Assembly (NCBI RefSeq): GCF_003955685.1
Contig: NZ_RXHJ01000010.1
Location: 19,697-83,696 of the forward strand
Origin: Corynebacterium hylobatis
GTDB taxonomy: Bacteria > Actinomycetota > Actinomycetes > Mycobacteriales > Mycobacteriaceae
DNA: 64,000 bases
Reading direction: 5' to 3'
Both the position numbers and the translations under genes were made by a program. Below the pieces are notes generated by a model. That model made no database searches and was not told the DNA's origin. It was given only the letters and a program-made list of their open reading frames with translations. Below are positions 1-64,000 of this stretch, piece after piece. Numbering within the stretch: position 1 is the first letter of the stretch; each line of letters opens with the position of its first letter.

Positions 1-568
1 CCACCACAACCTGCTGCAGCGTCCGCGCGATGTTCCGGTCCGTACGGGCATCGGTGCCATGGCCATCGCCTTCTTCCTGCTGGTGACCATCTCCGGTGGC
101 AACGACCACATCGCGCACTTCTTCCAGATCTCGCTGAACGCCATGACCTGGTTCGGCCGCATCGGCGTCATCCTGCTGCCGCCGCTGGTCTACTGGATGA
201 CCCACCGTATCTGTGTCGGTCTGCAGCGCAGCGACCGTGCTGTCCTGGAGCATGGCGTCGAGACCGGTGTCATCAAGCAGATGCCGAACGGTGCCTTCGT
301 GGAGATCCACCAGCCGCTCGGCCCGGTCGACGAGGCCGGTCACCCGGTCCCGCTGGCCTACGCCGGTGCCCCGGTGCCGAAGCGCATGAACCAGCTCGGT
401 TACGCCGACCGCGTCGCCCGCGGCTCCATGATCAAGCCCGATGACAAGCGTTTCACCGACTCCGCCGTCGAGACCGCCCACGCCAACGAGCGTGAGGAGA
501 AGGCCATGCTGGAGAACCTCCAGGAGGTCAACCGCGCCAAGGATCGCGAGTCCGGCCTGCTGGACTAG
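1..568 (+). CDS. qcrB: Cytochrome bc1 complex cytochrome b subunit, C-terminal part
   Basis: The window opens inside this gene; the frame starts at base 2 and about 188 C-terminal residues remain. The family is the membrane cytochrome b of the menaquinol:cytochrome c oxidoreductase, which in actinobacteria forms a supercomplex with the aa3 oxidase. Two hydrophobic segments are visible (around [10 protein letters not shown] and [10 protein letters not shown]). They are followed by the long hydrophilic tail typical of actinobacterial QcrB ([16 protein letters not shown], later [17 protein letters not shown]), which shorter cytochrome b proteins lack. A strong hairpin follows the stop, so transcription of the upstream oxidase genes probably ends here. 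Heme ligands and the 5' part lie outside the window. Confidence 0.93.
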
Positions 569-1173
569 GTCGTTCCCGAAGTCACTGCGCTCACGCGCGA
601 ACCCCGTCTCCCCGGTACCTGGGGGAGGCGGGGTTCCGTGGTTTTCTGGGGATGTCAGGGCGGGAAGAGGCATAAAAACCTGAGGGTGTGCTAAATCACA
701 TCGGCAGGCAAAGGTTATGGAACCCTCTGTCCCTGCCAATTTCTGGGGTGGAGCGGGGCGGGGGAGAGGTCGGGCAAAGGTCAAGGTCACGGCTCAATAA
801 CGGTCGGAATTGGTCGGTGATCCGTCCACATTCCTGAAAAGTCCCTGGATATGAATCCGGGACGGGCCTGTGGATAACAGCTTGGTCACGATGAGCTTCC
901 GGGGTGGCTCGTTGGACATTCGCTGTTGCAGTTTCGTAACCTTATCGAGACATTGCGGGACACCATCAGGAAGTCACCGCATGGCTGAACTGAAAATTAC
1001 GCCTAATCCCTTCACAGGGAGCCGGGGAACCGACCAGCAGTTTCTGGGGTACATCCGCCGCGAGAGCGTCCCGCACGCAGGTGCAGGGCGTGGAGCGGGG
1101 GAGGGAAGCTTCCGTACATCCCAACCCGACAGCTAACCCGGCAGGCACACAGGAAGATTTGGAGTATAGCCCC
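569..1173. other. Intergenic region between qcrB and the NlpC/P60 gene
   Basis: About 600 bases without a convincing gene. It holds the qcrB terminator at its left end. An open frame at 870-1136 is short, has no ribosome binding site and resembles nothing I know, so I do not call it. The region is less GC-rich than its surroundings between about 670 and 1000, which fits a long promoter or regulatory region for the cell wall hydrolase. A GTAAC element at 936-940 could be half of an MtrA-type site; this is a guess from known control of nlpC genes by MtrAB in C. glutamicum, and I see no second well-spaced half. Confidence 0.5.
600..635 (+). terminator. Terminator after qcrB
   Basis: A 14-15 bp GC-rich stem (AACCCCGTCTCCCC pairing with GGGGAGGCGGGGTT, one G-T pair) closes a loop of about 6 bases 31 bases after the qcrB stop. 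Only a weak T run follows (GGTTTTC). Confidence 0.75.
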
Positions 1174-1809
1174 GTGGCTCAGCAGAACCGCCTCAACAAG
1201 ACCATCACCCGCCGTATCGCCACCGCCTCCGCGGTGATCATGGGCGCCACCGTCATGGCCCCGGTAGCCGGCGCCTTCGAGGTCGTTGTGCCGAACACCG
1301 ACATCCGCGTGAACGTTCCGGGCCTGGAGAACATCCAGGGCATCGAGAACGTCCCGAACATCGAGCAGTTCGTCCCCTCCGTCCAGGAGTCCGTGGACAC
1401 CTACGTGGCCAACGTCGCCACCCCGGGCCCGGCAGCTGCCCCGGCAGCTCCCGCCGCCGCACCCTCCACCGGTCAGGCCATCGTCGACGCTGTCCGCTCC
1501 AAGGTCGGTGCCCCCTACGCCTGGGGCGCGACCGGCCCGAACGCCTTCGACTGCTCCGGCCTGACCACCTGGGCCTACCAGCAGGTCGGCAAGTCCATCC
1601 CCCGCACCTCCCAGGCACAGGCCAACCAGGGCCAGCAGGTCCCGCTGGACCAGCTGCAGCCGGGTGACATCATCGCCTACTACGGTGGTGCCAGCCACGT
1701 CGGCATCTACGCCGGCAACGGCATGATCATCGACGCCCTCAACTCCGGTTCCCCGGTCGGCGAGCGTCCGCTGCACTTCCAGCCGATCCACTCCGCCGTC
1801 CGCTTCTAA
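1174..1809 (+). CDS. Secreted NlpC/P60 peptidoglycan hydrolase
   Basis: A 211-residue exported protein. The chosen GTG start has GGAG nine bases upstream and gives a signal peptide (basic RLNKTITRR, hydrophobic stretch 17-33, cleavage near AGA-FE). An Ala/Pro-rich linker at about 83-98 leads to a C-terminal NlpC/P60 domain from about residue 100. Cys127 sits in FDCSGL and His175 in SHVGIY. The third catalytic position is Asp187 (IIDALNSG) where many relatives have His; the family tolerates a polar residue there. These enzymes usually cut the D-Glu-mDAP bond of stem peptides and help daughter cell separation. The next gene carries a second NlpC/P60 domain with a very similar core. An upstream in-frame start would remove the signal peptide from the N-terminus and is unlikely. 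Confidence 0.9.
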   Translation: MAQQNRLNKTITRRIATASAVIMGATVMAPVAGAFEVVVPNTDIRVNVPGLENIQGIENVPNIEQFVPSVQESVDTYVANVATPGPAAAPAAPAAAPSTGQAIVDAVRSKVGAPYAWGATGPNAFDCSGLTTWAYQQVGKSIPRTSQAQANQGQQVPLDQLQPGDIIAYYGGASHVGIYAGNGMIIDALNSGSPVGERPLHFQPIHSAVRF

Positions 1810-1827
1810 GCACAGACGGTCACTGTG

Positions 1828-1864
1828 CCCGCCCATCCGGTCCCGCAAGGTCCGGTGGGCGGGC
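1828..1864 (+). terminator. Hairpin after the first NlpC/P60 gene
   Basis: CCCGCCCA-T-CCGG pairs with CCGGTGGGCGGG (one bulged base), loop of 11 bases, 18 bases after the stop. There is no T run, so it may only weaken read-through into the next gene. Confidence 0.55.
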
Positions 1865-1945
1865 CTCGTGCATTCGGGGGCAGTCCCGGGTGTCTACAGT
1901 TGTCCCTTGAATCTCCACCGGCCCACCATTCCTGAAAGAACCACC

Positions 1946-2962
1946 TTGCGCCCCCTTCCAGCCCTCAGCCACTGCTTCCGTACGATGACCACCGCCGTGC
2001 TCGGCGCGTTCCTGATCACCACCGGTACCGCCCAGGTGGCCGCCGCCGAGGACATCGACACCCTCATCGCCACCATGGATGAGGTCTCCCACGAGGCGAC
2101 GGCCACCAGTGAAGAGGTCAAGCAGCTCGAGGTCGACATCGAGGAGGGGCAGGGGCGTATCCACACCCTGCGCGCCGACGCCGACACCGCCCGCCAGCGG
2201 GCCGAGGTCGCCCGCGCGGCACGGGTGGATTTCCAGGAGGAGGTCGACGGCCTGGCCGGTGTGAAGTACCGGGGGCTGCTGATCGACCCGGTGACCAACG
2301 CCATTGCCGCGGCCACCCCGCAGAACGCCATCGACCGCGCCTCCTACCTGGCGACACTGACGCGCAACACGGAACGGGCCGTCGATAAGCTCGCGGAGAC
2401 CACCGCCGAGGCGGGCCGGGCGCACACCGATGCGGAGCGCTTCCTCGCGGAGGCCAATTTCCAGCAGTCGCAGCTGGAACGGCAGCACCGCGACCTCGCC
2501 GCGGAGCAGGAGGTGCTGCAGGAGCGGATCCGGGAGATCGAGGAGCAGGTCACCGCGCTCGATGCCGCGGCGCGGGCCGCCTGGGAGAACAAGAACAACC
2601 CGCTGACCCCGGACCTGGCCGGCACCTCCGGGGTGGTGGCCGCCGCCCTGGCCAAACTCGGTTCTCCCTACGGCTGGGGCGCGACCGGTCCGAACCAGTT
2701 CGACTGCTCCGGGCTGATGTTCTGGGCCTACCAGCAGCAGGGGAAGACCATCCCGCGCACCTCGCAGGCCCAGCTGGCCGGCGGCACCCCGGTCGCGCGT
2801 GCCGAGCTGCAGCCCGGTGACATCGTCGGCTACTACCCGGGCGTCACGCATGTGGGCATGTACATCGGCAACGGCCAGCTGGTCCACGCCTCCGACTACG
2901 GCATCCCCGTCCAGGTCGTGTCCGTTGACTCCATGCCGTGGGCGGGCGCAGTACGCTACTGA
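1946..2962 (+). CDS. Secreted coiled-coil NlpC/P60 endopeptidase
   Basis: A 338-residue exported hydrolase with the layout of RipA/RipC-type cell separation enzymes. It has a signal peptide (hydrophobic stretch about 14-32, cleavage near AAA-ED), a long helical coiled coil from about 36 to 215 rich in Glu, Arg and Ala, and a C-terminal NlpC/P60 domain. The catalytic triad is intact: Cys254 (FDCSGL), His302 (THVGMY) and His314 (LVHASD). In this family the coiled coil usually keeps the enzyme inactive until FtsEX or a similar partner opens it. The TTG start at 1946 has GAAAG about eight bases upstream and keeps the signal peptide basic; ATG at 1985 is the main alternative. The stop is three bases before the next start. 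Confidence 0.88.
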   Translation: MRPLPALSHCFRTMTTAVLGAFLITTGTAQVAAAEDIDTLIATMDEVSHEATATSEEVKQLEVDIEEGQGRIHTLRADADTARQRAEVARAARVDFQEEVDGLAGVKYRGLLIDPVTNAIAAATPQNAIDRASYLATLTRNTERAVDKLAETTAEAGRAHTDAERFLAEANFQQSQLERQHRDLAAEQEVLQERIREIEEQVTALDAAARAAWENKNNPLTPDLAGTSGVVAAALAKLGSPYGWGATGPNQFDCSGLMFWAYQQQGKTIPRTSQAQLAGGTPVARAELQPGDIVGYYPGVTHVGMYIGNGQLVHASDYGIPVQVVSVDSMPWAGAVRY

Positions 2963-2965
2963 GCC

Positions 2966-4093
2966 ATGGCGCGTACTCTGCTGGTGACCAATGACTTCCC
3001 GCCCACGGTCGGGGGCATCCAGTCCTATCTGCGGGACTTCCTGGACACCCTCGACCCGGCGGAGGTGGTGGTCTTCTCCTCCACGCAGGACGCCCCCGCC
3101 GCCACGGCCTACGACGCCCAGCTGCCCTACCGGGTGATCCGCTGGCCGCGCCGCATCATGCTGCCCACCCCGACCACCACCCGGGCGATGTCGATGATCA
3201 TCCGGGAACTGGGCATCGACACGGTGTGGTTCGGTGCCGCCGCCCCGCTGGCGCTCATGGGTGCCGCGGCCCGCCGTGCGGGGGCACGCCGCATCATCGC
3301 CAGCACCCACGGGCATGAAGTGGGCTGGTCCATGCTGCCCGGCGCCCGACAGGTGCTGCGCCGTATCGGCGACACCGCGGATGTGGTCACCTACATCTCC
3401 GATTACACGCTGCATCGCTTCCGCCGCGCCTTCGGCACCCGCCCCCGCTTCGCGCACCTGCCCTCCGGCGTGGACACTGACTGGTTCCACCCGGATACCG
3501 CAGCGGAGCGCGCCGCCACCCGGGAGCGGTTCGGCCTCGGGGATGGACCGCTGGTGGTGTGCATCTCCCGCCTGGTACCGCGCAAAGGCCAGGACCAGCT
3601 GATCCGGGCCTGGCCTGCCGTCCTGGATTCGCACCCCGGCGCACGGCTGCTCATCGTCGGTTCGGGGTCCTACGGGCGCCGCCTGCAGGCCATGGCCGCC
3701 CCGCTTGCCGACTCCGTCGTCTTCACCGGCCCCGTCCCCACCCCGGATCTGCGCGCGATCCTGGCCGCCGCGGATGTCTTCGCCATGCCTGCCCGTACCC
3801 GGGGCCGGGGACTCGACGTGGAGGGTCTGGGCATCGTCTACCTGGAGGCCCAGGCCTGCGGTGTCCCCGTCATCGCCGGTGATTCCGGCGGCGCCCCGGA
3901 GACCGTCACCCCCGAGACCGGCATAGTCGTCGACGGCCGCGACACCGTCCAGCTCACGCGGGCTCTGGTGGAGCTTCTCGACGACCCGCAGCTGCGGGCG
4001 ACCCTGGGGCTGGCGGGACGCCGGCACGCTACGGGGCAGTGGACCTGGGGGATCATGGGTGCGCGGCTGCGGGAGCTCGTCCGTGCCGGGTGA
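2966..4093 (+). CDS. pimB: GDP-mannose-dependent phosphatidylinositol monomannoside mannosyltransferase PimB'
   Basis: A GT4-family GT-B glycosyltransferase of 375 residues, matching PimB' of C. glutamicum in length, order and local sequence. PimB' adds the second mannose to PIM1 on the cytoplasmic face, at the start of lipomannan and lipoarabinomannan synthesis. The N-terminal loop FPPTVGGIQSY (11-21) fits the glycine-rich phosphate-binding loop. HGHE is at 115-118, and the donor-phosphate Arg and Lys lie in SRLVPRKGQD (201-210). The GT4 EX7E motif runs from Glu286 to Glu294. The ATG lies almost against the preceding NlpC/P60 stop. Other envelope glycan genes (GT87, mptA, idsA) sit within 12 kb. 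Confidence 0.9.
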   Translation: MARTLLVTNDFPPTVGGIQSYLRDFLDTLDPAEVVVFSSTQDAPAATAYDAQLPYRVIRWPRRIMLPTPTTTRAMSMIIRELGIDTVWFGAAAPLALMGAAARRAGARRIIASTHGHEVGWSMLPGARQVLRRIGDTADVVTYISDYTLHRFRRAFGTRPRFAHLPSGVDTDWFHPDTAAERAATRERFGLGDGPLVVCISRLVPRKGQDQLIRAWPAVLDSHPGARLLIVGSGSYGRRLQAMAAPLADSVVFTGPVPTPDLRAILAAADVFAMPARTRGRGLDVEGLGIVYLEAQACGVPVIAGDSGGAPETVTPETGIVVDGRDTVQLTRALVELLDDPQLRATLGLAGRRHATGQWTWGIMGARLRELVRAG

Positions 4094-4098
4094 GCGGA

Positions 4099-4104
4099 TA
4101 TACT
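4099..4104 (+). promoter_or_regulatory. Candidate -10 element for glk
   Basis: TATACT lies 38 bases before the glk ATG and just after the PimB' stop. No clear -35 is present, so this is a possible internal promoter only. Confidence 0.4.
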
Positions 4105-4141
4105 GCCGGGGCTGAACTCAATCGATCCAGAAGGTGGTGCC

Positions 4142-5092
4142 ATGGGCCCCAGTGACCCCCGTCCCACGGTGGGTTTCGACATCGGCGGCACCCACTGCCG
4201 GGCCGCGGTGGTGTCCGCCGGGGGAGAGGTCATCGACACCCGCAGCACCGCCACCCCCACCACGGTGGCGGCCCTCGAGGACGCGATCGTCACCATGGTC
4301 GGGGAACTACGTGCGGAGCATGACCCCGCCGCCGTCGGCCTGGCGGTCGCCGGATTCCTCGACCCTGCCTGTGAGACCGTCCGCTTCGCCCCGCACCTGC
4401 CCTGGCGCGACGCGCCCGTGCGCGCCCGGCTCGAGGAACTGACCGGCCTGCCGGTCACGCTCGAACACGACGCCAATGCCGCCGCCTGGGGCGAGTACCG
4501 CCACGGCGCGGCCCGCGGCGCCGGCACCTGGGCGTTCTTCGCCGTCGGCACCGGCATCGGCGCGACGCTGATGATCGACGGGAAGATCTTCCGCGGCGCC
4601 CACGGCACCGCCCCGGAATTCGGGCACCTCACCGTGGTGCCCGGCGGCCGGGCCTGCGCGTGCGGCAAACATGGCTGCCTGGAGCGTTACGCCTCCGGCA
4701 CCGCCCTGGTCGACACCGCCACCGAACTCGCGGTGCCCGGGGTGGCGGGGTTGGGGCGGCGGGTCGTCGAGAAGCACGGAGAGGTCACCGGTGCGGAGAT
4801 CATGGCCGCCGCGCGGGTGGGGGATCCAACCGGCCTGGCGGCGCTGGCGGACTTCGCCGGTTGGCTCGGCCAGGGCCTGGCGATGGTCACCGACGTCCTC
4901 GATCCGGAGCTGATCGTCGTGGGTGGGGGAGTCTCCCTCGACGCCGACCTCTTCCTCGACGCCGCCCGGGAACGGATGGCCCGCTCCATCGTCGGCGCGG
5001 GACACCGGCCGCTGCCGGCCGTGGGAACCGCGGAACTGGGCACCCGCGCGGGTATGATCGGCGTGGCAGATCTGGCCCGCGGCCGGATGTGA
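4142..5092 (+). CDS. glk: ROK-family glucokinase
   Basis: A 316-residue sugar kinase of the ROK family, which phosphorylates glucose at O6 in the cytoplasm. The ATP loop FDIGGTHCR is at 12-20. The catalytic aspartate is in EHDANAAAWGEY (Asp110). The zinc-binding signature is complete, with His162 followed by CxCGxxGC (Cys172, Cys174, Cys179). AAGGTGG lies 3-5 bases before the ATG. Its place directly after pimB' matches the C. glutamicum ATP-dependent glucokinase gene. ROK proteins can also be repressors, but there is no N-terminal helix-turn-helix here, so an enzyme is favoured. Sugar specificity cannot be read from the sequence. Confidence 0.88.
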   Translation: MGPSDPRPTVGFDIGGTHCRAAVVSAGGEVIDTRSTATPTTVAALEDAIVTMVGELRAEHDPAAVGLAVAGFLDPACETVRFAPHLPWRDAPVRARLEELTGLPVTLEHDANAAAWGEYRHGAARGAGTWAFFAVGTGIGATLMIDGKIFRGAHGTAPEFGHLTVVPGGRACACGKHGCLERYASGTALVDTATELAVPGVAGLGRRVVEKHGEVTGAEIMAAARVGDPTGLAALADFAGWLGQGLAMVTDVLDPELIVVGGGVSLDADLFLDAARERMARSIVGAGHRPLPAVGTAELGTRAGMIGVADLARGRM

Positions 5093-5116
5093 GCTCAAGA
5101 AGACGGGAAGAGACAG

Positions 5117-5857
5117 ATGGAAAAACAGTGGTACTGGATGTTCAAGAATGTCCTCATCGGCCCCTTCCTCCGGGTGTGGAACCGGCCGGAGATGGAGGGC
5201 ATTGAGCACATCCCCACCGAGGGGGCGGCCATCGTGGCCTCCACCCACCAGGCGGTCATGGACTCCTTCTATTTCCCGGCCCTGAGCCCCCGCAACATCA
5301 CCTTCCCGGCGAAGGCCGAGTACTTCACCAACCCGGGTCTGATCGGGCGCATCCAGCGGTGGTTCTTCACCTCCATCGGCCAGATCTCCGTGGACCGCGG
5401 TGCCGCCGACGCCGGCGAAGCCACCCTCAATGCCGCCCGCACCGTGCTCGACCGGGGTGAGGTGCTCGCCATCTACCCGGAGGGAACCCGCTCCCCGGAC
5501 GGACGCATCTACAAGGGACGCACCGGCATGGCGCGCATCGCCCTGGCCACCGACGTGCCCATCATCCCCATGGCCATGATCGGATCCCGGAAGGCCAACC
5601 CCATCGGCACGTGGATCCCGCGCCCGGTGAAGGTGCGCATGAAGGTCGGCCCACCCGTCGACGGCCGCGCCTACGTCGAGTCCCTCGGCATCGACCCCGA
5701 TTCCCGCGATGCCGCCCGCCCGCTGACCGACCACGTCATGGCCGTGCTCACCGAACTGGCCGGTGAACCCTACGTCGACGTCTACGCCTCCGAGGTGAAG
5801 GCCTCCCTGGCTGCCGGCAAGGGCTACCCGCGCGGCACGGAGCCCGACCGCGGCTGA
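5117..5857 (+). CDS. 1-acyl-sn-glycerol-3-phosphate acyltransferase (PlsC family)
   Basis: A 246-residue membrane-associated acyltransferase. The catalytic HX4D box is HQAVMD (His44-Asp49), and the glycerophosphate-binding motif is YPEGTRSPDG (120-129). A further motif, IIPMAMIG, occurs near residue 154. Members transfer a fatty acyl chain to the sn-2 position of lysophosphatidic acid to make phosphatidic acid. In this neighbourhood of phosphatidylinositol mannoside genes, acylation of a PIM or other lipid is also possible; the motifs alone do not separate these. It follows glk by 24 bases with GGGAAGAG as ribosome binding site. Confidence 0.85.
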   Translation: MEKQWYWMFKNVLIGPFLRVWNRPEMEGIEHIPTEGAAIVASTHQAVMDSFYFPALSPRNITFPAKAEYFTNPGLIGRIQRWFFTSIGQISVDRGAADAGEATLNAARTVLDRGEVLAIYPEGTRSPDGRIYKGRTGMARIALATDVPIIPMAMIGSRKANPIGTWIPRPVKVRMKVGPPVDGRAYVESLGIDPDSRDAARPLTDHVMAVLTELAGEPYVDVYASEVKASLAAGKGYPRGTEPDRG

Positions 5858-5887
5858 CCGGAACCTGGCCGGGGCCTGGCAGGGCAC

Positions 5888-5916
5888 TTGGTCCGCGGAT
5901 GGAAGGCCGCTAGAGT
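5888..5916 (+). promoter_or_regulatory. Promoter for the acyltransferase-3 gene
   Basis: TTGGTC and TAGAGT are separated by 17 bases, which would place the start of the transcript about 65 bases before the GTG at 5989. Confidence 0.5.
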
Positions 5917-5988
5917 GTGTCAACGGACTTCGCCGGGGACCACCCGGCAGCAGATTCCGCACTGCACGGACGGGATGAGGTGAAACAG

Positions 5989-7170
5989 GTGTCTGCGACC
6001 ATCCAGTCGACCACCCCACCCGCCACCACCCGGATGCGCTGGCCCGACGTGGCCAAGGGACTGTCGATCGTCGGCGTCGTGCTCCTGCACGTCAGCCTCG
6101 CTGTGCCCGAGGGCATGGAGACGGTCGCCGCCCAGCTCAACCGCATCCTCGACCCGCTGCGCATGCCGCTGTTCTTCATGGTCAGCGGCTTCTTCTCCGC
6201 GAAGGTCCTCGGCTACACCCTCAAGGACCTCTTCCTGCGCAGGCTGTGGTTCTTCCTCGTGCCCTACGTGGTGTGGGTGCCCATCGAGCTGTGGTTCAAA
6301 TTCCGCGAATGGCGCATGTTCGACGACAAGGCCATGCCCGGCCTCGGCCGCTACCTCGAGCACATCGTCGAGGGCCGCAACATGTACTGGTTCCTCTACG
6401 CCCTGGTCATCTTCAACCTCGTGCTGTGGGCCACCCGGAAACTCCCCTGGTGGGCAGGCGTGCTCATCGGCTTCGCCCCGATCCTCATCCTGCCGCTGCA
6501 CGCCGACCAGCACATGATCGGCAAGGCGGTGCTCTACCTGCCGGCCTTCCTGCTGGGCGCGCACATGCGCCGGCACATCCGGGAGTTCTCCGGATCTGCC
6601 ACCGGCCTGCGCAACCTCACCCGCGGCACCCTGCTCTACGCCGCCGGCTTCACCATCTCCGCCGTCTGGGCCTGGCTGAACACCGTCACGGATGTGTCAC
6701 TGCCCTGGGCGCTGCCCGGTGCGGAAACCGTCGGCTACGTCGACCTGCGGTTGATCGTCAACGCGGTGGTGCAGCTGCTCATGCTGCCCATGGCCGTGAT
6801 CGTGGCGGTGGTGCTCGGTCGGGTGCCGGTGGTCTCCGACATCCTGTGCTTCCTGGGGCGCCACACCCTGGTCATCTACCTGGGCCACCCCATCGCCCTG
6901 ACGGTGCTCTACCACTACAACATGCGCGGCATGGAGCTGCCGATCATGCGCGGCGCCGAGAACGTGCTGCATGAGACCGCCTTGTGGATCATCATCGGCC
7001 TGTTCATCTCCGCCGTCGGTTCCCTCGCGCTGTGGCTGCTCACCCGGATCCCGTACCTGCGCTGGTCGGTCATGCCGCCGCTGCTGCCGGGCGCGCGGAC
7101 CACCGCGCCCGCGCAGCCTGCCCGGGCCCCCGCGCCGGCGTCGGAGCCGGTGCGCACCGTCGCTGATTAG
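5989..7170 (+). CDS. Acyltransferase-3 family integral membrane protein
   Basis: A polytopic protein of 393 residues with about ten hydrophobic segments and the start typical of acyltransferase family 3 (RMRWPDVAKGLSIVGVVLLH, with the conserved His at the end of the first membrane helix). These proteins move acetyl or other acyl groups onto sugars or lipids at the membrane. The C-terminus is a short Pro/Ala-rich cytoplasmic tail. I chose the GTG with GAGG eight bases upstream; the longer in-frame option starts at 5917 inside the likely promoter. The gene ends four bases into the convergent GT87 gene. The acceptor is unknown, though an envelope glycan or lipid is likely from the neighbours. 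Confidence 0.75.
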   Translation: MSATIQSTTPPATTRMRWPDVAKGLSIVGVVLLHVSLAVPEGMETVAAQLNRILDPLRMPLFFMVSGFFSAKVLGYTLKDLFLRRLWFFLVPYVVWVPIELWFKFREWRMFDDKAMPGLGRYLEHIVEGRNMYWFLYALVIFNLVLWATRKLPWWAGVLIGFAPILILPLHADQHMIGKAVLYLPAFLLGAHMRRHIREFSGSATGLRNLTRGTLLYAAGFTISAVWAWLNTVTDVSLPWALPGAETVGYVDLRLIVNAVVQLLMLPMAVIVAVVLGRVPVVSDILCFLGRHTLVIYLGHPIALTVLYHYNMRGMELPIMRGAENVLHETALWIIIGLFISAVGSLALWLLTRIPYLRWSVMPPLLPGARTTAPAQPARAPAPASEPVRTVAD

Positions 7171-8447
7171 CGGCGCGCCGCCGGCACCAGCACCCGCGGG
7201 GCAGCCACGGCGGTGCACACCACCGCGAGCGCGAGGAGCACATAGGAGTTGCCCACCACGTGGCCCCACCAGGCCCAGTCGTACTCGAGGCCGAAGTCGT
7301 TGGGCAGCAGCCAGTGCGGGGGAGCGAACACCGCCACGGTGATCAGACCGGCGAGGGTGCCGCCGACCGTGCTGCGGCGCTGCCAGGCCACCACACCCAG
7401 GGCCAGACCGAGGGGGACCAGCCACACCCAGTGGTGCGACCATGACACCGGGGAACAGACCAGCGCCACGGTCGAGGCCAGCAGCACCACCCCCAGGGGG
7501 CGGTTGTCCCCGGCTGCCCCCACCCGCGTCATCGCCGTGATGATCAGCCCCAGACAGATGGCGACCAGCGCCAGCCACACCAGCCCCGGCGCCTGCTCAC
7601 CGGGTTCCACCAGCCGGGCCAGCAGACCGCGGACCGACTGGTTGGAGGCGTAGGCCTCGTTGCCGATACGTCCGGTGTCACTCAGGGTGTTCAGCCAGTA
7701 GGTCAGCGAGTTCTCCAGGCTGAAAGCGGCCGCCGCCAGGGTGAAGCCCACCCCGGCCAGGAAGGTCGTGGCCGCGTGGCGCCACTGGCGCTGCACCAGG
7801 AAGACGAGGATGAACACCGCCGGCGTCAGCTTGATCGCCGCAGCCAGGCCGATGAGCACACCGCGGGGCAGCCGGGGGCGGCGGGTGAGCGTGTCGGCGA
7901 GCACCAGGGTCATGAGGATGATGTTGATCTGCCCGAAGGCGAGCGTCTCCCGGACCGGCTCCGCCACCAGTGCGAGCGGCAGCAGCCAGGCACCGATCAC
8001 ACGGTGGTCGGCGTCAGCGAGGGTGGGCAGCAGATGGCGCAGGATGATGGTCAGACACCACCACAGCAGCACCGCGCCGAGCAGTGTCCAGCCGACGAGC
8101 GCCACCCCGTAGGGCACCAGCGCCAGCGGGATGAACAGGATGGCCGCCAGCGGGGGATAGGTGAAGGGCAGCTCGATGCCGCCGACCTGGTAGCTGCGGG
8201 TGTAGAGGTTGTCGCCGGCGAGAAAGGCTTTCGCACCTTCCCGGTAGACGTCGATGTCGATGGCGTAGCGCAGAGAGGGGCCCGCGTCGATGAGCCAGGG
8301 CCAGAGCGCGGCCAGCGAGGCGAGCACCGCGAGGATCACCCCGATGCGGTGTCCGGTGCCGGTCAGGCGGGGGAGCGCGGGGGCGGATTCGTTTGCGGGA
8401 GCGGTGATCGTCTGCACGTGATGACTATATCGGGACACGGGCCCCAC
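7167..8447 (-). CDS. GT87 (DUF2029) polyprenol-phosphate-mannose mannosyltransferase
   Basis: A 426-residue GT-C membrane glycosyltransferase with about ten hydrophobic segments. The first extracytoplasmic loop carries the acidic patch common to this family (YAIDIDVYREGAKAF), and a second loop contains GNEAYASNQSVRGL, a GT87 hallmark. In C. glutamicum the gene at this place is one of two alpha-1,2-mannosyltransferases (MptC/MptD) that add side-chain mannoses to lipomannan; assignment to one of them is by position. The start is unsure: GTG at 8447 is the longest, while GTG at 8417 lies six bases after TATAGT, as expected for a leaderless mRNA. Confidence 0.8.
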   Translation of the reverse strand: MGPVSRYSHHVQTITAPANESAPALPRLTGTGHRIGVILAVLASLAALWPWLIDAGPSLRYAIDIDVYREGAKAFLAGDNLYTRSYQVGGIELPFTYPPLAAILFIPLALVPYGVALVGWTLLGAVLLWWCLTIILRHLLPTLADADHRVIGAWLLPLALVAEPVRETLAFGQINIILMTLVLADTLTRRPRLPRGVLIGLAAAIKLTPAVFILVFLVQRQWRHAATTFLAGVGFTLAAAAFSLENSLTYWLNTLSDTGRIGNEAYASNQSVRGLLARLVEPGEQAPGLVWLALVAICLGLIITAMTRVGAAGDNRPLGVVLLASTVALVCSPVSWSHHWVWLVPLGLALGVVAWQRRSTVGGTLAGLITVAVFAPPHWLLPNDFGLEYDWAWWGHVVGNSYVLLALAVVCTAVAAPRVLVPAARR

Positions 8448-8546
8448 CCCTGCGTGAGAGGCCTACCAGCCAGGCGTTAGGCTGGTTGCCGACCCCGCCA
8501 CCGCCAGTGGGGTGCCAGACATACTGCCGGAAGGGACGGGCGCGCC

Positions 8547-10536
<1,990 letters not shown>

Positions 10537-10553
10537 GCTCCCGCCCGCTTATC

Positions 10554-10589
10554 GACGCCGCGTTCCCCCACCCCGGGGCACGCGGCGTC
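10554..10589. terminator. Bidirectional terminator between aroG and pknL
   Basis: GACGCCGCGT and ACGCGGCGTC form a perfect 10-bp stem between two genes that converge. The loop itself is GC-rich (CCCCACCCCGGGG). Confidence 0.75.
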
Positions 10590-10595
10590 GCTGTT

Positions 10596-12770
10596 TCAGC
10601 GGCCGAGGGTCAGGCGCACCGTGGAGTCGATGCGGGCGTCCTCGCCGGCGGCGGGGCGCTGGCGGGTGATGGGGCGGGCGTCGTCACGCTCGCGGGAGTT
10701 GATGTCCAGACCCACGCCGGCCAGGAGCTGGCGGGCCTGGCCGACGGTCATCCCGACCACATCGGGGACGGTCACCCGCCCGGCGAGCTCGAGGGTGATC
10801 TCCGCGTCCGCCGGGTCGATGAGTTCCCCGGCCGCCGGGCTGGTACCCACGGCGGTGTCAGGCCCGGCGCCGGTGGCGCTGCGGTCGCGGCGGACGTCGT
10901 CGACGGTGAAGCCGGCGGCCTCGAGGGTGGCGGTGGCGGTGGCCTGGTCCATGCCCGAGACCTCCGGGACGGTCAGCGTGCCGGAGACCACCAGGGAGAT
11001 CTCGCTGCCGCGGCTGAGTTCCGTGCCGGGATCGGGGGAGACCTCGAGCACCTCACCGCCGGGGACGTCCTCCTCGTACCGGCGGTCGACCGTGGCGACG
11101 GTGAGCCCCAGCTCCGCCAGGCGGGCCTCGGCCTCGGTGATGTCCAGCCCGATGACCGAGGGCACCTGAATCGGTTCGGGTCCGCGGGAGACGTGCACGG
11201 TGACGGTCGTGCCGATGGCCACCGGTTCCCCGGCGGCCGGTTCGGTGAGCGCGACCCGGCCCTCCTCGACGTCAGGGGAGTAGACGGGTTCCCCGTTGGC
11301 CACGGTCAGGGTGCGCTCTGAGGCGGCCGCCTGGTAGGCGAGCACGTCCATACCCTCCGGTGCCGGGACGGTGGGCCGGCCCTGGGAGACCAGGACGGTG
11401 ACCTCGCCGCCGCGGACGACCTTCTCCCCGTCGCCGGGCTGTGTGCCGGCGGACCGGTCGGTGGGGACCTCATCGTTGTAGACGATCTCGGTGACGGGTG
11501 TGAAACCGGCGTCCTCGATGGTGGCGACGGCCGCCGCCCGGTCCATGCCCAGGACCTGGGGGATCTCCCCGTAGCGGCCGGAGCCGAACCACCAGCCGCC
11601 CACGGCCACGGCGGCGGTGAGCAGGCTGATGACCACCAGCCACACGATCAGACCTGTCCGACCGCGGTTGCTCAGCGGCTTGGGCGGGGGTGGTGCCTCC
11701 AGCGGGGCGGACGGGATCTCCGCGGGCAGCGCCGGCGGCGCCTGCGGGCCCAGCGCCTCGTGCACCCTGGTCTGTTCGACAGGTGGTTCCGCGACGGGGG
11801 CGACCACAGCGGTCGGGGGCACGTCGGTGATCTCGGTGACCATGGCCGGCGGGCCGACGAGGTCGGTGATGTCGGTGGGTACGGCTGCCGCCCGGTGCGC
11901 GGCGGAGTTCTGCGGGACGGGGACGGTGAAGGCGGGCAGGGTGAGTTCGGCGGCGACGTCATCAAGCGCGGCGAGGAATTCGGCGGCATCCGCGAAACGA
12001 TCCTGCGGGGCGCGGGCGGTGGCGGTGCCCACCAGGGCGTCAATGAGGGAGGGCACACCCCCGATGCGGGAACTCGGTGCCGGGACATCCTCCTCCAGCC
12101 GCTGGTAGGCGTGGTCGAGCGGGTTGTCCCCGGAGAATGGCACCGTGCCGGTGAGCAGCTCGAAGAGCACGATGCCGGCGGAGTAGACGTCAGAGGCCGG
12201 GGTGATGTCCGTGCCGTCGACCTGCTCGGGGGAGAGGTAGGCGGCGGTGCCCACGATCTGGTTGGTGGCCGTCGTTGCGGCCGTCGCGGAGCGCACGAGA
12301 CCGAAATCAGCCAGTTTCACCCGGTGATCACCGTTGATGAGGATGTTGTCCGGTTTGATGTCGCGGTGCACCATGCCGGCTGTGTGCGCGGCGGACAGTC
12401 CGGTGAGTACCGCCCGCAGCACTGCGGCTGCCGCATGCGGGGGCATGGGGCCACGTTCGGCGAGCAGTTCACGCAGGGTGCCGCCGGTGATCAGCTCCAT
12501 GACCAGGAAGAGGTGGTCACCGTCGGAACCGAAGTCGTAGACGTTGACCAGGTTGGGGTGCGTCAGCTGGGCCATGGCGAGGGCCTCCCGGCGGAACCGC
12601 TGCCGGAAGACGGGGTCGGTGATGTACTTCTCGTCCAGCACCTTCGCCGCCACCGCGCGGCCGAGTCGGAGGTCCACGCAGCGGTAGACCGTGGACATCC
12701 CGCCGCGGGCGATCGGGTGATCGATGCGGTAACGGTCGTCGAGGAGATCTCCCACTGCCAGTTGAGCCAT
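10596..12770 (-). CDS. pknL: PASTA-domain serine/threonine protein kinase PknL
   Basis: A 724-residue membrane kinase. The cytoplasmic kinase domain (about 13-270) has the glycine loop IARGGMSTVY, the ATP lysine Lys43, HRDIKPDN with catalytic Asp137, and DFG at 155-157. A Pro/Ala-rich juxtamembrane region leads to one membrane helix (LIVWLVVISLLTAAVAVGG). Outside the cell there are five PASTA repeats, the last with VPDVVGMTVGQARQLL. PASTA kinases sense muropeptides or lipid II and adjust growth and division. ATG 12770 is chosen because the CATACT -10-like sequence sits six bases upstream; an in-frame GTG at 12788 overlaps it. It is divergent from a gene for an Rv2175c-type DNA-binding protein, a known PknL substrate in M. 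tuberculosis. Confidence 0.93.
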   Translation of the reverse strand: MAQLAVGDLLDDRYRIDHPIARGGMSTVYRCVDLRLGRAVAAKVLDEKYITDPVFRQRFRREALAMAQLTHPNLVNVYDFGSDGDHLFLVMELITGGTLRELLAERGPMPPHAAAAVLRAVLTGLSAAHTAGMVHRDIKPDNILINGDHRVKLADFGLVRSATAATTATNQIVGTAAYLSPEQVDGTDITPASDVYSAGIVLFELLTGTVPFSGDNPLDHAYQRLEEDVPAPSSRIGGVPSLIDALVGTATARAPQDRFADAAEFLAALDDVAAELTLPAFTVPVPQNSAAHRAAAVPTDITDLVGPPAMVTEITDVPPTAVVAPVAEPPVEQTRVHEALGPQAPPALPAEIPSAPLEAPPPPKPLSNRGRTGLIVWLVVISLLTAAVAVGGWWFGSGRYGEIPQVLGMDRAAAVATIEDAGFTPVTEIVYNDEVPTDRSAGTQPGDGEKVVRGGEVTVLVSQGRPTVPAPEGMDVLAYQAAASERTLTVANGEPVYSPDVEEGRVALTEPAAGEPVAIGTTVTVHVSRGPEPIQVPSVIGLDITEAEARLAELGLTVATVDRRYEEDVPGGEVLEVSPDPGTELSRGSEISLVVSGTLTVPEVSGMDQATATATLEAAGFTVDDVRRDRSATGAGPDTAVGTSPAAGELIDPADAEITLELAGRVTVPDVVGMTVGQARQLLAGVGLDINSRERDDARPITRQRPAAGEDARIDSTVRLTLGR

Positions 12771-12776
12771 GCGAAC

Positions 12777-12826
12777 AGTATGGTGCACAGGCCGTCACTC
12801 ATGCCAACGCGGACGCGCACTAGAGT
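12777..12826. promoter_or_regulatory. Divergent -10 elements between pknL and the Rv2175c-like gene
   Basis: On the minus strand CATACT (12777-12782) lies six bases before the pknL ATG. On the plus strand TAGAGT (12821-12826) lies seven bases before the GTG at 12834. Both spacings fit leaderless transcripts, which are common in corynebacteria. No clear -35 elements are seen. Confidence 0.5.
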
Positions 12827-12833
12827 AGGGGGC

Positions 12834-13205
12834 GTGAAATCGAAAGACATCCCACTCGAAACCCTGCTGGCCGAAGAAACCATGCTCACGCTGCCGGAGA
12901 CCGCCGACCGGCTCGGTGTGGTGGTCACCCGGGTCCATGACCTGCTGGGTGCGAAGAAACTCATCGCCCACGTGATCGACGGCAGACGCCACATCCCGGA
13001 GGCGCTGTTCAAGGAGGGTGAGGCCACCACCGGCAAGTTCGTGCCCGGCGTGCTCACCCTCCTGGCCGACGGCGGCTACTCCGACGAGGAGATCCTGCGG
13101 TTCCTGTTCACCGAGGACGAGACGCTGCCGGGACGGCCGGTGGATGCGCTGCACGGTCAGCTGGCCCGCGAGGTGCTGCGCCGGGCGCAGGCCATGGCCC
13201 TCTGA
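12834..13205 (+). CDS. Rv2175c-like DNA-binding protein
   Basis: A small soluble protein of 123 residues. A winged or MerR-like helix-turn-helix is visible in the N-terminal half (ETADRLGVVVTRVHDLL, then AHVIDGRRHIPEALF), followed by a conserved C-terminal half with LTLLADGGYSDEEILRFLFTEDETLPGRP. The latter is characteristic of the Rv2175c family, whose DNA binding is blocked when PknL phosphorylates it in M. tuberculosis. The divergent pknL supports the same pairing here. A Thr-rich N-terminus (MLTLPETADR) offers possible phosphosites. The last 98 bases overlap the convergent mptA gene. Target genes are unknown. Confidence 0.85.
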   Translation: MKSKDIPLETLLAEETMLTLPETADRLGVVVTRVHDLLGAKKLIAHVIDGRRHIPEALFKEGEATTGKFVPGVLTLLADGGYSDEEILRFLFTEDETLPGRPVDALHGQLAREVLRRAQAMAL

Positions 13206-14637
13206 GATCCCGGCCGAAGGCCCAGTCGGTGAGCACCCAGGCGAGGACGAAGACACCCGCCATCCACCACGTGTTGTAGAGCTGATGGTTGCCGCTGCCG
13301 GTGAAGGACAGGGTGACCACGACGGATGCCCCCACCGCCAGCCGCTGCACCCAGCCGGGCGGGCGGACGGTGCCCACGAGGCTGATCACTGAGGCGTAGT
13401 ACCAGGGCAGCGTAACCGAGTTGAAGACGAAGGCCACCTGGTAGGCAGTCGCCGTGCCCGCGATGGCGCGGCGGTCATCCTGCCGGAAGAGCCACCAGAC
13501 GATGACCAGGCCTGCGAGCATGAGCACCATCGACACCGGCCGCAGGACAGCCAGAGCCACGTTGTAGTCGAAGTCGTCGCGGAACAGCTGGATGAAGGTG
13601 GTCACCGCGCCCGCGGTCAGCGAAGGCCAGGCCAGCGGGTTGATCACCTTCGAGTTGCCGGAGATCTCCGAGAGCCAACCCCACGAGGCCCCCGACAGGA
13701 AGGTCACCGCCGCGACCACCAGCAGGGTCTCCACGACGGCGACAAAACCCGTCAGCAGGAAGGCCAGCACCTGGTTGATCCGCGCCGCGTAGTGGCGGGT
13801 GGCCATCCACACGACAAAGGGCAGGGCGATCGCCGCGGTGGCCTTGAGCGAGACCGCCACGGCGATCAGCGCCACACCCAGCACGAAACGTCGGTTCAGA
13901 CAGGCCAGCAGGCCGAGGCTGACGAGCCCGACCATGACGGACTCGTTGTGCATGCCGCCGACCATGTGCAGGACCATCACCGGGTTGGCCACACCCAGCC
14001 ACAGGGCGAGCACCGGATCCCCGCCCAGCCGCCGCGCGATGCGGGGCACCGCCCATGCGATGGCCGCGAAACCCGCCACGGAGAGGAGTTTGTACATGAT
14101 CACCCCGGCGGTGACGTGGTCGCCGACGAGCCGGGTCACCCCCTCACCGATCCACAGGTGAAGCGGCCCGTAGGGGGTGGTGGTGTTGCGCCAGTCATGG
14201 GAGACCTCCAGCAGGAAAGGCCCCGGGTTCACGGCCGCGCCCTGCGTATAGGGGTCGAAACCGTCGCGCAGCATGGCGCCCTGCATGAGATAGGAGTAGA
14301 CGTCGCGCGAGAGCATCGGTGCCGCCGGGATCAACGGCAGCACCCAGGCCCACATCGCGGTACGCACGGCCTTCTCCCGCTTATCGACGTCCCCCTCCCG
14401 TGCCCCCAGCACGTGCCTGCGGCCGAGCGTGATCCAGCCCAGCAGGAGCAGGACGACACCGAACCAGAAGACCGTGTTGGAGATGCCCGCTCCGCGGCCG
14501 TAGGCGAGGAAGTCCAGACCCGCCGCCTCCAGGACACCACCGCGGTTGCGGGTGGCGCCCCCGCCGAAGGAACCCAGGAGCAGCAGGAGGGAGCCGATCA
14601 GCCCCAGGGTCACCGCCCGGGGCAGGCGGAGGACCAT
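13108..14637 (-). CDS. mptA: Alpha-1,6-mannopyranosyltransferase MptA
   Basis: A 509-residue GT-C membrane enzyme with 11-13 hydrophobic segments. It uses polyprenyl-phosphate mannose to extend the alpha-1,6 mannan backbone of lipomannan on the outer face of the membrane. The first large loop carries SRDVYSYLMQGAMLRDGFDPY, which includes the catalytic acidic residue typical of MptA/MptB, then TTTPYGPLHLWI. The ATG shares its A with the TGA of idsA, so translation is coupled to the gene that makes the polyprenyl chain. The hydrophilic tail (from about residue 475, rich in Pro, Ala and Arg) is encoded across the end of the Rv2175c-like gene on the other strand. Confidence 0.88.
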   Translation of the reverse strand: MVLRLPRAVTLGLIGSLLLLLGSFGGGATRNRGGVLEAAGLDFLAYGRGAGISNTVFWFGVVLLLLGWITLGRRHVLGAREGDVDKREKAVRTAMWAWVLPLIPAAPMLSRDVYSYLMQGAMLRDGFDPYTQGAAVNPGPFLLEVSHDWRNTTTPYGPLHLWIGEGVTRLVGDHVTAGVIMYKLLSVAGFAAIAWAVPRIARRLGGDPVLALWLGVANPVMVLHMVGGMHNESVMVGLVSLGLLACLNRRFVLGVALIAVAVSLKATAAIALPFVVWMATRHYAARINQVLAFLLTGFVAVVETLLVVAAVTFLSGASWGWLSEISGNSKVINPLAWPSLTAGAVTTFIQLFRDDFDYNVALAVLRPVSMVLMLAGLVIVWWLFRQDDRRAIAGTATAYQVAFVFNSVTLPWYYASVISLVGTVRPPGWVQRLAVGASVVVTLSFTGSGNHQLYNTWWMAGVFVLAWVLTDWAFGRDLRGPWPAPGAAPRGPADRAAHPPAVPAASRPR

Positions 14638-15737
14638 CAGTGCCGGCGCGCCGTCGCGCGCCGGGCCAGGTCCGTGAGGGTGGCGGTGACCTCAGGCGCG
14701 GTGTCGGCGGCGGCAAGGTGGGCCAGGCCGGAGGCAGTCAGAGCGGTGATGCGTTCCTCGATCTCCTCGACCGCGCCGGTCTCGGCGATGATCTCGGCCA
14801 GCCGGGCGATCCGGGCGGGATCAGAGGTCGTCCCGATGCCGGCCCGCAGCTCGGCTGCGGCGGCGGGGTCGCGTTCGTCGGCACGCTGCAGTGCGGTGGC
14901 CAGCAGCACCGTGCGCTTGCCCTCGCGGAGGTCATCACCGGCGGGTTTGCCGGTGACGGCCGGGTCCCCGTAGACACCCAGCTGGTCGTCCCGGAGCTGG
15001 AAGGCGACGCCGATGTCACGACCGTAACCGCGGAAGGCGTCAATGGTGGTCTGGTCCGCACCCGCGATCGTGGCACCGAGGTGCAGGGGGCGTTCGATGG
15101 TGTAGGCGGCCGTCTTGAAGCGGTTGACCGCATCCGCCAGCACCACGTCCTCATCGGCGGTGGCCTCCAGGGTGACGTCGAGCAACTGCCCGCCGATCAC
15201 CTCGGTGCGCATGCCGCGCCACGGCTCCCGGGCCCGCTGCAGTGCCTCAACCGACAGGCCGGAGTCCTGGAACATGTCCTCGGCCCAGACCAGCGCCAGA
15301 TCACCGACCAGGATGGCCACGGACTCGCCGAAGTGGGCGGCGTCGCCGGTCCAGCCGCTGCCCCGGTGGTTGGCCTCCACTGCCCGGTGGACGGTGGGGT
15401 GACCGCGCCGGGTGTCGGAGGAGTCGATGATGTCGTCATGGATCAGTGCGCAGGCCTGGATGAACTCCAGGGAGGCTGCCGCCCGCAGCACGGCTGCTGG
15501 GTTCTCGGAGGTGTTCTCCAGACCACCGCCGCCGACGAAACCGGCCCACACGTACAACGGGCGGATCCGCTTGCCGCCACCGAGGACGAAGTTCTCCAGG
15601 TGGGTGACGGTTTGGCTGACCGGGGCCCCGATCGCGGAGACCTGCTCCCGGCGGGCCGCGAAGAAGCGGGCGAGTTCGTCACGGGCTGCGGCCGGGATCT
15701 GGTCGAGAGTCAGCGTTCGGGGGTCCTGGGTGCTCAA
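14637..15737 (-). CDS. idsA: Geranylgeranyl/polyprenyl diphosphate synthase
   Basis: An all-helical trans-prenyltransferase of 366 residues that builds prenyl diphosphates from isopentenyl diphosphate. The first aspartate-rich motif is in LIHDDIIDSSDTRRG and the second in FQLRDDQLGVYGD. GGKRIRPLYVW precedes them as the substrate-binding GGKRxRP box. Position next to mptA matches IdsA of C. glutamicum, the main GGPP synthase, which feeds carotenoid, menaquinone and possibly polyprenyl-phosphate synthesis. The start is TTG with AAGGA about eight bases upstream. Product length cannot be told with confidence from sequence alone. Confidence 0.88.
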   Translation of the reverse strand: MSTQDPRTLTLDQIPAAARDELARFFAARREQVSAIGAPVSQTVTHLENFVLGGGKRIRPLYVWAGFVGGGGLENTSENPAAVLRAAASLEFIQACALIHDDIIDSSDTRRGHPTVHRAVEANHRGSGWTGDAAHFGESVAILVGDLALVWAEDMFQDSGLSVEALQRAREPWRGMRTEVIGGQLLDVTLEATADEDVVLADAVNRFKTAAYTIERPLHLGATIAGADQTTIDAFRGYGRDIGVAFQLRDDQLGVYGDPAVTGKPAGDDLREGKRTVLLATALQRADERDPAAAAELRAGIGTTSDPARIARLAEIIAETGAVEEIEERITALTASGLAHLAAADTAPEVTATLTDLARRATARRH

Positions 15738-15791
15738 TGCGGCGGTCCTTCATCAGGGCGGTGAACTGTCGAGTCCACGATACCCATTGGC

Positions 15792-16391
15792 CTACCGGGG
15801 TTGGTCCCCGACCTTGCCGGACCTGTCGGGGCCGTCGGACAATGGCAGGGCGACGGACAGGACCGCGAAGGGGCGGGAATCGCCGTCGAAGTGGAAGTTG
15901 CGCAGCTCATCGCGGAAGCCCATGGAGCGGTAGAGGGAGAAGGCGTTGTTGGCCTCGTTCTCCACTTCCGGGGTGGACAGGAGCGCATAGGTGGCCGGGA
16001 CGTGCCAGAGCAGCTGGGAGAGCAGCTGGCGACCCATCCCCCGGCCCTGGTGTGCCGGATCGACGTGGATCTCGGCGACCTCGAAGTAGTCGCGCATGAG
16101 CACGGCCTGATGGGTGTCCGGACCACCGGCCTCCCGGAAGCCGCGACGGACCTGGCGGTCCCACCACAGGTCCGGTGCCCCGAGGTAGCCGTAGGCGACG
16201 CCGAGGAGGGTGCCCTGTTCGAAGGCGGCCAGAGCGGTGAATCCCGGCTGCATGATCTCCCGCCGCCACACCTCGATGCGGCCTGCACGGATGCTCCTGT
16301 CGTAGCCCATCGCCTCGATGTAGAGGTCGACGAGCTGCGGGGTCAGCACGGCAAATTCGGGGCCGGTCAAACGGCGGATCTCAATCGTCAC
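15792..16391 (-). CDS. GNAT-family N-acetyltransferase
   Basis: A 199-residue GNAT protein. The acetyl-CoA binding motif A is clear (FEVAEIHVDPAHQGRGMGRQL, with the QGRGMG pyrophosphate loop), followed by the ENEANNAFSLYRSMGF motif B. It has no signal peptide or membrane helix. The GTG start gives a product beginning MTIEIRRLTG, as GNAT proteins often do. The substrate cannot be inferred. In C. glutamicum I recall metF near this spot; here the acetyltransferase occupies the space between idsA and the HEPN-like gene and no metF is visible. Confidence 0.8.
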   Translation of the reverse strand: MTIEIRRLTGPEFAVLTPQLVDLYIEAMGYDRSIRAGRIEVWRREIMQPGFTALAAFEQGTLLGVAYGYLGAPDLWWDRQVRRGFREAGGPDTHQAVLMRDYFEVAEIHVDPAHQGRGMGRQLLSQLLWHVPATYALLSTPEVENEANNAFSLYRSMGFRDELRNFHFDGDSRPFAVLSVALPLSDGPDRSGKVGDQPR

Positions 16392-16502
16392 CTCTCCACT
16401 GAACCACGAACAGGGCCGACCGTGGGAAAAATTCGGGCGGCAGGGCCGCGACGGAATCGAACAGGCACCCGGATCGCGGTCGGGGAAAATGCAGAGCAAC
16501 CA

Positions 16503-16531
16503 TTGACGTGTTCGAATGGCTGTTCTAGAAT
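16503..16531 (+). promoter_or_regulatory. Near-consensus sigma-A promoter for the HEPN-like gene
   Basis: TTGACG and TAGAAT are spaced by exactly 17 bases. The transcript would begin near 16538, about 137 bases before the ATG at 16675. A LexA-like palindrome fills the spacer. Confidence 0.7.
16512..16527. promoter_or_regulatory. LexA-like SOS box inside the promoter
   Basis: TCGAATGGCTGTTCTA. Compared with the corynebacterial LexA box as I remember it (TCGAA, A/C, A, two free bases, TGTTCGA), 11 of 14 defined bases match, including both half-sites TCGAA and TGTTC. It lies between the -35 and -10 elements, where binding would block RNA polymerase. Confidence 0.55.
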
Positions 16532-16674
16532 TGAGGGTGTCATGTCCCATGCCGTCCCTATGGTGTGGGCAACACGCAGGACGAGGCAATTGGAAGCGTG
16601 GTACGCGGACTGTCCGGAGGTCATCAGGCATGGTCCGCGGACCACATGAACGCAGTGGAAAGGAGTTGGCCCCG

Positions 16675-17106
16675 ATGGCCCGGATCATCTCAGCGACAAC
16701 GAGGTTCGCCGGCGCGGGTTCGGGCACCCGGCGGGCCGACTTCATCTTCAAGGCGCGCGGTCTCCTGGCCGCGGCGGTCAGGCACCGCCGTGCGGGGGAG
16801 TGGGACCAGGCCCTCGAATCCGCCTACCGGGCCGCCCTGCGGACCGCCGGGGCGAGGATCTCCGCCTCCACGGTGGCGGGCAGGCGCCGCCGCCCGACAA
16901 GCGCCTGGGACCAGCTCTGCCTGGTCGACGCGGAAGGGGAGCGGTGGGCCATGGCCTTCGCCCAGTATTCCCGCCTGCGTTCCCGGGTGGCCTCCGGGTT
17001 GGAGCGTGACGTGGATCCCACCGTGGTCGACCGTGTGATCTCCATGGTCACAGAGTTTCTGGCCGAGGTTGAGGCCGAGGCCGGCTGGGCTCCGGCTGCC
17101 GCGTAG
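16675..17106 (+). CDS. SAV_6107-type HEPN-like protein
   Basis: A 143-residue, mainly helical and strongly basic/alanine-rich protein. It has the two-helix core seen in proteins annotated as SAV_6107-family HEPN (FKARGLLAAAVRHRRAGEW, ALESAYRAALRTAGARI) and a later LVDAEGERWAMAFAQYSRLRSRV. AGGAG nine bases before the ATG decides the start. HEPN domains often act as RNases or RNA-binding parts of stress and toxin systems, but I cannot confirm a catalytic R-x4-6-H motif here. The LexA-like box in its promoter suggests damage induction. It is present at this place in other corynebacteria as far as I recall. Confidence 0.7.
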   Translation: MARIISATTRFAGAGSGTRRADFIFKARGLLAAAVRHRRAGEWDQALESAYRAALRTAGARISASTVAGRRRRPTSAWDQLCLVDAEGERWAMAFAQYSRLRSRVASGLERDVDPTVVDRVISMVTEFLAEVEAEAGWAPAAA

Positions 17107-17193
17107 CGGGGTTGGCATTCCCGGGAACATTCCCGTTAGTCTGGGCGTTGAACGAGTGAGAAGATAAACACCCAGCGATGTCCGGGAGGAACA

Positions 17194-17577
17194 GTGTCGC
17201 TTTCAGAGCAGGAGCAGCGAGCGCTCCGGGAGATTGAACAGTCTCTCCTTGCTGATGACCCCAAGTTCGGGTCATCCGTGGCCGGCGGCCATGGCTTCGG
17301 CGCGACCGGGACACCCGGTATCACGCTTCGGGGTGTTGCGATCGCGGTTGTCGGCCTGGTCATGCTCATCGGCGGAGTCGCACTCGCCCAGCAGAGCCTG
17401 TGGTTCATTGCGCTGAGCGTCGTCGGCTTCCTGGTGATGTTCGGCGCCGGTGTGTGGATGCTCCGCGGAGGCGGGGGATCGGCCACCGGGCGGGTCAGCA
17501 AGCGCCGGACCAACCGTGGCCGGGCGCCTGCCAGCAGCGTGGAGGAGAACTTCCGCCGCCGCTTCGAGGAGCGTTAG
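17194..17577 (+). CDS. DUF3040 small membrane protein
   Basis: A 127-residue protein with the DUF3040 start LSEQEQRALREIEQSL, a short loop and two membrane helices (about 46-64 and 69-89). It ends in a basic tail (GRVSKRRTNRGRAP). GGGAGGA precedes the GTG start. Proteins of this family are common in actinobacteria and of unknown function. It often lies just upstream of the division cluster, as here. A strong terminator follows, separating it from mraZ. Confidence 0.85.
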   Translation: MSLSEQEQRALREIEQSLLADDPKFGSSVAGGHGFGATGTPGITLRGVAIAVVGLVMLIGGVALAQQSLWFIALSVVGFLVMFGAGVWMLRGGGGSATGRVSKRRTNRGRAPASSVEENFRRRFEER

Positions 17578-17602
17578 CCGCCAGACAGAATCAGCACGGA
17601 TC

Positions 17603-17649
17603 AAGGTCCGCCGCACGCCCCTGCACCGGGGTGCGCGGCGGACCTTTTT
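17603..17649 (+). terminator. Rho-independent terminator before the dcw cluster
   Basis: A 19-bp stem (AAGGTCCGCCGC...CCCC with GGGG...GCGGCGGACCTT, one or two mismatches) with a six-base loop and the run CTTTTTC. This is the cleanest terminator in the window. Confidence 0.92.
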
Positions 17650-17987
17650 CTGAATTCCCCACCTTCGCCCCCACCGCCCCCGCCGGGACCTGTGTCTACA
17701 CGGAAATTCACAGGAAAGGCCACATCCGGGTGTGAAAAGGGGGTGTCCGCGGGGCGTCCCGTCCCCCGCCGCGGGTCGGTGCCCCACCGCTTTCGCTTAC
17801 TTCACCTGCATCTCTTTCTCTGCCAGGCAATTTTACGGCCACGTTGAGGGTTGTTGGTGGGGCAAAGTGGGGTATTGTGGGGCGCAGCGGTGGAGAAGGG
17901 CGGCCCAAGTGGCCGCCCCGAACTATGGCGAGAACTGAATTGCTCTGAAGAGATCCGAGGAGGCGAGCAGAGGAAGGTGACCCCGGG
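17650..17987. other. mraZ upstream regulatory region
   Basis: About 340 bases between the terminator and mraZ with no gene. It contains the GTGGGG boxes described separately and a TATTGT that could serve as a -10 with TTGTTG 16 bases upstream; the boxes would cover this promoter. The leader of about 100 bases ends with AGGAAGG about 11 bases before the mraZ ATG. Confidence 0.6.
17857..17895 (+). promoter_or_regulatory. MraZ operator: three GTGGGG boxes in 10-bp steps
   Basis: GTGGGG begins at 17857, 17867 and 17877, exactly one helical turn apart, and a weaker GTGGAG begins at 17890. MraZ proteins bind direct TGGG repeats spaced by ten bases in front of their own operon, so this is a strong candidate autoregulatory site. 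Confidence 0.8.
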
Positions 17988-18422
17988 ATGTTTCTCGGTA
18001 CCTACACTCCGAAGCTCGACGACAAGGGTCGGCTGACACTTCCGGCCAAGTTCCGTGCGGAACTTGCCGGTGGGTTGATGATCACGAAGGGGCAGGACCA
18101 CAGCCTTGCGGTCTATCCCCGGGAAGAGTTCGCCGCACGCGTCCGGAAGGCCGCGTCGGTGTCCCGCACCAATCCTCAGGCACGTGCCTTCATCCGGAAT
18201 CTGGCTGCCAGTGCGGATGAACAGCGTCCTGACGGGAGCGGTCGCATCACCCTCTCGGCCGGGCACCGTGCATACGCGGGTCTGACCAAGGAGTGTGTGG
18301 TCATCGGATCAGTGGATTTTCTCGAGATCTGGGACGCAGAGTCCTGGGCCGCTTATCAGAAGGAAACGGAAGCCGCCTTCGCGGCGGCCGACGCAGAAGA
18401 CGTCCTCGGCGGACTGCTCTGA
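17988..18422 (+). CDS. mraZ: Transcriptional regulator MraZ
   Basis: A 144-residue protein of two AbrB-like swapped-hairpin domains, each with the family DxxGRxxLP-type motif: [14 protein letters not shown] near residue 10 and [16 protein letters not shown] near 83. MraZ forms a ring and binds repeated TGGG boxes to repress or tune the division and cell wall operon. The matching boxes lie about 90-130 bases upstream. The start [11 protein letters not shown] is that of the family and has AGGAAGG upstream. A 172-base gap follows before rsmH, long enough for a second promoter. Confidence 0.96.
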
Positions 18423-18594
18423 TCATCCCCCGCAGGGGATGGGAGGGTGGGACGGAGCGCGTGTACGGACTCTGCCCGAGGTGATGCTCTGGTGTACTTC
18501 CCCGACATCAGATGGACACATCGGGCAGGGCCCTATACGCACCCCGTACCGTGGGCGGGCCACACACTCGATGACGAAGGGGGCTAGGGACGCC

Positions 18595-19614
18595 ATGAGC
18601 GACATGAGCTTCGACGTCGAGGAGAATTTCGGCCATGTCCCGGTTCTCCGCGACCGGATGGCGGACCTGCTGGCCCCGGGCGTCGAGAAGCTCGGTGAGC
18701 ACGCGGTCATCGTCGACGGCACCCTCGGTGCCGGCGGACACACAGAGCATTTCCTGAGGACCTTCCCGCAGACCCGCGTCATCGGCGTGGACCGTGACCC
18801 CGTCGCGCTCACTGACGCCCGCGAACGCCTCGCCCCCTTCGGTGGGCGCTTCGTCGGCGTGCAGACGCGTTTCGACGGCATCGGTGAGGCCATCGCCCAC
18901 GGCGAGGGGGAGATCTTCGGCCTCGCCCGCGAGCACGGTGTCGCCGGGGCACTGTTCGACCTCGGAGTGTCCTCCATGCAGCTGGACCAGGTGGAGCGCG
19001 GCTTCGCCTACCGCACCGACGCGCCGCTGGACATGCGCATGGACCCCTCCCGGGGGAAGACCGCAGCGGATGTGCTCAACACCTACGGTCACGGTGAGCT
19101 GGCGCGCATCCTCAAGACCTACGGCGATGAACGTTTCGCCGGCAAGATCGCCTCGGCGGTGCTGCGGGAACGTGAGAAGGAGCCCTTCACCACCTCCGCA
19201 CGCCTGGTCGAGTTGCTCTACTCCGCCATCCCCGCCGCCACCCGGCGTACCGGCGGCCACCCCGCCAAACGCACCTTCCAGGCGCTGCGCGTCGAGGTCA
19301 ACGCCGAGCTGGAGGCACTGGAGAACGTCATCCCCGTCATCGCGGAACTGCTTGCCGTCGGTGGCCGGGCGGTATTCATGAGTTACCAGTCGCTGGAGGA
19401 CCGCATCGTCAAGAACGCCTTCGCCGACATGACCGCCTCGAAGACACCCCCCGGCCTGCCGATGGACCTGCCGGGCACCGCGCCCCGCTTCCGGACCGTG
19501 ACCCGGGGGGCGGAGAAAGCGAACGAGGCGGAGATCGAAGAGAATCCCCGGGCGGCACCGGTGAGGGTGCGCGCTGTGGAGAAGCTCCCTGAACCGACCG
19601 GAGGCCGACCGTGA
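18595..19614 (+). CDS. rsmH: 16S rRNA (cytosine1402-N4)-methyltransferase RsmH
   Basis: A 339-residue S-adenosylmethionine-dependent methyltransferase that modifies C1402 of 16S rRNA (older name MraW). The SAM-binding loop is [15 protein letters not shown], followed by [11 protein letters not shown]. The later hallmarks [19 protein letters not shown] and [16 protein letters not shown] are all present. Family proteins start shortly before HVPVL, so I chose ATG 18595 ([18 protein letters not shown]); ATG 18571 and 18604 are in frame and possible. The stop overlaps the GTG start of ftsL by four bases. Confidence 0.95.
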
Positions 19615-20360
19615 CCCAACCGACCAGGACTCGAAACGACCGTAAGGAACGACGCATGGGTGCCAGCCGTGACTTCACCAGCATCGCCGTCCTCGATCGC
19701 GGGCAATCGACCCGGGCACCGGAGAAACCGCGGGCGCCGAAGGTCCCGCAGACGCCCCTGCCGGGCCGCCGACGGCCGGTCCCCTCGCCGAACCGCCTGG
19801 GTTCGCGGCAGGTGGTCTCCGTCCGGGGCCGCCGCACCGAAGAGATCCGCCGTTCCACCCTGCTGATGAAGCTGGTCGGCATGTCTGTCGTCCTGGCCAT
19901 CGCGGGTGTCGCCCTGGCCATGTGGCTGTCGGGTGTGTCCACCCAGCTGACCTTCCGCATGCAGACGCTGTCCTCCCAGGACCAGCAGCTGGCCAACCAG
20001 CTCGAGACCCTCAACCGGGACCTCGAGAACGTCCGCTCCTCCGCGGAGCTGGCCCGCCGGGCCGGTGAACTCGGCCTGGAGGTGCCCGTCCAACCGGGCA
20101 TCCTCGCGGTGGGCGCCGACGGTGGGATTGTGGAGGAACGTCCGGCGGACGTGACCACGCGTCCCATCATCGACGTCAACGGTGCGCCGGTCCGCCCGGG
20201 CCAGGCCTCAAGCAACCCGGACGCGATCCGGGAGCTGGGCGACAACCTGGAGGCGATCCCCCAGGCCGAGCGGCTACGTGCCCCGGCAGAGTCGGGCGTG
20301 GCCCCCTACGAGCCGGGTGTGGCCCCCTATGCCCCGAATGTTCCCGCTGAGGATCAGTGA
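19611..20360 (+). CDS. ftsL: Cell division protein FtsL
   Basis: A 249-residue bitopic protein. A basic cytoplasmic N-terminus of about 85 residues is followed by one membrane helix ([22 protein letters not shown]), a short septal coiled coil ([20 protein letters not shown] and onward), and a Pro-rich tail. FtsL bridges FtsQ and FtsW/FtsI in the divisome. The tail contains two copies of GVAPYxP in a row near the C-terminus. It is longer than FtsL of E. coli, as usual in corynebacteria. Identification rests on topology and place between rsmH and ftsI. GTGA overlap with rsmH. Confidence 0.85.
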
Positions 20361-20391
20361 CCCCAGAAGTACCGATTGTTGAGGACGGCAA

Positions 20392-22464
20392 GTGACACGA
20401 CCAGGCGCCGGCGGCGTCCGACGTGCTGCGGGACGAGTTGACTCGTCCCGCAGTTCGTCATCCCGTCCCTATTCCGACGCCCGGGCAGCGCAGAGCCGCG
20501 CGCCCCGGCAACCAGAGACCAAACCGAAGAAACCCACGAAAAAACCCGGTGGGAAGCCCGGCGGGAAGCCCACTCGGCAGCAGGCCCCCACCCAGAAGGC
20601 GGTGATGACCCGCCGGTTGCGGATCATCCTTGTCTTCTTCACGGCCCTCACCGTCCTCCTGGTCGGCCGCCTCGCCTGGGTGCAGATCGTGTGGGGCCCC
20701 GAGTTCGCCGCAAAGGCGCAGCAGCAGCGTGCCCGTGTCTACGTCGAACCGGCCCGCCGCGGTGAGGTCACCGACCGCCACGGCAACCAGCTGGCCTACA
20801 CCATGCAGGCCCGTAGCCTGACTATTTCCCCGCAGGTGCTGCGCAGCGAGCTCACCGAACAACAGGACCTGGCGATGCGCATGGACGGCATGTCCCGGGA
20901 GCAGATCGACGCCGAGATCGACGAGCGGGTCGAGGACGTCCTGGTGACCATGTCGCAGGAGATCCCCGCCATGATCGAGGAGGCCGGGGCGATCACCGGT
21001 GAGGTCAAGGAGGAGGAGATCCTGGAGAAGCTGCAGGCCGACTCCACCTACGAGGTCCTGGTGCGCAACGTCGACCCGGACGTCGCCGCCGAGATCGCCG
21101 CCACCTTCCACGGCGTGGCCGCCGACCACCAGGACATCCGCCAGTACCCGAACGGGGCCATCGCCGAGAACGTCCTGGGCAAGGTGTCCATGGACGGGCA
21201 GGGCCAGTTCGGTTTCGAGACCTCCGGAGACGCCATGCTCTCGGGCATCAACGGCCGCTCCACGGAGGACGTGTCCACCAACGGGCAGGTCATCCCCGGC
21301 ACCCTGCGCGACGTGGTGCCGGCCGTCGACGGTGCCGCCGTGGAGCTGAGCCTGGACCTGGACCTGCAGACCTACGTCCAGCAGCTGCTGGAGCAGGCGA
21401 AGACCAACTCACAGGCGGATTCCGCGGAGGCGGTCGTCCTCGACGTGGCCACCGGTGAGGTGCTGGCCATGGCCAACACCGACACCATCGACCCCAACGG
21501 CAACATTGAGCGCCAGCTCCGGGCCGGCAAGGACTTCGAGAACCAGACAATCTCGCATCCCTACGAGCCGGGCTCGGTGGCCAAGATCATCACCGCGGCA
21601 GCCACACTCGAGGAGGGACTGACCACCCCGGACGAGGTTCACCAGGTGCCCGGTTCCATCCACATGGCCGGCGTGACCGTCAACGACGCGTGGGCCCACG
21701 GCGTGGTGCCCTACACCACCACCGGCATCTTCGGTAAGTCCTCCAACGTGGGTACCCTCATGCTCGCCGAACGCCTCGGTGAGGACCGTTTCGCGGACTA
21801 CCTCCAGCGTTTCGGCATCGGTCAGACGACGGGCATCGAGCTGCCCAACGAATCCTCCGGCCTCCTGCCGGCCCGTGAGCAGTGGTCCGGCGGCACCTTC
21901 GCCAACCTGCCCATCGGGCAGGGCATGTCCTTCACCACCCTGCAGATGGCCTCCATCTACCAGGCCCTGGCCAATGGCGGCGAGCGGATCGAACCCCGCA
22001 TCGTCCGGTCGGTGACGAACCCGGACGGCACCGAGCAGGAACTCGCTGAACCGGACCGCACCCAGGTGGTCAGTCCGGACACCGCCCGCGCGACGATCGA
22101 CATGTTCCGCTCCATCATGCAGGACGACCCGGGTGGACTGCAGATGGGCACCGGCGCCAACGGCGCGGTCCCCGGCTACCAGACCTCCGGCAAGACGGGC
22201 ACCGCACAGAAGGTCGACCCGAACACCGGGGCCTACTCCAACAGTGACTACTGGATCACCTTCGCCGGTGTCGCCCCGGCGGATGACCCGCGTTTCGTGG
22301 TGGCCGTCATGGTGGACGAACCCACTCGCGGCGTCGAGGAAGGCGGCGGGGGCGGACAGTCCTCGGCCCCGATCTTCCGCGACATCGCGTCATGGCTGCT
22401 CGACCGGGACAACATCCCGACGTCACCGCCCATGGAGGACCTCCTGATCCTCCACGCCCAATAA
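20392..22464 (+). CDS. ftsI: Septal peptidoglycan transpeptidase FtsI (PBP3-type)
   Basis: A 690-residue class B penicillin-binding protein that crosslinks septal peptidoglycan. The long basic cytoplasmic tail has a Lys/Gly/Pro-rich stretch (KKPGGKPGGKP), then one membrane helix (RIILVFFTALTVLLVGRLAW) and a dimerization/pedestal domain with RGEVTDRHGNQLA. The transpeptidase motifs are SVAK with Ser395 and Lys398, SSN at 450-452 and KTG at 601-603. No PASTA domains follow, so the protein ends soon after the catalytic domain. GTG start 31 bases after ftsL. Confidence 0.95.
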   Translation: MTRPGAGGVRRAAGRVDSSRSSSSRPYSDARAAQSRAPRQPETKPKKPTKKPGGKPGGKPTRQQAPTQKAVMTRRLRIILVFFTALTVLLVGRLAWVQIVWGPEFAAKAQQQRARVYVEPARRGEVTDRHGNQLAYTMQARSLTISPQVLRSELTEQQDLAMRMDGMSREQIDAEIDERVEDVLVTMSQEIPAMIEEAGAITGEVKEEEILEKLQADSTYEVLVRNVDPDVAAEIAATFHGVAADHQDIRQYPNGAIAENVLGKVSMDGQGQFGFETSGDAMLSGINGRSTEDVSTNGQVIPGTLRDVVPAVDGAAVELSLDLDLQTYVQQLLEQAKTNSQADSAEAVVLDVATGEVLAMANTDTIDPNGNIERQLRAGKDFENQTISHPYEPGSVAKIITAAATLEEGLTTPDEVHQVPGSIHMAGVTVNDAWAHGVVPYTTTGIFGKSSNVGTLMLAERLGEDRFADYLQRFGIGQTTGIELPNESSGLLPAREQWSGGTFANLPIGQGMSFTTLQMASIYQALANGGERIEPRIVRSVTNPDGTEQELAEPDRTQVVSPDTARATIDMFRSIMQDDPGGLQMGTGANGAVPGYQTSGKTGTAQKVDPNTGAYSNSDYWITFAGVAPADDPRFVVAVMVDEPTRGVEEGGGGGQSSAPIFRDIASWLLDRDNIPTSPPMEDLLILHAQ

Positions 22465-22486
22465 GTCCTCGAGGAGGAGAACCACC

Positions 22487-23977
22487 ATGGAAAACACACT
22501 GTCCCATCTGGCCCGCATCGCCGGGGGAGAGCTCGTACAGGACTCCGGGGCTGATCCCGTCATCACCTCCTTCGGTCTGGACTCGTCCGCTCTGGCCAGC
22601 GACGGCGCCCTGTTCGCCGCCGTGCCGGGTACCCGCAGCCACGGCGCGACCTACGCCGCCGGCAGCCCGGCCGTGGCCGTACTCACCGACGCCGCCGGCC
22701 GGGAGATCCTCGCCGCGGCGGGGGAGACCCGCCCCATCATCGTCGTCGACGACGTCCGCGCGGTGCTCGGCACCGTCGCCGCCGAGGTCCATGCCCACCC
22801 CTCCGAGCGACTCACCGTGCTCGGGGTGACCGGCACCTCCGGCAAGACCACCACCAGCTACCTGCTGGAGGCCGGTCTCATGGCCGCAGGTCACAAGGTC
22901 GGTCTGATCGGCACCACCGGCACCCGTATCGACGGCCGGGCGGTGCCCACCTCCCTGACCACCCCGGAGGCCACGACCCTCCAGGAGCTCTTCGCGCGGA
23001 TGGTCGACGCAGGCGTCACCCACGTGGTCATGGAGGTCTCCTCCCACGCCCTGGAGCTGGGCAGGGTGGCGGGCACGCGTTTCGACGTCGCCGGCTTCAC
23101 CAACCTCTCCCAGGACCACCTCGACTTCCACCCGACCATGGAGGAGTACTTCGAGGCCAAGGCCCGCTTCTTCGACCCGGCCTCCCCGCTGGCCGCGGAC
23201 CGCACGGTTGTCTGCGTCGACGACGAGTGGGGCCGGCGGATGGCGGAGCGTGCCGGTGACCCCCTGACCGTGTCCACCCGCGGCAATGACGCCGATGTCA
23301 CCGCCACCCAGACCGAGGTGGCCCCCACCGGTGCGCAGACGCTGCACCTGCGGCTGCCCGGCCACGAACTGACCGCCGGTTTGCCGCTGCCGGGTGACTT
23401 CAACATCGCCAACGCCGCGGTGGCCACCGCCATGGCGTTTGCCGCCGGCGTGGACCCGGTGGCCTTCACCGCCGGCTTCGCCGACGTCGCCGTGCCGGGC
23501 CGGATGGAGCGCATCGACGCCGGACAGGACTTCCTCGCCGTGGTCGACTACGCCCACAAACCCGCGGCCGTCGCCGCGGTGCTGGACACCCTGCGCGGTC
23601 AGATCAGCGGCCGCCTCGGCGTGGTGGTCGGGGCCGGCGGCGACCGGGACGCCACCAAGCGTCCCCTCATGGGGGCGGAGGCGGCCCGGCGGGCCGACCT
23701 GGTGATCATCACCGACGACAATCCGCGCAGCGAGGTCCCCGCCACCATCCGCGCCGCTGTCCTCGAGGGCGCGCTCGCCGCCGGCACCTCCGCGGAGATC
23801 CGCGAGATCGGTGATCGCGCCGCGGCCATCGACGCGCTGATCGGGTGGGCGCGTCCCGGCGACGGCGTCGTCGTCGCAGGCAAGGGCCACGAGGTCGGGC
23901 AGCTCATCAACGGGGTGGACCACCACTTCGACGACCGGGAGGAAGTCCGGCGTGCACTGAAGGAGAAGAAACTGTGA
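22487..23977 (+). CDS. murE: UDP-MurNAc-tripeptide synthetase MurE (meso-DAP adding)
   Basis: A 496-residue Mur ligase that adds meso-diaminopimelate to UDP-MurNAc-L-Ala-D-Glu in the cytoplasm. The ATP loop GVTGTSGKTTTSY and TTPEATTLQ fit the family. The DNPR motif (TDDNPRSE) marks DAP-adding rather than Lys-adding enzymes, as expected for corynebacterial peptidoglycan. AGGAGGAG precedes the ATG. The stop overlaps the murF start as GTGA. Confidence 0.96.
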   Translation: MENTLSHLARIAGGELVQDSGADPVITSFGLDSSALASDGALFAAVPGTRSHGATYAAGSPAVAVLTDAAGREILAAAGETRPIIVVDDVRAVLGTVAAEVHAHPSERLTVLGVTGTSGKTTTSYLLEAGLMAAGHKVGLIGTTGTRIDGRAVPTSLTTPEATTLQELFARMVDAGVTHVVMEVSSHALELGRVAGTRFDVAGFTNLSQDHLDFHPTMEEYFEAKARFFDPASPLAADRTVVCVDDEWGRRMAERAGDPLTVSTRGNDADVTATQTEVAPTGAQTLHLRLPGHELTAGLPLPGDFNIANAAVATAMAFAAGVDPVAFTAGFADVAVPGRMERIDAGQDFLAVVDYAHKPAAVAAVLDTLRGQISGRLGVVVGAGGDRDATKRPLMGAEAARRADLVIITDDNPRSEVPATIRAAVLEGALAAGTSAEIREIGDRAAAIDALIGWARPGDGVVVAGKGHEVGQLINGVDHHFDDREEVRRALKEKKL

Positions 23978-25476
23978 TCCCCCTGACCCTCGCGGAGATC
24001 GCGGAGATCACCGGTGGTGAGCTCCACGACGTCGAGAAGCCGGACACCCCGGTGACCGGCACCATCGAGTTCGACTCCCGCCTGATCACCCCGGGCGGGC
24101 TGTTCATCGCCCTGCCGGGCGCACGTGTCGACGGCCACGACTTCGCCGCCACCGCCATCACGGCCGGTGCCGCCGCCGTGCTCGCCGCCCGCCCGGTGGG
24201 GGTGCCCGCAGTCGTGGTCAAACCCACCGGCCGCCCCGATTCCAACGCCGACATCTACGCCCACGACACCGACGGCTCCGTCAAGGCCGTCGTCGAGGCG
24301 CTGGCCGCCCTCGCCCATGCCGTGGTCACCAGGCTGCCGGAGCTGACGGTCGTCGGCATCACCGGCTCCGCCGGCAAGACCTCCACCAAGGACCTCGTCG
24401 CCTCCGTGCTGCGCATGGCGGGGGAGACCGTCGCCCCGCCCGGTTCCTTCAACAACGAGATCGGCCTGCCCTACACGGCGCTGCGCTGCACCACCGACAC
24501 CCGTTTCCTCGTCGCCGAGATGTCCGCCCGCGGCATCGGCCACATCGCCCACCTGGCCCGCTCCGTGCCCCCGCACATCGGCGCCGTCCTCAATGTGGGC
24601 ACCGCCCATCTGGGTGAATTCGGTTCCCGGGAGAACATCGCCCGCGCCAAGGGCGAACTCATCGAGGCCCTGCCGGCCCGCGGGGTGGCGGTGCTCAATG
24701 CCGACGACCCCTTCGTCGCTGCCATGGCGCCCCGCACCCGCGCCCGGGTGGTCACCTACTCCGCCGGCACCCGCGCCGACCTGTGGGCCGGGGACATCCG
24801 CCTCGATGATGTCGCCCGCGCCAGTTTCACCCTGCACGCCGGTGGGGAATCCGCCCCCGTGCGTCTGCAGGTCTTCGGTGAGCACCAGGTCTCCAACGCC
24901 CTGGCAGCCGCGGCCATCGGTCTGGAGGCCGGACTCGACCTCAGCCGGGTCGCCGCGGGACTTTCCGGCCACACCAGCGCCTCCGCACACCGCATGGACG
25001 TGCAGACCCGCGCTGACGGGGTGACCGTGATCAACGACGCCTACAACGCCAACCCCGACTCCATGAAGGCCGGCATCGCCGCCCTGGCCTACACCGCCGC
25101 GGCCCGCCGCCACGCCCGCGCCATCGCTGTCCTGGGCCAGATGAGCGAACTCGGCACCGATGCGGAGGCCGCGCACCGCAAGATCGGCCGGCAGCTCGAC
25201 AGGTACCGCGTCGAGCACCTGATCGCCGTCGGCGATGATCCCCACAGCCGCGCCATGGCCACCGAGGCCGCCAACCGGGGTATAACTACTGAGGTCGCGC
25301 GCGACGTCGACGAGGCCACCCGCCTCGTCGAGGCCGTGCTGCGGACCCGCCCGATCGAGCACACCGGACCCGGCAACCCCGGCGATGTCGTGCTGGTCAA
25401 GGCCTCCAACTCGCTGGGGCTGTGGCGGGTAGCGGAGAACCTCATCCAACAGCAGAACATCCAGAAGGGTTCATAG
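23974..25476 (+). CDS. murF: UDP-MurNAc-tripeptide:D-Ala-D-Ala ligase MurF
   Basis: A 500-residue Mur ligase that completes the cytoplasmic pentapeptide precursor. Visible motifs are the ATP loop [23 protein letters not shown] just after it, [10 protein letters not shown], and the C-terminal domain start [11 protein letters not shown], which is typical of MurF. The GTG at 23974 overlaps the murE stop by four bases and gives the conserved N-terminus [15 protein letters not shown]; no ribosome binding site is needed beyond coupling, though AAGGAGAAG lies upstream inside murE. A 13-base gap leads to mraY. Confidence 0.95.
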
Positions 25477-25489
25477 GGGCGAACACGAC

Positions 25490-26599
25490 GTGACACAGAT
25501 CATCATCGCAGGAATCGTCAGTTTCCTCGTCGCCATCTTCACCACCCCGGTGCTCATCCGGCGTTTCTCCGCCGAGGGCCTGGGGCAGGAGATCCGGGAG
25601 GACGGCCCCCAGTCCCATCTGCGCAAGCGGGGCACGCCCACCATGGGCGGCATCGCCATCATCGCCGGCATCGTCGTCGCCTACGTCACCGTGGGCATCT
25701 ACGGCATGGTCATCGGCACCGGCGGCTTCACCGTCTCCGGCGTGCTGGTCCTCGGCCTCATGCTCGGCATGGGTGCGCTCGGTTTCGCCGACGACTTCAT
25801 CAAACTGTTCAAGGCCCGCAACCTCGGCCTGAACAAGACCGCCAAGCTCGTCGGCCAGCTCGTGCTGGCCATTACCTTCGGCCTGCTCATCCTCCAGTTC
25901 CCTGACGCGCAGGGCCTGACCCCGGGGTCGACGCACCTGTCCTTCATCCGGGACATCGACACCGTCGACATCGCCTTCGGCGGCAGCATCATCGGCATCA
26001 TCGTCTTCCTGGTGTTCATGGTCATCCTCATCGCCGCCTGGTCGAACGCCGTCAACCTCACCGACGGCCTCGACGGACTGGCCGCCGGCACCACCGCCTT
26101 CGTCATGGGCGCCTACTCCCTGATCACCTTCTGGCAGTTCCGCAATTCCTGCGAGGTCGCCGTCGAACCGGGCTGCTACTCGGTGCGTGACCCCCTCGAT
26201 CTGGCGATCCTCGCGGCCGCCGGACTCGGCGGCTGCCTCGGCTTCCTGTGGTGGAATGCCGCCCCCGCCAAGATCTTCATGGGTGACACCGGATCCCTGG
26301 CCCTCGGCGGCCTGGTCGCCGGCCTGTCGGTGGCATCCCGCACGGAGCTGCTGATGATCATCATCGGCGCGCTCTTCGTCATCGAGGCCGCCTCCGTGGT
26401 CATCCAGGTCATCTCCTTCCGCACCACCGGCAAGCGCGTCTTCCGTATGGCACCCTTCCACCACCACTTCGAGAACGGTGGCTGGCCCGAGACCACCGTC
26501 GTCGTCCGCTTCTGGCTCATCGCCGCCATGGCTGTCATGCTCGGTGTGTGCATCTTCTACGCCGAATGGCTCACCGTCACGGGAGTGAGCCTGCGATGA
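25490..26599 (+). CDS. mraY: Phospho-MurNAc-pentapeptide translocase MraY
   Basis: A 369-residue integral membrane enzyme with about ten helices. It transfers phospho-MurNAc-pentapeptide to undecaprenyl phosphate to make lipid I. Catalytic landmarks are [16 protein letters not shown] (Asp pair), [24 protein letters not shown] and the histidine-rich APFHHHFEN loop. The protein starts with GTG, and its TGA overlaps the murD ATG (ATGA). Confidence 0.97.
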
Positions 26600-27954
26600 T
26601 CACCGGAACCGTCCTCATCGCCGGCGCCGGGGTCTCCGGCCGCGGCATCGTCCGCCTCCTGGAGCGCCTCGGCGTGGACTTCACAGTCGCCGACGACAAC
26701 AACCTGTCCACCGGCGTCACCGTCGCCGAGGCCCGCACCGTGCTGAGCCGTTTCTCGCTGGTGGTCACCTCCCCGGGCTGGCGTCCCGACAACCCCCTGC
26801 TTGTCGACGCCGCCGCAGCCGGCCTCGAGGTCATCGGCGACGTCGAGCTGGCCTACCGCCTCGACCGCGCCGGCGCCTTCGGCCCCCCGCGTACCTGGCT
26901 GGTGGTCACCGGAACCAACGGCAAGACCACCACCACCGCCATGCTCGCGGCCATGATGGCGCAGCTGGGCCAGGACACCGGGCTGCGTGCCCGGGCGGTG
27001 GGCAACATCGGTGTCGCCGTCGCCGACGCCCTGCTTGACGAGCAACGCGTCGACGTCCTCGTCGCCGAACTGTCCAGCTTCCAGCTCCACTGGTCGAAGG
27101 AGCTGATCCCGGACGCCGGGGTGCTGCTCAACCTCGCCGAGGACCACATCGACTGGCACGGCTCCTTCACCTCCTACGCCGACGCCAAGGGCCGCGCCCT
27201 GTCCGGGTCGGTCGCCGTCGCCGGCGTCGACGACCCGGTGGTCCGCGCGGTGCTGGCGCGGGCGGACGTCGACAATCACATCGGCTTCACCCTCGCCGAA
27301 CCCGGCGTCGGCCAGTTCGGCCTCATCGGTGGGCAGCTGGTGGACAACACCGGTGACGCCCCCGTCATCCTCGCGCCGGTCGCCGGCATCCAACCGGCCG
27401 GACCGGCCGGTGTGCTCGACGCGCTCGCCGCCGCCGCCATCGCCCGCAGTCAGGGCGCCACGCCGGAACACATCGCCGCCGCGCTCGCCGCGTTCCAGGT
27501 CGACGGGCACCGCGGCCAGATCATCGCCGAGACCGGGGGAGTGACCTGGGTCGACAACTCCAAGGCCACCAACCCGCACGCCGCCGACGCCGCCCTGGCC
27601 GGGCTGGACAACGTCATCTGGCTCGCCGGCGGGCAGCTCAAGGGCGCCGACATCGTCCCGCTGATCCGCTCCCACGCCCACCGGCTCAAGGCCGTCGGAC
27701 TGCTGGGTGCCGATGCCCCCCGCATCGCCGCCGCCATGGCCGAGCACGCCCCGCACGTCCCCGTCCACCACACCACCCGCACCGACCCGGAGCAGGCGAT
27801 CGCCGAGCTCGTCGGCTGGGCCGCGGACACCGCCGGGGCGGGCGACACCGTACTGCTCGCCCCGGCCGCGGCCTCCCTCGACATGTTCACCGGGATGGCC
27901 CAGCGCGGCGACCTTTTCGCCGCCGCCGCAAATCAACCCCGGGAGATCTCATGA
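26596..27954 (+). CDS. murD: UDP-MurNAc-L-Ala:D-Glu ligase MurD
   Basis: A 452-residue Mur ligase that adds D-glutamate. The N-terminal domain binds uracil ([17 protein letters not shown]). The ATP loop is [23 protein letters not shown] and [12 protein letters not shown] are MurD hallmarks, and [12 protein letters not shown] marks the C-terminal domain. ATG 26596 is fixed by the ATGA overlap with mraY, and the stop overlaps ftsW in the same way. Confidence 0.96.
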
Positions 27955-29300
27955 GCAGCAGCACCGGCGCCTTCACCAGGGGATACCGGGCCTGGCAGTC
28001 GATGATGGAGTCCCGGCCGGGCTTCGACTACCTCATGCTGCGCACCACGGTCTTCCTCCTCACCGGCATCGGTGTGGTCATGGTCATGTCCTCCTCGATG
28101 ACCTGGTCGGTCATCGAGGGCTCCACCGTCTGGGGCCAGTCCCTGCGCCAGGGCCTCATGGTCGTCCTCGGCCTCCTCACCTTCTGGGCTGCCCTGCGGG
28201 TCCCACCGGCCACCGTCCGCCGCATCGCCCCCTGGCTCATGATCATCTCCCTCCTCCTCCTGGTGGCGGTGCTCATCCCGGGTATCGGTGAGGGCAGCGA
28301 GGAGGTCGGCTCCCAGTCGTGGATCCGCGTCGGTTCCGTTGGCCTGCAGCCCTCCGAACTGGCCAAGGTCGCCATCGCGGTGTGGGGTGCCGCCTACCTC
28401 GCCGACCGCAACGACACCCGCATGAGCAGGAGCAGCCCCTTCACCATCTACCTCGGGGTCATGGTCGCGATGACCGGGCTCATCGCCGCCCAGGGTGACC
28501 TCGGCATGACCGCCAGCTTCGCGCTGGTGGGCATGTTCACCTTCGTCTTCGCCGGCGGCAGCCTCAGGATCGTCCTGCTCGCCGGCGCCGCTGCCGCGCT
28601 GGGGCTGGTGGCCATCCTGGTCGGCGGCGGTTTCCGCTCCAACCGCTTCACCGTCTACTTCGACGCACTCTTCGGCCGCTTCGAGGACACCCAGGGCGCA
28701 GCCTTCCAGTCCTACCAGGGCTTCCTCTCCCTGGCCGACGGTTCCCTCTTCGGTGTCGGCCTCGGCCAGTCCCGCGCGAAGTGGTTCTACCTGCCCGAGG
28801 CGAAGAACGACTTCATCTTCGCCATCATCGGTGAGGAACTCGGCCTGTGGGGCGGGGCACTGGTGATCATCCTCTTCGCCACCCTCGGCTACTTCGGCTA
28901 CCGCACCGCCACCCGGGCGCAGAACCAGTTCCAGTCCCTCATGGCCGCTGCCCTGACCGCCGGCGTGGTCTCCCAGGCCTTCATCAACATCGGCTACGTC
29001 GTCGGGCTGATGCCCGTCACCGGTATCCAGCTGCCGATGATCTCCGCGGGCGGCACCTCCGCGATCATCACCCTCGGTTCCATGGGGTTGCTCGCCTCCG
29101 TCGCCCGCCATGAACCGGAGGCGGTCTCCGCGATGCAGTCCTACGGCCGCCCCTTCTTCGACCGCTTCTTCCTGCTGCCCGAACCCGCCGTGCGGAAGGC
29201 GGCGACGGCCCGGGAACGCCGGACGCAGGCCCGCTTCGGCGCACCCGTGACTGGTACCGTCAGAGAACATGACCGGCCCCAACCCGACAGGAGACGGTGA
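27951..29300 (+). CDS. ftsW: Septal peptidoglycan glycosyltransferase FtsW
   Basis: A 449-residue SEDS polymerase with about ten membrane helices that works with FtsI to polymerise lipid II at the septum. Family signatures are visible: QPSELAKVAIAVWGAAYLADR, AAQGDLGMTASFALVG (Asp), YLPEAKNDFIFAIIGEELG, and GLMPVTGIQLPMISAGGTS. The C-terminal tail is cytoplasmic and rich in Arg. The murG ATG is four bases after the stop. Confidence 0.96.
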   Translation: MSSSTGAFTRGYRAWQSMMESRPGFDYLMLRTTVFLLTGIGVVMVMSSSMTWSVIEGSTVWGQSLRQGLMVVLGLLTFWAALRVPPATVRRIAPWLMIISLLLLVAVLIPGIGEGSEEVGSQSWIRVGSVGLQPSELAKVAIAVWGAAYLADRNDTRMSRSSPFTIYLGVMVAMTGLIAAQGDLGMTASFALVGMFTFVFAGGSLRIVLLAGAAAALGLVAILVGGGFRSNRFTVYFDALFGRFEDTQGAAFQSYQGFLSLADGSLFGVGLGQSRAKWFYLPEAKNDFIFAIIGEELGLWGGALVIILFATLGYFGYRTATRAQNQFQSLMAAALTAGVVSQAFINIGYVVGLMPVTGIQLPMISAGGTSAIITLGSMGLLASVARHEPEAVSAMQSYGRPFFDRFFLLPEPAVRKAATARERRTQARFGAPVTGTVREHDRPQPDRRR

Positions 29301-29303
29301 CCC

Positions 29304-30386
29304 ATGCCCGCACCCCAAGACACCCTGAGCGTGGTCGTCGCCGGCGGGGGCACCGCCGGCCACGTCGAACCCGCGCTGGCGGTGGCTGAGGCCCTCGTCG
29401 AGCAGCACGGCGCCACCGTCACCGCCCTGGGCACCCCGCGCGGCCTGGAACGTGACCTCGTCCCCGCCCGCGGCTTCGACCTCCGCCTCATCGACCCGGT
29501 ACCTGTACCGCGGCGACCCAACCTCGACCTGTTCAAGCTGCCGGTCCGGGTGGTCAAGGCGGTACGCCAGACCCGGGAGATCCTCCGCGACGTGCAGGCC
29601 GACGCCCTCATCGGTTTCGGCGGCTACGTCTCCGCCCCCGGCTACCTGGCGGCCCGCTCGCTGGGCATCCCGTTCTTCGTCCACGAGGCCAACGCCCGCG
29701 CCGGGCTGGCCAATAAACTCGGTGTGCGCCTCGGTGGCACCGGCTTCAACGCGGTGGCCGGTTCAGGGATGCCCGGCGAGGTCGTCGGCATCCCCGTCCG
29801 CGCAGGATTGCGCAGCGGTGACATGCAGGCCGCGGCCGAACGTGCCCGTGAGCAGTGGGGGCTCGATCCGGAACGGCGCACCCTGCTGGTCACCGGCGGT
29901 TCCCAGGGGGCGGTGAGCCTCAACCGGGCGGTGGCCGGCGCGGTGGACACACTGACCACCGCCGGAGGATTCCAGGTGCTGCACGCCTACGGCAGACGCA
30001 ACACCGCCCCCGCCCCCCACGAGCACTATGTCCCCCTGCCTTATATCGGGGACATGGCGGCCGCCTACGCCGTCGCAGATCTCATCGTCTGCCGTTCCGG
30101 CGCGATGACCGTCGCCGAGGTCACCGCCTCGGGCCTGCCTGCCGTCTACGTCCCCCTGCCGCACGGCAACGGTGAGCAGGCGCTCAATGCCACTGATGTG
30201 GTCGCCGCCGGTGCCGCCCGTCTTGTCGGTGACGCCGAGTTCGACGCGGACCGGCTGGTCGCCGAGGTCACCGGCATCCTCGGTGACGGGGATACCCTCG
30301 AGACCATGCGGGCGGCCGCCCGGGGGCACTCCGCAGGGGATACCGCAGCGTATCTGGCTGCTGCGGTCGCTGCGGCGTTAGAATGA
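29304..30386 (+). CDS. murG: UDP-GlcNAc:lipid I N-acetylglucosaminyltransferase MurG
   Basis: A 360-residue GT28 enzyme at the inner membrane face that turns lipid I into lipid II. The first glycine loop VVAGGGTAGHVEPALAVAEAL and the second GGSQGAVSLN are intact. The donor site shows CRSGAMTVAEVTASGLPAVYVPLPHG with the acceptor-side Glu and the QALNA element. The start is ATG, four bases after ftsW. A 38-base gap before murC is one of the few spacers in this operon. Confidence 0.97.
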   Translation: MPAPQDTLSVVVAGGGTAGHVEPALAVAEALVEQHGATVTALGTPRGLERDLVPARGFDLRLIDPVPVPRRPNLDLFKLPVRVVKAVRQTREILRDVQADALIGFGGYVSAPGYLAARSLGIPFFVHEANARAGLANKLGVRLGGTGFNAVAGSGMPGEVVGIPVRAGLRSGDMQAAAERAREQWGLDPERRTLLVTGGSQGAVSLNRAVAGAVDTLTTAGGFQVLHAYGRRNTAPAPHEHYVPLPYIGDMAAAYAVADLIVCRSGAMTVAEVTASGLPAVYVPLPHGNGEQALNATDVVAAGAARLVGDAEFDADRLVAEVTGILGDGDTLETMRAAARGHSAGDTAAYLAAAVAAALE

Positions 30387-30424
30387 CCTGTCCGTCCCAC
30401 CCACACCCAGGAGCCTGAAATTCC

Positions 30425-31852
30425 GTGACCGATTCTGTCGACCTCTCCCGCGTCCACCTCATCGGCATCGGCGGTTCCGGCATGTCCGGGGTTGCCCGCA
30501 TCCTGCTTGACCGGGGCGCGGTGGTCACCGGCTCCGACGTGAAGGACTCCCGCCCCGTCCGGGCTCTGCGCTCGGCGGGCGCGCTTGTTGCGGTGGGCCA
30601 CGAGGCGGAGAATCTCCGCCTGGCGGGGGAGCCGCCGACCGTGGTTGTCGTCTCCTTCGCCGCGATCCCGCAGGACAATCCGGAACTGACCGCCGCCCGC
30701 GAGCTGGCCATCCCGGTCATCCGCCGCTCGGATCTGCTCGGTGAGCTGATGAGCGGGCGTCGCCAGGTGCTCTTCGCGGGTACCCACGGCAAGACCTCCA
30801 CCACCTCCATGGCGGTGGCTGCGATGCAGGCCGCGGGCATGGATCCCAGCTTCGCCATCGGCGGCCAGCTCAACCGCTCGGGCACCAACGCCCACCACGG
30901 CACCGGGGACAGTTTCGTGGCGGAGGCCGATGAATCGGACGCCTCCCTGCTGCGGTACTGCCCCGACATCGCGGTGGTGACCAACATTGAGCCGGACCAC
31001 CTCGACTTCTTCGGCACCGCCGAGGCCTACCACCGGGTCTTCGACGATTTCGCCGGCCGCCTCACCCCGTCCGGCCATCTGGTGGTCTGCCTTGATGACG
31101 TCCATGCAGCGGAGCTGGGTGAGCGCTGCCTGGAGCGTGGCGTGAACGTGCTGGGTTACGGCACGACCGCGGCCGCTGCGCTGCACCCGTCGATCCCGGT
31201 CGGCGCGGAAGTCCTCAGCTCGGACGTCACCGACGAAGGTTCGGTGGCGCATGTGCGCATCGGTGACCGGGATCTGACAGTCCACCTGCAGATCCCCGGC
31301 CAGCACATGGTGCTCAACGGGGCGGGCGCGCTGCTGGCAGGCCACCTCGCCGGCGGGGACCCGGTGCTGCTCGCCGAGGGGCTGAGCGATTTCAACGGTG
31401 TGCGCCGGCGTTTCGAGTACCGGGGCACCGTTGGGGGAGTGCGTGTCTACGACGATTATGCGCACCACCCCACCGAGGTGACGGCGGTGCTGCAGGCCGC
31501 CCGCCAGAAGGTCGGGGCGGAGGGCACCGGTGCGCGCGTCATCGTCGTCTTCCAGCCGCACCTGTACTCCCGCACCATCGAGTTCGCGGCCGAGTTCGCC
31601 ACGGCGCTCTCGCTTGCCGACGCCGCCGTGGTCCTCGACATCTTCGGCGCCCGGGAGAAGCCGGTCGAGGGGGTCAGTTCCCGCATCATCATCGACTCGA
31701 TGACCGCGGAGCAGGTTGTCTACGAACCGGACTTCTCCCAGGCCCCGGAGACCGTGCGCCGCCTGGTGGAGGAGGGGGATCTCGTGCTCACCATGGGTGC
31801 GGGCAACGTCACCCTCCTGGCCGGGGAGATCCTCGCCACGTTGGGTGAATGA
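30425..31852 (+). CDS. murC: UDP-MurNAc:L-alanine ligase MurC
   Basis: A 475-residue Mur ligase that attaches L-alanine, the first stem residue. The uridine-binding start is [21 protein letters not shown]. The ATP loop is [23 protein letters not shown] and [11 protein letters not shown] follow, and [13 protein letters not shown] marks the C-terminal domain. GTG start; the stop overlaps the ftsQ ATG by four bases. Confidence 0.96.
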
Positions 31853-32499
31853 TGCCCCGGAAGAAGATTCTCCTCGGCGTGGCCGGGGTGCTCGCCCTGC
31901 TGGCCGTGATCGTCGGCCTGCTCTGGGTGCTGCCCGTCCTGCGGGTGTCGGAGTATGCGGTCACCGGCAACGTGCACACCCCGGAGGAACAGGTCATCGA
32001 GGCCACCGGTGTCGCTGAGGGTGAGAACCTCGCCCGCGTGGACGCCGGCCGGGCGGCGCGCGGGGTGGCGGACCTGCCCTGGGTGCACAGCGCGACCGTC
32101 ACCCGCGGCTGGCCGGGTACCCTGGAGGTGGCCATCACGGAACGCCGCGCGGTCCTCTACACCCGGGAGGACGACGGCGAACACCTCATCGATGAGGGCG
32201 GGGTACCGTTCATCATCGCCACCCCACCTGAGGATGCGGTGGAGGTGACCGGGGAACCGGAGTCCTTCAGTGGCATCGCCGGGGCTGTCGCCTCCCTGCC
32301 GGACCATATCCGCGCCATGGTGGCCTCCGTGGACGCCCCCGGCCCCCACGAGCTGACCCTCCACCTGCATGACGGGCGGACGGTCTACTGGGGGGCGCCG
32401 GAGAACAACCACGACAAGTCCGTGGCGATGCAGACCGTGATCCAACGCGAGGGGCAGCACTGGAATGTGTCCAACCCCGCGATGGTCACTGTGCGTTAA
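31849..32499 (+). CDS. ftsQ: Cell division protein FtsQ
   Basis: A 216-residue bitopic protein with a very short basic N-terminus (MPRKK), one membrane helix (about 7-25) and an extracytoplasmic POTRA domain ([21 protein letters not shown]). The beta domain ends in [12 protein letters not shown]. FtsQ links the cytoplasmic ring to FtsL and FtsB. The stop codon lies inside a small perfect hairpin, and a 147-base gap separates it from ftsZ. Confidence 0.92.
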
Positions 32500-32507
32500 A
32501 AACGCAC
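32491..32507 (+). other. Hairpin spanning the ftsQ stop codon
   Basis: GTGCGTT and AACGCAC form a perfect 7-bp stem with an AAA loop; TAA is part of it. There is no T run. It marks the only real break before ftsZ and is followed at 32521-32531 by the palindrome AACCTGAGGTT. Function unknown. Confidence 0.5.
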
Positions 32508-32646
32508 GTCAACAACCCTTAACCTGAGGTTGAGAGTGTGGACACGCCGCCGAAATGTCCCGGGATTCGGGCGGGCGGTGGCCCATGATGGATACAACCT
32601 CGTTCCAAATTTCACTTAACTTCCCCGAAAGGCGCGGCCAGAACCC

Positions 32647-33849
32647 ATGACCTCACCGAACAACTACCTCGCCGTCATCAAGGTCGTCGGCGTCGGCGGC
32701 GGCGGCGTCAACGCCGTCAACCGCATGATCGAAGAGGGCCTGAAGGGTGTCGAGTTCGTCGCAATCAACACGGACTCCCAGGCACTGCTCTTCTCTGACG
32801 CCGACACCAAGCTCGACATCGGCCGTGAGGCCACCCGTGGCCTGGGCGCCGGCGCCAACCCGGAGGTCGGCCGCACCTCCGCCGAGGACCACAAATCCGA
32901 GATTGAGGAGACCCTCAAGGGCGCGGACATGGTCTTCGTCACCGCCGGCGAGGGCGGCGGCACCGGTACCGGTGCCGCCCCGGTCGTCGCCGGCATCGCC
33001 AAGAAGCTCGGCGCCCTGACCGTCGGTGTAGTGACCAAGCCCTTCAAGTTCGAGGGCCCGCGCCGTACCCGCCAGGCGGAGGCCGGCATCGAGGAGCTGC
33101 GCCAGGTCTGCGACACCCTCATCGTCATCCCCAACGACCGCCTCCTCCAGCTGGGCGATGCCACCCTGTCCATGATGGAGGCCTTCCGTGCCGCGGATGA
33201 GGTGCTGCACAACGGTGTCCAGGGCATCACCAACCTGATCGTCACCCCGGGTGTGATCAACGTGGACTTCGCGGATGTCCGCTCCGTCATGTCTGACGCC
33301 GGTTCCGCCCTCATGGGCGTGGGTTCCGCCCGCGGGGACAACCGGGTCATGGACGCGACCATGCAGGCGATCAACTCGCCGCTGCTCGAGTCCACCATGG
33401 AGGGCGCGAAGGGTCTGCTGCTGTCCGTGGCCGGCGCCTCCGACCTCGGCCTCATGGAGGTCAATGAGGCGATGAGCATCGTCCAGGAGAAGGGCGACCC
33501 GGACGCCAACATTATCTTCGGCACGATCATCGACGACAACCTCGGCGACGAGACCCGCGTGACCATCATCGCCACCGGTTTCGACGCCGCGAAGAACAAC
33601 CCGCCGGCCAACGCCCCCGGGACCCCGACCCCGGCGGAGAACCCCACCCCGGCTCCGGTCCAGGATGATTCCGCCCGCGGCCGCCTCTTCGAGGAGCGCG
33701 AGAAGCCGGCCCCGACCCCGCCGCCCGCCCCGGCCCAGGACGACCCCGGCCGCCACCATCACCGCAGCGGTTCCAGCAGCGGCCTGTTCACCTCCTCCCG
33801 CCCGGAGCGCCGGGATGACGACCTCGATGTGCCCGACTTCCTGCGCTAA
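32647..33849 (+). CDS. ftsZ: Tubulin-like division GTPase FtsZ
   Basis: A 400-residue GTPase that polymerises into the Z-ring. [17 protein letters not shown] begins the nucleotide domain, and the tubulin signature [10 protein letters not shown] starts at Gly103. NDRLLQLGD and the T7-loop region ([16 protein letters not shown]) are intact. A Pro-rich linker from about 320 leads to the conserved C-terminal peptide DLDVPDFLR, the binding site for SepF and FtsW. The 147-base upstream gap contains TACAAC as a possible -10 and suggests an own promoter, as seen for ftsZ in related species. Confidence 0.98.
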
Positions 33850-33859
33850 CCTCTAGGGC

Positions 33860-34591
33860 ATGTCCCTGCGCAATGAGAACGAGGCTGCACGCCCCGTCCG
33901 CATGGTGTTCACCACCCGTGCGGGCGGGGCGTCGTCGTCCCCCTATGAATCCTTCAACCTGGGCGACCACGTCGGCGATGACGCCGGCACCGTCGCCGCC
34001 AACCGTGACCGCCTCGCCGGGGTGCTCGGCCTGGATCCGGGTGAGATCGTGTGGATGGAACAGGTGCACTCCAACAATGTCGCCGTCGTCGACGGCCCGC
34101 AGGCCGGCCCTGTGGAGACCACCGATGCTCTGGTGACCACCCGCCGGGGCCTGGCCCTGGCCGTCCTCGTGGCCGACTGCGTGCCGGTGCTGCTGGCCGA
34201 CCACACTCACGGTGTGATCGCCGCCGCCCACGCCGGTCGCATGGGGGCCCGCAACGGGATCATCCCCCGCACCGTAGCGAAGATGGTCGAGTTGGGTGCC
34301 ACCCCGGGCAGCATCCAGGTGCTGCTGGGCCCGGCGGCCTCCGGACGGAACTACGAGGTGCCGGCGGAGATGGCCGCGGACGTCGAGAAGCATCTGCCCG
34401 GTTCGCGGACCCGCACGGAGCAGGGTACGCCGGGCATCGACGTGCGCGCCGGTCTGGTGCGCCAGCTCATGGGCCTGGGGGTGACCGCCATCGAGGCGGA
34501 CCCGCGCTGCACCATCGAGGACACCGATTTCTTCTCCCACCGCCGCGAAGGCACCACCGGGCGACAGGCGGGGCTGGTGTGGCTGCCGTGA
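33860..34591 (+). CDS. pgeF: Multi-copper-like purine nucleoside phosphorylase/laccase-domain protein (YlmD/PgeF)
   Basis: A 243-residue protein of the DUF152 family. The metal-site residues are recognisable: the His of WMEQVHSNNV, the Cys of LVADCVPVLLAD and the His of AAAHAGRMGARNG. The usual HAGWRG is HAGRMG here. Relatives act on nucleosides (adenosine deaminase/phosphorylase) and in E. coli correct peptidoglycan precursors that carry the wrong first amino acid, which fits a gene within a cell wall cluster. The ATG lies ten bases after ftsZ, and the stop overlaps the next start. Confidence 0.85.
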   Translation: MSLRNENEAARPVRMVFTTRAGGASSSPYESFNLGDHVGDDAGTVAANRDRLAGVLGLDPGEIVWMEQVHSNNVAVVDGPQAGPVETTDALVTTRRGLALAVLVADCVPVLLADHTHGVIAAAHAGRMGARNGIIPRTVAKMVELGATPGSIQVLLGPAASGRNYEVPAEMAADVEKHLPGSRTRTEQGTPGIDVRAGLVRQLMGLGVTAIEADPRCTIEDTDFFSHRREGTTGRQAGLVWLP

Positions 34592-35292
34592 CACGTACCG
34601 AGGAACTGCGTACCAACCTGGCTGCCGTCCGCGCGCGTATCGACGCCGCCGCCGAGGCCGCCGGCCGCGACCCGCAGGAGATCCGCCTGCTGCCGGTGAC
34701 CAAATTCCACCCGGCCGCCGACCTGCGGCTGCTCGTTGAACTCGGCGCGGCCGATGTCGCCGAGAACCGCGAGCAGGAGGCCCGCGGCAAGGCCGCCGAG
34801 GTACCCGAGGCCCGTATCCACATGATCGGGCAGGTCCAGACGAAGAAGGCTAATTCCGTCGCCCGCTGGGCCGCCAGCGTCCACTCGGTCGACTCCGTCC
34901 GCCTGGCCCAGGCCCTTGACCGCGGCATGGCACTGGCCCTGGAACGCGGCGACCGCACCACCGATGTGCTGCCCGTCTACCTGCAGCTCTCCGCCGACGG
35001 GGATCCCGCCCGCGGGGGAGTGCTCGAGGAGGACCTCGACGAGCTGGTGCAGGTCGTCGAGGAGGCGGAACACCTGGAACTGGCCGGCCTCATGGTTGTG
35101 CCGCCCCTGGACTCCGCGGCCGGGGAGGTCTTCGACCGGGCCCGCAGGCTGTGCGGGAAAATCGCGGAACAGACCGGTCGGCCGATGGAGCTGTCCGCCG
35201 GGATGTCGGGCGATCTGGAGGAGGCCGTGGCCCGGGGCTCGAACGTCGTGCGTGTCGGTACTGGTGTGCTCGGCGCCAGACCGTTACCCTAG
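34588..35292 (+). CDS. Pyridoxal phosphate homeostasis protein (YggS/PLPBP family)
   Basis: A 234-residue single-domain TIM-barrel protein that binds PLP without a known enzymatic activity and keeps B6 and amino acid pools in balance. The PLP lysine is in LLPVTKFHP near residue 37. ENREQEARGKA, HMIGQVQTKKAN and GLMVVPPL follow the family pattern, and GMSGDLEEAVARGSNVVRVG near the end is the PLP phosphate site. The GTG start overlaps the upstream stop (GTGA). It lies next to sepF in most actinobacteria. Confidence 0.92.
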   Translation: MTRTEELRTNLAAVRARIDAAAEAAGRDPQEIRLLPVTKFHPAADLRLLVELGAADVAENREQEARGKAAEVPEARIHMIGQVQTKKANSVARWAASVHSVDSVRLAQALDRGMALALERGDRTTDVLPVYLQLSADGDPARGGVLEEDLDELVQVVEEAEHLELAGLMVVPPLDSAAGEVFDRARRLCGKIAEQTGRPMELSAGMSGDLEEAVARGSNVVRVGTGVLGARPLP

Positions 35293-35361
35293 GGAACAAC
35301 AAACGACAAAAGCCCCGTGTCAGCCGCGTCTACGGGAAACCTTCCCGGGAGGATCAACCAT

Positions 35362-35838
35362 ATGTCCATCATCAGGAACGCCAAGGAGTTCTTCGGCCTC
35401 ACTCCGGTCGACATGGAGCACGAGGACGCCTACTACGACGACGACCCGCAGTACCGCTCCAGCGGGTCCGCCGCCTACACCCCGGCACCCACCCCGGCCC
35501 CGGCCCGGGACTACGGCTACTCCTCCGCATACGGGGAGCGTCCCCGCTACACCCCGCAGGCGAAGCTGGTCGCTGTCGAGGTCAGCACCTACAACCAGGC
35601 CGCCGAGATCGGCGAGCCCTTCCGCAACGGCGACGCGGTTGTCTTCGACCTCAGCCGCATGGAGTCCGGCGACAAAAAGCGCATCGTCGATTTCGCGGCG
35701 GGTCTGTGCTTCGCCCTGCGCGGCGGCATGGTCAACGTGTCCAAGCACATCGACACTGACCGCACCGTCTTCGCCATCACCCCGGAGGGTGCTGATTTCA
35801 GCCAGATCGAACTGGAGCGCGCCGCCGGCCTGCGCTGA
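35362..35838 (+). CDS. sepF: Cell division protein SepF
   Basis: A 158-residue cytoplasmic protein that anchors FtsZ to the membrane in actinobacteria. It has an N-terminal amphipathic helix (MSIIRNAKEFFGL), an acidic Tyr/Asp-rich linker, and the C-terminal SepF domain with FRNGDAVVFDLSRMESGDKKRIVDFAAGL. The conserved glycine region RGGMVNVSK forms the dimer core. GGGAGGA eight bases before ATG 35362 decides the start over an upstream in-frame one. Confidence 0.94.
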   Translation: MSIIRNAKEFFGLTPVDMEHEDAYYDDDPQYRSSGSAAYTPAPTPAPARDYGYSSAYGERPRYTPQAKLVAVEVSTYNQAAEIGEPFRNGDAVVFDLSRMESGDKKRIVDFAAGLCFALRGGMVNVSKHIDTDRTVFAITPEGADFSQIELERAAGLR

Positions 35839-35858
35839 CCCGCACGCTTCAAGGCATC

Positions 35859-35894
35859 AGGCGTCCCGCTCACGGCGGGGCGCCTGTGTTTTTT
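35859..35894 (+). terminator. Terminator after sepF
   Basis: AGGCGTCCCGC pairs with GCGGGGCGCCT (one mismatch), short loop, then GTGTTTTTTG. It ends the main dcw transcript before yggT. Confidence 0.88.
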
Positions 35895-35922
35895 GGGTCC
35901 GGTGCCGCTAGGCTCGGTTCTC

Positions 35923-36216
35923 GTGAGTCTCCTCGGTGCTGTCCTCTATGTCGTCCTCCAGATTTTCGTCCTGATCCTCATCGCGCGAATCGTGATCGAG
36001 ATGATCCAGGCCTTCTCCCGGAATTTCCAGCCGCCGCGCTGGTTCATCTACATCGCTGAGCCGCTCTTCGTGGTCACCGATCCGCCGGTGAAGGCGTTGC
36101 GGAAGATCATCCCGCCACTGCGGTTGGGCAATGTCTCACTCGACATGTCGATCATCGTGCTCTTCATCATTCTGTCGATCCTGCGGGTGATTGTGGTTCA
36201 GACCCTGCTGCGTTGA
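35923..36216 (+). CDS. YggT-family membrane protein
   Basis: A 97-residue protein with two membrane segments (about 5-26 and 72-92) and the loop typical of YggT, including a conserved EPLFVVTDPPVKALRKIIPP. Members are found between sepF and divIVA in many bacteria and have been linked to division and osmotic stress; the function is not settled. The GTG start lies eight bases after TAGGCT, which suits a leaderless transcript starting after the sepF terminator. Longer in-frame starts run into that terminator. Confidence 0.88.
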   Translation: MSLLGAVLYVVLQIFVLILIARIVIEMIQAFSRNFQPPRWFIYIAEPLFVVTDPPVKALRKIIPPLRLGNVSLDMSIIVLFIILSILRVIVVQTLLR

Positions 36217-36293
36217 GCTGGCTGAGTGGCCGCTGATCTGAACCTCCGCTAAAGATTCAGGGTGTCCGTCGTCCGGACGTTCCCCTCCGGGGT

Positions 36294-36299
36294 TACACT
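36294..36299 (+). promoter_or_regulatory. Candidate -10 element for wag31
   Basis: TACACT matches the corynebacterial TANANT -10 and lies 97 bases before the wag31 ATG. No good -35 is seen. Confidence 0.45.
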
Positions 36300-36395
36300 T
36301 GATCAGACATTCAAAGTACGATTTCCAGAAACAACTTCGTGTGGGTCGCCCCGCACCGGCCCTCCCGGCCACCACAAAACTCGAAGGGAACGCCA

Positions 36396-37412
36396 ATGCC
36401 GCTGACACCAGCTGATGTGCACAACGTCGCTTTCAGTAAGCCGCCGATCGGCAAGCGGGGTTACAACGAGGATGAGGTCGATCAGTTCCTCGATCTCGTC
36501 GAGGACACCCTCGCCCAGCTGCAGGACGACAATGATGACCTCCGTGCGCGGGTGGAGGACGGCGGTGCTCCCGCCGGCGTCGACAAGGGCGCTCTCCGCA
36601 AGGAGATCGAGGCCAAGGTGCGCGGAGAGTACGAGGCCAAGCTGGCCGAGGCACGCAAGGCCACCGAGAAGGCCGAGGCCGAGCTGAAGACCGTCAAGGC
36701 CGACCTGCAGAAGGCCAGGACTGACGCGGACAAGGCACGTTCCGAGGCCGAGGCCGCGAAGAAGGCACAGGCACAGGGCCCTGCCCAGGCATCCGCGGCT
36801 GCAGCACCCGCTGCCGCGGCCACCCCGGCGGCCTCCGGTGCGGCCAGTGCCGACACCCACATGCAGGCCGCCAAGGTCCTGGGCCTGGCCCAGGAGATGG
36901 CCGACCGCCTGACCTCCGAGGCGCAGGCTGAGTCCCGCTCCATGCTGGATGAGGCTCGTTCCGCCGCTGAGCAGCAGCTGGCCGAGGCCGACAACAAGGC
37001 CAACGCACAGCTCACCGAGGCCGACAACAAGGCCAACGCACAGCTGGCGGACGCCGCCAAGCGCGCTGAGCAGCAGCTGGCCGAGGCCGACAACAAGGCC
37101 AAGACCATGGTCGCCGAGGCCGAGAAGCGCGCCGAGGAGACCACCAGTCAGGCCAACTCCCGCGCCGAGGCCCAGATCCGTCAGGCCGAGGAGAAGGCCA
37201 ACGCCCTGCAGGCCGACGCCGAGCGCAAGCACACCGAGATCATGGCCACCGTCAAGCAGCAGCAGACCGCGCTGGAGACCCGCATCAGCGAGCTGCGTGT
37301 CTACGAGCGCGAGTACCGCACCCGCCTGAAGACCATGATTCAGTCCCAGCTGGAGGAGCTGGAGTCCCGCGGCTCCGCGGCCCCGAACGCCGAGGGCGGC
37401 AACCAGAACTGA
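36396..37412 (+). CDS. wag31: Polar growth organiser Wag31/DivIVA
   Basis: A 338-residue coiled-coil scaffold that collects at the poles and directs apical cell wall growth. The lipid-binding N-terminal domain is complete ([31 protein letters not shown] begins the conserved part; note the [10 protein letters not shown] element). A first coiled coil covers about 55-135, an Ala/Pro-rich linker about 140-165, and a second long coiled coil the rest. That second coil has repeats of an EADNKA block at about 195-235. GAAGGGAA precedes the ATG. A terminator follows within 30 bases. Confidence 0.95.
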
Positions 37413-37440
37413 TCTGACGCCCCACGCTGAGATCACCGCG

Positions 37441-37469
37441 AACTCCCCGTCCCAGGACGGGGAGTTTTC
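37441..37469 (+). terminator. Terminator after wag31
   Basis: AACTCCCCGT and ACGGGGAGTT make a perfect 10-bp stem with a six-base loop, followed by TTCG; the stem's own TT adds a short T run. Confidence 0.85.
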
Positions 37470-37480
37470 GTCGTGTGGGG

Positions 37481-37486
37481 TATAGT
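37481..37486 (+). promoter_or_regulatory. -10 element of the ileS promoter
   Basis: TATAGT lies directly downstream of the wag31 terminator and would start the transcript near 37493, at the 5' end of the T-box leader. Confidence 0.6.
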
Positions 37487-37492
37487 GCTGAG

Positions 37493-37715
37493 GCAGAAGC
37501 GATGATCCGGCCATCACCGGGGAGCATCCGGAAGAACAGTCCCGGCAGCGGGGCCCAGTAGAACCGGACGGGTGGGACCGTGACAGACCTTCACCACGAA
37601 CGAAGTGGGGTGCGCAGCCGCGTACCCAAGCAGGGTGGTACCGCGCAGCCGGCATAAAGGTGGCGTCCCTGCAGACCGAAGACACACGTCGTGAGTGAAG
37701 GAAGTAGATACGAGG
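37493..37715 (+). promoter_or_regulatory. Ile T-box leader of ileS
   Basis: A leader of about 220 bases. The invariant T-box core AGGGTGGTACCGCG starts at 37632, with TGGT (37636-37639) as the bulge that pairs with the NCCA end of uncharged tRNA. It folds with GCGTCCCTGC downstream (37663-37672) to form the antiterminator or antisequestrator stem. The 5' part carries CGGCCATCACCGGGGAGC, which I recall as conserved in front of actinobacterial ileS genes, and several ATC triplets, one of which would be the Ile specifier. There is no terminator hairpin before the start codon, so control is probably on translation: uncharged tRNA-Ile frees the ribosome binding site. Confidence 0.88.
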
Positions 37716-40700
37716 ATGTCCGCACCCGAGAAGAAGACCTCCGTCGGCGGGGTCTACCCCAGGGTTGACCTGACCGGCGGTTCCAACCGTTTCCCCGACA
37801 TGGAGAGCAACGTCCTGGGTTACTGGTCGCAGGACCAGACCTTCCAGGCATCCCTGGGCCAGCGCGAGGGCAACGAGGAGTACGTCTTCTACGACGGCCC
37901 GCCCTTCGCCAACGGCCTGCCGCACTACGGCCACCTGCTCACCGGCTACGTCAAGGACATCATCCCGCGCTACCGCACGATGGCCGGCTACCACGTGCCG
38001 CGCGTCTTCGGCTGGGACACCCACGGTCTGCCCGCGGAGCTGGAGGCGGAGAAGCAGCTGGGCATCACCGACAAGGGCCAGATCGAGGCCATGGGCCTGG
38101 CGAAGTTCAACGAGTACTGCGCCACCTCCGTCCTGGAGTACACGGAGGAGTGGAAGGAGTACGTCACCCGCCAGGCCCGCTGGGTGGACTTCGACAACGG
38201 CTACAAGACCATGGACCTGACCTACATGGAGTCCGTGATCTGGGCGTTCAAGGAGCTCTACGACAAGGGCCTGATCTACCAGGGCTTCCGCGTCCTGCCC
38301 TACTCCTGGGCGGAGCACACCCCGCTGTCGAACCAGGAGACCCGCCTGGACGACTCCTACAAGATGCGCCAGGACCCGGCGCTGACGGTCACCTTCCCCT
38401 TCACCGGGGCGCGTCCGGGCACGGCCGCCGAGCAGACCCTGGCCGAGCATCCGGTGCTCGCCGGGGCCGCCGCCCTGGCCTGGACGACCACCCCCTGGAC
38501 CCTGCCCTCCAACGCCGCCCTCGCGGTGCATCCGGAGGTCAACTACAGCCTGGTCAAGGTCGCTGAGAGCGGTGAGAAGGTGCTGCTGGCCGAGAACCTG
38601 GTGGGCAACTACACCAAGGAGCTCGGTGAGGACCTCGAGGTGCTGGCCACCTTCACCGGCGCCCAGCTGGTGGGTCTGAGCTACGAGCCGATCTTCGGCT
38701 TCTTCCCGGAGCTGGAGAACGGCTTCCAGGTCCTCGCTGCCGACTACGTCACCACCGAGGACGGCACCGGTATCGTCCACCAGGCCCCGGCCTTCGGTGA
38801 GGACGACATGGAGGCCTGCAGGGCCCTCGGCATCGAGCTGGTCATCCCCGTCGACATGGACGGTAAATTCACTTCCCAGGTCCCGCCGTACGAGGGCCAG
38901 CTGGTCTTCGACGCCAACAAGGACATCATCCGCGACCTCAAGGACGCCGGCAGGGTCCTGCGCCACGAGACGATCGAGCACTCCTACCCGCACTCCTGGC
39001 GTTCCGGCCAGCCGCTGATCTACATGGCGCTGCCCTCCTGGTTCGTCAACGTGACCAGGATCCGCGACCGCATGGTCGAGATCAACCACAACGACATCGA
39101 GTGGATGCCGGAGCACATCCGCGACGGCCAGTTCGGCAAGTGGCTCGAGGGTGCCCGCGACTGGAACATCTCCCGTTCCCGTTACTGGGGCTCGCCGATC
39201 CCGGTGTGGGTCTCCGACAACGACGAGTACCCGCGTATCGACGTCTACGGCTCCCTCGACGAGCTCGAGGCCGACTTCGGCGTGCGCCCGACCTCCCTGC
39301 ACCGTCCCTACATCGACGAGCTGACCCGCCCGAATCCGGACGACCCGACGGGCCAGTCCACCATGCGGCGCGTCCCGGACGTCCTCGACGTCTGGTTCGA
39401 CTCCGGCTCCATGCCGTTCGCCCAGTTCCACTACCCCTTCGAGAACAAGGAGTGGTTCGAGTCCCACGCCCCGGCGGACTTCATCGTCGAGTACATCGGC
39501 CAGACCCGCGGCTGGTTCTACCTGCTCCATGTGCTCTCCGTCGGACTCTTCGACCGCGCGGCCTTCAGCAAGGTGGTCGCCCACGGCATTGTCCTCGGCG
39601 ACGACGGGCTGAAGATGTCCAAGTCGAAGGGCAACTACCCGAACGTCAACGAGGTCTTCGACCGCGACGGCTCGGATGCCATGCGCTGGTTCCTGATGTC
39701 CTCGCCGATCCTGCGCGGCGGCAACCTCATCGTCACCGAGCAGGGCATCCGTGAGGGCGTGCGCCAGGCGATGCTGCCGATGTGGAACGCCTACACCTTC
39801 CTGCAGCTGTACTCCTCGAAGCCGGCTGAGTGGTCCGTCGATTCAACGGACGTCCTCGACCGCTACATCCTGGCCAAGCTGCACGACCTGGTCGCCGATG
39901 TGGACCGTGCGCTGGCCGCAGCGGAGATCGCCGACGCCACCGACGCCGTCCGGCAGTTCGCCGATGCCCTGACCAACTGGTACGTGCGCCGCTCCCGCGA
40001 CCGTTTCTGGGCCGGGGACACCGGGCACCCGGAGGCCTTCAACACCCTCTACACCGTGCTCGAGGTCCTCACCCGCGTCACCGCCCCGCTGCTGCCGATG
40101 ATCTCCGAGGTCATCTGGCGCGGCCTGACCGGGGAGCGCTCCGTCCACCTGGCGGACTTCCCCTCCGCGGATGAGATCCCGGCGGATGCCGCCCTGGTCG
40201 CCGCGATGGACGCCACCCGTGGCGTGTGCTCCGCGGCCTCCTCGGTGCGCAAGGCCCATAAGCTGCGCAACCGTCTGCCGCTGCCCTCGCTGACGGTGGC
40301 GCTGCCGGAGTCCGGCCAGCTCGCCGACTTCGCCGCGATCATCCGCGACGAGGTCAACGTCAAGGATGTCCAGCTGACCGACGACGTCGACTCGGTGGGC
40401 ACCTTCGAGGTCGTCGTCAACGCCAAGGTCGCCGGGCCGCGCCTGGGCCGCGATGTCCAGCGCGTGATCAAGGCCGTCAAGTCCGGCAACTACGAGCGCG
40501 TCGGTGACACTGTCATCGCCGACGGCATCGAGCTGAACCCGGAGGAGTACACCGAGCGCCTCGTCGCCGCGGACCCGGACTCCACCGCGCGCATCGACGG
40601 CCTCGACGGCCTCGTCGTCCTCGACATGGAGGTCACCGAGGCACTTGAGGCCGAGGGCTGGGCCGCCGATGTCATCCGTGGCCTGCAGGACGCCCGCAAG

Positions 40701-40907
40701 GCCGCCGGCCTGGAGGTCTCCGACCGCATCACCGTGGTCCTGTCGGTTCCCGCCGAGAAGGAGGAGTGGGCCCAGCGCCACCGCGACCTCATCGCCGGTG
40801 AGGTCCTCGCCGTGGAGCTCGAGATCGTCACGGGTGAGCTTGAGGGCGACGCCCACGACGTGGTCAAGGGCGCGACGGCGACGGTGACGAAGGCCACCGC
40901 CGTCTGA
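37716..40907 (+). CDS. ileS: Isoleucyl-tRNA synthetase
   Basis: A 1063-residue class I aminoacyl-tRNA synthetase. The HIGH motif is PHYGH with His70 and His73, and the KMSKS loop is at 633-637. The editing domain lies between them ([18 protein letters not shown]). The C-terminal anticodon-binding part is of the long type shared with eukaryotes and many actinobacteria (IleS2-like), which is often less sensitive to mupirocin; this last point is inference from the class. ATG 37716 is chosen; an in-frame GTG lies 21 bases earlier. The TGA overlaps the ATG of the EamA gene by one base. Confidence 0.96.
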
Positions 40908-41722
40908 TGTTGCGCGCGCCGGCGGTGATGGTCGCCTCCTCGCTCAGCCTCTACGCTGGCGCGGCGGTGGCCGTCGGGCTCTTCGAGCTTTTTCCGCCGG
41001 TCGTCGTGGCGTGGCTGCGGATGTCCGCGGCCGCGCTGATCCTGCTGGTGCTCTACCGCCCGGCCCGGGCCTCCTTCACGTGGCAGGCCACGGTCTACGG
41101 CGTGGCCACCCTCGGGATGAACATGACCTTCTACGAGGCCATCGCCCGCCTGCCGCTGGGCACTGCCGTGGCCATCGAGTTCCTCGGCCCCGTCCTCGTC
41201 GCCGCCGTCGGCTCCCGCTCGCTGCGGGACTGGCTGGCGCTGCTCGCCGCGCTGGTCGGCGTGGTGGTCATCTCGGGTGCGGTGTGGTCGACGGCGGCCG
41301 CGGGCATCCTCTTCGCCCTGGCGGCCGGCGCCATGTGGGCGGTCTACATCGTCGTGGGTTCCCGCATCGTCGGCGGTACCGGCAACCCCCGCTCCGCGAT
41401 GGCCGCGGGTTTCGCGGTCGCTGCGGTGCTCACCGCGCCGCTGGCCTGGGTGCTGTGGCCAGCGGAGGTGGCCATGCCCGGGACCCAGCTGCTGGGTCTG
41501 GCCCTCGGGCTGGGGGTGCTCTCCGCGGTCATCCCGTACTCGCTGGACCAGGTGGTGATGAAGATGGCCGGGGCCCCGGGTTTCGCGCTCCTGCAGGCCC
41601 TGCTGCCGGCGAGCGCCGCGATCCTCGGTGCCGTCGCCCTGCGGCAGTTCCTCAGCCCGGCGGAGGTGGTGGGCATCGCGCTGGTCATCCTGGCCATCCT
41701 CCTGCGGCGTCCGGCAAGATGA
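40907..41722 (+). CDS. EamA-family (RhtA-like) exporter
   Basis: A 271-residue drug/metabolite transporter with about ten hydrophobic helices and two EamA repeats. Glycine-rich LPLGTAVAIEFLGPVLVA in the first repeat and GVLSAVIPYSLDQVVMK in the second resemble RhtA-type threonine/homoserine exporters; the substrate is not proven. The start overlaps ileS (TGATG) and the stop overlaps dinB (ATGA), so the three genes are transcribed together. Confidence 0.85.
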   Translation: MLRAPAVMVASSLSLYAGAAVAVGLFELFPPVVVAWLRMSAAALILLVLYRPARASFTWQATVYGVATLGMNMTFYEAIARLPLGTAVAIEFLGPVLVAAVGSRSLRDWLALLAALVGVVVISGAVWSTAAAGILFALAAGAMWAVYIVVGSRIVGGTGNPRSAMAAGFAVAAVLTAPLAWVLWPAEVAMPGTQLLGLALGLGVLSAVIPYSLDQVVMKMAGAPGFALLQALLPASAAILGAVALRQFLSPAEVVGIALVILAILLRRPAR

Positions 41723-43128
41723 CGGTCCTGCAGCGCTGGGTCCTCCACATCGACATGGACGCGTTCTTCGCATCCGTCGAGCAGCTGACCCGTCCCACCC
41801 TGCGCGGACGCCCGGTGCTGGTGGCCGGGGTCTCGGGGAGGGGAGTGGTCGCCGGTGCCAGCTATGAGGCCCGGAAATTCGGGGCGCGTTCCGCGATGCC
41901 CACCCAGCAGGCCGCCCGCCTGGTCGGTTACTCGGCGGTGCTCGTCTCACCGCGGCGGGCGGTGTACGTGGCGGCCTCGCGACGCGTCTTCCAGCTCATC
42001 GCCTCGCGTGTCGACGTCCTCGAGCAGCTGTCCATCGACGAGGCATTCATGGAGCCCGCCGAACTCGAGGGGGCTTCGGCAGCGGAGGTCACCCGCTGGG
42101 CCGAGGAGCTGCGCCGGGTGATCAGGGAGGAGACGGGCCTGGCGGCGTCGATAGGCGCGGGCAGCGGAAAGCAGTACGCCAAGATCGCCTCGGGGCGCGC
42201 GAAACCCGACGGCACCTTTGTCATCCCCGCCGACCGGCAGCTGGAGATCCTCCACCCCATGCCCGTCTCCGAGCTGTGGGGTGTGGGGCCGGTGACGGAG
42301 GCGCGGCTCAACCAGATCGGCGTGCACACCATCGGCGACCTGGCCGGCCTGAGCGAACGCGAGGTCACCATCTCGTTGGGCACGGCCAACGGCCGGATGC
42401 TGTGGCACCTCGCCCGCGGCATCGACGAGCGTCCCGTGGAAACCCGCGCCGAGGCCAAGTCCATCTCCGCCGAACACACCTACCCGCGTGACCTGACCAC
42501 CCACGCGGAGGTCGACGCCGCCATCGACCGCGCCGCAGAGTCCGCCCACCGCCGCCTGCTTGCCGACGGCCGCGGCTCCCGCACCGTCACCGTCAAGCTC
42601 CGCATGGCCGACTTCCGCATCGAATCCCGCTCCGCGACCCTGCCGTACGCCACCGACGACCCGGAGACGCTGCGCGCCACCGCCTTCCGCCTGGCCCGCT
42701 ACCCGGATGAGGTGGGCCCCATCCGCCTGGTCGGGGTGAGCTACTCCGGTCTGGAGGCCGCCCGTCAGGACGTGCTCTTCCCGGAACTCGACCAGCAGAT
42801 CGTCGAGCACCGGGAGACCACCGACGACGACTTCGAATCCGGGGTCAGTGACCATGTGACCGGGCCCGTCGTCGAGATCGCCCGCGCCGACATCGAGGGG
42901 GATGCTGCCGCGGGCTGGCGGGCCACCCAGGACGTCCACCACCCCGAGTTCGGTCACGGCTGGGTGCAGGGTGCGGGCCACGGCATCGTCTCGGTCCGTT
43001 TCGAGACCCGCGCCACCGGCCCTGGTTTCACCCGCACTTTCCCCGTCGACGATCCGGACCTGCGCCCCGGGGACCCGCTGGACAGCCTGGCGTGGGAGGA
43101 GTGGGCGGACGGAGACGGGGCGCCGTAA
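41719..43128 (+). CDS. dinB: DNA polymerase IV (DinB, Y family) with C-terminal extension
   Basis: A 469-residue translesion polymerase. Catalytic residues are in HIDMDAFFASVEQ (Asp12) and SIDEAF (Asp107, Glu108). The steric-gate region and the helix-hairpin-helix (VSELWGVGPVTEARLNQIG) are present, and the little finger ends near residue 350. The remaining 110 residues form an extension with DVHHPEFGHGWVQGAGHGIV, a pattern like the Tudor-type end domain of UvrD/PcrA. The usual beta-clamp motif would lie before it. The ATG overlaps the exporter stop (ATGA). No LexA box is visible directly upstream, since the gene sits inside the ileS operon. Confidence 0.9.
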   Translation: MTVLQRWVLHIDMDAFFASVEQLTRPTLRGRPVLVAGVSGRGVVAGASYEARKFGARSAMPTQQAARLVGYSAVLVSPRRAVYVAASRRVFQLIASRVDVLEQLSIDEAFMEPAELEGASAAEVTRWAEELRRVIREETGLAASIGAGSGKQYAKIASGRAKPDGTFVIPADRQLEILHPMPVSELWGVGPVTEARLNQIGVHTIGDLAGLSEREVTISLGTANGRMLWHLARGIDERPVETRAEAKSISAEHTYPRDLTTHAEVDAAIDRAAESAHRRLLADGRGSRTVTVKLRMADFRIESRSATLPYATDDPETLRATAFRLARYPDEVGPIRLVGVSYSGLEAARQDVLFPELDQQIVEHRETTDDDFESGVSDHVTGPVVEIARADIEGDAAAGWRATQDVHHPEFGHGWVQGAGHGIVSVRFETRATGPGFTRTFPVDDPDLRPGDPLDSLAWEEWADGDGAP

Positions 43129-43132
43129 AATA

Positions 43133-43200
43133 TCACGTCAACAAATGCACATTTCGACATACGCCCAGCTCGCCAGCAGGGTCCAGAGCTGTTGATGTGA
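43133..43200. repeat. Spaced inverted repeat upstream of the NAD(P)-binding gene
   Basis: TCACGTCAACA (43133-43143) and TGTTGATGTGA (43190-43200) are inverted copies with one mismatch, 46 bases apart, starting five bases after the dinB stop. They could pair in RNA as a long-loop hairpin or be two binding sites for one regulator. Confidence 0.5.
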
Positions 43201-43301
43201 CATGTGGCGAAGGGCTCGACTTTTCCGGCAGAAGGGGAATACCCGGGAGGTCCCGATGGTTATGATTACTTGAACCCTAAAGTAAACCAGGAGGATCAGG
43301 A

Positions 43302-43946
43302 ATGAAGATCGGTATCATCGGAGCAACCGGCAAGGCCGGCCAGGAGATCTACCGCGAGGCAGTACGCCGCGGGGAGGAAGCGGTCGCACTCGTCCGCAAC
43401 GCCGACCGCGCCCGGGAAATTCTCGGCGAGGACGTCACGGTCGTGGAGAAGGACGCCTTCGACCTCACCGCCGAGGACCTCGCCGGCTACGACGCCATCG
43501 TCAACGCCTTCGCCACCGCCCCGGACCAGGCCCACCGGCACATCGACCTGTCCCGCCAGCTGGTGGAGGCAGCAGGGGAGGAGTCCCCGCGCCTGGTGTT
43601 CATCCTCGGCGCCGGCTCGCTGACCAACCCGGCGACCGGGAAGCCCTTCATCGAGGTGCTCCGCGAGGTGCCGGATGCTGCGGCCTGGATCAACATCCCC
43701 GAGCAGCAGTTCAAGCAGCTCGAGTACCTGCGTACCGTCGACACCACCAACTGGGTCGGTATCTCCCCGCAGGCCGATTTCCCGGCCGAGGGTCCGGCCA
43801 CCACTCCGAAGGTGGGCGGCGATGAGCTGCTCACCGCCGCCGACGGTGAGTCCCACACCACCGCCGGCACCATGGCGGTCGCGGTTCTCGACGAGCTGCA
43901 GAACCCGGCCCACCGCAACACCCGCTTCACCGTCTCGGACGCTTAG
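43302..43946 (+). CDS. NAD(P)-binding Rossmann-fold protein (NmrA/YwnB-like)
   Basis: A 214-residue short atypical SDR. The dinucleotide loop is IGIIGATGKAGQEIYREA at the N-terminus, followed by VRNADRAREIL, where the Arg suggests NADP. There is no classical YxxxK pair, so it is more like NAD(P)-sensing or flavin-reductase-like members than a typical dehydrogenase. AGGAGGATCAGG in front of the ATG is a very strong ribosome binding site, unusual in this window, which suggests high expression on induction. It stands alone, with a strong terminator after it. Confidence 0.78.
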   Translation: MKIGIIGATGKAGQEIYREAVRRGEEAVALVRNADRAREILGEDVTVVEKDAFDLTAEDLAGYDAIVNAFATAPDQAHRHIDLSRQLVEAAGEESPRLVFILGAGSLTNPATGKPFIEVLREVPDAAAWINIPEQQFKQLEYLRTVDTTNWVGISPQADFPAEGPATTPKVGGDELLTAADGESHTTAGTMAVAVLDELQNPAHRNTRFTVSDA

Positions 43947-43973
43947 CGTTCCGGCACAGATCCTGCGATCACA

Positions 43974-44014
43974 AACCCCGCGAGGAGTCACCGGATGGGG
44001 CTCCTCGCGGGGTT
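43974..44014. terminator. Terminator between the NAD(P)-binding gene and asparaginase
   Basis: AACCCCGCGAGGAG and CTCCTCGCGGGGTT form a perfect 14-bp stem with a 13-base loop between convergent genes. A further CCTCGCGGGGTTT copy lies at 44048-44060. Confidence 0.8.
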
Positions 44015-44072
44015 CGCGCGATTTTGCAGGGGTGGTCGCAGGTTTTTCCTCGCGGGGTTTGGAGCTGCAGGT

Positions 44073-44990
44073 TCAGAGCAGCAGCTCGCGCACATCCCGG
44101 CCGGTTGCCAGGGCTACGACGAGCGCCATCCGGGCCTGCCCCGCCCGCAGATGCCCGGCGCCGACGGCACCCTTCGAACCCAGCGTGGCGCCCCCGCCAT
44201 CGCCGCCGTAGGCGAGGATGATCTCACCGGAGGGCACCCGCGAGGTGATCACCACCGGGACCCCGGCGTCCAGCGCATCAGCGACACCGGCACCCATCCC
44301 GGGACCGATGTTGCCGGAACCGAGAGCCTCGATCACCAGGCCACGGGCGCCGGAGGCGACGGCGGCGTCGACAAGCTGGCGGTCCGCGCCGGGCCAGGCT
44401 GCGAGCACGGGGACATGGATGTCAGCCAGGGGAGCGGCCGGTACGGGGGCGGGTCGGCGGGATTCGCGCGGCACAGTGGAGATGAAACCATCGAGTTCGG
44501 TGGTGTGGCGCTTGGCGGCGCCGCGGGCGGGGATGGTCCAGCCACCGAAGGCGATGAGCACCCCCTGGCGGCGGGCCAACGGATCGGCGGCCAGCCGCAC
44601 GGCGTCGATGAGGTTGCCGGGCCCGTCGGAGGAGGGGTGGTCGAAGGCACGCTGCGCACCCGTGAACACGACGGGGCGGTCATCGGCGTGGAAGCAGTCC
44701 AGCGCGAAGGCGGTGTCCTCCATGGAGTCGGTGCCGTGGGTGACCACCACCCCGTCGACATCCGGGGAGGCCAGGGCCTCCTGCACTGACGTGACCAGGC
44801 CGTCAATGTCGGCCAGGGTGATGGCGGAGGAATCGAGACGGACGAGGTCCACGGCGGAGAGCTCGTGGGGGAGGTGGTCACGGACGGCGTCGAGAAGTTC
44901 CGTACCGCTGACGGTGGGGCGCAGGGCCCCGGACTCGTCGGTGGTGCAGGCTATGGTGCCGCCGGTGGTCAGCAGGACGATGCGGGTCAT
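44073..44990 (-). CDS. L-asparaginase
   Basis: A 305-residue asparaginase/glutaminase-fold enzyme that hydrolyses asparagine to aspartate and ammonia. The first catalytic Thr is in LLTTGGTIACT. The second Thr and the Asp are in VVTHGTDSMEDTAF, and the proton-relay Lys is in ARGAAKRHTTELDG. The ATG at 44990 is favoured because homology starts at once with TRIVLLTTGG; a longer in-frame start at 45068 would add 26 residues without a convincing signal peptide. A cytoplasmic enzyme is therefore likely. The 3' end faces the shared terminator. Confidence 0.9.
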   Translation of the reverse strand: MTRIVLLTTGGTIACTTDESGALRPTVSGTELLDAVRDHLPHELSAVDLVRLDSSAITLADIDGLVTSVQEALASPDVDGVVVTHGTDSMEDTAFALDCFHADDRPVVFTGAQRAFDHPSSDGPGNLIDAVRLAADPLARRQGVLIAFGGWTIPARGAAKRHTTELDGFISTVPRESRRPAPVPAAPLADIHVPVLAAWPGADRQLVDAAVASGARGLVIEALGSGNIGPGMGAGVADALDAGVPVVITSRVPSGEIILAYGGDGGGATLGSKGAVGAGHLRAGQARMALVVALATGRDVRELLL

Positions 44991-45025
44991 GCCACCAGGG
45001 TGCCACACGATGCCCGCCACAAGTG

Positions 45026-45052
45026 TTGTCACAAATGCATAACGTGTACGAT
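45026..45052 (+). promoter_or_regulatory. Promoter for the lipoprotein gene
   Basis: TTGTCA and TACGAT with a 15-base spacer, about 50 bases before the GTG at 45104. Confidence 0.4.
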
Positions 45053-45103
45053 CGGCCCGGAGCCCCAAGACCAGTGGTGCCCCGATTTGAGGAGAATTTT
45101 TCC

Positions 45104-45673
45104 GTGAAGCTGAGCAAGATCACCGCGTTCGTCGCCACACTCGGCGCCGCCCTGGCACTCACCGCCTGTGCATCCGATGAGGACAACGGCACGACCGCCA
45201 CCACCGCGACGGCGACCACCGAGGCGACCACCTCGGCCGCCAGCCCCGCGCTGCCCACCGCGGATGAGCTGAACACGATCCTGGCCAGGGCCACCGACCC
45301 GACCGTACCGCTGGAGGAGAAGGTCAACACCGTTCAGAACGGTGAGCAGGCACCTGAGCTCTTCGAGGTCATGGCCGCCTCCCAGGCCGAGTCCGGGGCC
45401 CAGTTCCAGGTGGTCAACCCGGTGCTCCCGGGCTACACCCCGGATTCCGTGCTGGCCTCGGTGAACTTCATCCTCCCGGAGAACGAGGCCCAGCCGGCCG
45501 AGAACGTCGAGTTCATCTACGAGAACGAGACCTGGAAGCTGTCCCAGTCCTGGGCCTGCACCCTGATCACCAACACCGTCAGCCCGGAGCAGGTCCCGGA
45601 GATGTGCCTGGACTTCAGCCCGGCCCCCGCTGAGGATCCGGCTGAGGCCCCCGCCGAGGCCCCGGCCGAATAA
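45104..45673 (+). CDS. Secreted lipoprotein, MTB12-antigen-like
   Basis: A 189-residue lipoprotein. The signal peptide ends in the lipobox LTAC with Cys22, followed by an Asp/Thr/Ala-rich linker. A small domain from about 50 to 165 (LPTADELNTILARATDPTVPLEEKVNTV...) resembles the mycobacterial low-molecular-weight antigen MTB12 family, whose function is unknown. The last residues repeat Ala-Glu-Ala-Pro/Asp-Pro units (AEDPAEAPAEAPAE). GAGGAGA nine bases before the GTG fixes the start. It converges with the ABC-F gene with a one-base gap and no terminator. Confidence 0.78.
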   Translation: MKLSKITAFVATLGAALALTACASDEDNGTTATTATATTEATTSAASPALPTADELNTILARATDPTVPLEEKVNTVQNGEQAPELFEVMAASQAESGAQFQVVNPVLPGYTPDSVLASVNFILPENEAQPAENVEFIYENETWKLSQSWACTLITNTVSPEQVPEMCLDFSPAPAEDPAEAPAEAPAE

Positions 45674-45674
45674 G

Positions 45675-47333
45675 CTAGCCGTCCCGGCCCGGCAGGGAGA
45701 GGACCTTGCCGCGGCCGTTGGTGCGCACCGCCCAGCGGCGGCGGATCCAGCGATCGTGGGTGGCCAGCAGCACCGTGCCGGGATAGTTCTCCAGCGCCTC
45801 CTCGAGTTCCTCGGCGAGGGCGAGGGAGAGGTGGTTGGTGGGCTCGTCGAGAAGCAGGATGTCCGGCGGTGAGGCCAGGATGATACCCAGCGACACACGC
45901 CGGCGCTGACCCAGGGACAGCTCGCCGAGGGGGCGTGCGGCGGTCTCCTCGTTCATCAGGCCCATCTCCACGAGGGTGGGGGATTTCGGAGGCACCTTCG
46001 CCGCGAAGATCTCCTCGGCGGGGGTGTCCAGGTCAATCCACTCGTCGTCCTGACTCAGGCGCGTGATACGCACCCCCTCAGGAATGCGCAGCAGGCCGTC
46101 GCCGACCTCGAGCTCGCCCTGCACCACCTTGAGCAGGGTTGATTTACCCGCCCCGTTGGGTCCCTCGATGAGCCAGTGGTCACCAGGCTGCACGGTCACC
46201 GTCAACGGCCCCAGCCGGTCCGCCACGACCAGGTCCTTCGCCACCACCGCGGGTTCGCCGAGGGAGGCCAGCGAGGTGTGCTCAGGGATGCCGTGGAATT
46301 TCAGGCGCGCCGGCGGCGGGGGCAGCTCCTCCCGCTCCAGGGCCTCCAGGCGGCTGCGGGCCGAGCGCAGCCGGTTGCCCAGGGTCTTCGCGGCCCGGTC
46401 GGCGAAGAACTTCTCCGAGGCCCGGGTCTCCGACTTCGAGGTCTCCCGGTGGAAGATGTCCTCCGCGCCCTGTTCGGTGGCCTTCTGCAGGCGCACCCGT
46501 TCGTGCTCCTGCACGGTGTAGAGCTCCTCCCAGCGGCGCCGGATGTCCTCGCGGGCCTCCAGATAGTCGGTGAAGGCGCCGGTGAACACGGTGCCCTGCC
46601 GGGTCTCCTCCCCGCCGCCACCCTCATGCCCCAGGCCGGGGTCGAGGTCGACGAGGGAATCGGCGGCCTTGTCCAGGAAGAAACGGTCATGGCTGGCCAC
46701 CAGCACCGGACCACGGAATTCGTCCAGCTCGGAGATGAGGAAGTCGACGCCGTCGTCGTCGAGGTGGTTGGTCGGCTCGTCGAGCACCAGCGCGTCCACG
46801 GGCCGCAGCAGCAGGGCGGCCAGCGCGAAACGGCGCCGCTGCCCACCCGACATGTCACCCAGGCGGGTCTCCAGCGGCACCTCCGCCAGGCCGAGTCCGG
46901 CCAGGACCGTCGCGATCCGCGAGTCCAGTTCCCACACCCCGGACTGCTCGGCGGTGGCCAGCGCGGCGTCGAAGGCCTCCGCCAGCTCCGGCTCATCGGC
47001 CAGGCGTGCGGAGAGATCCCCGATCTGCTGCTCGATATCCCGCAGCTCGGCCACCGCGGCGTCGATGAGCTCGGCGGCCGCGGCAGAGAACGGCAGTGAC
47101 GTCTCCTGCTCGATGAAGCCCGTGGTCGGCGGGGTGGTGATGGAACCGACGTCCGGTTCCAGCTTCCCGGCGACGAGCTCCAGGAGGGTGGATTTGCCGG
47201 CGCCGTTCTCCCCGATCAGCCCGGTGACGTGCCCGGCAGGCACGGCGAAGGTGATGTCGGTGAGCACCCGGTCAACAGAGCCCGGGTAGGTGAAGCTCAC
47301 ACCGTCGAATTTCAGGTGGTGGGGGGAGGCCAT
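45675..47333 (-). CDS. ABC-F family ATPase
   Basis: A 552-residue soluble protein with two ABC domains and no membrane helices. The first has GENGAGKST, the signature MSGGQRRR and VLDEPTNHLD. The second has GPNGAGKST, LSLGQRRR and LLDEPTNHLS. Between them is a charged linker of about 80-100 residues (around 235-330), the part that in ABC-F proteins reaches the ribosomal exit site. Members either assist translation or protect ribosomes from antibiotics; which applies here cannot be told. AAGGAAG precedes the ATG. It is 12 bases downstream of the lipoprotein gene on the same strand, so probably one operon. Confidence 0.87.
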   Translation of the reverse strand: MASPHHLKFDGVSFTYPGSVDRVLTDITFAVPAGHVTGLIGENGAGKSTLLELVAGKLEPDVGSITTPPTTGFIEQETSLPFSAAAAELIDAAVAELRDIEQQIGDLSARLADEPELAEAFDAALATAEQSGVWELDSRIATVLAGLGLAEVPLETRLGDMSGGQRRRFALAALLLRPVDALVLDEPTNHLDDDGVDFLISELDEFRGPVLVASHDRFFLDKAADSLVDLDPGLGHEGGGGEETRQGTVFTGAFTDYLEAREDIRRRWEELYTVQEHERVRLQKATEQGAEDIFHRETSKSETRASEKFFADRAAKTLGNRLRSARSRLEALEREELPPPPARLKFHGIPEHTSLASLGEPAVVAKDLVVADRLGPLTVTVQPGDHWLIEGPNGAGKSTLLKVVQGELEVGDGLLRIPEGVRITRLSQDDEWIDLDTPAEEIFAAKVPPKSPTLVEMGLMNEETAARPLGELSLGQRRRVSLGIILASPPDILLLDEPTNHLSLALAEELEEALENYPGTVLLATHDRWIRRRWAVRTNGRGKVLSLPGRDG

Positions 47334-47345
47334 CGTGGTTCTTCC

Positions 47346-48290
47346 TTAACTGTCGGTGAAGGCCAGTGACGTGGTGGTGTCCTGGACGACGCGGACGTCC
47401 GAATCCGCGCCACCGTAGACGACGCGGGTGGTGTAGGACACGCGGCCGTCGACCGGCAGGGGACTGGTCAGGTCGACCGTCAGGGAACCTTCGGTGGTGG
47501 TGTTCGAGTTGAGCACGTTGAGCGAGCTGCCGTCCTCCAGAGTCAGCGCACCGATCGCCGGGCGTTGCTGCACGTCAACATCCAGCTCCACGCGGTCATC
47601 CTCTAAGGCGGTGAGCGTGTAGGTGATGGTCTGCAGCAGCGTCGACTCACCGGTCACCCGGGAATCCACCGACCAGGTCGCACCGGGCCCGATGGCCTCC
47701 TCCGGGAAGACCACCGGCAGGGACAGCAGCTTCATCATGGCCTGTTCGATCCGGGCGCGTCCCTCGTCGGTGGCCTCGCGCGGGGCGGCGAGGTAGACGG
47801 TGGACACCCGGCCGTCGTCCTGGCCGTCCCAGCCGAGGAGGAAACCCTCGGTGGAGCGGATGTCGTCGGTCATCTTGAGGTCGGTGTTGGAGGGCTGGCC
47901 GAGGCGGAACTCCACGTCCCGGGTGGCCGGTTCCCCCTCCTCCGGCTCGTCCCCCTGCGCGGCGGAGGTGCCGCCGGTGAGCGGCAGGGTGATGCGCTGG
48001 ACGTCGCCGCCGGCCGGAGCCTGGACGTCCACGGCATCGGCCTGCATGACGGTCTGCTCCATGCCGTCGGCGACCTCCACCTCGAGGGACTGGTCGTCAG
48101 CATCGACGTCCCCGTAGGTGAGCACCCGCTCGCCGGTGCCCGAGGACTGGACGGTGACCCGTGCGGCGTCGACAGGCAGGCCGACGGCCGGCTCGATGGA
48201 GGAATCGGGCCGTTCGGTGGTGCACGCGACAAGGCCGGTGGTCAGTGTCAGGGCGGTCGCGGCGGCAAGGAGAATACGGGAGAACTGCAC
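47346..48290 (-). CDS. Lipoprotein of unknown function
   Basis: A 314-residue lipoprotein. The signal peptide ([21 protein letters not shown]) carries the lipobox LVAC at about residue 23. The mature part is acidic, beta-strand rich and without recognised motifs, with a segment [21 protein letters not shown] that resembles a conserved stretch in secreted actinobacterial proteins of the DUF6263 kind; I am not sure of this. It may be exported to the outer face of the membrane. It is divergent from lspA, the peptidase that processes lipoproteins, and is followed by the ABC-F gene. Confidence 0.72.
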
Positions 48291-48335
48291 CTCATCAACG
48301 CTACCTGAGGTGGACCTTGACAGGCTGCGTGGGGA

Positions 48336-48848
48336 ATGATGGTGGCCGTGAGCACGACAACGCCGAGACCATCCGAAAGACACATCACCTTCATGGCGGT
48401 GATCATCCTCGTGGTGGCGGCCATCGACCAGGCCACGAAGGCGATCATGCTGGCCTGGCTGGAACCGGGGGTACCGGTGCCCGTCATCGGGGACTGGCTG
48501 CGCTTCCTCCTGCTGTTCAACCCGGGGGCGGCCTTCTCCATGGGGGAGAACTCCACCTGGTTGTTCACCACCATCCAGCTGACCTTCGTCACCGGTGTGG
48601 CCATCGCCGCGCCCCGGATCCGCTACCGCTGGCAGGCCCTCGGCCTGGCGCTGATCGCGGGTGGCGCCCTGGGCAACCTCCTCGACCGGCTCTTCCGGGA
48701 GCCGGGTTTCTGGTTCGGCCATGTGGTCGACTTCATCTCCGTCGGTGGTTTCGCGGTGTTCAACATCGCGGATTCCGCCATCACCGTCGGCGTCGTGGTG
48801 TTCGTCATCGCCATGTTCGTCGACGAACGCAGAAAGGTGGATGCCTGA
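48336..48848 (+). CDS. lspA: Lipoprotein signal peptidase (signal peptidase II)
   Basis: A 170-residue aspartyl peptidase with four membrane helices that removes signal peptides from prolipoproteins. Family boxes are DQATKAIM near the N-terminus, [20 protein letters not shown] (catalytic Asp) and [19 protein letters not shown] (second Asp). The start is not certain: ATG 48336, ATG 48339 and GTG 48348 are all in frame and close together. The TGA overlaps the ATG of the pseudouridine synthase gene by one base, an arrangement shared by many bacteria. Confidence 0.95.
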
Positions 48849-49774
48849 TGAGCCGCGAAATGCGTAACCTCCCCGTCCCCGAGGGACTGGCCGGCATGCG
48901 TGTCGACGCCGCCCTGTCCAGGCTCCTCGGCATCTCCCGCACCATCGCCGCCGAGCTCGCCGCCGAGGGCGACGTGCTTGTCGACGGCCGCGAGGTCGGC
49001 AAATCCGACCGCCTCACCGAGGGCACCTGGCTGGAGGTCACCCTGCCCGCCCCGGAGCAGCCGCTGACGCCGCGGGAGGAACTCGTGGAGGGCATGGATG
49101 TCCTCTACTCCGACGCCGACATCATCGCCGTGCACAAGCCGGTCGGTGTCGCCGCGCACCCGACCGTCGGCTGGGAGGGGCCCACCGTCGTCGGTGGCCT
49201 GGCCGCAGCCGGTTTCCGCATCTCCACCTCCGGACCGCCGGAGCGCAAGGGCATCGTCCAGCGCCTCGACGTGGGCACCTCCGGCGTCATGGTCGTCGCC
49301 GCCTCCGAGCGCGCCTACACGGTGCTGAAGAACGCCTTCCGGGACCGCACGGTGAAGAAGGTCTACCACGCGCTGGTGCAGGGCCACCCGGATCCGTTCA
49401 CCGGAACCATCGACGCCCCCATCGGCCGCCATCCCTCTGCCGGCTGGCGCTTCGCGGTGACCACCGACGGCAAGGCTGCCGTCACCCACTACGAGACGAT
49501 TGAGGCGTTCCGGGAGGCCACCCTCCTGGAGATCGACCTGGAGACCGGCCGCACCCACCAGATCCGCGTGCACATGTCCGCCATCGGACATCCCTGCGTC
49601 GGTGACCCCATGTACGGTTCCGACCCGAACCTGGCCGAGCGCCTCGGACTGATCCGCCAGTGGCTGCACGCCGTGCGCATCGGTTTCCACCACCCCCGCA
49701 CCGGCGCGTACATGGAGATCGAGGCGCCCTACCCGGACGATCTGGCCCATGCGCTCGAGGTGATCCGCCAGTGA
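48848..49774 (+). CDS. RluA-family 23S rRNA pseudouridine synthase (RluD-like)
   Basis: A 308-residue enzyme with an N-terminal S4 RNA-binding domain ([31 protein letters not shown]) and a pseudouridine synthase domain. The catalytic Asp is in [14 protein letters not shown], where the usual His before RLD is Gln. [19 protein letters not shown] and GDPMYG follow the RluA pattern. The likely target is a uridine in helix 69 of 23S rRNA, by homology to RluD only. ATG is coupled to lspA. Confidence 0.9.
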
Positions 49775-50349
49775 GCGGTATGGTCCAGCGCATCCTGGCG
49801 ATCTTCGCCGTGGTCGCCCTGGCAGGTGTGCTCATCTTCGCCTTCTTCGACGACGCCACCCATAAACCCGTCGCCCCGCAGGGGGACATGCTCGGGATGG
49901 ACTCCGGCGAGTCCTTCGGGGACTACGCCGCCCGCGCCGAGGCCTCGCTCATCGACGCCCCCGCCGACCAGCACGCCTTCGTCCTGCTCACCTTCGCGCA
50001 ACCCCTGGCCCCCGCCGAGGCCGCGGACGTGTTGGAACCGCTGGGCCGGGTCAACGCAATGATCATCGCCCTGGCCGCCCCCTTCGACCTGCCCGAACCG
50101 ATCGCCGGCGAAACCCGCGAGGATGTCCTGCAGCGCCAGCTCGACCGCATCGCCCACAGCCTCTCCGGGGTGGGGAACGTGCCGGTCCCTGAGGGTATCG
50201 ACGCCGTCGTCGCCTACGACACCGGCGACGCCCTGCGCGAGGTCGCCGCAGACCCCGCGATCATCACTGCTGAGGTACTTCCACCGGATGCCGCGTGGGG
50301 ACGCTTCGGGGTTCGTCCCGTTTCCGTGCCCGGCGGGCCCGGCGAGTGA
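49771..50349 (+). CDS. Small membrane-anchored protein of unknown function
   Basis: A 192-residue protein with one N-terminal membrane helix ([20 protein letters not shown]) and a soluble domain outside the membrane without motifs I recognise. The domain is acidic and rich in Ala and Pro, with [22 protein letters not shown] in the middle. The GTG start overlaps the pseudouridine synthase stop (GTGA), so it is expressed with lspA and that gene. Its last 86 bases overlap the convergent rarD gene. It may be a corynebacterial divisome or envelope helper, but nothing in the sequence proves this. Confidence 0.7.
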
Positions 50350-51175
50350 GGTCGAAGAGGTAGACCGCCACCGCCACCCAGATGATGATGAAGCCCGCCC
50401 AACGGGCAGGGGAGAGGTGCTCCTGGGTGATGAACAGCGCCCACAGCATCTGCATCGTCGGGGTCATGTACTGGATCATGCCGATCGTCGACAGCGGCAG
50501 ACGCTTCGCCGCCATGCCGAAGAGCAGCAGCGGGATCATCGTGATGAGCCCCGAGACCACCAGCAGCGTGCTGTGCAGCGGGCCCTCGCTGACGAAGGTG
50601 CCCTGGCCGGTGGACTCCAGCCAGATGATGAAGACCAGCCCGAGCGGTGCAATGACCAGGGTCTCCGCCGTCAGCGAGGCCGTGGCGGAGACCTGCACCT
50701 GTTTCTTCACCAGGCCGTAGAGCCCGAAGGTGATCGCCATGGCCAGCGCCATGACCGGCGCCTGGCCGGACAGGAAGGTCAGCTGGATGACACCCACCGC
50801 CGCGATGGACACCGACACCAGCTGCAGCCGGTTGAGCCGTTCCCGGAGGAAGACCACCGCCAGCACCACCGACAGCAGCGGGTTGATGAAATAACCCAGG
50901 GCGGCGTCGGCGACGTGGTTGGTGTTCACCGCCAGGATGTAGATGCCCCAGTTCGAGGAGATGAGCACCCCGGCGGCGATCAGCTGGAGCCAGGTGCGCC
51001 CCGAGGCCTGCCGAAGTTCCCGCCAGCCGCCCAGGAAAGTCAGGACCACCGTCATGATCACTGCGGTCCACACCACACGGTGGGCGAGGATCTCCACCGG
51101 ACCCGCCGGCAGCAGCAGCGGGAAGAACGCCGGGAACAGACCCCACAGTAGATAGGCGAGCAGACCGTAGACCAT
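50264..51175 (-). CDS. rarD: EamA-family transporter RarD
   Basis: A 303-residue protein with ten hydrophobic helices. The N-terminus GLLAYLLWGLFPAFFPLL and the segment NWGIYILAVNTNHVADAALGYFINPLLSV are highly typical of RarD, a drug/metabolite transporter once tied to chloramphenicol sensitivity; the substrate is unknown. A basic tail of about 30 residues ([20 protein letters not shown]) is encoded across the end of the gene on the other strand. Confidence 0.88.
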   Translation of the reverse strand: MVYGLLAYLLWGLFPAFFPLLLPAGPVEILAHRVVWTAVIMTVVLTFLGGWRELRQASGRTWLQLIAAGVLISSNWGIYILAVNTNHVADAALGYFINPLLSVVLAVVFLRERLNRLQLVSVSIAAVGVIQLTFLSGQAPVMALAMAITFGLYGLVKKQVQVSATASLTAETLVIAPLGLVFIIWLESTGQGTFVSEGPLHSTLLVVSGLITMIPLLLFGMAAKRLPLSTIGMIQYMTPTMQMLWALFITQEHLSPARWAGFIIIWVAVAVYLFDLTRRARRARKRDEPRSVPTRHPVEVPQQ

Positions 51176-51249
51176 GGGAGGTCATGCTACCTGCTGGTGT
51201 GATCAAAGGAGGGGCGGGTGCAGGGGAGGGAACCTGCTAGCCTCCAGGT

Positions 51250-51933
51250 ATGAGGATTCCCGAGATCATCACCCACAGGTCAGATACCGCAGTCAGACAT
51301 CTGCGAACCTACTATTCTGACCGTCTCGAGCTTCAGGAGGGGGAGAAGCCTGTTCTGTATACCGGTGCCTATTTCGACCGGTGGCCCGGGGACGGTCCCG
51401 ACCCTTCCCCGGACGAATTCACCGCCGAGGACCTGATTGCTGTCGGATATCTGAGCGTTCCGATCCACCCCTCCGCAGCGCTGGAGATTCTGCGGACGCG
51501 TGCGAAACGTTTCTCACAACTGCTCGCCACCATTCCCACCGACGCGGATCTGGTGGATATTCCGGATGGAGTCATCCATGAAGAGTGGCCGGCATGGCGG
51601 CTGGAACGTGGGTTGAGGGAGCTCAAGGGGATTGGCGCAGTGAGAGCGAGCAAACTCATCGCCCGGAAGCGTCCCCGACTGTATCCGATCTATGACAGCG
51701 TGGTGACCTCGGAACTCAACACGAACGGAAAAATACTGGAGCCACTTCATCGGGAGCTTCGGTCAGAGGACAGCTTGGGGGAGAGTCTGCGTTATCTCCG
51801 GGAGGAAGCAGGTCTGCCGGGCACTATCAGCGACATCAGGATTTTTGACGTGATCACCTGGATGGAAGGTAAGCAGAAAACAGGACCGGCGGAGGATAGA
51901 GAGAGCGCCCTCCGGGATGAGGAAGAACAATAG
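51250..51933 (+). CDS. DUF6308-like protein with a helix-hairpin-helix motif
   Basis: A 227-residue soluble protein, less GC-rich than its neighbours. A helix-hairpin-helix-like stretch (LRELKGIGAVRASKLIARKR) is followed by LYPIYDSVV, a pattern recalling HhH DNA glycosylases and the DUF6308 proteins of actinobacteria. An N-terminal part contains YFDRWPGDG. No catalytic Lys/Asp pair can be assigned with confidence, so DNA binding is more likely than proven repair activity. The ATG follows a weak AGGT sequence. The different base use and its isolated position between rarD and dnaE1 suggest a later insertion. Confidence 0.65.
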   Translation: MRIPEIITHRSDTAVRHLRTYYSDRLELQEGEKPVLYTGAYFDRWPGDGPDPSPDEFTAEDLIAVGYLSVPIHPSAALEILRTRAKRFSQLLATIPTDADLVDIPDGVIHEEWPAWRLERGLRELKGIGAVRASKLIARKRPRLYPIYDSVVTSELNTNGKILEPLHRELRSEDSLGESLRYLREEAGLPGTISDIRIFDVITWMEGKQKTGPAEDRESALRDEEEQ

Positions 51934-52172
51934 TGCCCTGCTTGGACGATTCAGGCCCCGCCTGAATATGCGGCCTGAATTTCTGATCCACCCTTGAAAT
52001 TCCCTGTTCGCCACGAGGCGTCAGGTGAGATGTTCAGGGCCCTGAGTACCCGACGTCCCCGCCTCTGCCAGAACCAGTCAGACAGTGACCCACACCACCG
52101 TCAAAAAGCCTGCTCAGCGCCGCAACACCGATGTAATTTACCTCCGTTGACCGACTGGCTAGACTCACTCCC

Positions 52173-55100
52173 ATGGCGAAGAACTCCTCTTTTGTACATC
52201 TGCACAACCACACCGAGTTCTCGATGCTCGACGGCATGGCGAAGATCGACATGCTGGCGGAGGAGGTCGCACGGCAGGGGATGCCGGGGGTCGGCATCAC
52301 CGATCACGGCAACATGTTCGGTTCGGATGCGTTCTACCGGGCTATGACGAAGGCGGGGGTCAAGCCGATCATCGGCATCGAGTCCTATCTGGCGCCGGAG
52401 AGCCGATTCAACAAGACGCGCGTGCGCTGGGGTGAGCCGCACCAGAAATCCGATGACGTCTCGGCCTCGGGTGCCTACCTGCACCAGACGATGATCGCGG
52501 AGAACGCCACCGGTCTGAAGAACCTGTTCCACCTGTCGTCGATGGCCTCCTATGAAGGACAGCTGGGCAAGTGGCCGCGCATGGATGTGGAGCTGATCGC
52601 CGAGCGCGCTGACGGCATCATCGCCACCACCGGTTGCCCTTCCGGTGATGTGCAGACCCGTCTGCGGCTGGGCCAGTTCGACCAGGCCCTGGAGGCTGCG
52701 GCGATGTGGCAGGACATCTACGGCCGGGACAACTACTTCCTCGAGCTGATGGACCACGGCCTGCACATTGAGCAGCGGGTGCGTCGGGAGCTGCTGGAGA
52801 TCGGCAAGAAGCTGGATCTGCCGCCGCTGGTGACCAATGACTGCCACTATGTCCTGGAGTCCCAGGCGCAGGCGCATGAGGCGATGCTGTGTGTGCAGAC
52901 CGGCAAGACGCTGAGTGACCCGGACCGTTTCAAATTCGACGGTACCGGCTACTACATCAAGTCCGCCGCAGAGATGCGCGCGCTCTTCGACGACATCGTC
53001 CCCGACGGTTGCGACAACACCCTGTGGATCGCCGAGCGCGTCCAGGACTACGGCGAGATCTGGGAGCCGCACCCGCATGACCGCATGCCGGTCGCTGATG
53101 TGCCGGAGGGCTACACCCCGACGACGTGGCTGCACCACGAGGTGATGGAGGGGCTGAAGGAGCGTTTCGACGGCGCCGAGGTCCCCCAGGACTACATCGA
53201 CCGCGCGAACTACGAGATCGAGGTCATCGACATGAAGGGGTACCCCTCGTACTTCCTCATCGTCGCCGAGATCATCAAGCACGCCCGCTCCATCGGCATC
53301 TGGGTCGGCCCGGGCCGTGGTTCTGCCGCCGGTGCACTCGTGGCCTACGCCCTGACCATCACCAACATCGACCCCATCGAGCACGGCCTGCTGTTCGAGC
53401 GTTTCCTCAACCCGGAGCGTCCGTCGGCACCCGATATCGATATCGACTTCGATGACCGTCGCCGCGGTGAGATGATCCGCTACGCCGCCGACCGCTGGGG
53501 CGAGGACAAGATCGCCCAGGTGATCACCTTCGGCACGGTGAAGACGAAGCAGGCGCTCAAGGACTCCGCCCGTGTGCAGTTCGGCCAGGCCGGCTACCAG
53601 ATGGCCGACCGCATCACCAAGGTCCTGCCGCCGCCGATCATGGCCAAGGACATCCCCCTGTCCGGCATCACCGATTCCTCGCACGAGCGCTACGCCGAGG
53701 CCGGTGAGGTCCGCAGCCTCATCGAGACGGACCCCGACATCCGGAAGATCTACGAGACCGCCCGGGGCCTGGAGGGAGTGGTCCGCCAGGCCGGCGTGCA
53801 TGCCTGTGCGGTGATCATGGCGAGTGTGCCGCTGCTGGACTGCATCCCCATGTGGAAGCGTCCTGCCGACGGTGCACTGATCACCGGCTGGGACTACCCG
53901 GCCTGTGAGAACATCGGCCTGCTGAAGATGGATTTCCTGGGTCTGCGCAACCTCACCGTCATCGGTGACGCCCTGGAGAACATCAAGAAGAACCGTGGGC
54001 AGGACATCGACCTGGAGAACCTCCCCGTCGAGGACACCGAGACCTATCAGCTTCTGGGCCGCGGTTCCACCCTGGGTGTGTTCCAGCTGGACTCCGGCGG
54101 CATGCAGGAGCTGCTCAAGCGTATGCAGCCGACCGGCTTCAATGACATCGTCGCCTCCCTGGCGCTCTACCGCCCCGGCCCCATGGGTGTGAACGCGCAC
54201 CTGGACTACGCGGACCGCAAGAACGGGCGTAAACCGATCGAGCCGATCCACCCGGAGCTGGAGGAACCGCTCCAGGAGATCCTGGATGAGACCTACGGTC
54301 TGATCGTGTACCAGGAGCAGATCATGCGTATCTCCCAGAAGGTGGCCAACTACACCGCCGGTGAGGCCGATGGTTTCCGTAAGGCCATGGGTAAGAAGCA
54401 GCCGGAGGTGCTGGAGAAGGAATACGCCAAATTCGCCGGCGGCATGGAGTCCAACGGCTTCGGCAAGGAGGCCATCAAGGCCCTGTGGGACACGATCCTG
54501 CCCTTCGCCTCCTACGCGTTCAACAAATCGCACGCCGCGGGCTACGGTCTGGTCTCCTTCTGGACGGCCTACCTCAAGGCCCACTACGCACCCGAGTACA
54601 TGGCGGCCCTGCTGACCTCCGTGGCGGACAAGAAGGACAAGTCCGCGATCTACCTCTCGGACTGCCGCCACCTGGGGATCCGGGTGCTGTCCCCGGATGT
54701 CAACGAGTCCGAGAATGACTTCCTGGCCGTGGGGGAGGACATCCGTTTCGGGCTGGGTGCGATCCGTAACGTGGGCGCGGAGGTGGTGGACTCGATCGTC
54801 GCCACGCGCAAGGCCAAGGGCCATTTCACGAGTTTCTCCGACTACCTGGAGAAGATCGACCTGCTGCCCTGCAACAAGCGCATCACCGAATCCCTCATCA
54901 AGGGCGGTGCCTTCGACTCTCTCGACCACTCCCGCAAGGGGCTCATGCTCATCCATGAGGATGCGGTCGACTCGGTGCTGGCGACGAAGAAAGCCGCCGA
55001 CAAGGGCCAGTTCGACCTCTTCGCCAGCTTCGGCGGCGACGACGGCGAGGATGCCGGGGCCAGCATGTTCGCCATCGAGGTTCCCGAGGACACCTGGGAG

Positions 55101-55739
55101 CGCAAGCACGAGCTCGCCCTCGAACGCGAGATGCTCGGACTCTACGTCTCCGGGCACCCGCTCGACGGCTACGAGGATGCGCTGGCGGCGCAGATCGACA
55201 CGCCCCTGACCACCATCCTGGGCGGGGAGATGCGCCACGGCGCGGAGGTGACCATCGGTGGCATCATCTCGGGTGTGGACAGGCGGTTCTCCAAGAAGGA
55301 CGGTTCGCCGTGGGCCATCGTCACCATGGAGGACCACAACGGCGCCCAGGTGGAGCTGCTGGTCTTCAACAAGGTCTACTCCCTGGTGTCCTCCCAGATC
55401 GTCGAGGACAACATCATCCTGGCCAAGGCACACGTCTCCATCCGCGATGACCGCATGTCCCTGTTCTGCGATGACCTCAAGGTTCCGGAACTCGGCCCCG
55501 GCAACGGCGCCGGACTGCCGCTGCGGCTGACCATGCGCACCGACCAGTGCACCATGGCCAACATCCGCAAGCTCAAGGAGGTCCTGGTGGGCAACGTCGG
55601 CGACTCCGACGTCTACCTCAAGCTTGTCGACGGCGAGGAGTCCACCACCATGATCCTCGGCGAGCACCTGCGGGTCGACCGCTCCGGTTCCCTGATGGGC
55701 GACCTCAAGGCCACGATGGGACCGGGGATCCTGGGTTGA
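52173..55739 (+). CDS. dnaE: DNA polymerase III alpha subunit DnaE1
   Basis: The main replicative polymerase, 1188 residues. The PHP domain at the N-terminus keeps its metal-binding motifs ([25 protein letters not shown]), as in actinobacterial DnaE1 where it gives 3'-5' proofreading. The polymerase triad includes Asp421 and Asp423 in [10 protein letters not shown] and a later Asp in [14 protein letters not shown]-terminal OB-fold ([22 protein letters not shown]) follows. TAGACT seven bases before the ATG suggests a leaderless transcript. The 239-base gap upstream holds no gene I can support. Confidence 0.97.
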
Positions 55740-55809
55740 CGTGCGGAGGCGACACGCCTGCATAAAAAGCGTGAGCCGGATCGGGAAGACTCCGGGACAT
55801 CGGTTACCA

Positions 55810-55825
55810 TAGACCGCACAGTCTA
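55810..55825. promoter_or_regulatory. McbR operator
   Basis: TAGAC, six bases, GTCTA: a perfect match to the binding motif known for McbR, the TetR-type repressor of sulfur and methionine genes in C. glutamicum. It overlaps TACCAT, a likely -10 (55805-55810), and lies 20 bases before the start of the MetE-like gene. Confidence 0.85.
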
Positions 55826-55844
55826 TTTTCGTATTGGAGTCTGA

Positions 55845-57050
55845 ATGTCAGTGAACAAGATCCGCACCACCCACGTGGGTTCCCTCCCACGTACGCCGGA
55901 ACTGCTGGAGGCGAACAAGCGGCGCGCCGCCGGTGAGCTCCCCGACGAGCAGTTCTTCGAGATCCTGCAGACCGCCGTCAACGACGTGGTCAAGCGTCAG
56001 GTGGACATGGGCATCGACATCATCAACGAGGGCGAGTACGGCCACATCACCTCCGGTGCCATCGATTACGGCGCCTGGTGGAACTACTCCTTCTCCCGCC
56101 TCGGCGGCCTGACCATGACCGACGAAGACCGCTGGGCCAACCAGGATGTCGTGCGCTCCACCCCGGGCAACATCAAGCTGACCTCATTCGCTGACCGTCG
56201 CGACCGCGGACTGTTCAGCGAGGCCTACGAGGACCCGGAGTCCGGAATCTTCACCGGCCGCGCCAGCGTGGGCAACCCGAAGTTCACCGGCCCGATCACC
56301 TACGTGGGCCAGGATGAGGTTGAGGCTGACGTCAAGCTCATGCGCAGCGCCATGGACGCCGTCGGCGCCAGGGACGGCTTCGTCGCCGCCCTGTCCCCGG
56401 GTTCCGCCGCCCGCCTGAAGAACGAGCACTACGCCACCGATGACGAGGTCGTGTGGGCCTGCGCCGACGCCATGGCCCAGGAGTACAAGGCCATCACCGA
56501 CGCCGGTTTCACCGTCCAACTCGACGCCCCGGACCTGGCCGAGTCCTGGGACCAGATCAACCCGGAGCCCTCGCTGGCGGACTACCGTGACTGGCTGCGC
56601 ACCCGCGTCGACGCCATCAACCACTCCGTCAAGGGCCTGCCGAAGGAACAGACCCGTCTGCACATCTGCTGGGGATCCTGGCACGGCCCGCACGTCACCG
56701 ACGTGCCCTTCGGCGACATCATCGAGGAGATCCTGCGCGCCGAGGTCGGTGGCTTCTCCTTCGAGGGTGCCTCCCCGCGCCATGCCCACGAGTGGCGCGT
56801 CTGGCAGGACCACAAACTTCCCGAGGGTTCCCTGATCTACCCGGGTGTCATCTCCCACAACACCAACTCTGTGGAGCACCCGCGCCTGGTCGCCGACCGC
56901 ATCATCCAGTTCGCCGAGGTCGTCGGCCCGGAGAACGTCGTCGCCGCCACCGACTGCGGCCTAGGTGGCCGTCTGCACCACCAGATCGCCTGGGCGAAGC
57001 TGGAGTCCCTCGTTGAGGGCGCACGCATCGCCACCAAGGAACTCTTCTAG
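55845..57050 (+). CDS. Cobalamin-independent methionine synthase-like protein (MetE C-domain/UROD family)
   Basis: A 401-residue single-domain TIM barrel related to the catalytic half of MetE. The zinc ligands of the family are recognisable: His273 and Cys275 in RLHICWGSWHG, Glu308 in FSFEGAS and Cys371 in ATDCGLGGR. The start VNKIRTTHVGSLPRTPEL is typical. It is about half the size of full MetE and lacks the N-terminal barrel, so the methyl donor may not be the usual methyltetrahydropteroyl-triglutamate. From memory it matches C. glutamicum NCgl2048, a member of the McbR regulon, and the McbR site in front supports a role in methionine or sulfur metabolism. Confidence 0.85.
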   Translation: MSVNKIRTTHVGSLPRTPELLEANKRRAAGELPDEQFFEILQTAVNDVVKRQVDMGIDIINEGEYGHITSGAIDYGAWWNYSFSRLGGLTMTDEDRWANQDVVRSTPGNIKLTSFADRRDRGLFSEAYEDPESGIFTGRASVGNPKFTGPITYVGQDEVEADVKLMRSAMDAVGARDGFVAALSPGSAARLKNEHYATDDEVVWACADAMAQEYKAITDAGFTVQLDAPDLAESWDQINPEPSLADYRDWLRTRVDAINHSVKGLPKEQTRLHICWGSWHGPHVTDVPFGDIIEEILRAEVGGFSFEGASPRHAHEWRVWQDHKLPEGSLIYPGVISHNTNSVEHPRLVADRIIQFAEVVGPENVVAATDCGLGGRLHHQIAWAKLESLVEGARIATKELF

Positions 57051-57070
57051 TTCCTGCTCAGGACATGGCA

Positions 57071-57103
57071 GAAGGGCCCGCGGGAAAATCCCGCGGGCCC
57101 TTC
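57071..57103 (+). terminator. Terminator after the MetE-like gene
   Basis: GAAGGGCCCGCGGG and CCCGCGGGCCCTTC make a perfect 14-bp stem with an AAAAT loop, 20 bases after the stop. No T run follows. Confidence 0.85.
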
Positions 57104-57255
57104 CCCGTGTTTCACTTAAGGCTGGATACCAATGGAAGCGAGGAAGTCGCGGAGTATGTCCTCGCCGCCCGGGATGAAGGGCAGGACCAGGTCAAAGGTC
57201 ATGATCGGGCGGAGGACCTTGAGGACCAGCAGGCCGGCACAGCCACCGCGAGGGG

Positions 57256-58965
57256 TCAGCCCAGACTGGAGGAGAAGGAGGAGCCCTCCGGCCGCAGCTC
57301 ATGGCCGTCGATCTGGAAGATCGTGGTGGTGCCGGAGACCTCGTTACCCACGACGAGCAGGTTCTTCCGGTTGGGGGAGTCGGCGGCCGGGATGAAGGTC
57401 AGCCCCTCCGGGCCGAGGTCGCCGGCCTTCGGCAGGTCGGCGTCGACGTCGGCGGAATCCTCCATGGAGATGGCGAAGTCGCGGTTGTTCACGTAGGTGA
57501 CGAACTTCGAGTGGGCGGGGTCGGTGATGTCGTAGACCATGATGCCGCCGATGCGCTCCAGTCCGACGAAGGCGTAGGTGCGGCCGTCGATCTCCCCGAG
57601 GGTCAGCCCCTCCGGCTCCGGGCCCTTGTCGTCGGAACGGCCCTCGAGGTTGGATTCCGAGTGGTTGGAGTTGAAGTATTCCGGGACGGCCTTCGCCAGG
57701 ATCTGCTCGAAGTCGTCGCCGGAGTTGAAGATCAGCCTGCCCTCGGTGTCGATCACCGAGAAGGAACGCGAGCCGTAGGAGTAGAGCTGGGTGTGGCAGC
57801 TGCCGTCCTCGTTCAGCCCCTCGGTGGTGGTCACGTTCAGGCGACCGGCACCCTCATCGGACTGGAGGTGTTCGATCTCTCCTGCGGTCAGGCCCTGGTA
57901 GCCCTCGCACAGCTCCACGTTCTTCAGGCGCGCCTCCTCCGAGTAACCGTCCCAGTCGCGGGCGTCACCCTCGTTGGCCATGACCAGGTGGTTGCGGCCG
58001 TTGGCTGCGGTGTACGCACCGATGGCGTCGGGCTGGTGGATGCCCTTGACCGGCCAGGTGCGGATGTTGATGCCGCCGTCCCTGTCAGAGGCGTCCAGCG
58101 GGATGACGGAGTGGTCCTGGTATCCGAGGGGGAGGATCTTCTCCACGGTCGCGGACTCCAGGTCCACGACGGCGACGGCGTTGTTCTCCTGCAGGGTGGT
58201 GTAGAGCTTGCCGTCGATCTCGGTGATGTACTCCGGCTCGAGGTTCTGCGCGACGGTGGTGGAATCGCCGACCTGGCCGAAGATGCGCACGCCCTCCGGC
58301 AGGGCCCCGGGGGTGTTGAAGGCGCGGAAGTCGGCGACGCGGACATCCGACTGCGATGGGGCCTGGACCTTCTTCGGCAGGGCCACGATGGAGACCGAGC
58401 CCTCCGGGTCGAAGCTGTAGTCCTCGGCCGGTTCGCCCTCGTTGGCGGAGAAGGCGTAGCGCCCGTCGGCGGAGATACCCACCATGTCGGGTAGCGCGGC
58501 ATCGTGCTCGCCGTCGTTGCCCAGCAGGATGGTGCCCAGGACCTCGCCGGTGGTGGCGTCGAAGAAGAGCATGGAGCCCTCGGCGGTCTTGTCCGAAGGC
58601 TCGACGTTGGCCACAGCCAGTCCGTCCGCACGGATGGCGACGGAGTTGATGCCGTTGCCCGCACCCGCGGAGACCTCGCCGACCTTGTTCGGGTTGGTCG
58701 GATCAGAGATGTCGAGCAGGTCGATGTTGCCGGACAGCGCGTTGATGGTGAGCACCCGCTGCGAGCCCGCGTGGTAGGCGACGATCTCCGCCGCGGATTC
58801 GTCGAAGACGCCGGAATCGTAGGCGCCGATCGGATTGAGCGACAGGGCTGCGCCCGGCGCGGAGTACTCGATCGGCTCGGCGACGACGGCAGCCTGGGCG
58901 GGGGAGATGCTCAGACCGGTGGCGACGGCCGCGCACAGGGCGACGGCGGAACGGCGGAAGGACAC
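57256..58965 (-). CDS. Secreted choice-of-anchor I beta-propeller protein
   Basis: A 569-residue exported protein. The signal peptide (RRSAVALCAAVATGLSISPAQA) would be cut near AQA-AV. The rest has repeated beta-blades with acidic residues (NGINSVAIRADGLAVANVEP, PDMVGISADGRYAFSANEGEP, PEGLTLGEIDGRTYAFVGLERIGG in part), the pattern of the choice-of-anchor I family, which is related to phytase-like and phosphatase-associated propellers. The substrate is unknown; relatives are often phosphate- or calcium-related. No anchor or sortase motif is present at the current end (SSFSSSLG), and a possible continuation in another frame lies just beyond. Confidence 0.82.
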   Translation of the reverse strand: MSFRRSAVALCAAVATGLSISPAQAAVVAEPIEYSAPGAALSLNPIGAYDSGVFDESAAEIVAYHAGSQRVLTINALSGNIDLLDISDPTNPNKVGEVSAGAGNGINSVAIRADGLAVANVEPSDKTAEGSMLFFDATTGEVLGTILLGNDGEHDAALPDMVGISADGRYAFSANEGEPAEDYSFDPEGSVSIVALPKKVQAPSQSDVRVADFRAFNTPGALPEGVRIFGQVGDSTTVAQNLEPEYITEIDGKLYTTLQENNAVAVVDLESATVEKILPLGYQDHSVIPLDASDRDGGINIRTWPVKGIHQPDAIGAYTAANGRNHLVMANEGDARDWDGYSEEARLKNVELCEGYQGLTAGEIEHLQSDEGAGRLNVTTTEGLNEDGSCHTQLYSYGSRSFSVIDTEGRLIFNSGDDFEQILAKAVPEYFNSNHSESNLEGRSDDKGPEPEGLTLGEIDGRTYAFVGLERIGGIMVYDITDPAHSKFVTYVNNRDFAISMEDSADVDADLPKAGDLGPEGLTFIPAADSPNRKNLLVVGNEVSGTTTIFQIDGHELRPEGSSFSSSLG

Positions 58966-59108
58966 TTGGGGGACTCCTGGGTGGTACGTGGAAGAAGAAC
59001 GCAGCTCAGAATGGTGTGATGAAATGTCTGCGCGGCAAACTTCCGGGGGTGTCCCGGTGAACCTTCAATGAACCGGATGGCGAGGCGGGGACGGGGGTGA
59101 CGGGGGAC

Positions 59109-59114
59109 TACACT
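59109..59114 (+). promoter_or_regulatory. -10 element of ilvA
   Basis: TACACT ends eight bases before the ilvA ATG, as expected for a leaderless transcript. Confidence 0.55.
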
Positions 59115-59122
59115 GTGACGAC

Positions 59123-60418
59123 ATGAGCGACAACCCCACTGCAGCAACCACCTTCGAGCCTGTCCACGCCTCGGATATTCAGCTGGCTCAGGCCCGGATC
59201 TCATCCATCATTGAGCCGACCCCGCTGCAGTACTGTCCCCGCCTCTCCGAGGAGACCGGTGTCGAGGTCTACCTCAAGCGCGAGGACCTCCAGGACGTGC
59301 GCTCCTACAAGATCCGCGGCGCCTACTACGCCATCGCCAACCTCAACGACGAGCAGCGGGCGGCGGGCATCGTCGCGGCGTCGGCAGGCAACCACGCCCA
59401 GGGCGTGGCTTACGCCTGCCGCACCATGGGTATCCGCGGCCGGATCTTCGTGCCCGTCCAGACCCCGAAGCAGAAGCGGGACCGCATTATCGTCCACGGC
59501 GGCGACATGGTCGAACTCGTGGTCACCGGCAACAACTTCGACGAGGCCGCGGCAGCCGCGCGTGCCGACGCCGTCGAGCGCGGTGCCACCATCATCGAGC
59601 CTTTCGACGCCCGCGACACCGTCGTCGGTCAGGGCACCGTCGCCGCAGAGATGCTCACCCAGCTGACCGCCATCGGCAAGTCGCTGGACACCGTCTTCGT
59701 GCCCGTCGGCGGCGGTGGCCTGCTCGGCGGTGTGACCAGCTATCTCGCCGACATGGCCCCGCGCACCGCGATCATCGGTGTCGAGCCCGCCGGCGCGGCC
59801 TCCCTCCAGGCGGCCCTGAGTGCCGGGGGACCGGTCACCCTCGAGGCCGTCGACCCCTTCGTCGACGGTGCCGCCGTCAAGCGCATCGGTGACCTGCCGT
59901 ACCAGATCGCGGAGCGCAACCAGGGCCGCATCCACGTCATGGACGTCTCCGAGGGCGCCGTGTGCACCGAGATGCTGCAGCTGTACCAGAACGAGGGCAT
60001 CATCACCGAGCCCGCCGGCGCCCTGTCGGTCACCGGTCTGAAGGAGATGAACCTGCAGCAGGACTCCGTCGTCGTGTGCATCATCTCCGGCGGCAACAAC
60101 GATGTCCTGCGCTACGCCGAGATCATGGAGCGTTCCCTGATCCACCGCGGTCTCAAGCACTACTTCCTGGTCAACTTCCCGCAGGAGCCGGGCCAGCTGC
60201 GCCACTTCCTCAACGACATCCTCGGCCCCGACGACGACATCACCCTCTTCGAGTACCTCAAGCGCAACAACCGGGAGACCGGTGCCGCACTCGTCGGCCT
60301 GGAGCTGGGCAGCGCCAGCAACTTCGATCCGCTGCTGGAGCGCATGGCCGCCTCGCGCATCGACTGCCAGCACCTGCGCCCGGGTACCCCGGAATACGAG
60401 TACCTGGTCAACATGTAG
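59123..60418 (+). CDS. ilvA: Threonine dehydratase (ammonia-lyase), biosynthetic
   Basis: A 431-residue PLP enzyme that turns threonine into 2-oxobutanoate, the first step toward isoleucine. The PLP lysine is Lys63 in SYKIRGAYYAI. SAGNHAQGVAYAC and the phosphate-binding VPVGGGGLLGGV follow. The C-terminal part (from about 335) is a single ACT-like regulatory domain (YFLVNFPQEPGQLRHFLNDILG), the short form found in corynebacteria, where isoleucine inhibits. The gene stands alone with its own promoter; no attenuator is seen. Confidence 0.95.
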   Translation: MSDNPTAATTFEPVHASDIQLAQARISSIIEPTPLQYCPRLSEETGVEVYLKREDLQDVRSYKIRGAYYAIANLNDEQRAAGIVAASAGNHAQGVAYACRTMGIRGRIFVPVQTPKQKRDRIIVHGGDMVELVVTGNNFDEAAAAARADAVERGATIIEPFDARDTVVGQGTVAAEMLTQLTAIGKSLDTVFVPVGGGGLLGGVTSYLADMAPRTAIIGVEPAGAASLQAALSAGGPVTLEAVDPFVDGAAVKRIGDLPYQIAERNQGRIHVMDVSEGAVCTEMLQLYQNEGIITEPAGALSVTGLKEMNLQQDSVVVCIISGGNNDVLRYAEIMERSLIHRGLKHYFLVNFPQEPGQLRHFLNDILGPDDDITLFEYLKRNNRETGAALVGLELGSASNFDPLLERMAASRIDCQHLRPGTPEYEYLVNM

Positions 60419-60519
60419 GTCTGCGTCCGAGAAGACGTGACACGCCGGGCTTGGGGGTCAACTGCAACCGGAACACCGGATCCTCAGTCGTTCGGGAGCA
60501 GCTGATGTCGCTCCAAGGC

Positions 60520-61581
60520 TTAATTCTGGGGCGAACCACCTGGTGTGTGTTTGAAATCGTGGAACACAACCGACGACGGCCGTGCAGTCTGATATGCGGG
60601 TAGAATTCCGTCGTCCCCGTCAGAGACGGGCTCATCATTGGACGCGGTCACCCACAGATTGATCCTGAGCTGTTGTGTGTCATCCCGCGGGACACGGGTC
60701 GTGGCGGTGACATCCGACAGCACGGTACCGTCGCTCGTGGTCGTCTGCACCGACAGATAGTTCGGCAACCATGTGGCCTTCGTCGTCAGCGTCTGATGAC
60801 CGTTCGGCACATCAAACTCGGAGGGAACGTACTTCACCGGGGCCACCGTCTTCCCGTTGTCCGGGTAGTAGGTCACCCCACCATGTGCGAACTCACGCTC
60901 CACGTCACCCCATCGGGAAATCTCGATGAAATCAATCTCCGTCGAACCATCCCCATTAGTGTGATCTCCCCACAGAATCATCTCGGCCATGTCATACGTG
61001 AAGATGCCCAGGACCGTATGCGGATCCTGGGCATCAAAATCGGCGGAGTAGGTGAACTCAAAGTCGCCGTAGCCGAGGGACTCCACAACATGGATCTCCA
61101 CACCACCGGCGATACCCTCATTCTGGATTACGAGGTCACCCGCAGCATTGACACTTGCACCTTTGACCCACTTCTGCAGTCCGTCCTCTGGGTCATCAGC
61201 CTGTGGACCACCCCAAGTAATAATATTGTTTATCTCGCGTACACCCCAGGTGTGTCCAGCCCAGTCAAAAGTGTCGAATCCCAATTCGGAGGAGAACCGG
61301 TGCCCATGCTGCTCACAATAAGTGGGTCCCGGGCCATTCTGACTGCTCACACTTTCCATCATCACCCCCGGAGCAGTCCCGCCAGGGCGCTCACCGAGCA
61401 GATGTGCATCGCCATCATCCAGTGGCGCACAATAGTCGAACGTCGATTCCCTATGGGTATCGGCAGATGTGTTCAGATCCGGCGCCGAGACTAGGGCGGC
61501 GCAGCCCCCCAACATTGAGGCGGTCGCAACAGCTGCGGTGCCGAGCAGGAACCGCAGCATGACCACGGTACGGTGTTCCAC
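60520..61581 (-). CDS. GH16-type secreted lipoprotein (beta-glucanase-like)
   Basis: A 353-residue predicted lipoprotein. The signal peptide ends in the lipobox LGGC with Cys27. The mature protein has a GH16 jelly-roll pattern: the catalytic ExDxxE is STEIDFIEISRWG with Glu215, Asp217 and Glu220, preceded by GDFEFTYSADF and followed by WVTASNDEPVSDGD. GH16 enzymes cleave beta-1,3/1,4 glucans, galactans or related polymers. GTG 61581 is chosen: TACAGT lies seven bases upstream, and the start gives a basic N-terminus. Base composition is lower in GC than in ilvA. It faces away from the glycosyltransferase operon beyond the IS remnant, so a shared polysaccharide is possible but unproven. Confidence 0.78.
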   Translation of the reverse strand: MEHRTVVMLRFLLGTAAVATASMLGGCAALVSAPDLNTSADTHRESTFDYCAPLDDGDAHLLGERPGGTAPGVMMESVSSQNGPGPTYCEQHGHRFSSELGFDTFDWAGHTWGVREINNIITWGGPQADDPEDGLQKWVKGASVNAAGDLVIQNEGIAGGVEIHVVESLGYGDFEFTYSADFDAQDPHTVLGIFTYDMAEMILWGDHTNGDGSTEIDFIEISRWGDVEREFAHGGVTYYPDNGKTVAPVKYVPSEFDVPNGHQTLTTKATWLPNYLSVQTTTSDGTVLSDVTATTRVPRDDTQQLRINLWVTASNDEPVSDGDDGILPAYQTARPSSVVFHDFKHTPGGSPQN

Positions 61582-61682
61582 GCCCCCAACTGTACACCGC
61601 ACCGAACGATATGAAGCGGCCAGAATTCTGCAGGAGCCTCACTTGGGGGCCTCCCGCCAGGGATATGTAACTGCAGATGTGG

Positions 61683-61850
61683 CACTCCTTGTCGGCGCAC
61701 AGCACGACCGCTGACTCCGGCGGATTCCGATACCGCTCGGTGAGGTCGTGCACCTTCTCGGGGTGCAACGGATGATTAGAGAATGTGAAACCATTCTCCG
61801 GGTGTGGCTTGATCGTAGATCCCAGCAGGCCGACCTATCCACCGTACTGG
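61683..61850 (-). pseudogene. IS630-family transposase fragment
   Basis: Read on the minus strand, one frame gives IKPHPENGFTFSNHPLHPEK, then VHDLTERYRNPPESAVVLCADKE. This matches the core of IS630 transposases as I remember it (LKPHR.ETFKLS.DPLF.EKV.D...YL.PPE.AVVL..DEK), including the first Asp of the DDE site. An upstream bit with STVDR and a frame change fits the helix-turn-helix end. Homology stops right after the DKE. No start, no later catalytic residues and no ends of the element are present, so this is a relic. Confidence 0.7.
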
Positions 61851-62304
61851 CCCGCCCTCAAGAGGTGACATTCTCTCGCGTTGATTCCTTGGGTATCGAT
61901 GATGACCTACTTGAGCTGGTCTGAGGTGCCTGGGCTGGACCACTGGGGCAGTGCCGGAGGGACCTCGGGGGCCATGTCGGCACCCGTCGACAACAAATTC
62001 CCTGAGCGACAGGTGGGAGCCGGGTCTGACGTCTCCCGTCCACGCATTCCGGCACGATCCTGGGCGGACCTGCGCAGCCGTCTGATGCGCCGGTAGCGGA
62101 CACTCCTGGCCAGATCCTCCCCAAAGGTTTCCGAAGCAAGCATTTTGGGGTCAATTTGCAGACCTGTGACTGTACTCACAGTGGGCCGACGCTGGCCTTG
62201 TGGGTGGCGACTTTTACTGCTCCTGACTTCATTGTATATCGATTAGTGCATGGGTTTGGAGTGGCGGAATCTGGGGGACGACCCGCCTTGAGAAATTACT
62301 TTCC

Positions 62305-62332
62305 TTGACAACTAAATTGGTCCTGTTATGGT
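62305..62332 (+). promoter_or_regulatory. Promoter of the glycosyltransferase operon
   Basis: A perfect TTGACA -35, 16 bases, then TATGGT. The transcript would begin near 62339, about 105 bases before the first start codon. Confidence 0.65.
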
Positions 62333-62445
62333 CTCCCATCGACAGTGCATTGCCATTCGAGTCCCCCAATCATGATTAAAAATCTGCCTATTCATCGTGG
62401 TTGCAATTGGCTATTTCTGTGGCTTTTTCATGAGAAGGTGCGAAA

Positions 62446-62772
62446 TTGACAAGTGTGCTGGTGTCTCAGGATGGCATTCTGGAAAAGATGATGAAGAGGG
62501 CCCTACCTGCCAGTAATATTGTGCGTTACGCCGACCTGGATTCTATTTCCGATCAGGTACTCGAGCGTGCGGATTTTGTTTTCTACGATGAATCGTCCAT
62601 TGGCCTAACAGCGCTGATAGAGCGGGAAGTATATTCACGGCTTGGCGGGAAGCTCGTAATATTAACCGAGAAGCACCCCGAACTAATCCGGTGCAGTTTT
62701 CGGGCAAAAGTCTTTTCATATCCGATTAACCTGGGAGAAATATATAATCATGTCACGAACGTTGACAATTGA
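62446..62772 (+). CDS. Receiver-like (pseudo-response-regulator) small protein
   Basis: A 108-residue soluble protein, AT-rich in its DNA. I do not recognise a named family, but the alternating strand/helix order resembles a CheY-type receiver: SVLVSQD (strand 1, Asp9), ADFVFYD (strand 3 ending in Asp48, the phosphoacceptor position), KLVILTE (strand 4 with Thr74) and AKVFSYP (strand 5), where the usual Lys before Pro is Tyr92. The missing lysine and single N-terminal acid suggest a pseudo-receiver that may not be phosphorylated in the normal way. TTG start with GAGAAGG seven bases upstream. The stop overlaps the next gene by 23 bases. First gene of a three-gene operon with a glycosyltransferase. 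Confidence 0.7.
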   Translation: MTSVLVSQDGILEKMMKRALPASNIVRYADLDSISDQVLERADFVFYDESSIGLTALIEREVYSRLGGKLVILTEKHPELIRCSFRAKVFSYPINLGEIYNHVTNVDN

Positions 62773-63400
62773 TACATCTCTAATTTTCTTCGCCGTCAAT
62801 ATGTTGCTTGTTTTGATCGGAATATTGACAGTGTATCTGCTGATAAATAACGCTCGCGCAAAGAAAAAAGATCAGCGCAAAGAGGAATATCTCGATCAGC
62901 ACCATGATGAATGGGTACGTGCTATCAGTGACGGTGAAGAAATCTCTGTCACATTGGATAGACCGGAGCAGGTGGAATGGACCATCGACATCTTCCTCTC
63001 CCATCACAATGATTATAAGGACGATGTCACGCGCTCTCGGATCACTGAATTGGCTGAGGAGCACTTTTCTGACTATCTTGCTGATGCATTGGGCTCGCGT
63101 CGGCAGGCGGCACGCCACTACGCACTCGCAGTGATCTACCAGCTGAACATCGATGCACTCGGTGACCAGGTCGCCAGCGTCTCCGCGAGTACCGAGTTCG
63201 AGAGGGCGCTCGCCGCAGCGATCACGGCCCGAGAGCACCGGGTGGGAGTGTCGGATGCTGAAGGAAAATTTGGTACTAACGCGGTCAAGAGGTCCGCACT
63301 AGACATTATCGAGGCGGAAAAAGTTGGCTCGCCGGCGAATCGCCTCAGAAACATTCTGGCTAGCCACCAGCCGGCAAGGGAAGAGGCAGTAAGTGTCTAG
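62750..63400 (+). CDS. Membrane-anchored helical protein (HEAT-like)
   Basis: A 216-residue protein with one N-terminal membrane helix (LIFFAVNMLLVLIGILTVYLLI) followed by a charged stretch (NARAKKKDQRKEEYLDQHHDEW), which by the positive-inside rule places the rest in the cytoplasm. The soluble part is all helical with Ala-rich pairs (EHFSDYLADALGSRRQAARHYALAVIYQLN), as in HEAT-repeat proteins; the repeats are too diverged to count. It overlaps both neighbours, so the three genes are coupled. From memory, similar anchored helical proteins are often found beside this type of GT2 synthase, perhaps as a regulator or scaffold. Confidence 0.65.
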   Translation: MSRTLTIDTSLIFFAVNMLLVLIGILTVYLLINNARAKKKDQRKEEYLDQHHDEWVRAISDGEEISVTLDRPEQVEWTIDIFLSHHNDYKDDVTRSRITELAEEHFSDYLADALGSRRQAARHYALAVIYQLNIDALGDQVASVSASTEFERALAAAITAREHRVGVSDAEGKFGTNAVKRSALDIIEAEKVGSPANRLRNILASHQPAREEAVSV

Positions 63401-64000
63401 TTTCAACGGCATACTTGCATGGACTGGTTACCTGTTAGCCGCGTATCTCATTCTGGTCGTTCTGTTCTATCTCGCCATGATGGTAATGGCGGTCGTGAAG
63501 ATCAATCATAATCGCCGTTATGAGCAGTCCATGGACCTGCTGAGCAACAGCGATTTTTATGACCTTGGAGTCTCGATCCTTGTTCCGGCCTATAACGAGG
63601 AGAGCGGGATTGTCCAGAATATCTACTCCCTGCTCAACCTCAATTACAAGGCGTTTGAGGTTATCGTGGTCAACGATGGCTCCTCTGACTCCACCCAGGA
63701 AATCGTGGTTGAGAAGTTCAAGATGGTGCCGCTGCATGATTCGCCAATTGAGGGGAGTCTTCATACGGCTGAGGTGATCAGCGTGTACGTATCGTCGATC
63801 TATCCGAACCTGATATTGGTTAATAAGGAGAACGGCGGCAAGGCTGATGCACTGAACTGCGGGATCAACTATTCGCAGTATGATTATGTTTGCACCGTGG
63901 ACGGTGATTCCGTTCTGGAGAAGAATGCCATCAAGAAGGTCATGCGACCTTTTGTGGCTCTTCACGATTTAGAGTGCGTTGATCTTCCCCTGCAGCTGCC
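63393..64000 (+). CDS. Processive family 2 glycosyltransferase, N-terminal part
   Basis: The gene starts at a GTG that overlaps the previous stop by eight bases and runs past the window end; 202 residues are visible. A membrane helix (about 8-36) precedes the GT2 domain. SILVPAYNEESGIVQNI and VIVVNDGSSDST bind the nucleotide sugar. KENGGKADALNCGIN is the conserved Lys/Asn block, and TVDGDSVLE holds the DxD metal site (Asp170, Asp172). A 40-residue insert lies between the second and third motif. The layout is that of membrane polysaccharide synthases such as PgaC, NodC or hyaluronan synthase, which polymerise and export beta-linked sugars. The QxxRW motif that would confirm processivity lies outside the window. 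Confidence 0.85.
   Translation, partial: MSSFNGILAWTGYLLAAYLILVVLFYLAMMVMAVVKINHNRRYEQSMDLLSNSDFYDLGVSILVPAYNEESGIVQNIYSLLNLNYKAFEVIVVNDGSSDSTQEIVVEKFKMVPLHDSPIEGSLHTAEVISVYVSSIYPNLILVNKENGGKADALNCGINYSQYDYVCTVDGDSVLEKNAIKKVMRPFVALHDLECVDLPLQL

Follow-up and report, generated by a model that had tools for sequence, protein, structure and literature searches.

The 64,000-nucleotide stretch of Corynebacterium hylobatis DNA analysed here (the window; bases 19697-83696 of contig C42, whose end is also the end of the window) closes on a group of overlapping genes, which raises the question of what this operon makes, how its output might be controlled and how it reached this genome. Three plus-strand open reading frames run to the contig end, at 62446-62772, 62750-63400 and 63393 onward, with overlaps of 23 and 8 bases as the first-pass annotation had described. 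Gene 1 encodes a 108-aa stand-alone receiver-fold protein (a pseudo-receiver) with a TTG start after GAGAAGG, gene 2 a 216-aa membrane-anchored protein that appears to be homologous to the initial part of the HEAT-repeat proteins adjoining GT2 synthases, and gene 3 the first part (63393-63955) of a GT2 synthase with VNDGS and DGDS motifs and a match to PF00535 (2e-26). The GC content of 62305-63955 is 0.49 (0.46, 0.52, and 0.49 in genes 1, 2, and 3, respectively) against 0.68 for bases 1-60418, in agreement with the earlier description of the region as more AT-rich than the rest of the window. A promoter of the operon's own had also been proposed, and a TTGACA-16-TATGGT box does exist before gene 1 (62305-62332, plus strand), but it is weak and, because two such sites were found in 61600-63000 where 1.5 were expected from shuffles, not above chance, leaving the promoter unproven. 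The IS630 relic placed before the operon was not recovered, the covering ORF (61451-61768, minus strand) having no Pfam match. Two short pieces of the degraded stretch at 61713-61926 recur on contig C38 (71% and 81% identity), and no clear transposase was found in that copy. Within the same insert lies an ORF for a secreted or anchored 360-aa protein (60520-61602, minus strand) with a predicted N-terminal helix and the motif EIDFIE, which we take to recall the GH16 active site; it had no Pfam, NCBIfam, or PDB match and no homologue but itself among the loci gathered.

The synthase frame had been read through to the last base of the window, but it ends at 63955 because bases 63956-64000 belong to one end of an ISL3-type insertion sequence. 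On the minus strand these 45 bases read QLQGKINAL-stop, the last transposase codons, like the C-terminus of the ORF adjoining the same end on contigs C1 and C19; they are identical to the end of contig C18 and match C1 and C19 at 91%, and the C1 ORF beside the near-identical end (L003) matches DDE_Tnp_ISL3 (PF01610, E 1.8e-59). The remainder of the synthase, which the first-pass annotation had proposed to seek past 64000, was found when the C-terminal half of an intact relative's synthase was compared with the genome: the one match lies at the end of contig C45 (92318-93079, 65% identity), where the second part of gene 3 (L020:16184-17068, minus strand) encodes GED, QRRRW, and three predicted helices. 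C45 terminates in an element of this kind too, but in its opposite end, with 24/26 terminal bases alike, and the 8-bp word CCTTTTGT at 63948-63955 (plus strand) is repeated on C45 beside that other end, so that it stands next to the element on both flanks. ISL3 elements make 8-bp target duplications. The transposase, the terminal repeats, and the duplication are those of an ISL3 element, the middle of which is absent from the contigs. Together, the matching ends, the shared CCTTTTGT, and the frames otherwise open on both sides indicate at the sequence level that the synthase gene is interrupted by an ISL3-type insertion. Because ISL3-type ends recur at several contigs (63956-64000; C18, C1, C19), where they coincide with contig breaks, the element appears to be multicopy.

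C45 also carries a further gene, which at its start overlaps the end of the synthase gene and encodes a 1035-aa glycosidase-fold protein; the operon therefore has four genes and not the three originally described. Beyond gene 4, in the opposite direction, lies a gene that is presumably TreZ-like. In the three relatives for which spacing was tabulated, out of 30 searched, IlvA-like and TreZ-like genes are convergent and only 15, 40, and 62 bp apart (G018, G009, and G007, respectively; the IlvA-like protein of G018 is 90% identical), whereas in C. hylobatis 3537 bp on C42, 4099 bp on C45, and the element itself lie between the same two genes. This supports both the link between C42 and C45 and acquisition at this site, and it upholds the foreign origin suggested earlier. 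In a tree of 27 glycosidase domains, Corynebacterium groups first with an uncultured MAG labelled Dolosicoccus (100/100) and at a deeper node (97/98) with Paenibacillus and a single long-branched actinobacterium, other actinobacterial sequences falling apart from these. The tree, the composition, and the insertion site thus agree in pointing to transfer of the operon, in one direction or the other. On the Dolosicoccus-labelled MAG contig (L024:1861-3701), the glycosidase is 55% identical to the corynebacterial one and occupies two frames, with only a GT2 scrap beside it.

Elsewhere in the genus the operon is rare. The fourth-gene family is present at full length in 6 of 242 members, C. hylobatis included, with one more weak partial match in G054 (E 6e-4; L035). 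The synthase is unsplit in the five other loci, four of which have a recognisable gene 1; the fifth, G058, retains genes 2-4 but has no gene 1, so gene 1 may be dispensable. The surroundings of these operons differ, their GC content is mostly lower than that of their flanks, and no kinase gene was seen adjoining them. In G058 a chromate-transporter-like stretch of 300 nt is repeated on either side of the operon (L015:6925-7224 and 13185-13484; the two copies are 88% alike).

Two readings of the C. hylobatis copy have to be weighed against this background. An assembly error as the source of the split, with a repeat end wrongly joined to C42 and C45 and the gene in truth whole, would suit a window that ends at a contig end and whose last 45 bases also end contig C18; it is nevertheless very improbable, given that a single ISL3-type element accounts for the opposite ends found on C42 and C45, that these sit at homologous positions in the synthase, that both element ends are preceded by the same 8-bp word, as a real insertion would duplicate, and that the genome contains ISL3 transposase genes. 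It is, on the other hand, quite likely that the operon in this genome is a dying, functionless acquisition, its synthase split and its remaining genes decaying: the insertion with its target duplication lies inside the synthase, the composition is foreign, the operon is absent at the relatives' site, and only five other carriers occur among the 241 other genus members searched. Against decay, the frames of genes 1, 2, and 4 and of the two synthase parts are otherwise open, and for this reason the insertion looks recent. The copy in C. hylobatis is probably inactive, which is compatible with the functional reading developed below for its intact relatives.

Taken across both contigs, the synthase combines the catalytic Asp motifs, GED, QxxRW, and downstream helices of processive GT2 enzymes. 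Its earlier description as a PgaC/NodC-type GT2 synthase holds for GT2 but not for the subtype, both PgaC and NodC being ruled out by NCBIfam scores: the PgaC/IcaA model TIGR03937, with a cut-off of 422.3 bits, scored the intact relative L014 at 145.5, Brevibacillus at 138.4, and L058 at 127.9, and the NodC model TIGR04242, with a cut-off of 550 bits, gave 38.5 for L014. The gene 4 product is modelled as a TIM barrel with two catalytic Glu, as in clan GH-A. It scores 16.9 bits against GH113 (PF22612), below the cut-off of 27 bits (20.2 for the C. glaucum protein); its best fold match is GH157, and comparison of its sequence with solved structures gave nothing at E 1 (query A1). It differs from GH157 and other clan GH-A glycosidases in falling below the family cut-offs, in being membrane-anchored, and in being linked or fused to a synthase. 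PslG (5bx9) is among the Foldseek matches of the glycosidase-fold protein, and gene 4 resembles PslG/PgaB-like glycosidases in being encoded with polysaccharide machinery, but it belongs to a different protein family and its proposed role is one that we infer.

Gene 2 had been described as a membrane-anchored helical protein. The anchor stands, as one membrane helix is predicted at residues 14-32, but rather than an unrelated helical protein the remainder appears to be a shortened HEAT-type adaptor. Gene 2 has no Pfam match, HEAT included; relatives in other phyla match PF13646. When a profile of seven gene 2 sequences was aligned with 15 synthase-linked HEAT proteins using hhalign, a score of 40.6 was obtained (P 7e-5, probability 63%), the aligned region lying directly after the membrane helix and linker, whereas the best of 120 shuffles (60 column and 60 block) reached 23.4, the reversed profile 20.3, and five unrelated pieces from the fourth protein at most 20.5. 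Earlier comparisons with one or four HEAT sequences gave no support (P 0.04 and 0.013). Because the score of 40.6 stands against controls of at most 23.4, gene 2 is most likely a shortened relative of the HEAT-type adaptors, and the same match rules out a novel orphan fold without relatives. In a database of 5.8 billion proteins, gene 2 was matched by only two further proteins besides the window's own, and gene 1 by one. A search of 101 relatives added weak gene 2 matches in G054 and G100, and no such operon was seen by eye at their loci (L016 and L017).

The first-pass annotation had called gene 1 receiver-like, and the structure predicted for the protein is indeed a receiver fold, (beta-alpha)5. 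The link is carried by this fold model, profile comparisons being negative throughout: gene 1 matches no Pfam family at E 1, PF00072 included, a profile of HEAT-linked receivers finds it at E 0.45 (window protein; best relative 0.015), and hhalign against a receiver profile gives P 0.084. By alignment and model, Asp48 and Thr74 are invariant in six aligned sequences, in which the acid pair is replaced (SQ, SR, ST, or TT) and the Lys position is occupied by Tyr92, so that gene 1 does not have the set of phosphorylation residues (acid pair, phospho-Asp, Thr/Ser, and Lys).

The fourth-gene profile was used to survey the arrangement beyond Corynebacterium. Among 396 evenly drawn Actinomycetota genomes, 31 match it, C. 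hylobatis included, and the surroundings were read in 23 of the other 30 (G598, G283, G380, G533, G589, G323, and G359, which were fragments or weak matches, were left out). A related GT2 lies near the glycosidase in 17 of these 23 non-Corynebacterium loci, forming one frame with it in six. A HEAT protein adjoins the GT2 in 16 of the 17, the exception being a 3.3-kb contig; the locus HMMs were seeded with some of the loci later found, the HEAT model having 9 seeds and finding 11 further non-seed loci. A receiver without output domain occurs within 1.5 kb of the HEAT gene in 13 of the 16, and no receiver was present at any of the 6 glycosidase loci lacking a GT2. Plasmids extend this distribution: 490 records carry a related GT2, of which 15 were examined, taken from the top 20 listed and not at random. 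In the 12 whose GT2 is at least 31% identical to that of Brevibacillus, a HEAT protein adjoins in every case (in Emticicia assigned by the custom profile only, E 1e-8), and the three records below 30% identity (Natrinema, Acidithiobacillus, and Kocuria) had neither HEAT protein nor receiver. A receiver belongs to the cluster in seven of the 12 (Mesorhizobium, Salinirubellus, Haloarcula, Halosolutus, Erythrobacter, Emticicia, and Devosia) and was found in none of the other five (Paenibacillus, Deinococcus, Planococcus, Bacteroides, and Legionella adelaidensis; for the last two as judged from how their 4-5 kb flanks are annotated). Adjacent receiver, HEAT, and GT2 genes thus occur both in the window and in other phyla, and in Salinirubellus the three overlap. 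The neighbourhood survey that had been suggested at the outset therefore finds the arrangement beside related synthases elsewhere, and neither of the two outcomes named at that time as telling against it, a synthase without QxxRW and downstream helices or an arrangement confined to this genome, was encountered.

The full set of phosphorylation residues is kept in 15 of 18 aligned receivers (the fused receivers of L073 and L074 being excluded), the exceptions being Brevibacillus, Emticicia, and Devosia. Kinase or Hpt genes adjoin the cassette at L058 and L065 and in Mesorhizobium, Devosia, and Haloarcula; at L065 this is a histidine kinase, and in Haloarcula sensor kinases flank the cluster on both sides. 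In Brevibacillus massiliensis, the glycosidase, HEAT protein, and GT2 are accompanied by a 273-aa protein with a C-terminal receiver (PF00072, 2.6e-25) whose phospho-Asp position is occupied by Glu. At L058 (L058:3-3948), genes for an Hpt-containing hybrid histidine kinase and for a receiver-GGDEF protein immediately precede the receiver-HEAT-GT2 cassette, an arrangement that would join a phosphorelay and c-di-GMP.

On balance, we favor the reading that the window holds part of an acquired four-gene operon for making and exporting a beta-linked sugar polymer, whose synthase family spans many bacteria and some archaea, with the receiver and HEAT protein as its likely switch. Where the system is intact, the synthase would build the polymer from a nucleotide sugar at the membrane and export the chain, with the HEAT protein sitting in the membrane against its cytoplasmic face. 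The stand-alone receiver, phosphorylated in most lineages by a histidine kinase or Hpt protein, would control the synthase post-translationally by docking on the HEAT protein, and the glycosidase-fold protein, which is one polypeptide with the synthase in some actinobacteria, may trim or release the chain outside. In Corynebacterium, the receiver no longer has the lysine or the acid pair that binds metal, and the HEAT protein is down to about one repeat; the switch there would therefore be set otherwise than by ordinary phosphorylation, or be fixed. The hints as to the polymer conflict, the GH157-like fold suggesting a beta-1,3-glucan but the PgaC-like GT2, together with the glmS and nucleotidyltransferase genes adjoining the Halosolutus cluster, suggesting an amino sugar. 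The wider proposition, that two-component signalling switches this synthase family across bacteria and haloarchaea, with a stand-alone receiver and a membrane HEAT adaptor as intermediaries, as a third kind of GT2 gating besides c-di-GMP and transcription, with corynebacteria carrying a phosphorylation-blind pseudo-receiver on a one-repeat adaptor, stands at about even chances.

Adjacency of receiver, HEAT protein, and GT2 is not by itself proof of binding or gating, and the same gene order could arise if the HEAT-type protein were a fixed structural subunit scaffolding the synthase while the receiver acted elsewhere, in localisation or another pathway, with no signal switch. The near-universal HEAT gene (16/17 and 12/12) beside a receiver missing in 3/16 and 5/12 of the loci would fit such a scaffold, as would the absence of gene 1 in G058 and the lack of catalytic residues in all six aligned gene 1 sequences. 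We consider it unlikely in view of the output-less receiver found within 1.5 kb of the HEAT gene in 13/16 loci but in 0/6 glycosidase loci without synthase, and of the kinase or Hpt genes adjoining several clusters. Less probable still is that gene 1 is a different Rossmann-like protein that merely resembles a receiver in the model, the operon being a plain synthase with a hydrolase; the lack of any Pfam or profile match and the presence of a human uncharacterised Rossmann-fold protein among the Foldseek matches of the gene 1 model speak for it.

Synthase-dependent exopolysaccharides of the PgaC/IcaA and BcsA types are often switched by c-di-GMP. Their GT2 synthases resemble the one described here in the motifs DxD, GED, and QxxRW, in the helices that follow the catalytic portion, and in having a glycosidase partner, but they work with PgaD or PilZ-type partners where this operon has a receiver and a HEAT protein, and the present synthases fall below the PgaC cut-off. 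The family is a new variant among synthase-dependent polysaccharide systems; no description of the receiver-HEAT-GT2 cassette, and no experiment on any of these proteins, was found in the openly available literature searched. The nearest tested precedent for the proposed switch is EpsW of Myxococcus xanthus, a single-domain response regulator activating the phosphoglycosyl transferase EpsZ, which starts exopolysaccharide synthesis; the same paper presents synthase-dependent polysaccharides as mostly c-di-GMP-switched (PMC12802240). The likeness lies in a stand-alone receiver acting post-translationally on a polysaccharide enzyme, as is proposed here, but EpsZ belongs to a Wzx/Wzy pathway and is contacted directly (PMC12802240), whereas here a HEAT protein would be interposed before a GT2 synthase. 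If the proposal is true, polymer output would be tied directly to two-component signals in organisms ranging from soil bacteria to haloarchaea. The cassette also offers a defined three-gene set amenable to testing in a single strain, and the corynebacterial form is a natural minimal version. Two further observations concern the genes around the wider clusters. At L066 (5466-8105), an ORF resembling a polysaccharide deacetylase by eye adjoins the glycosidase and synthase genes, and in the Gram-negative records L080, L083, and L088 the cluster also contains a gene for a YaiO-type outer-membrane barrel, a likely exit pore.
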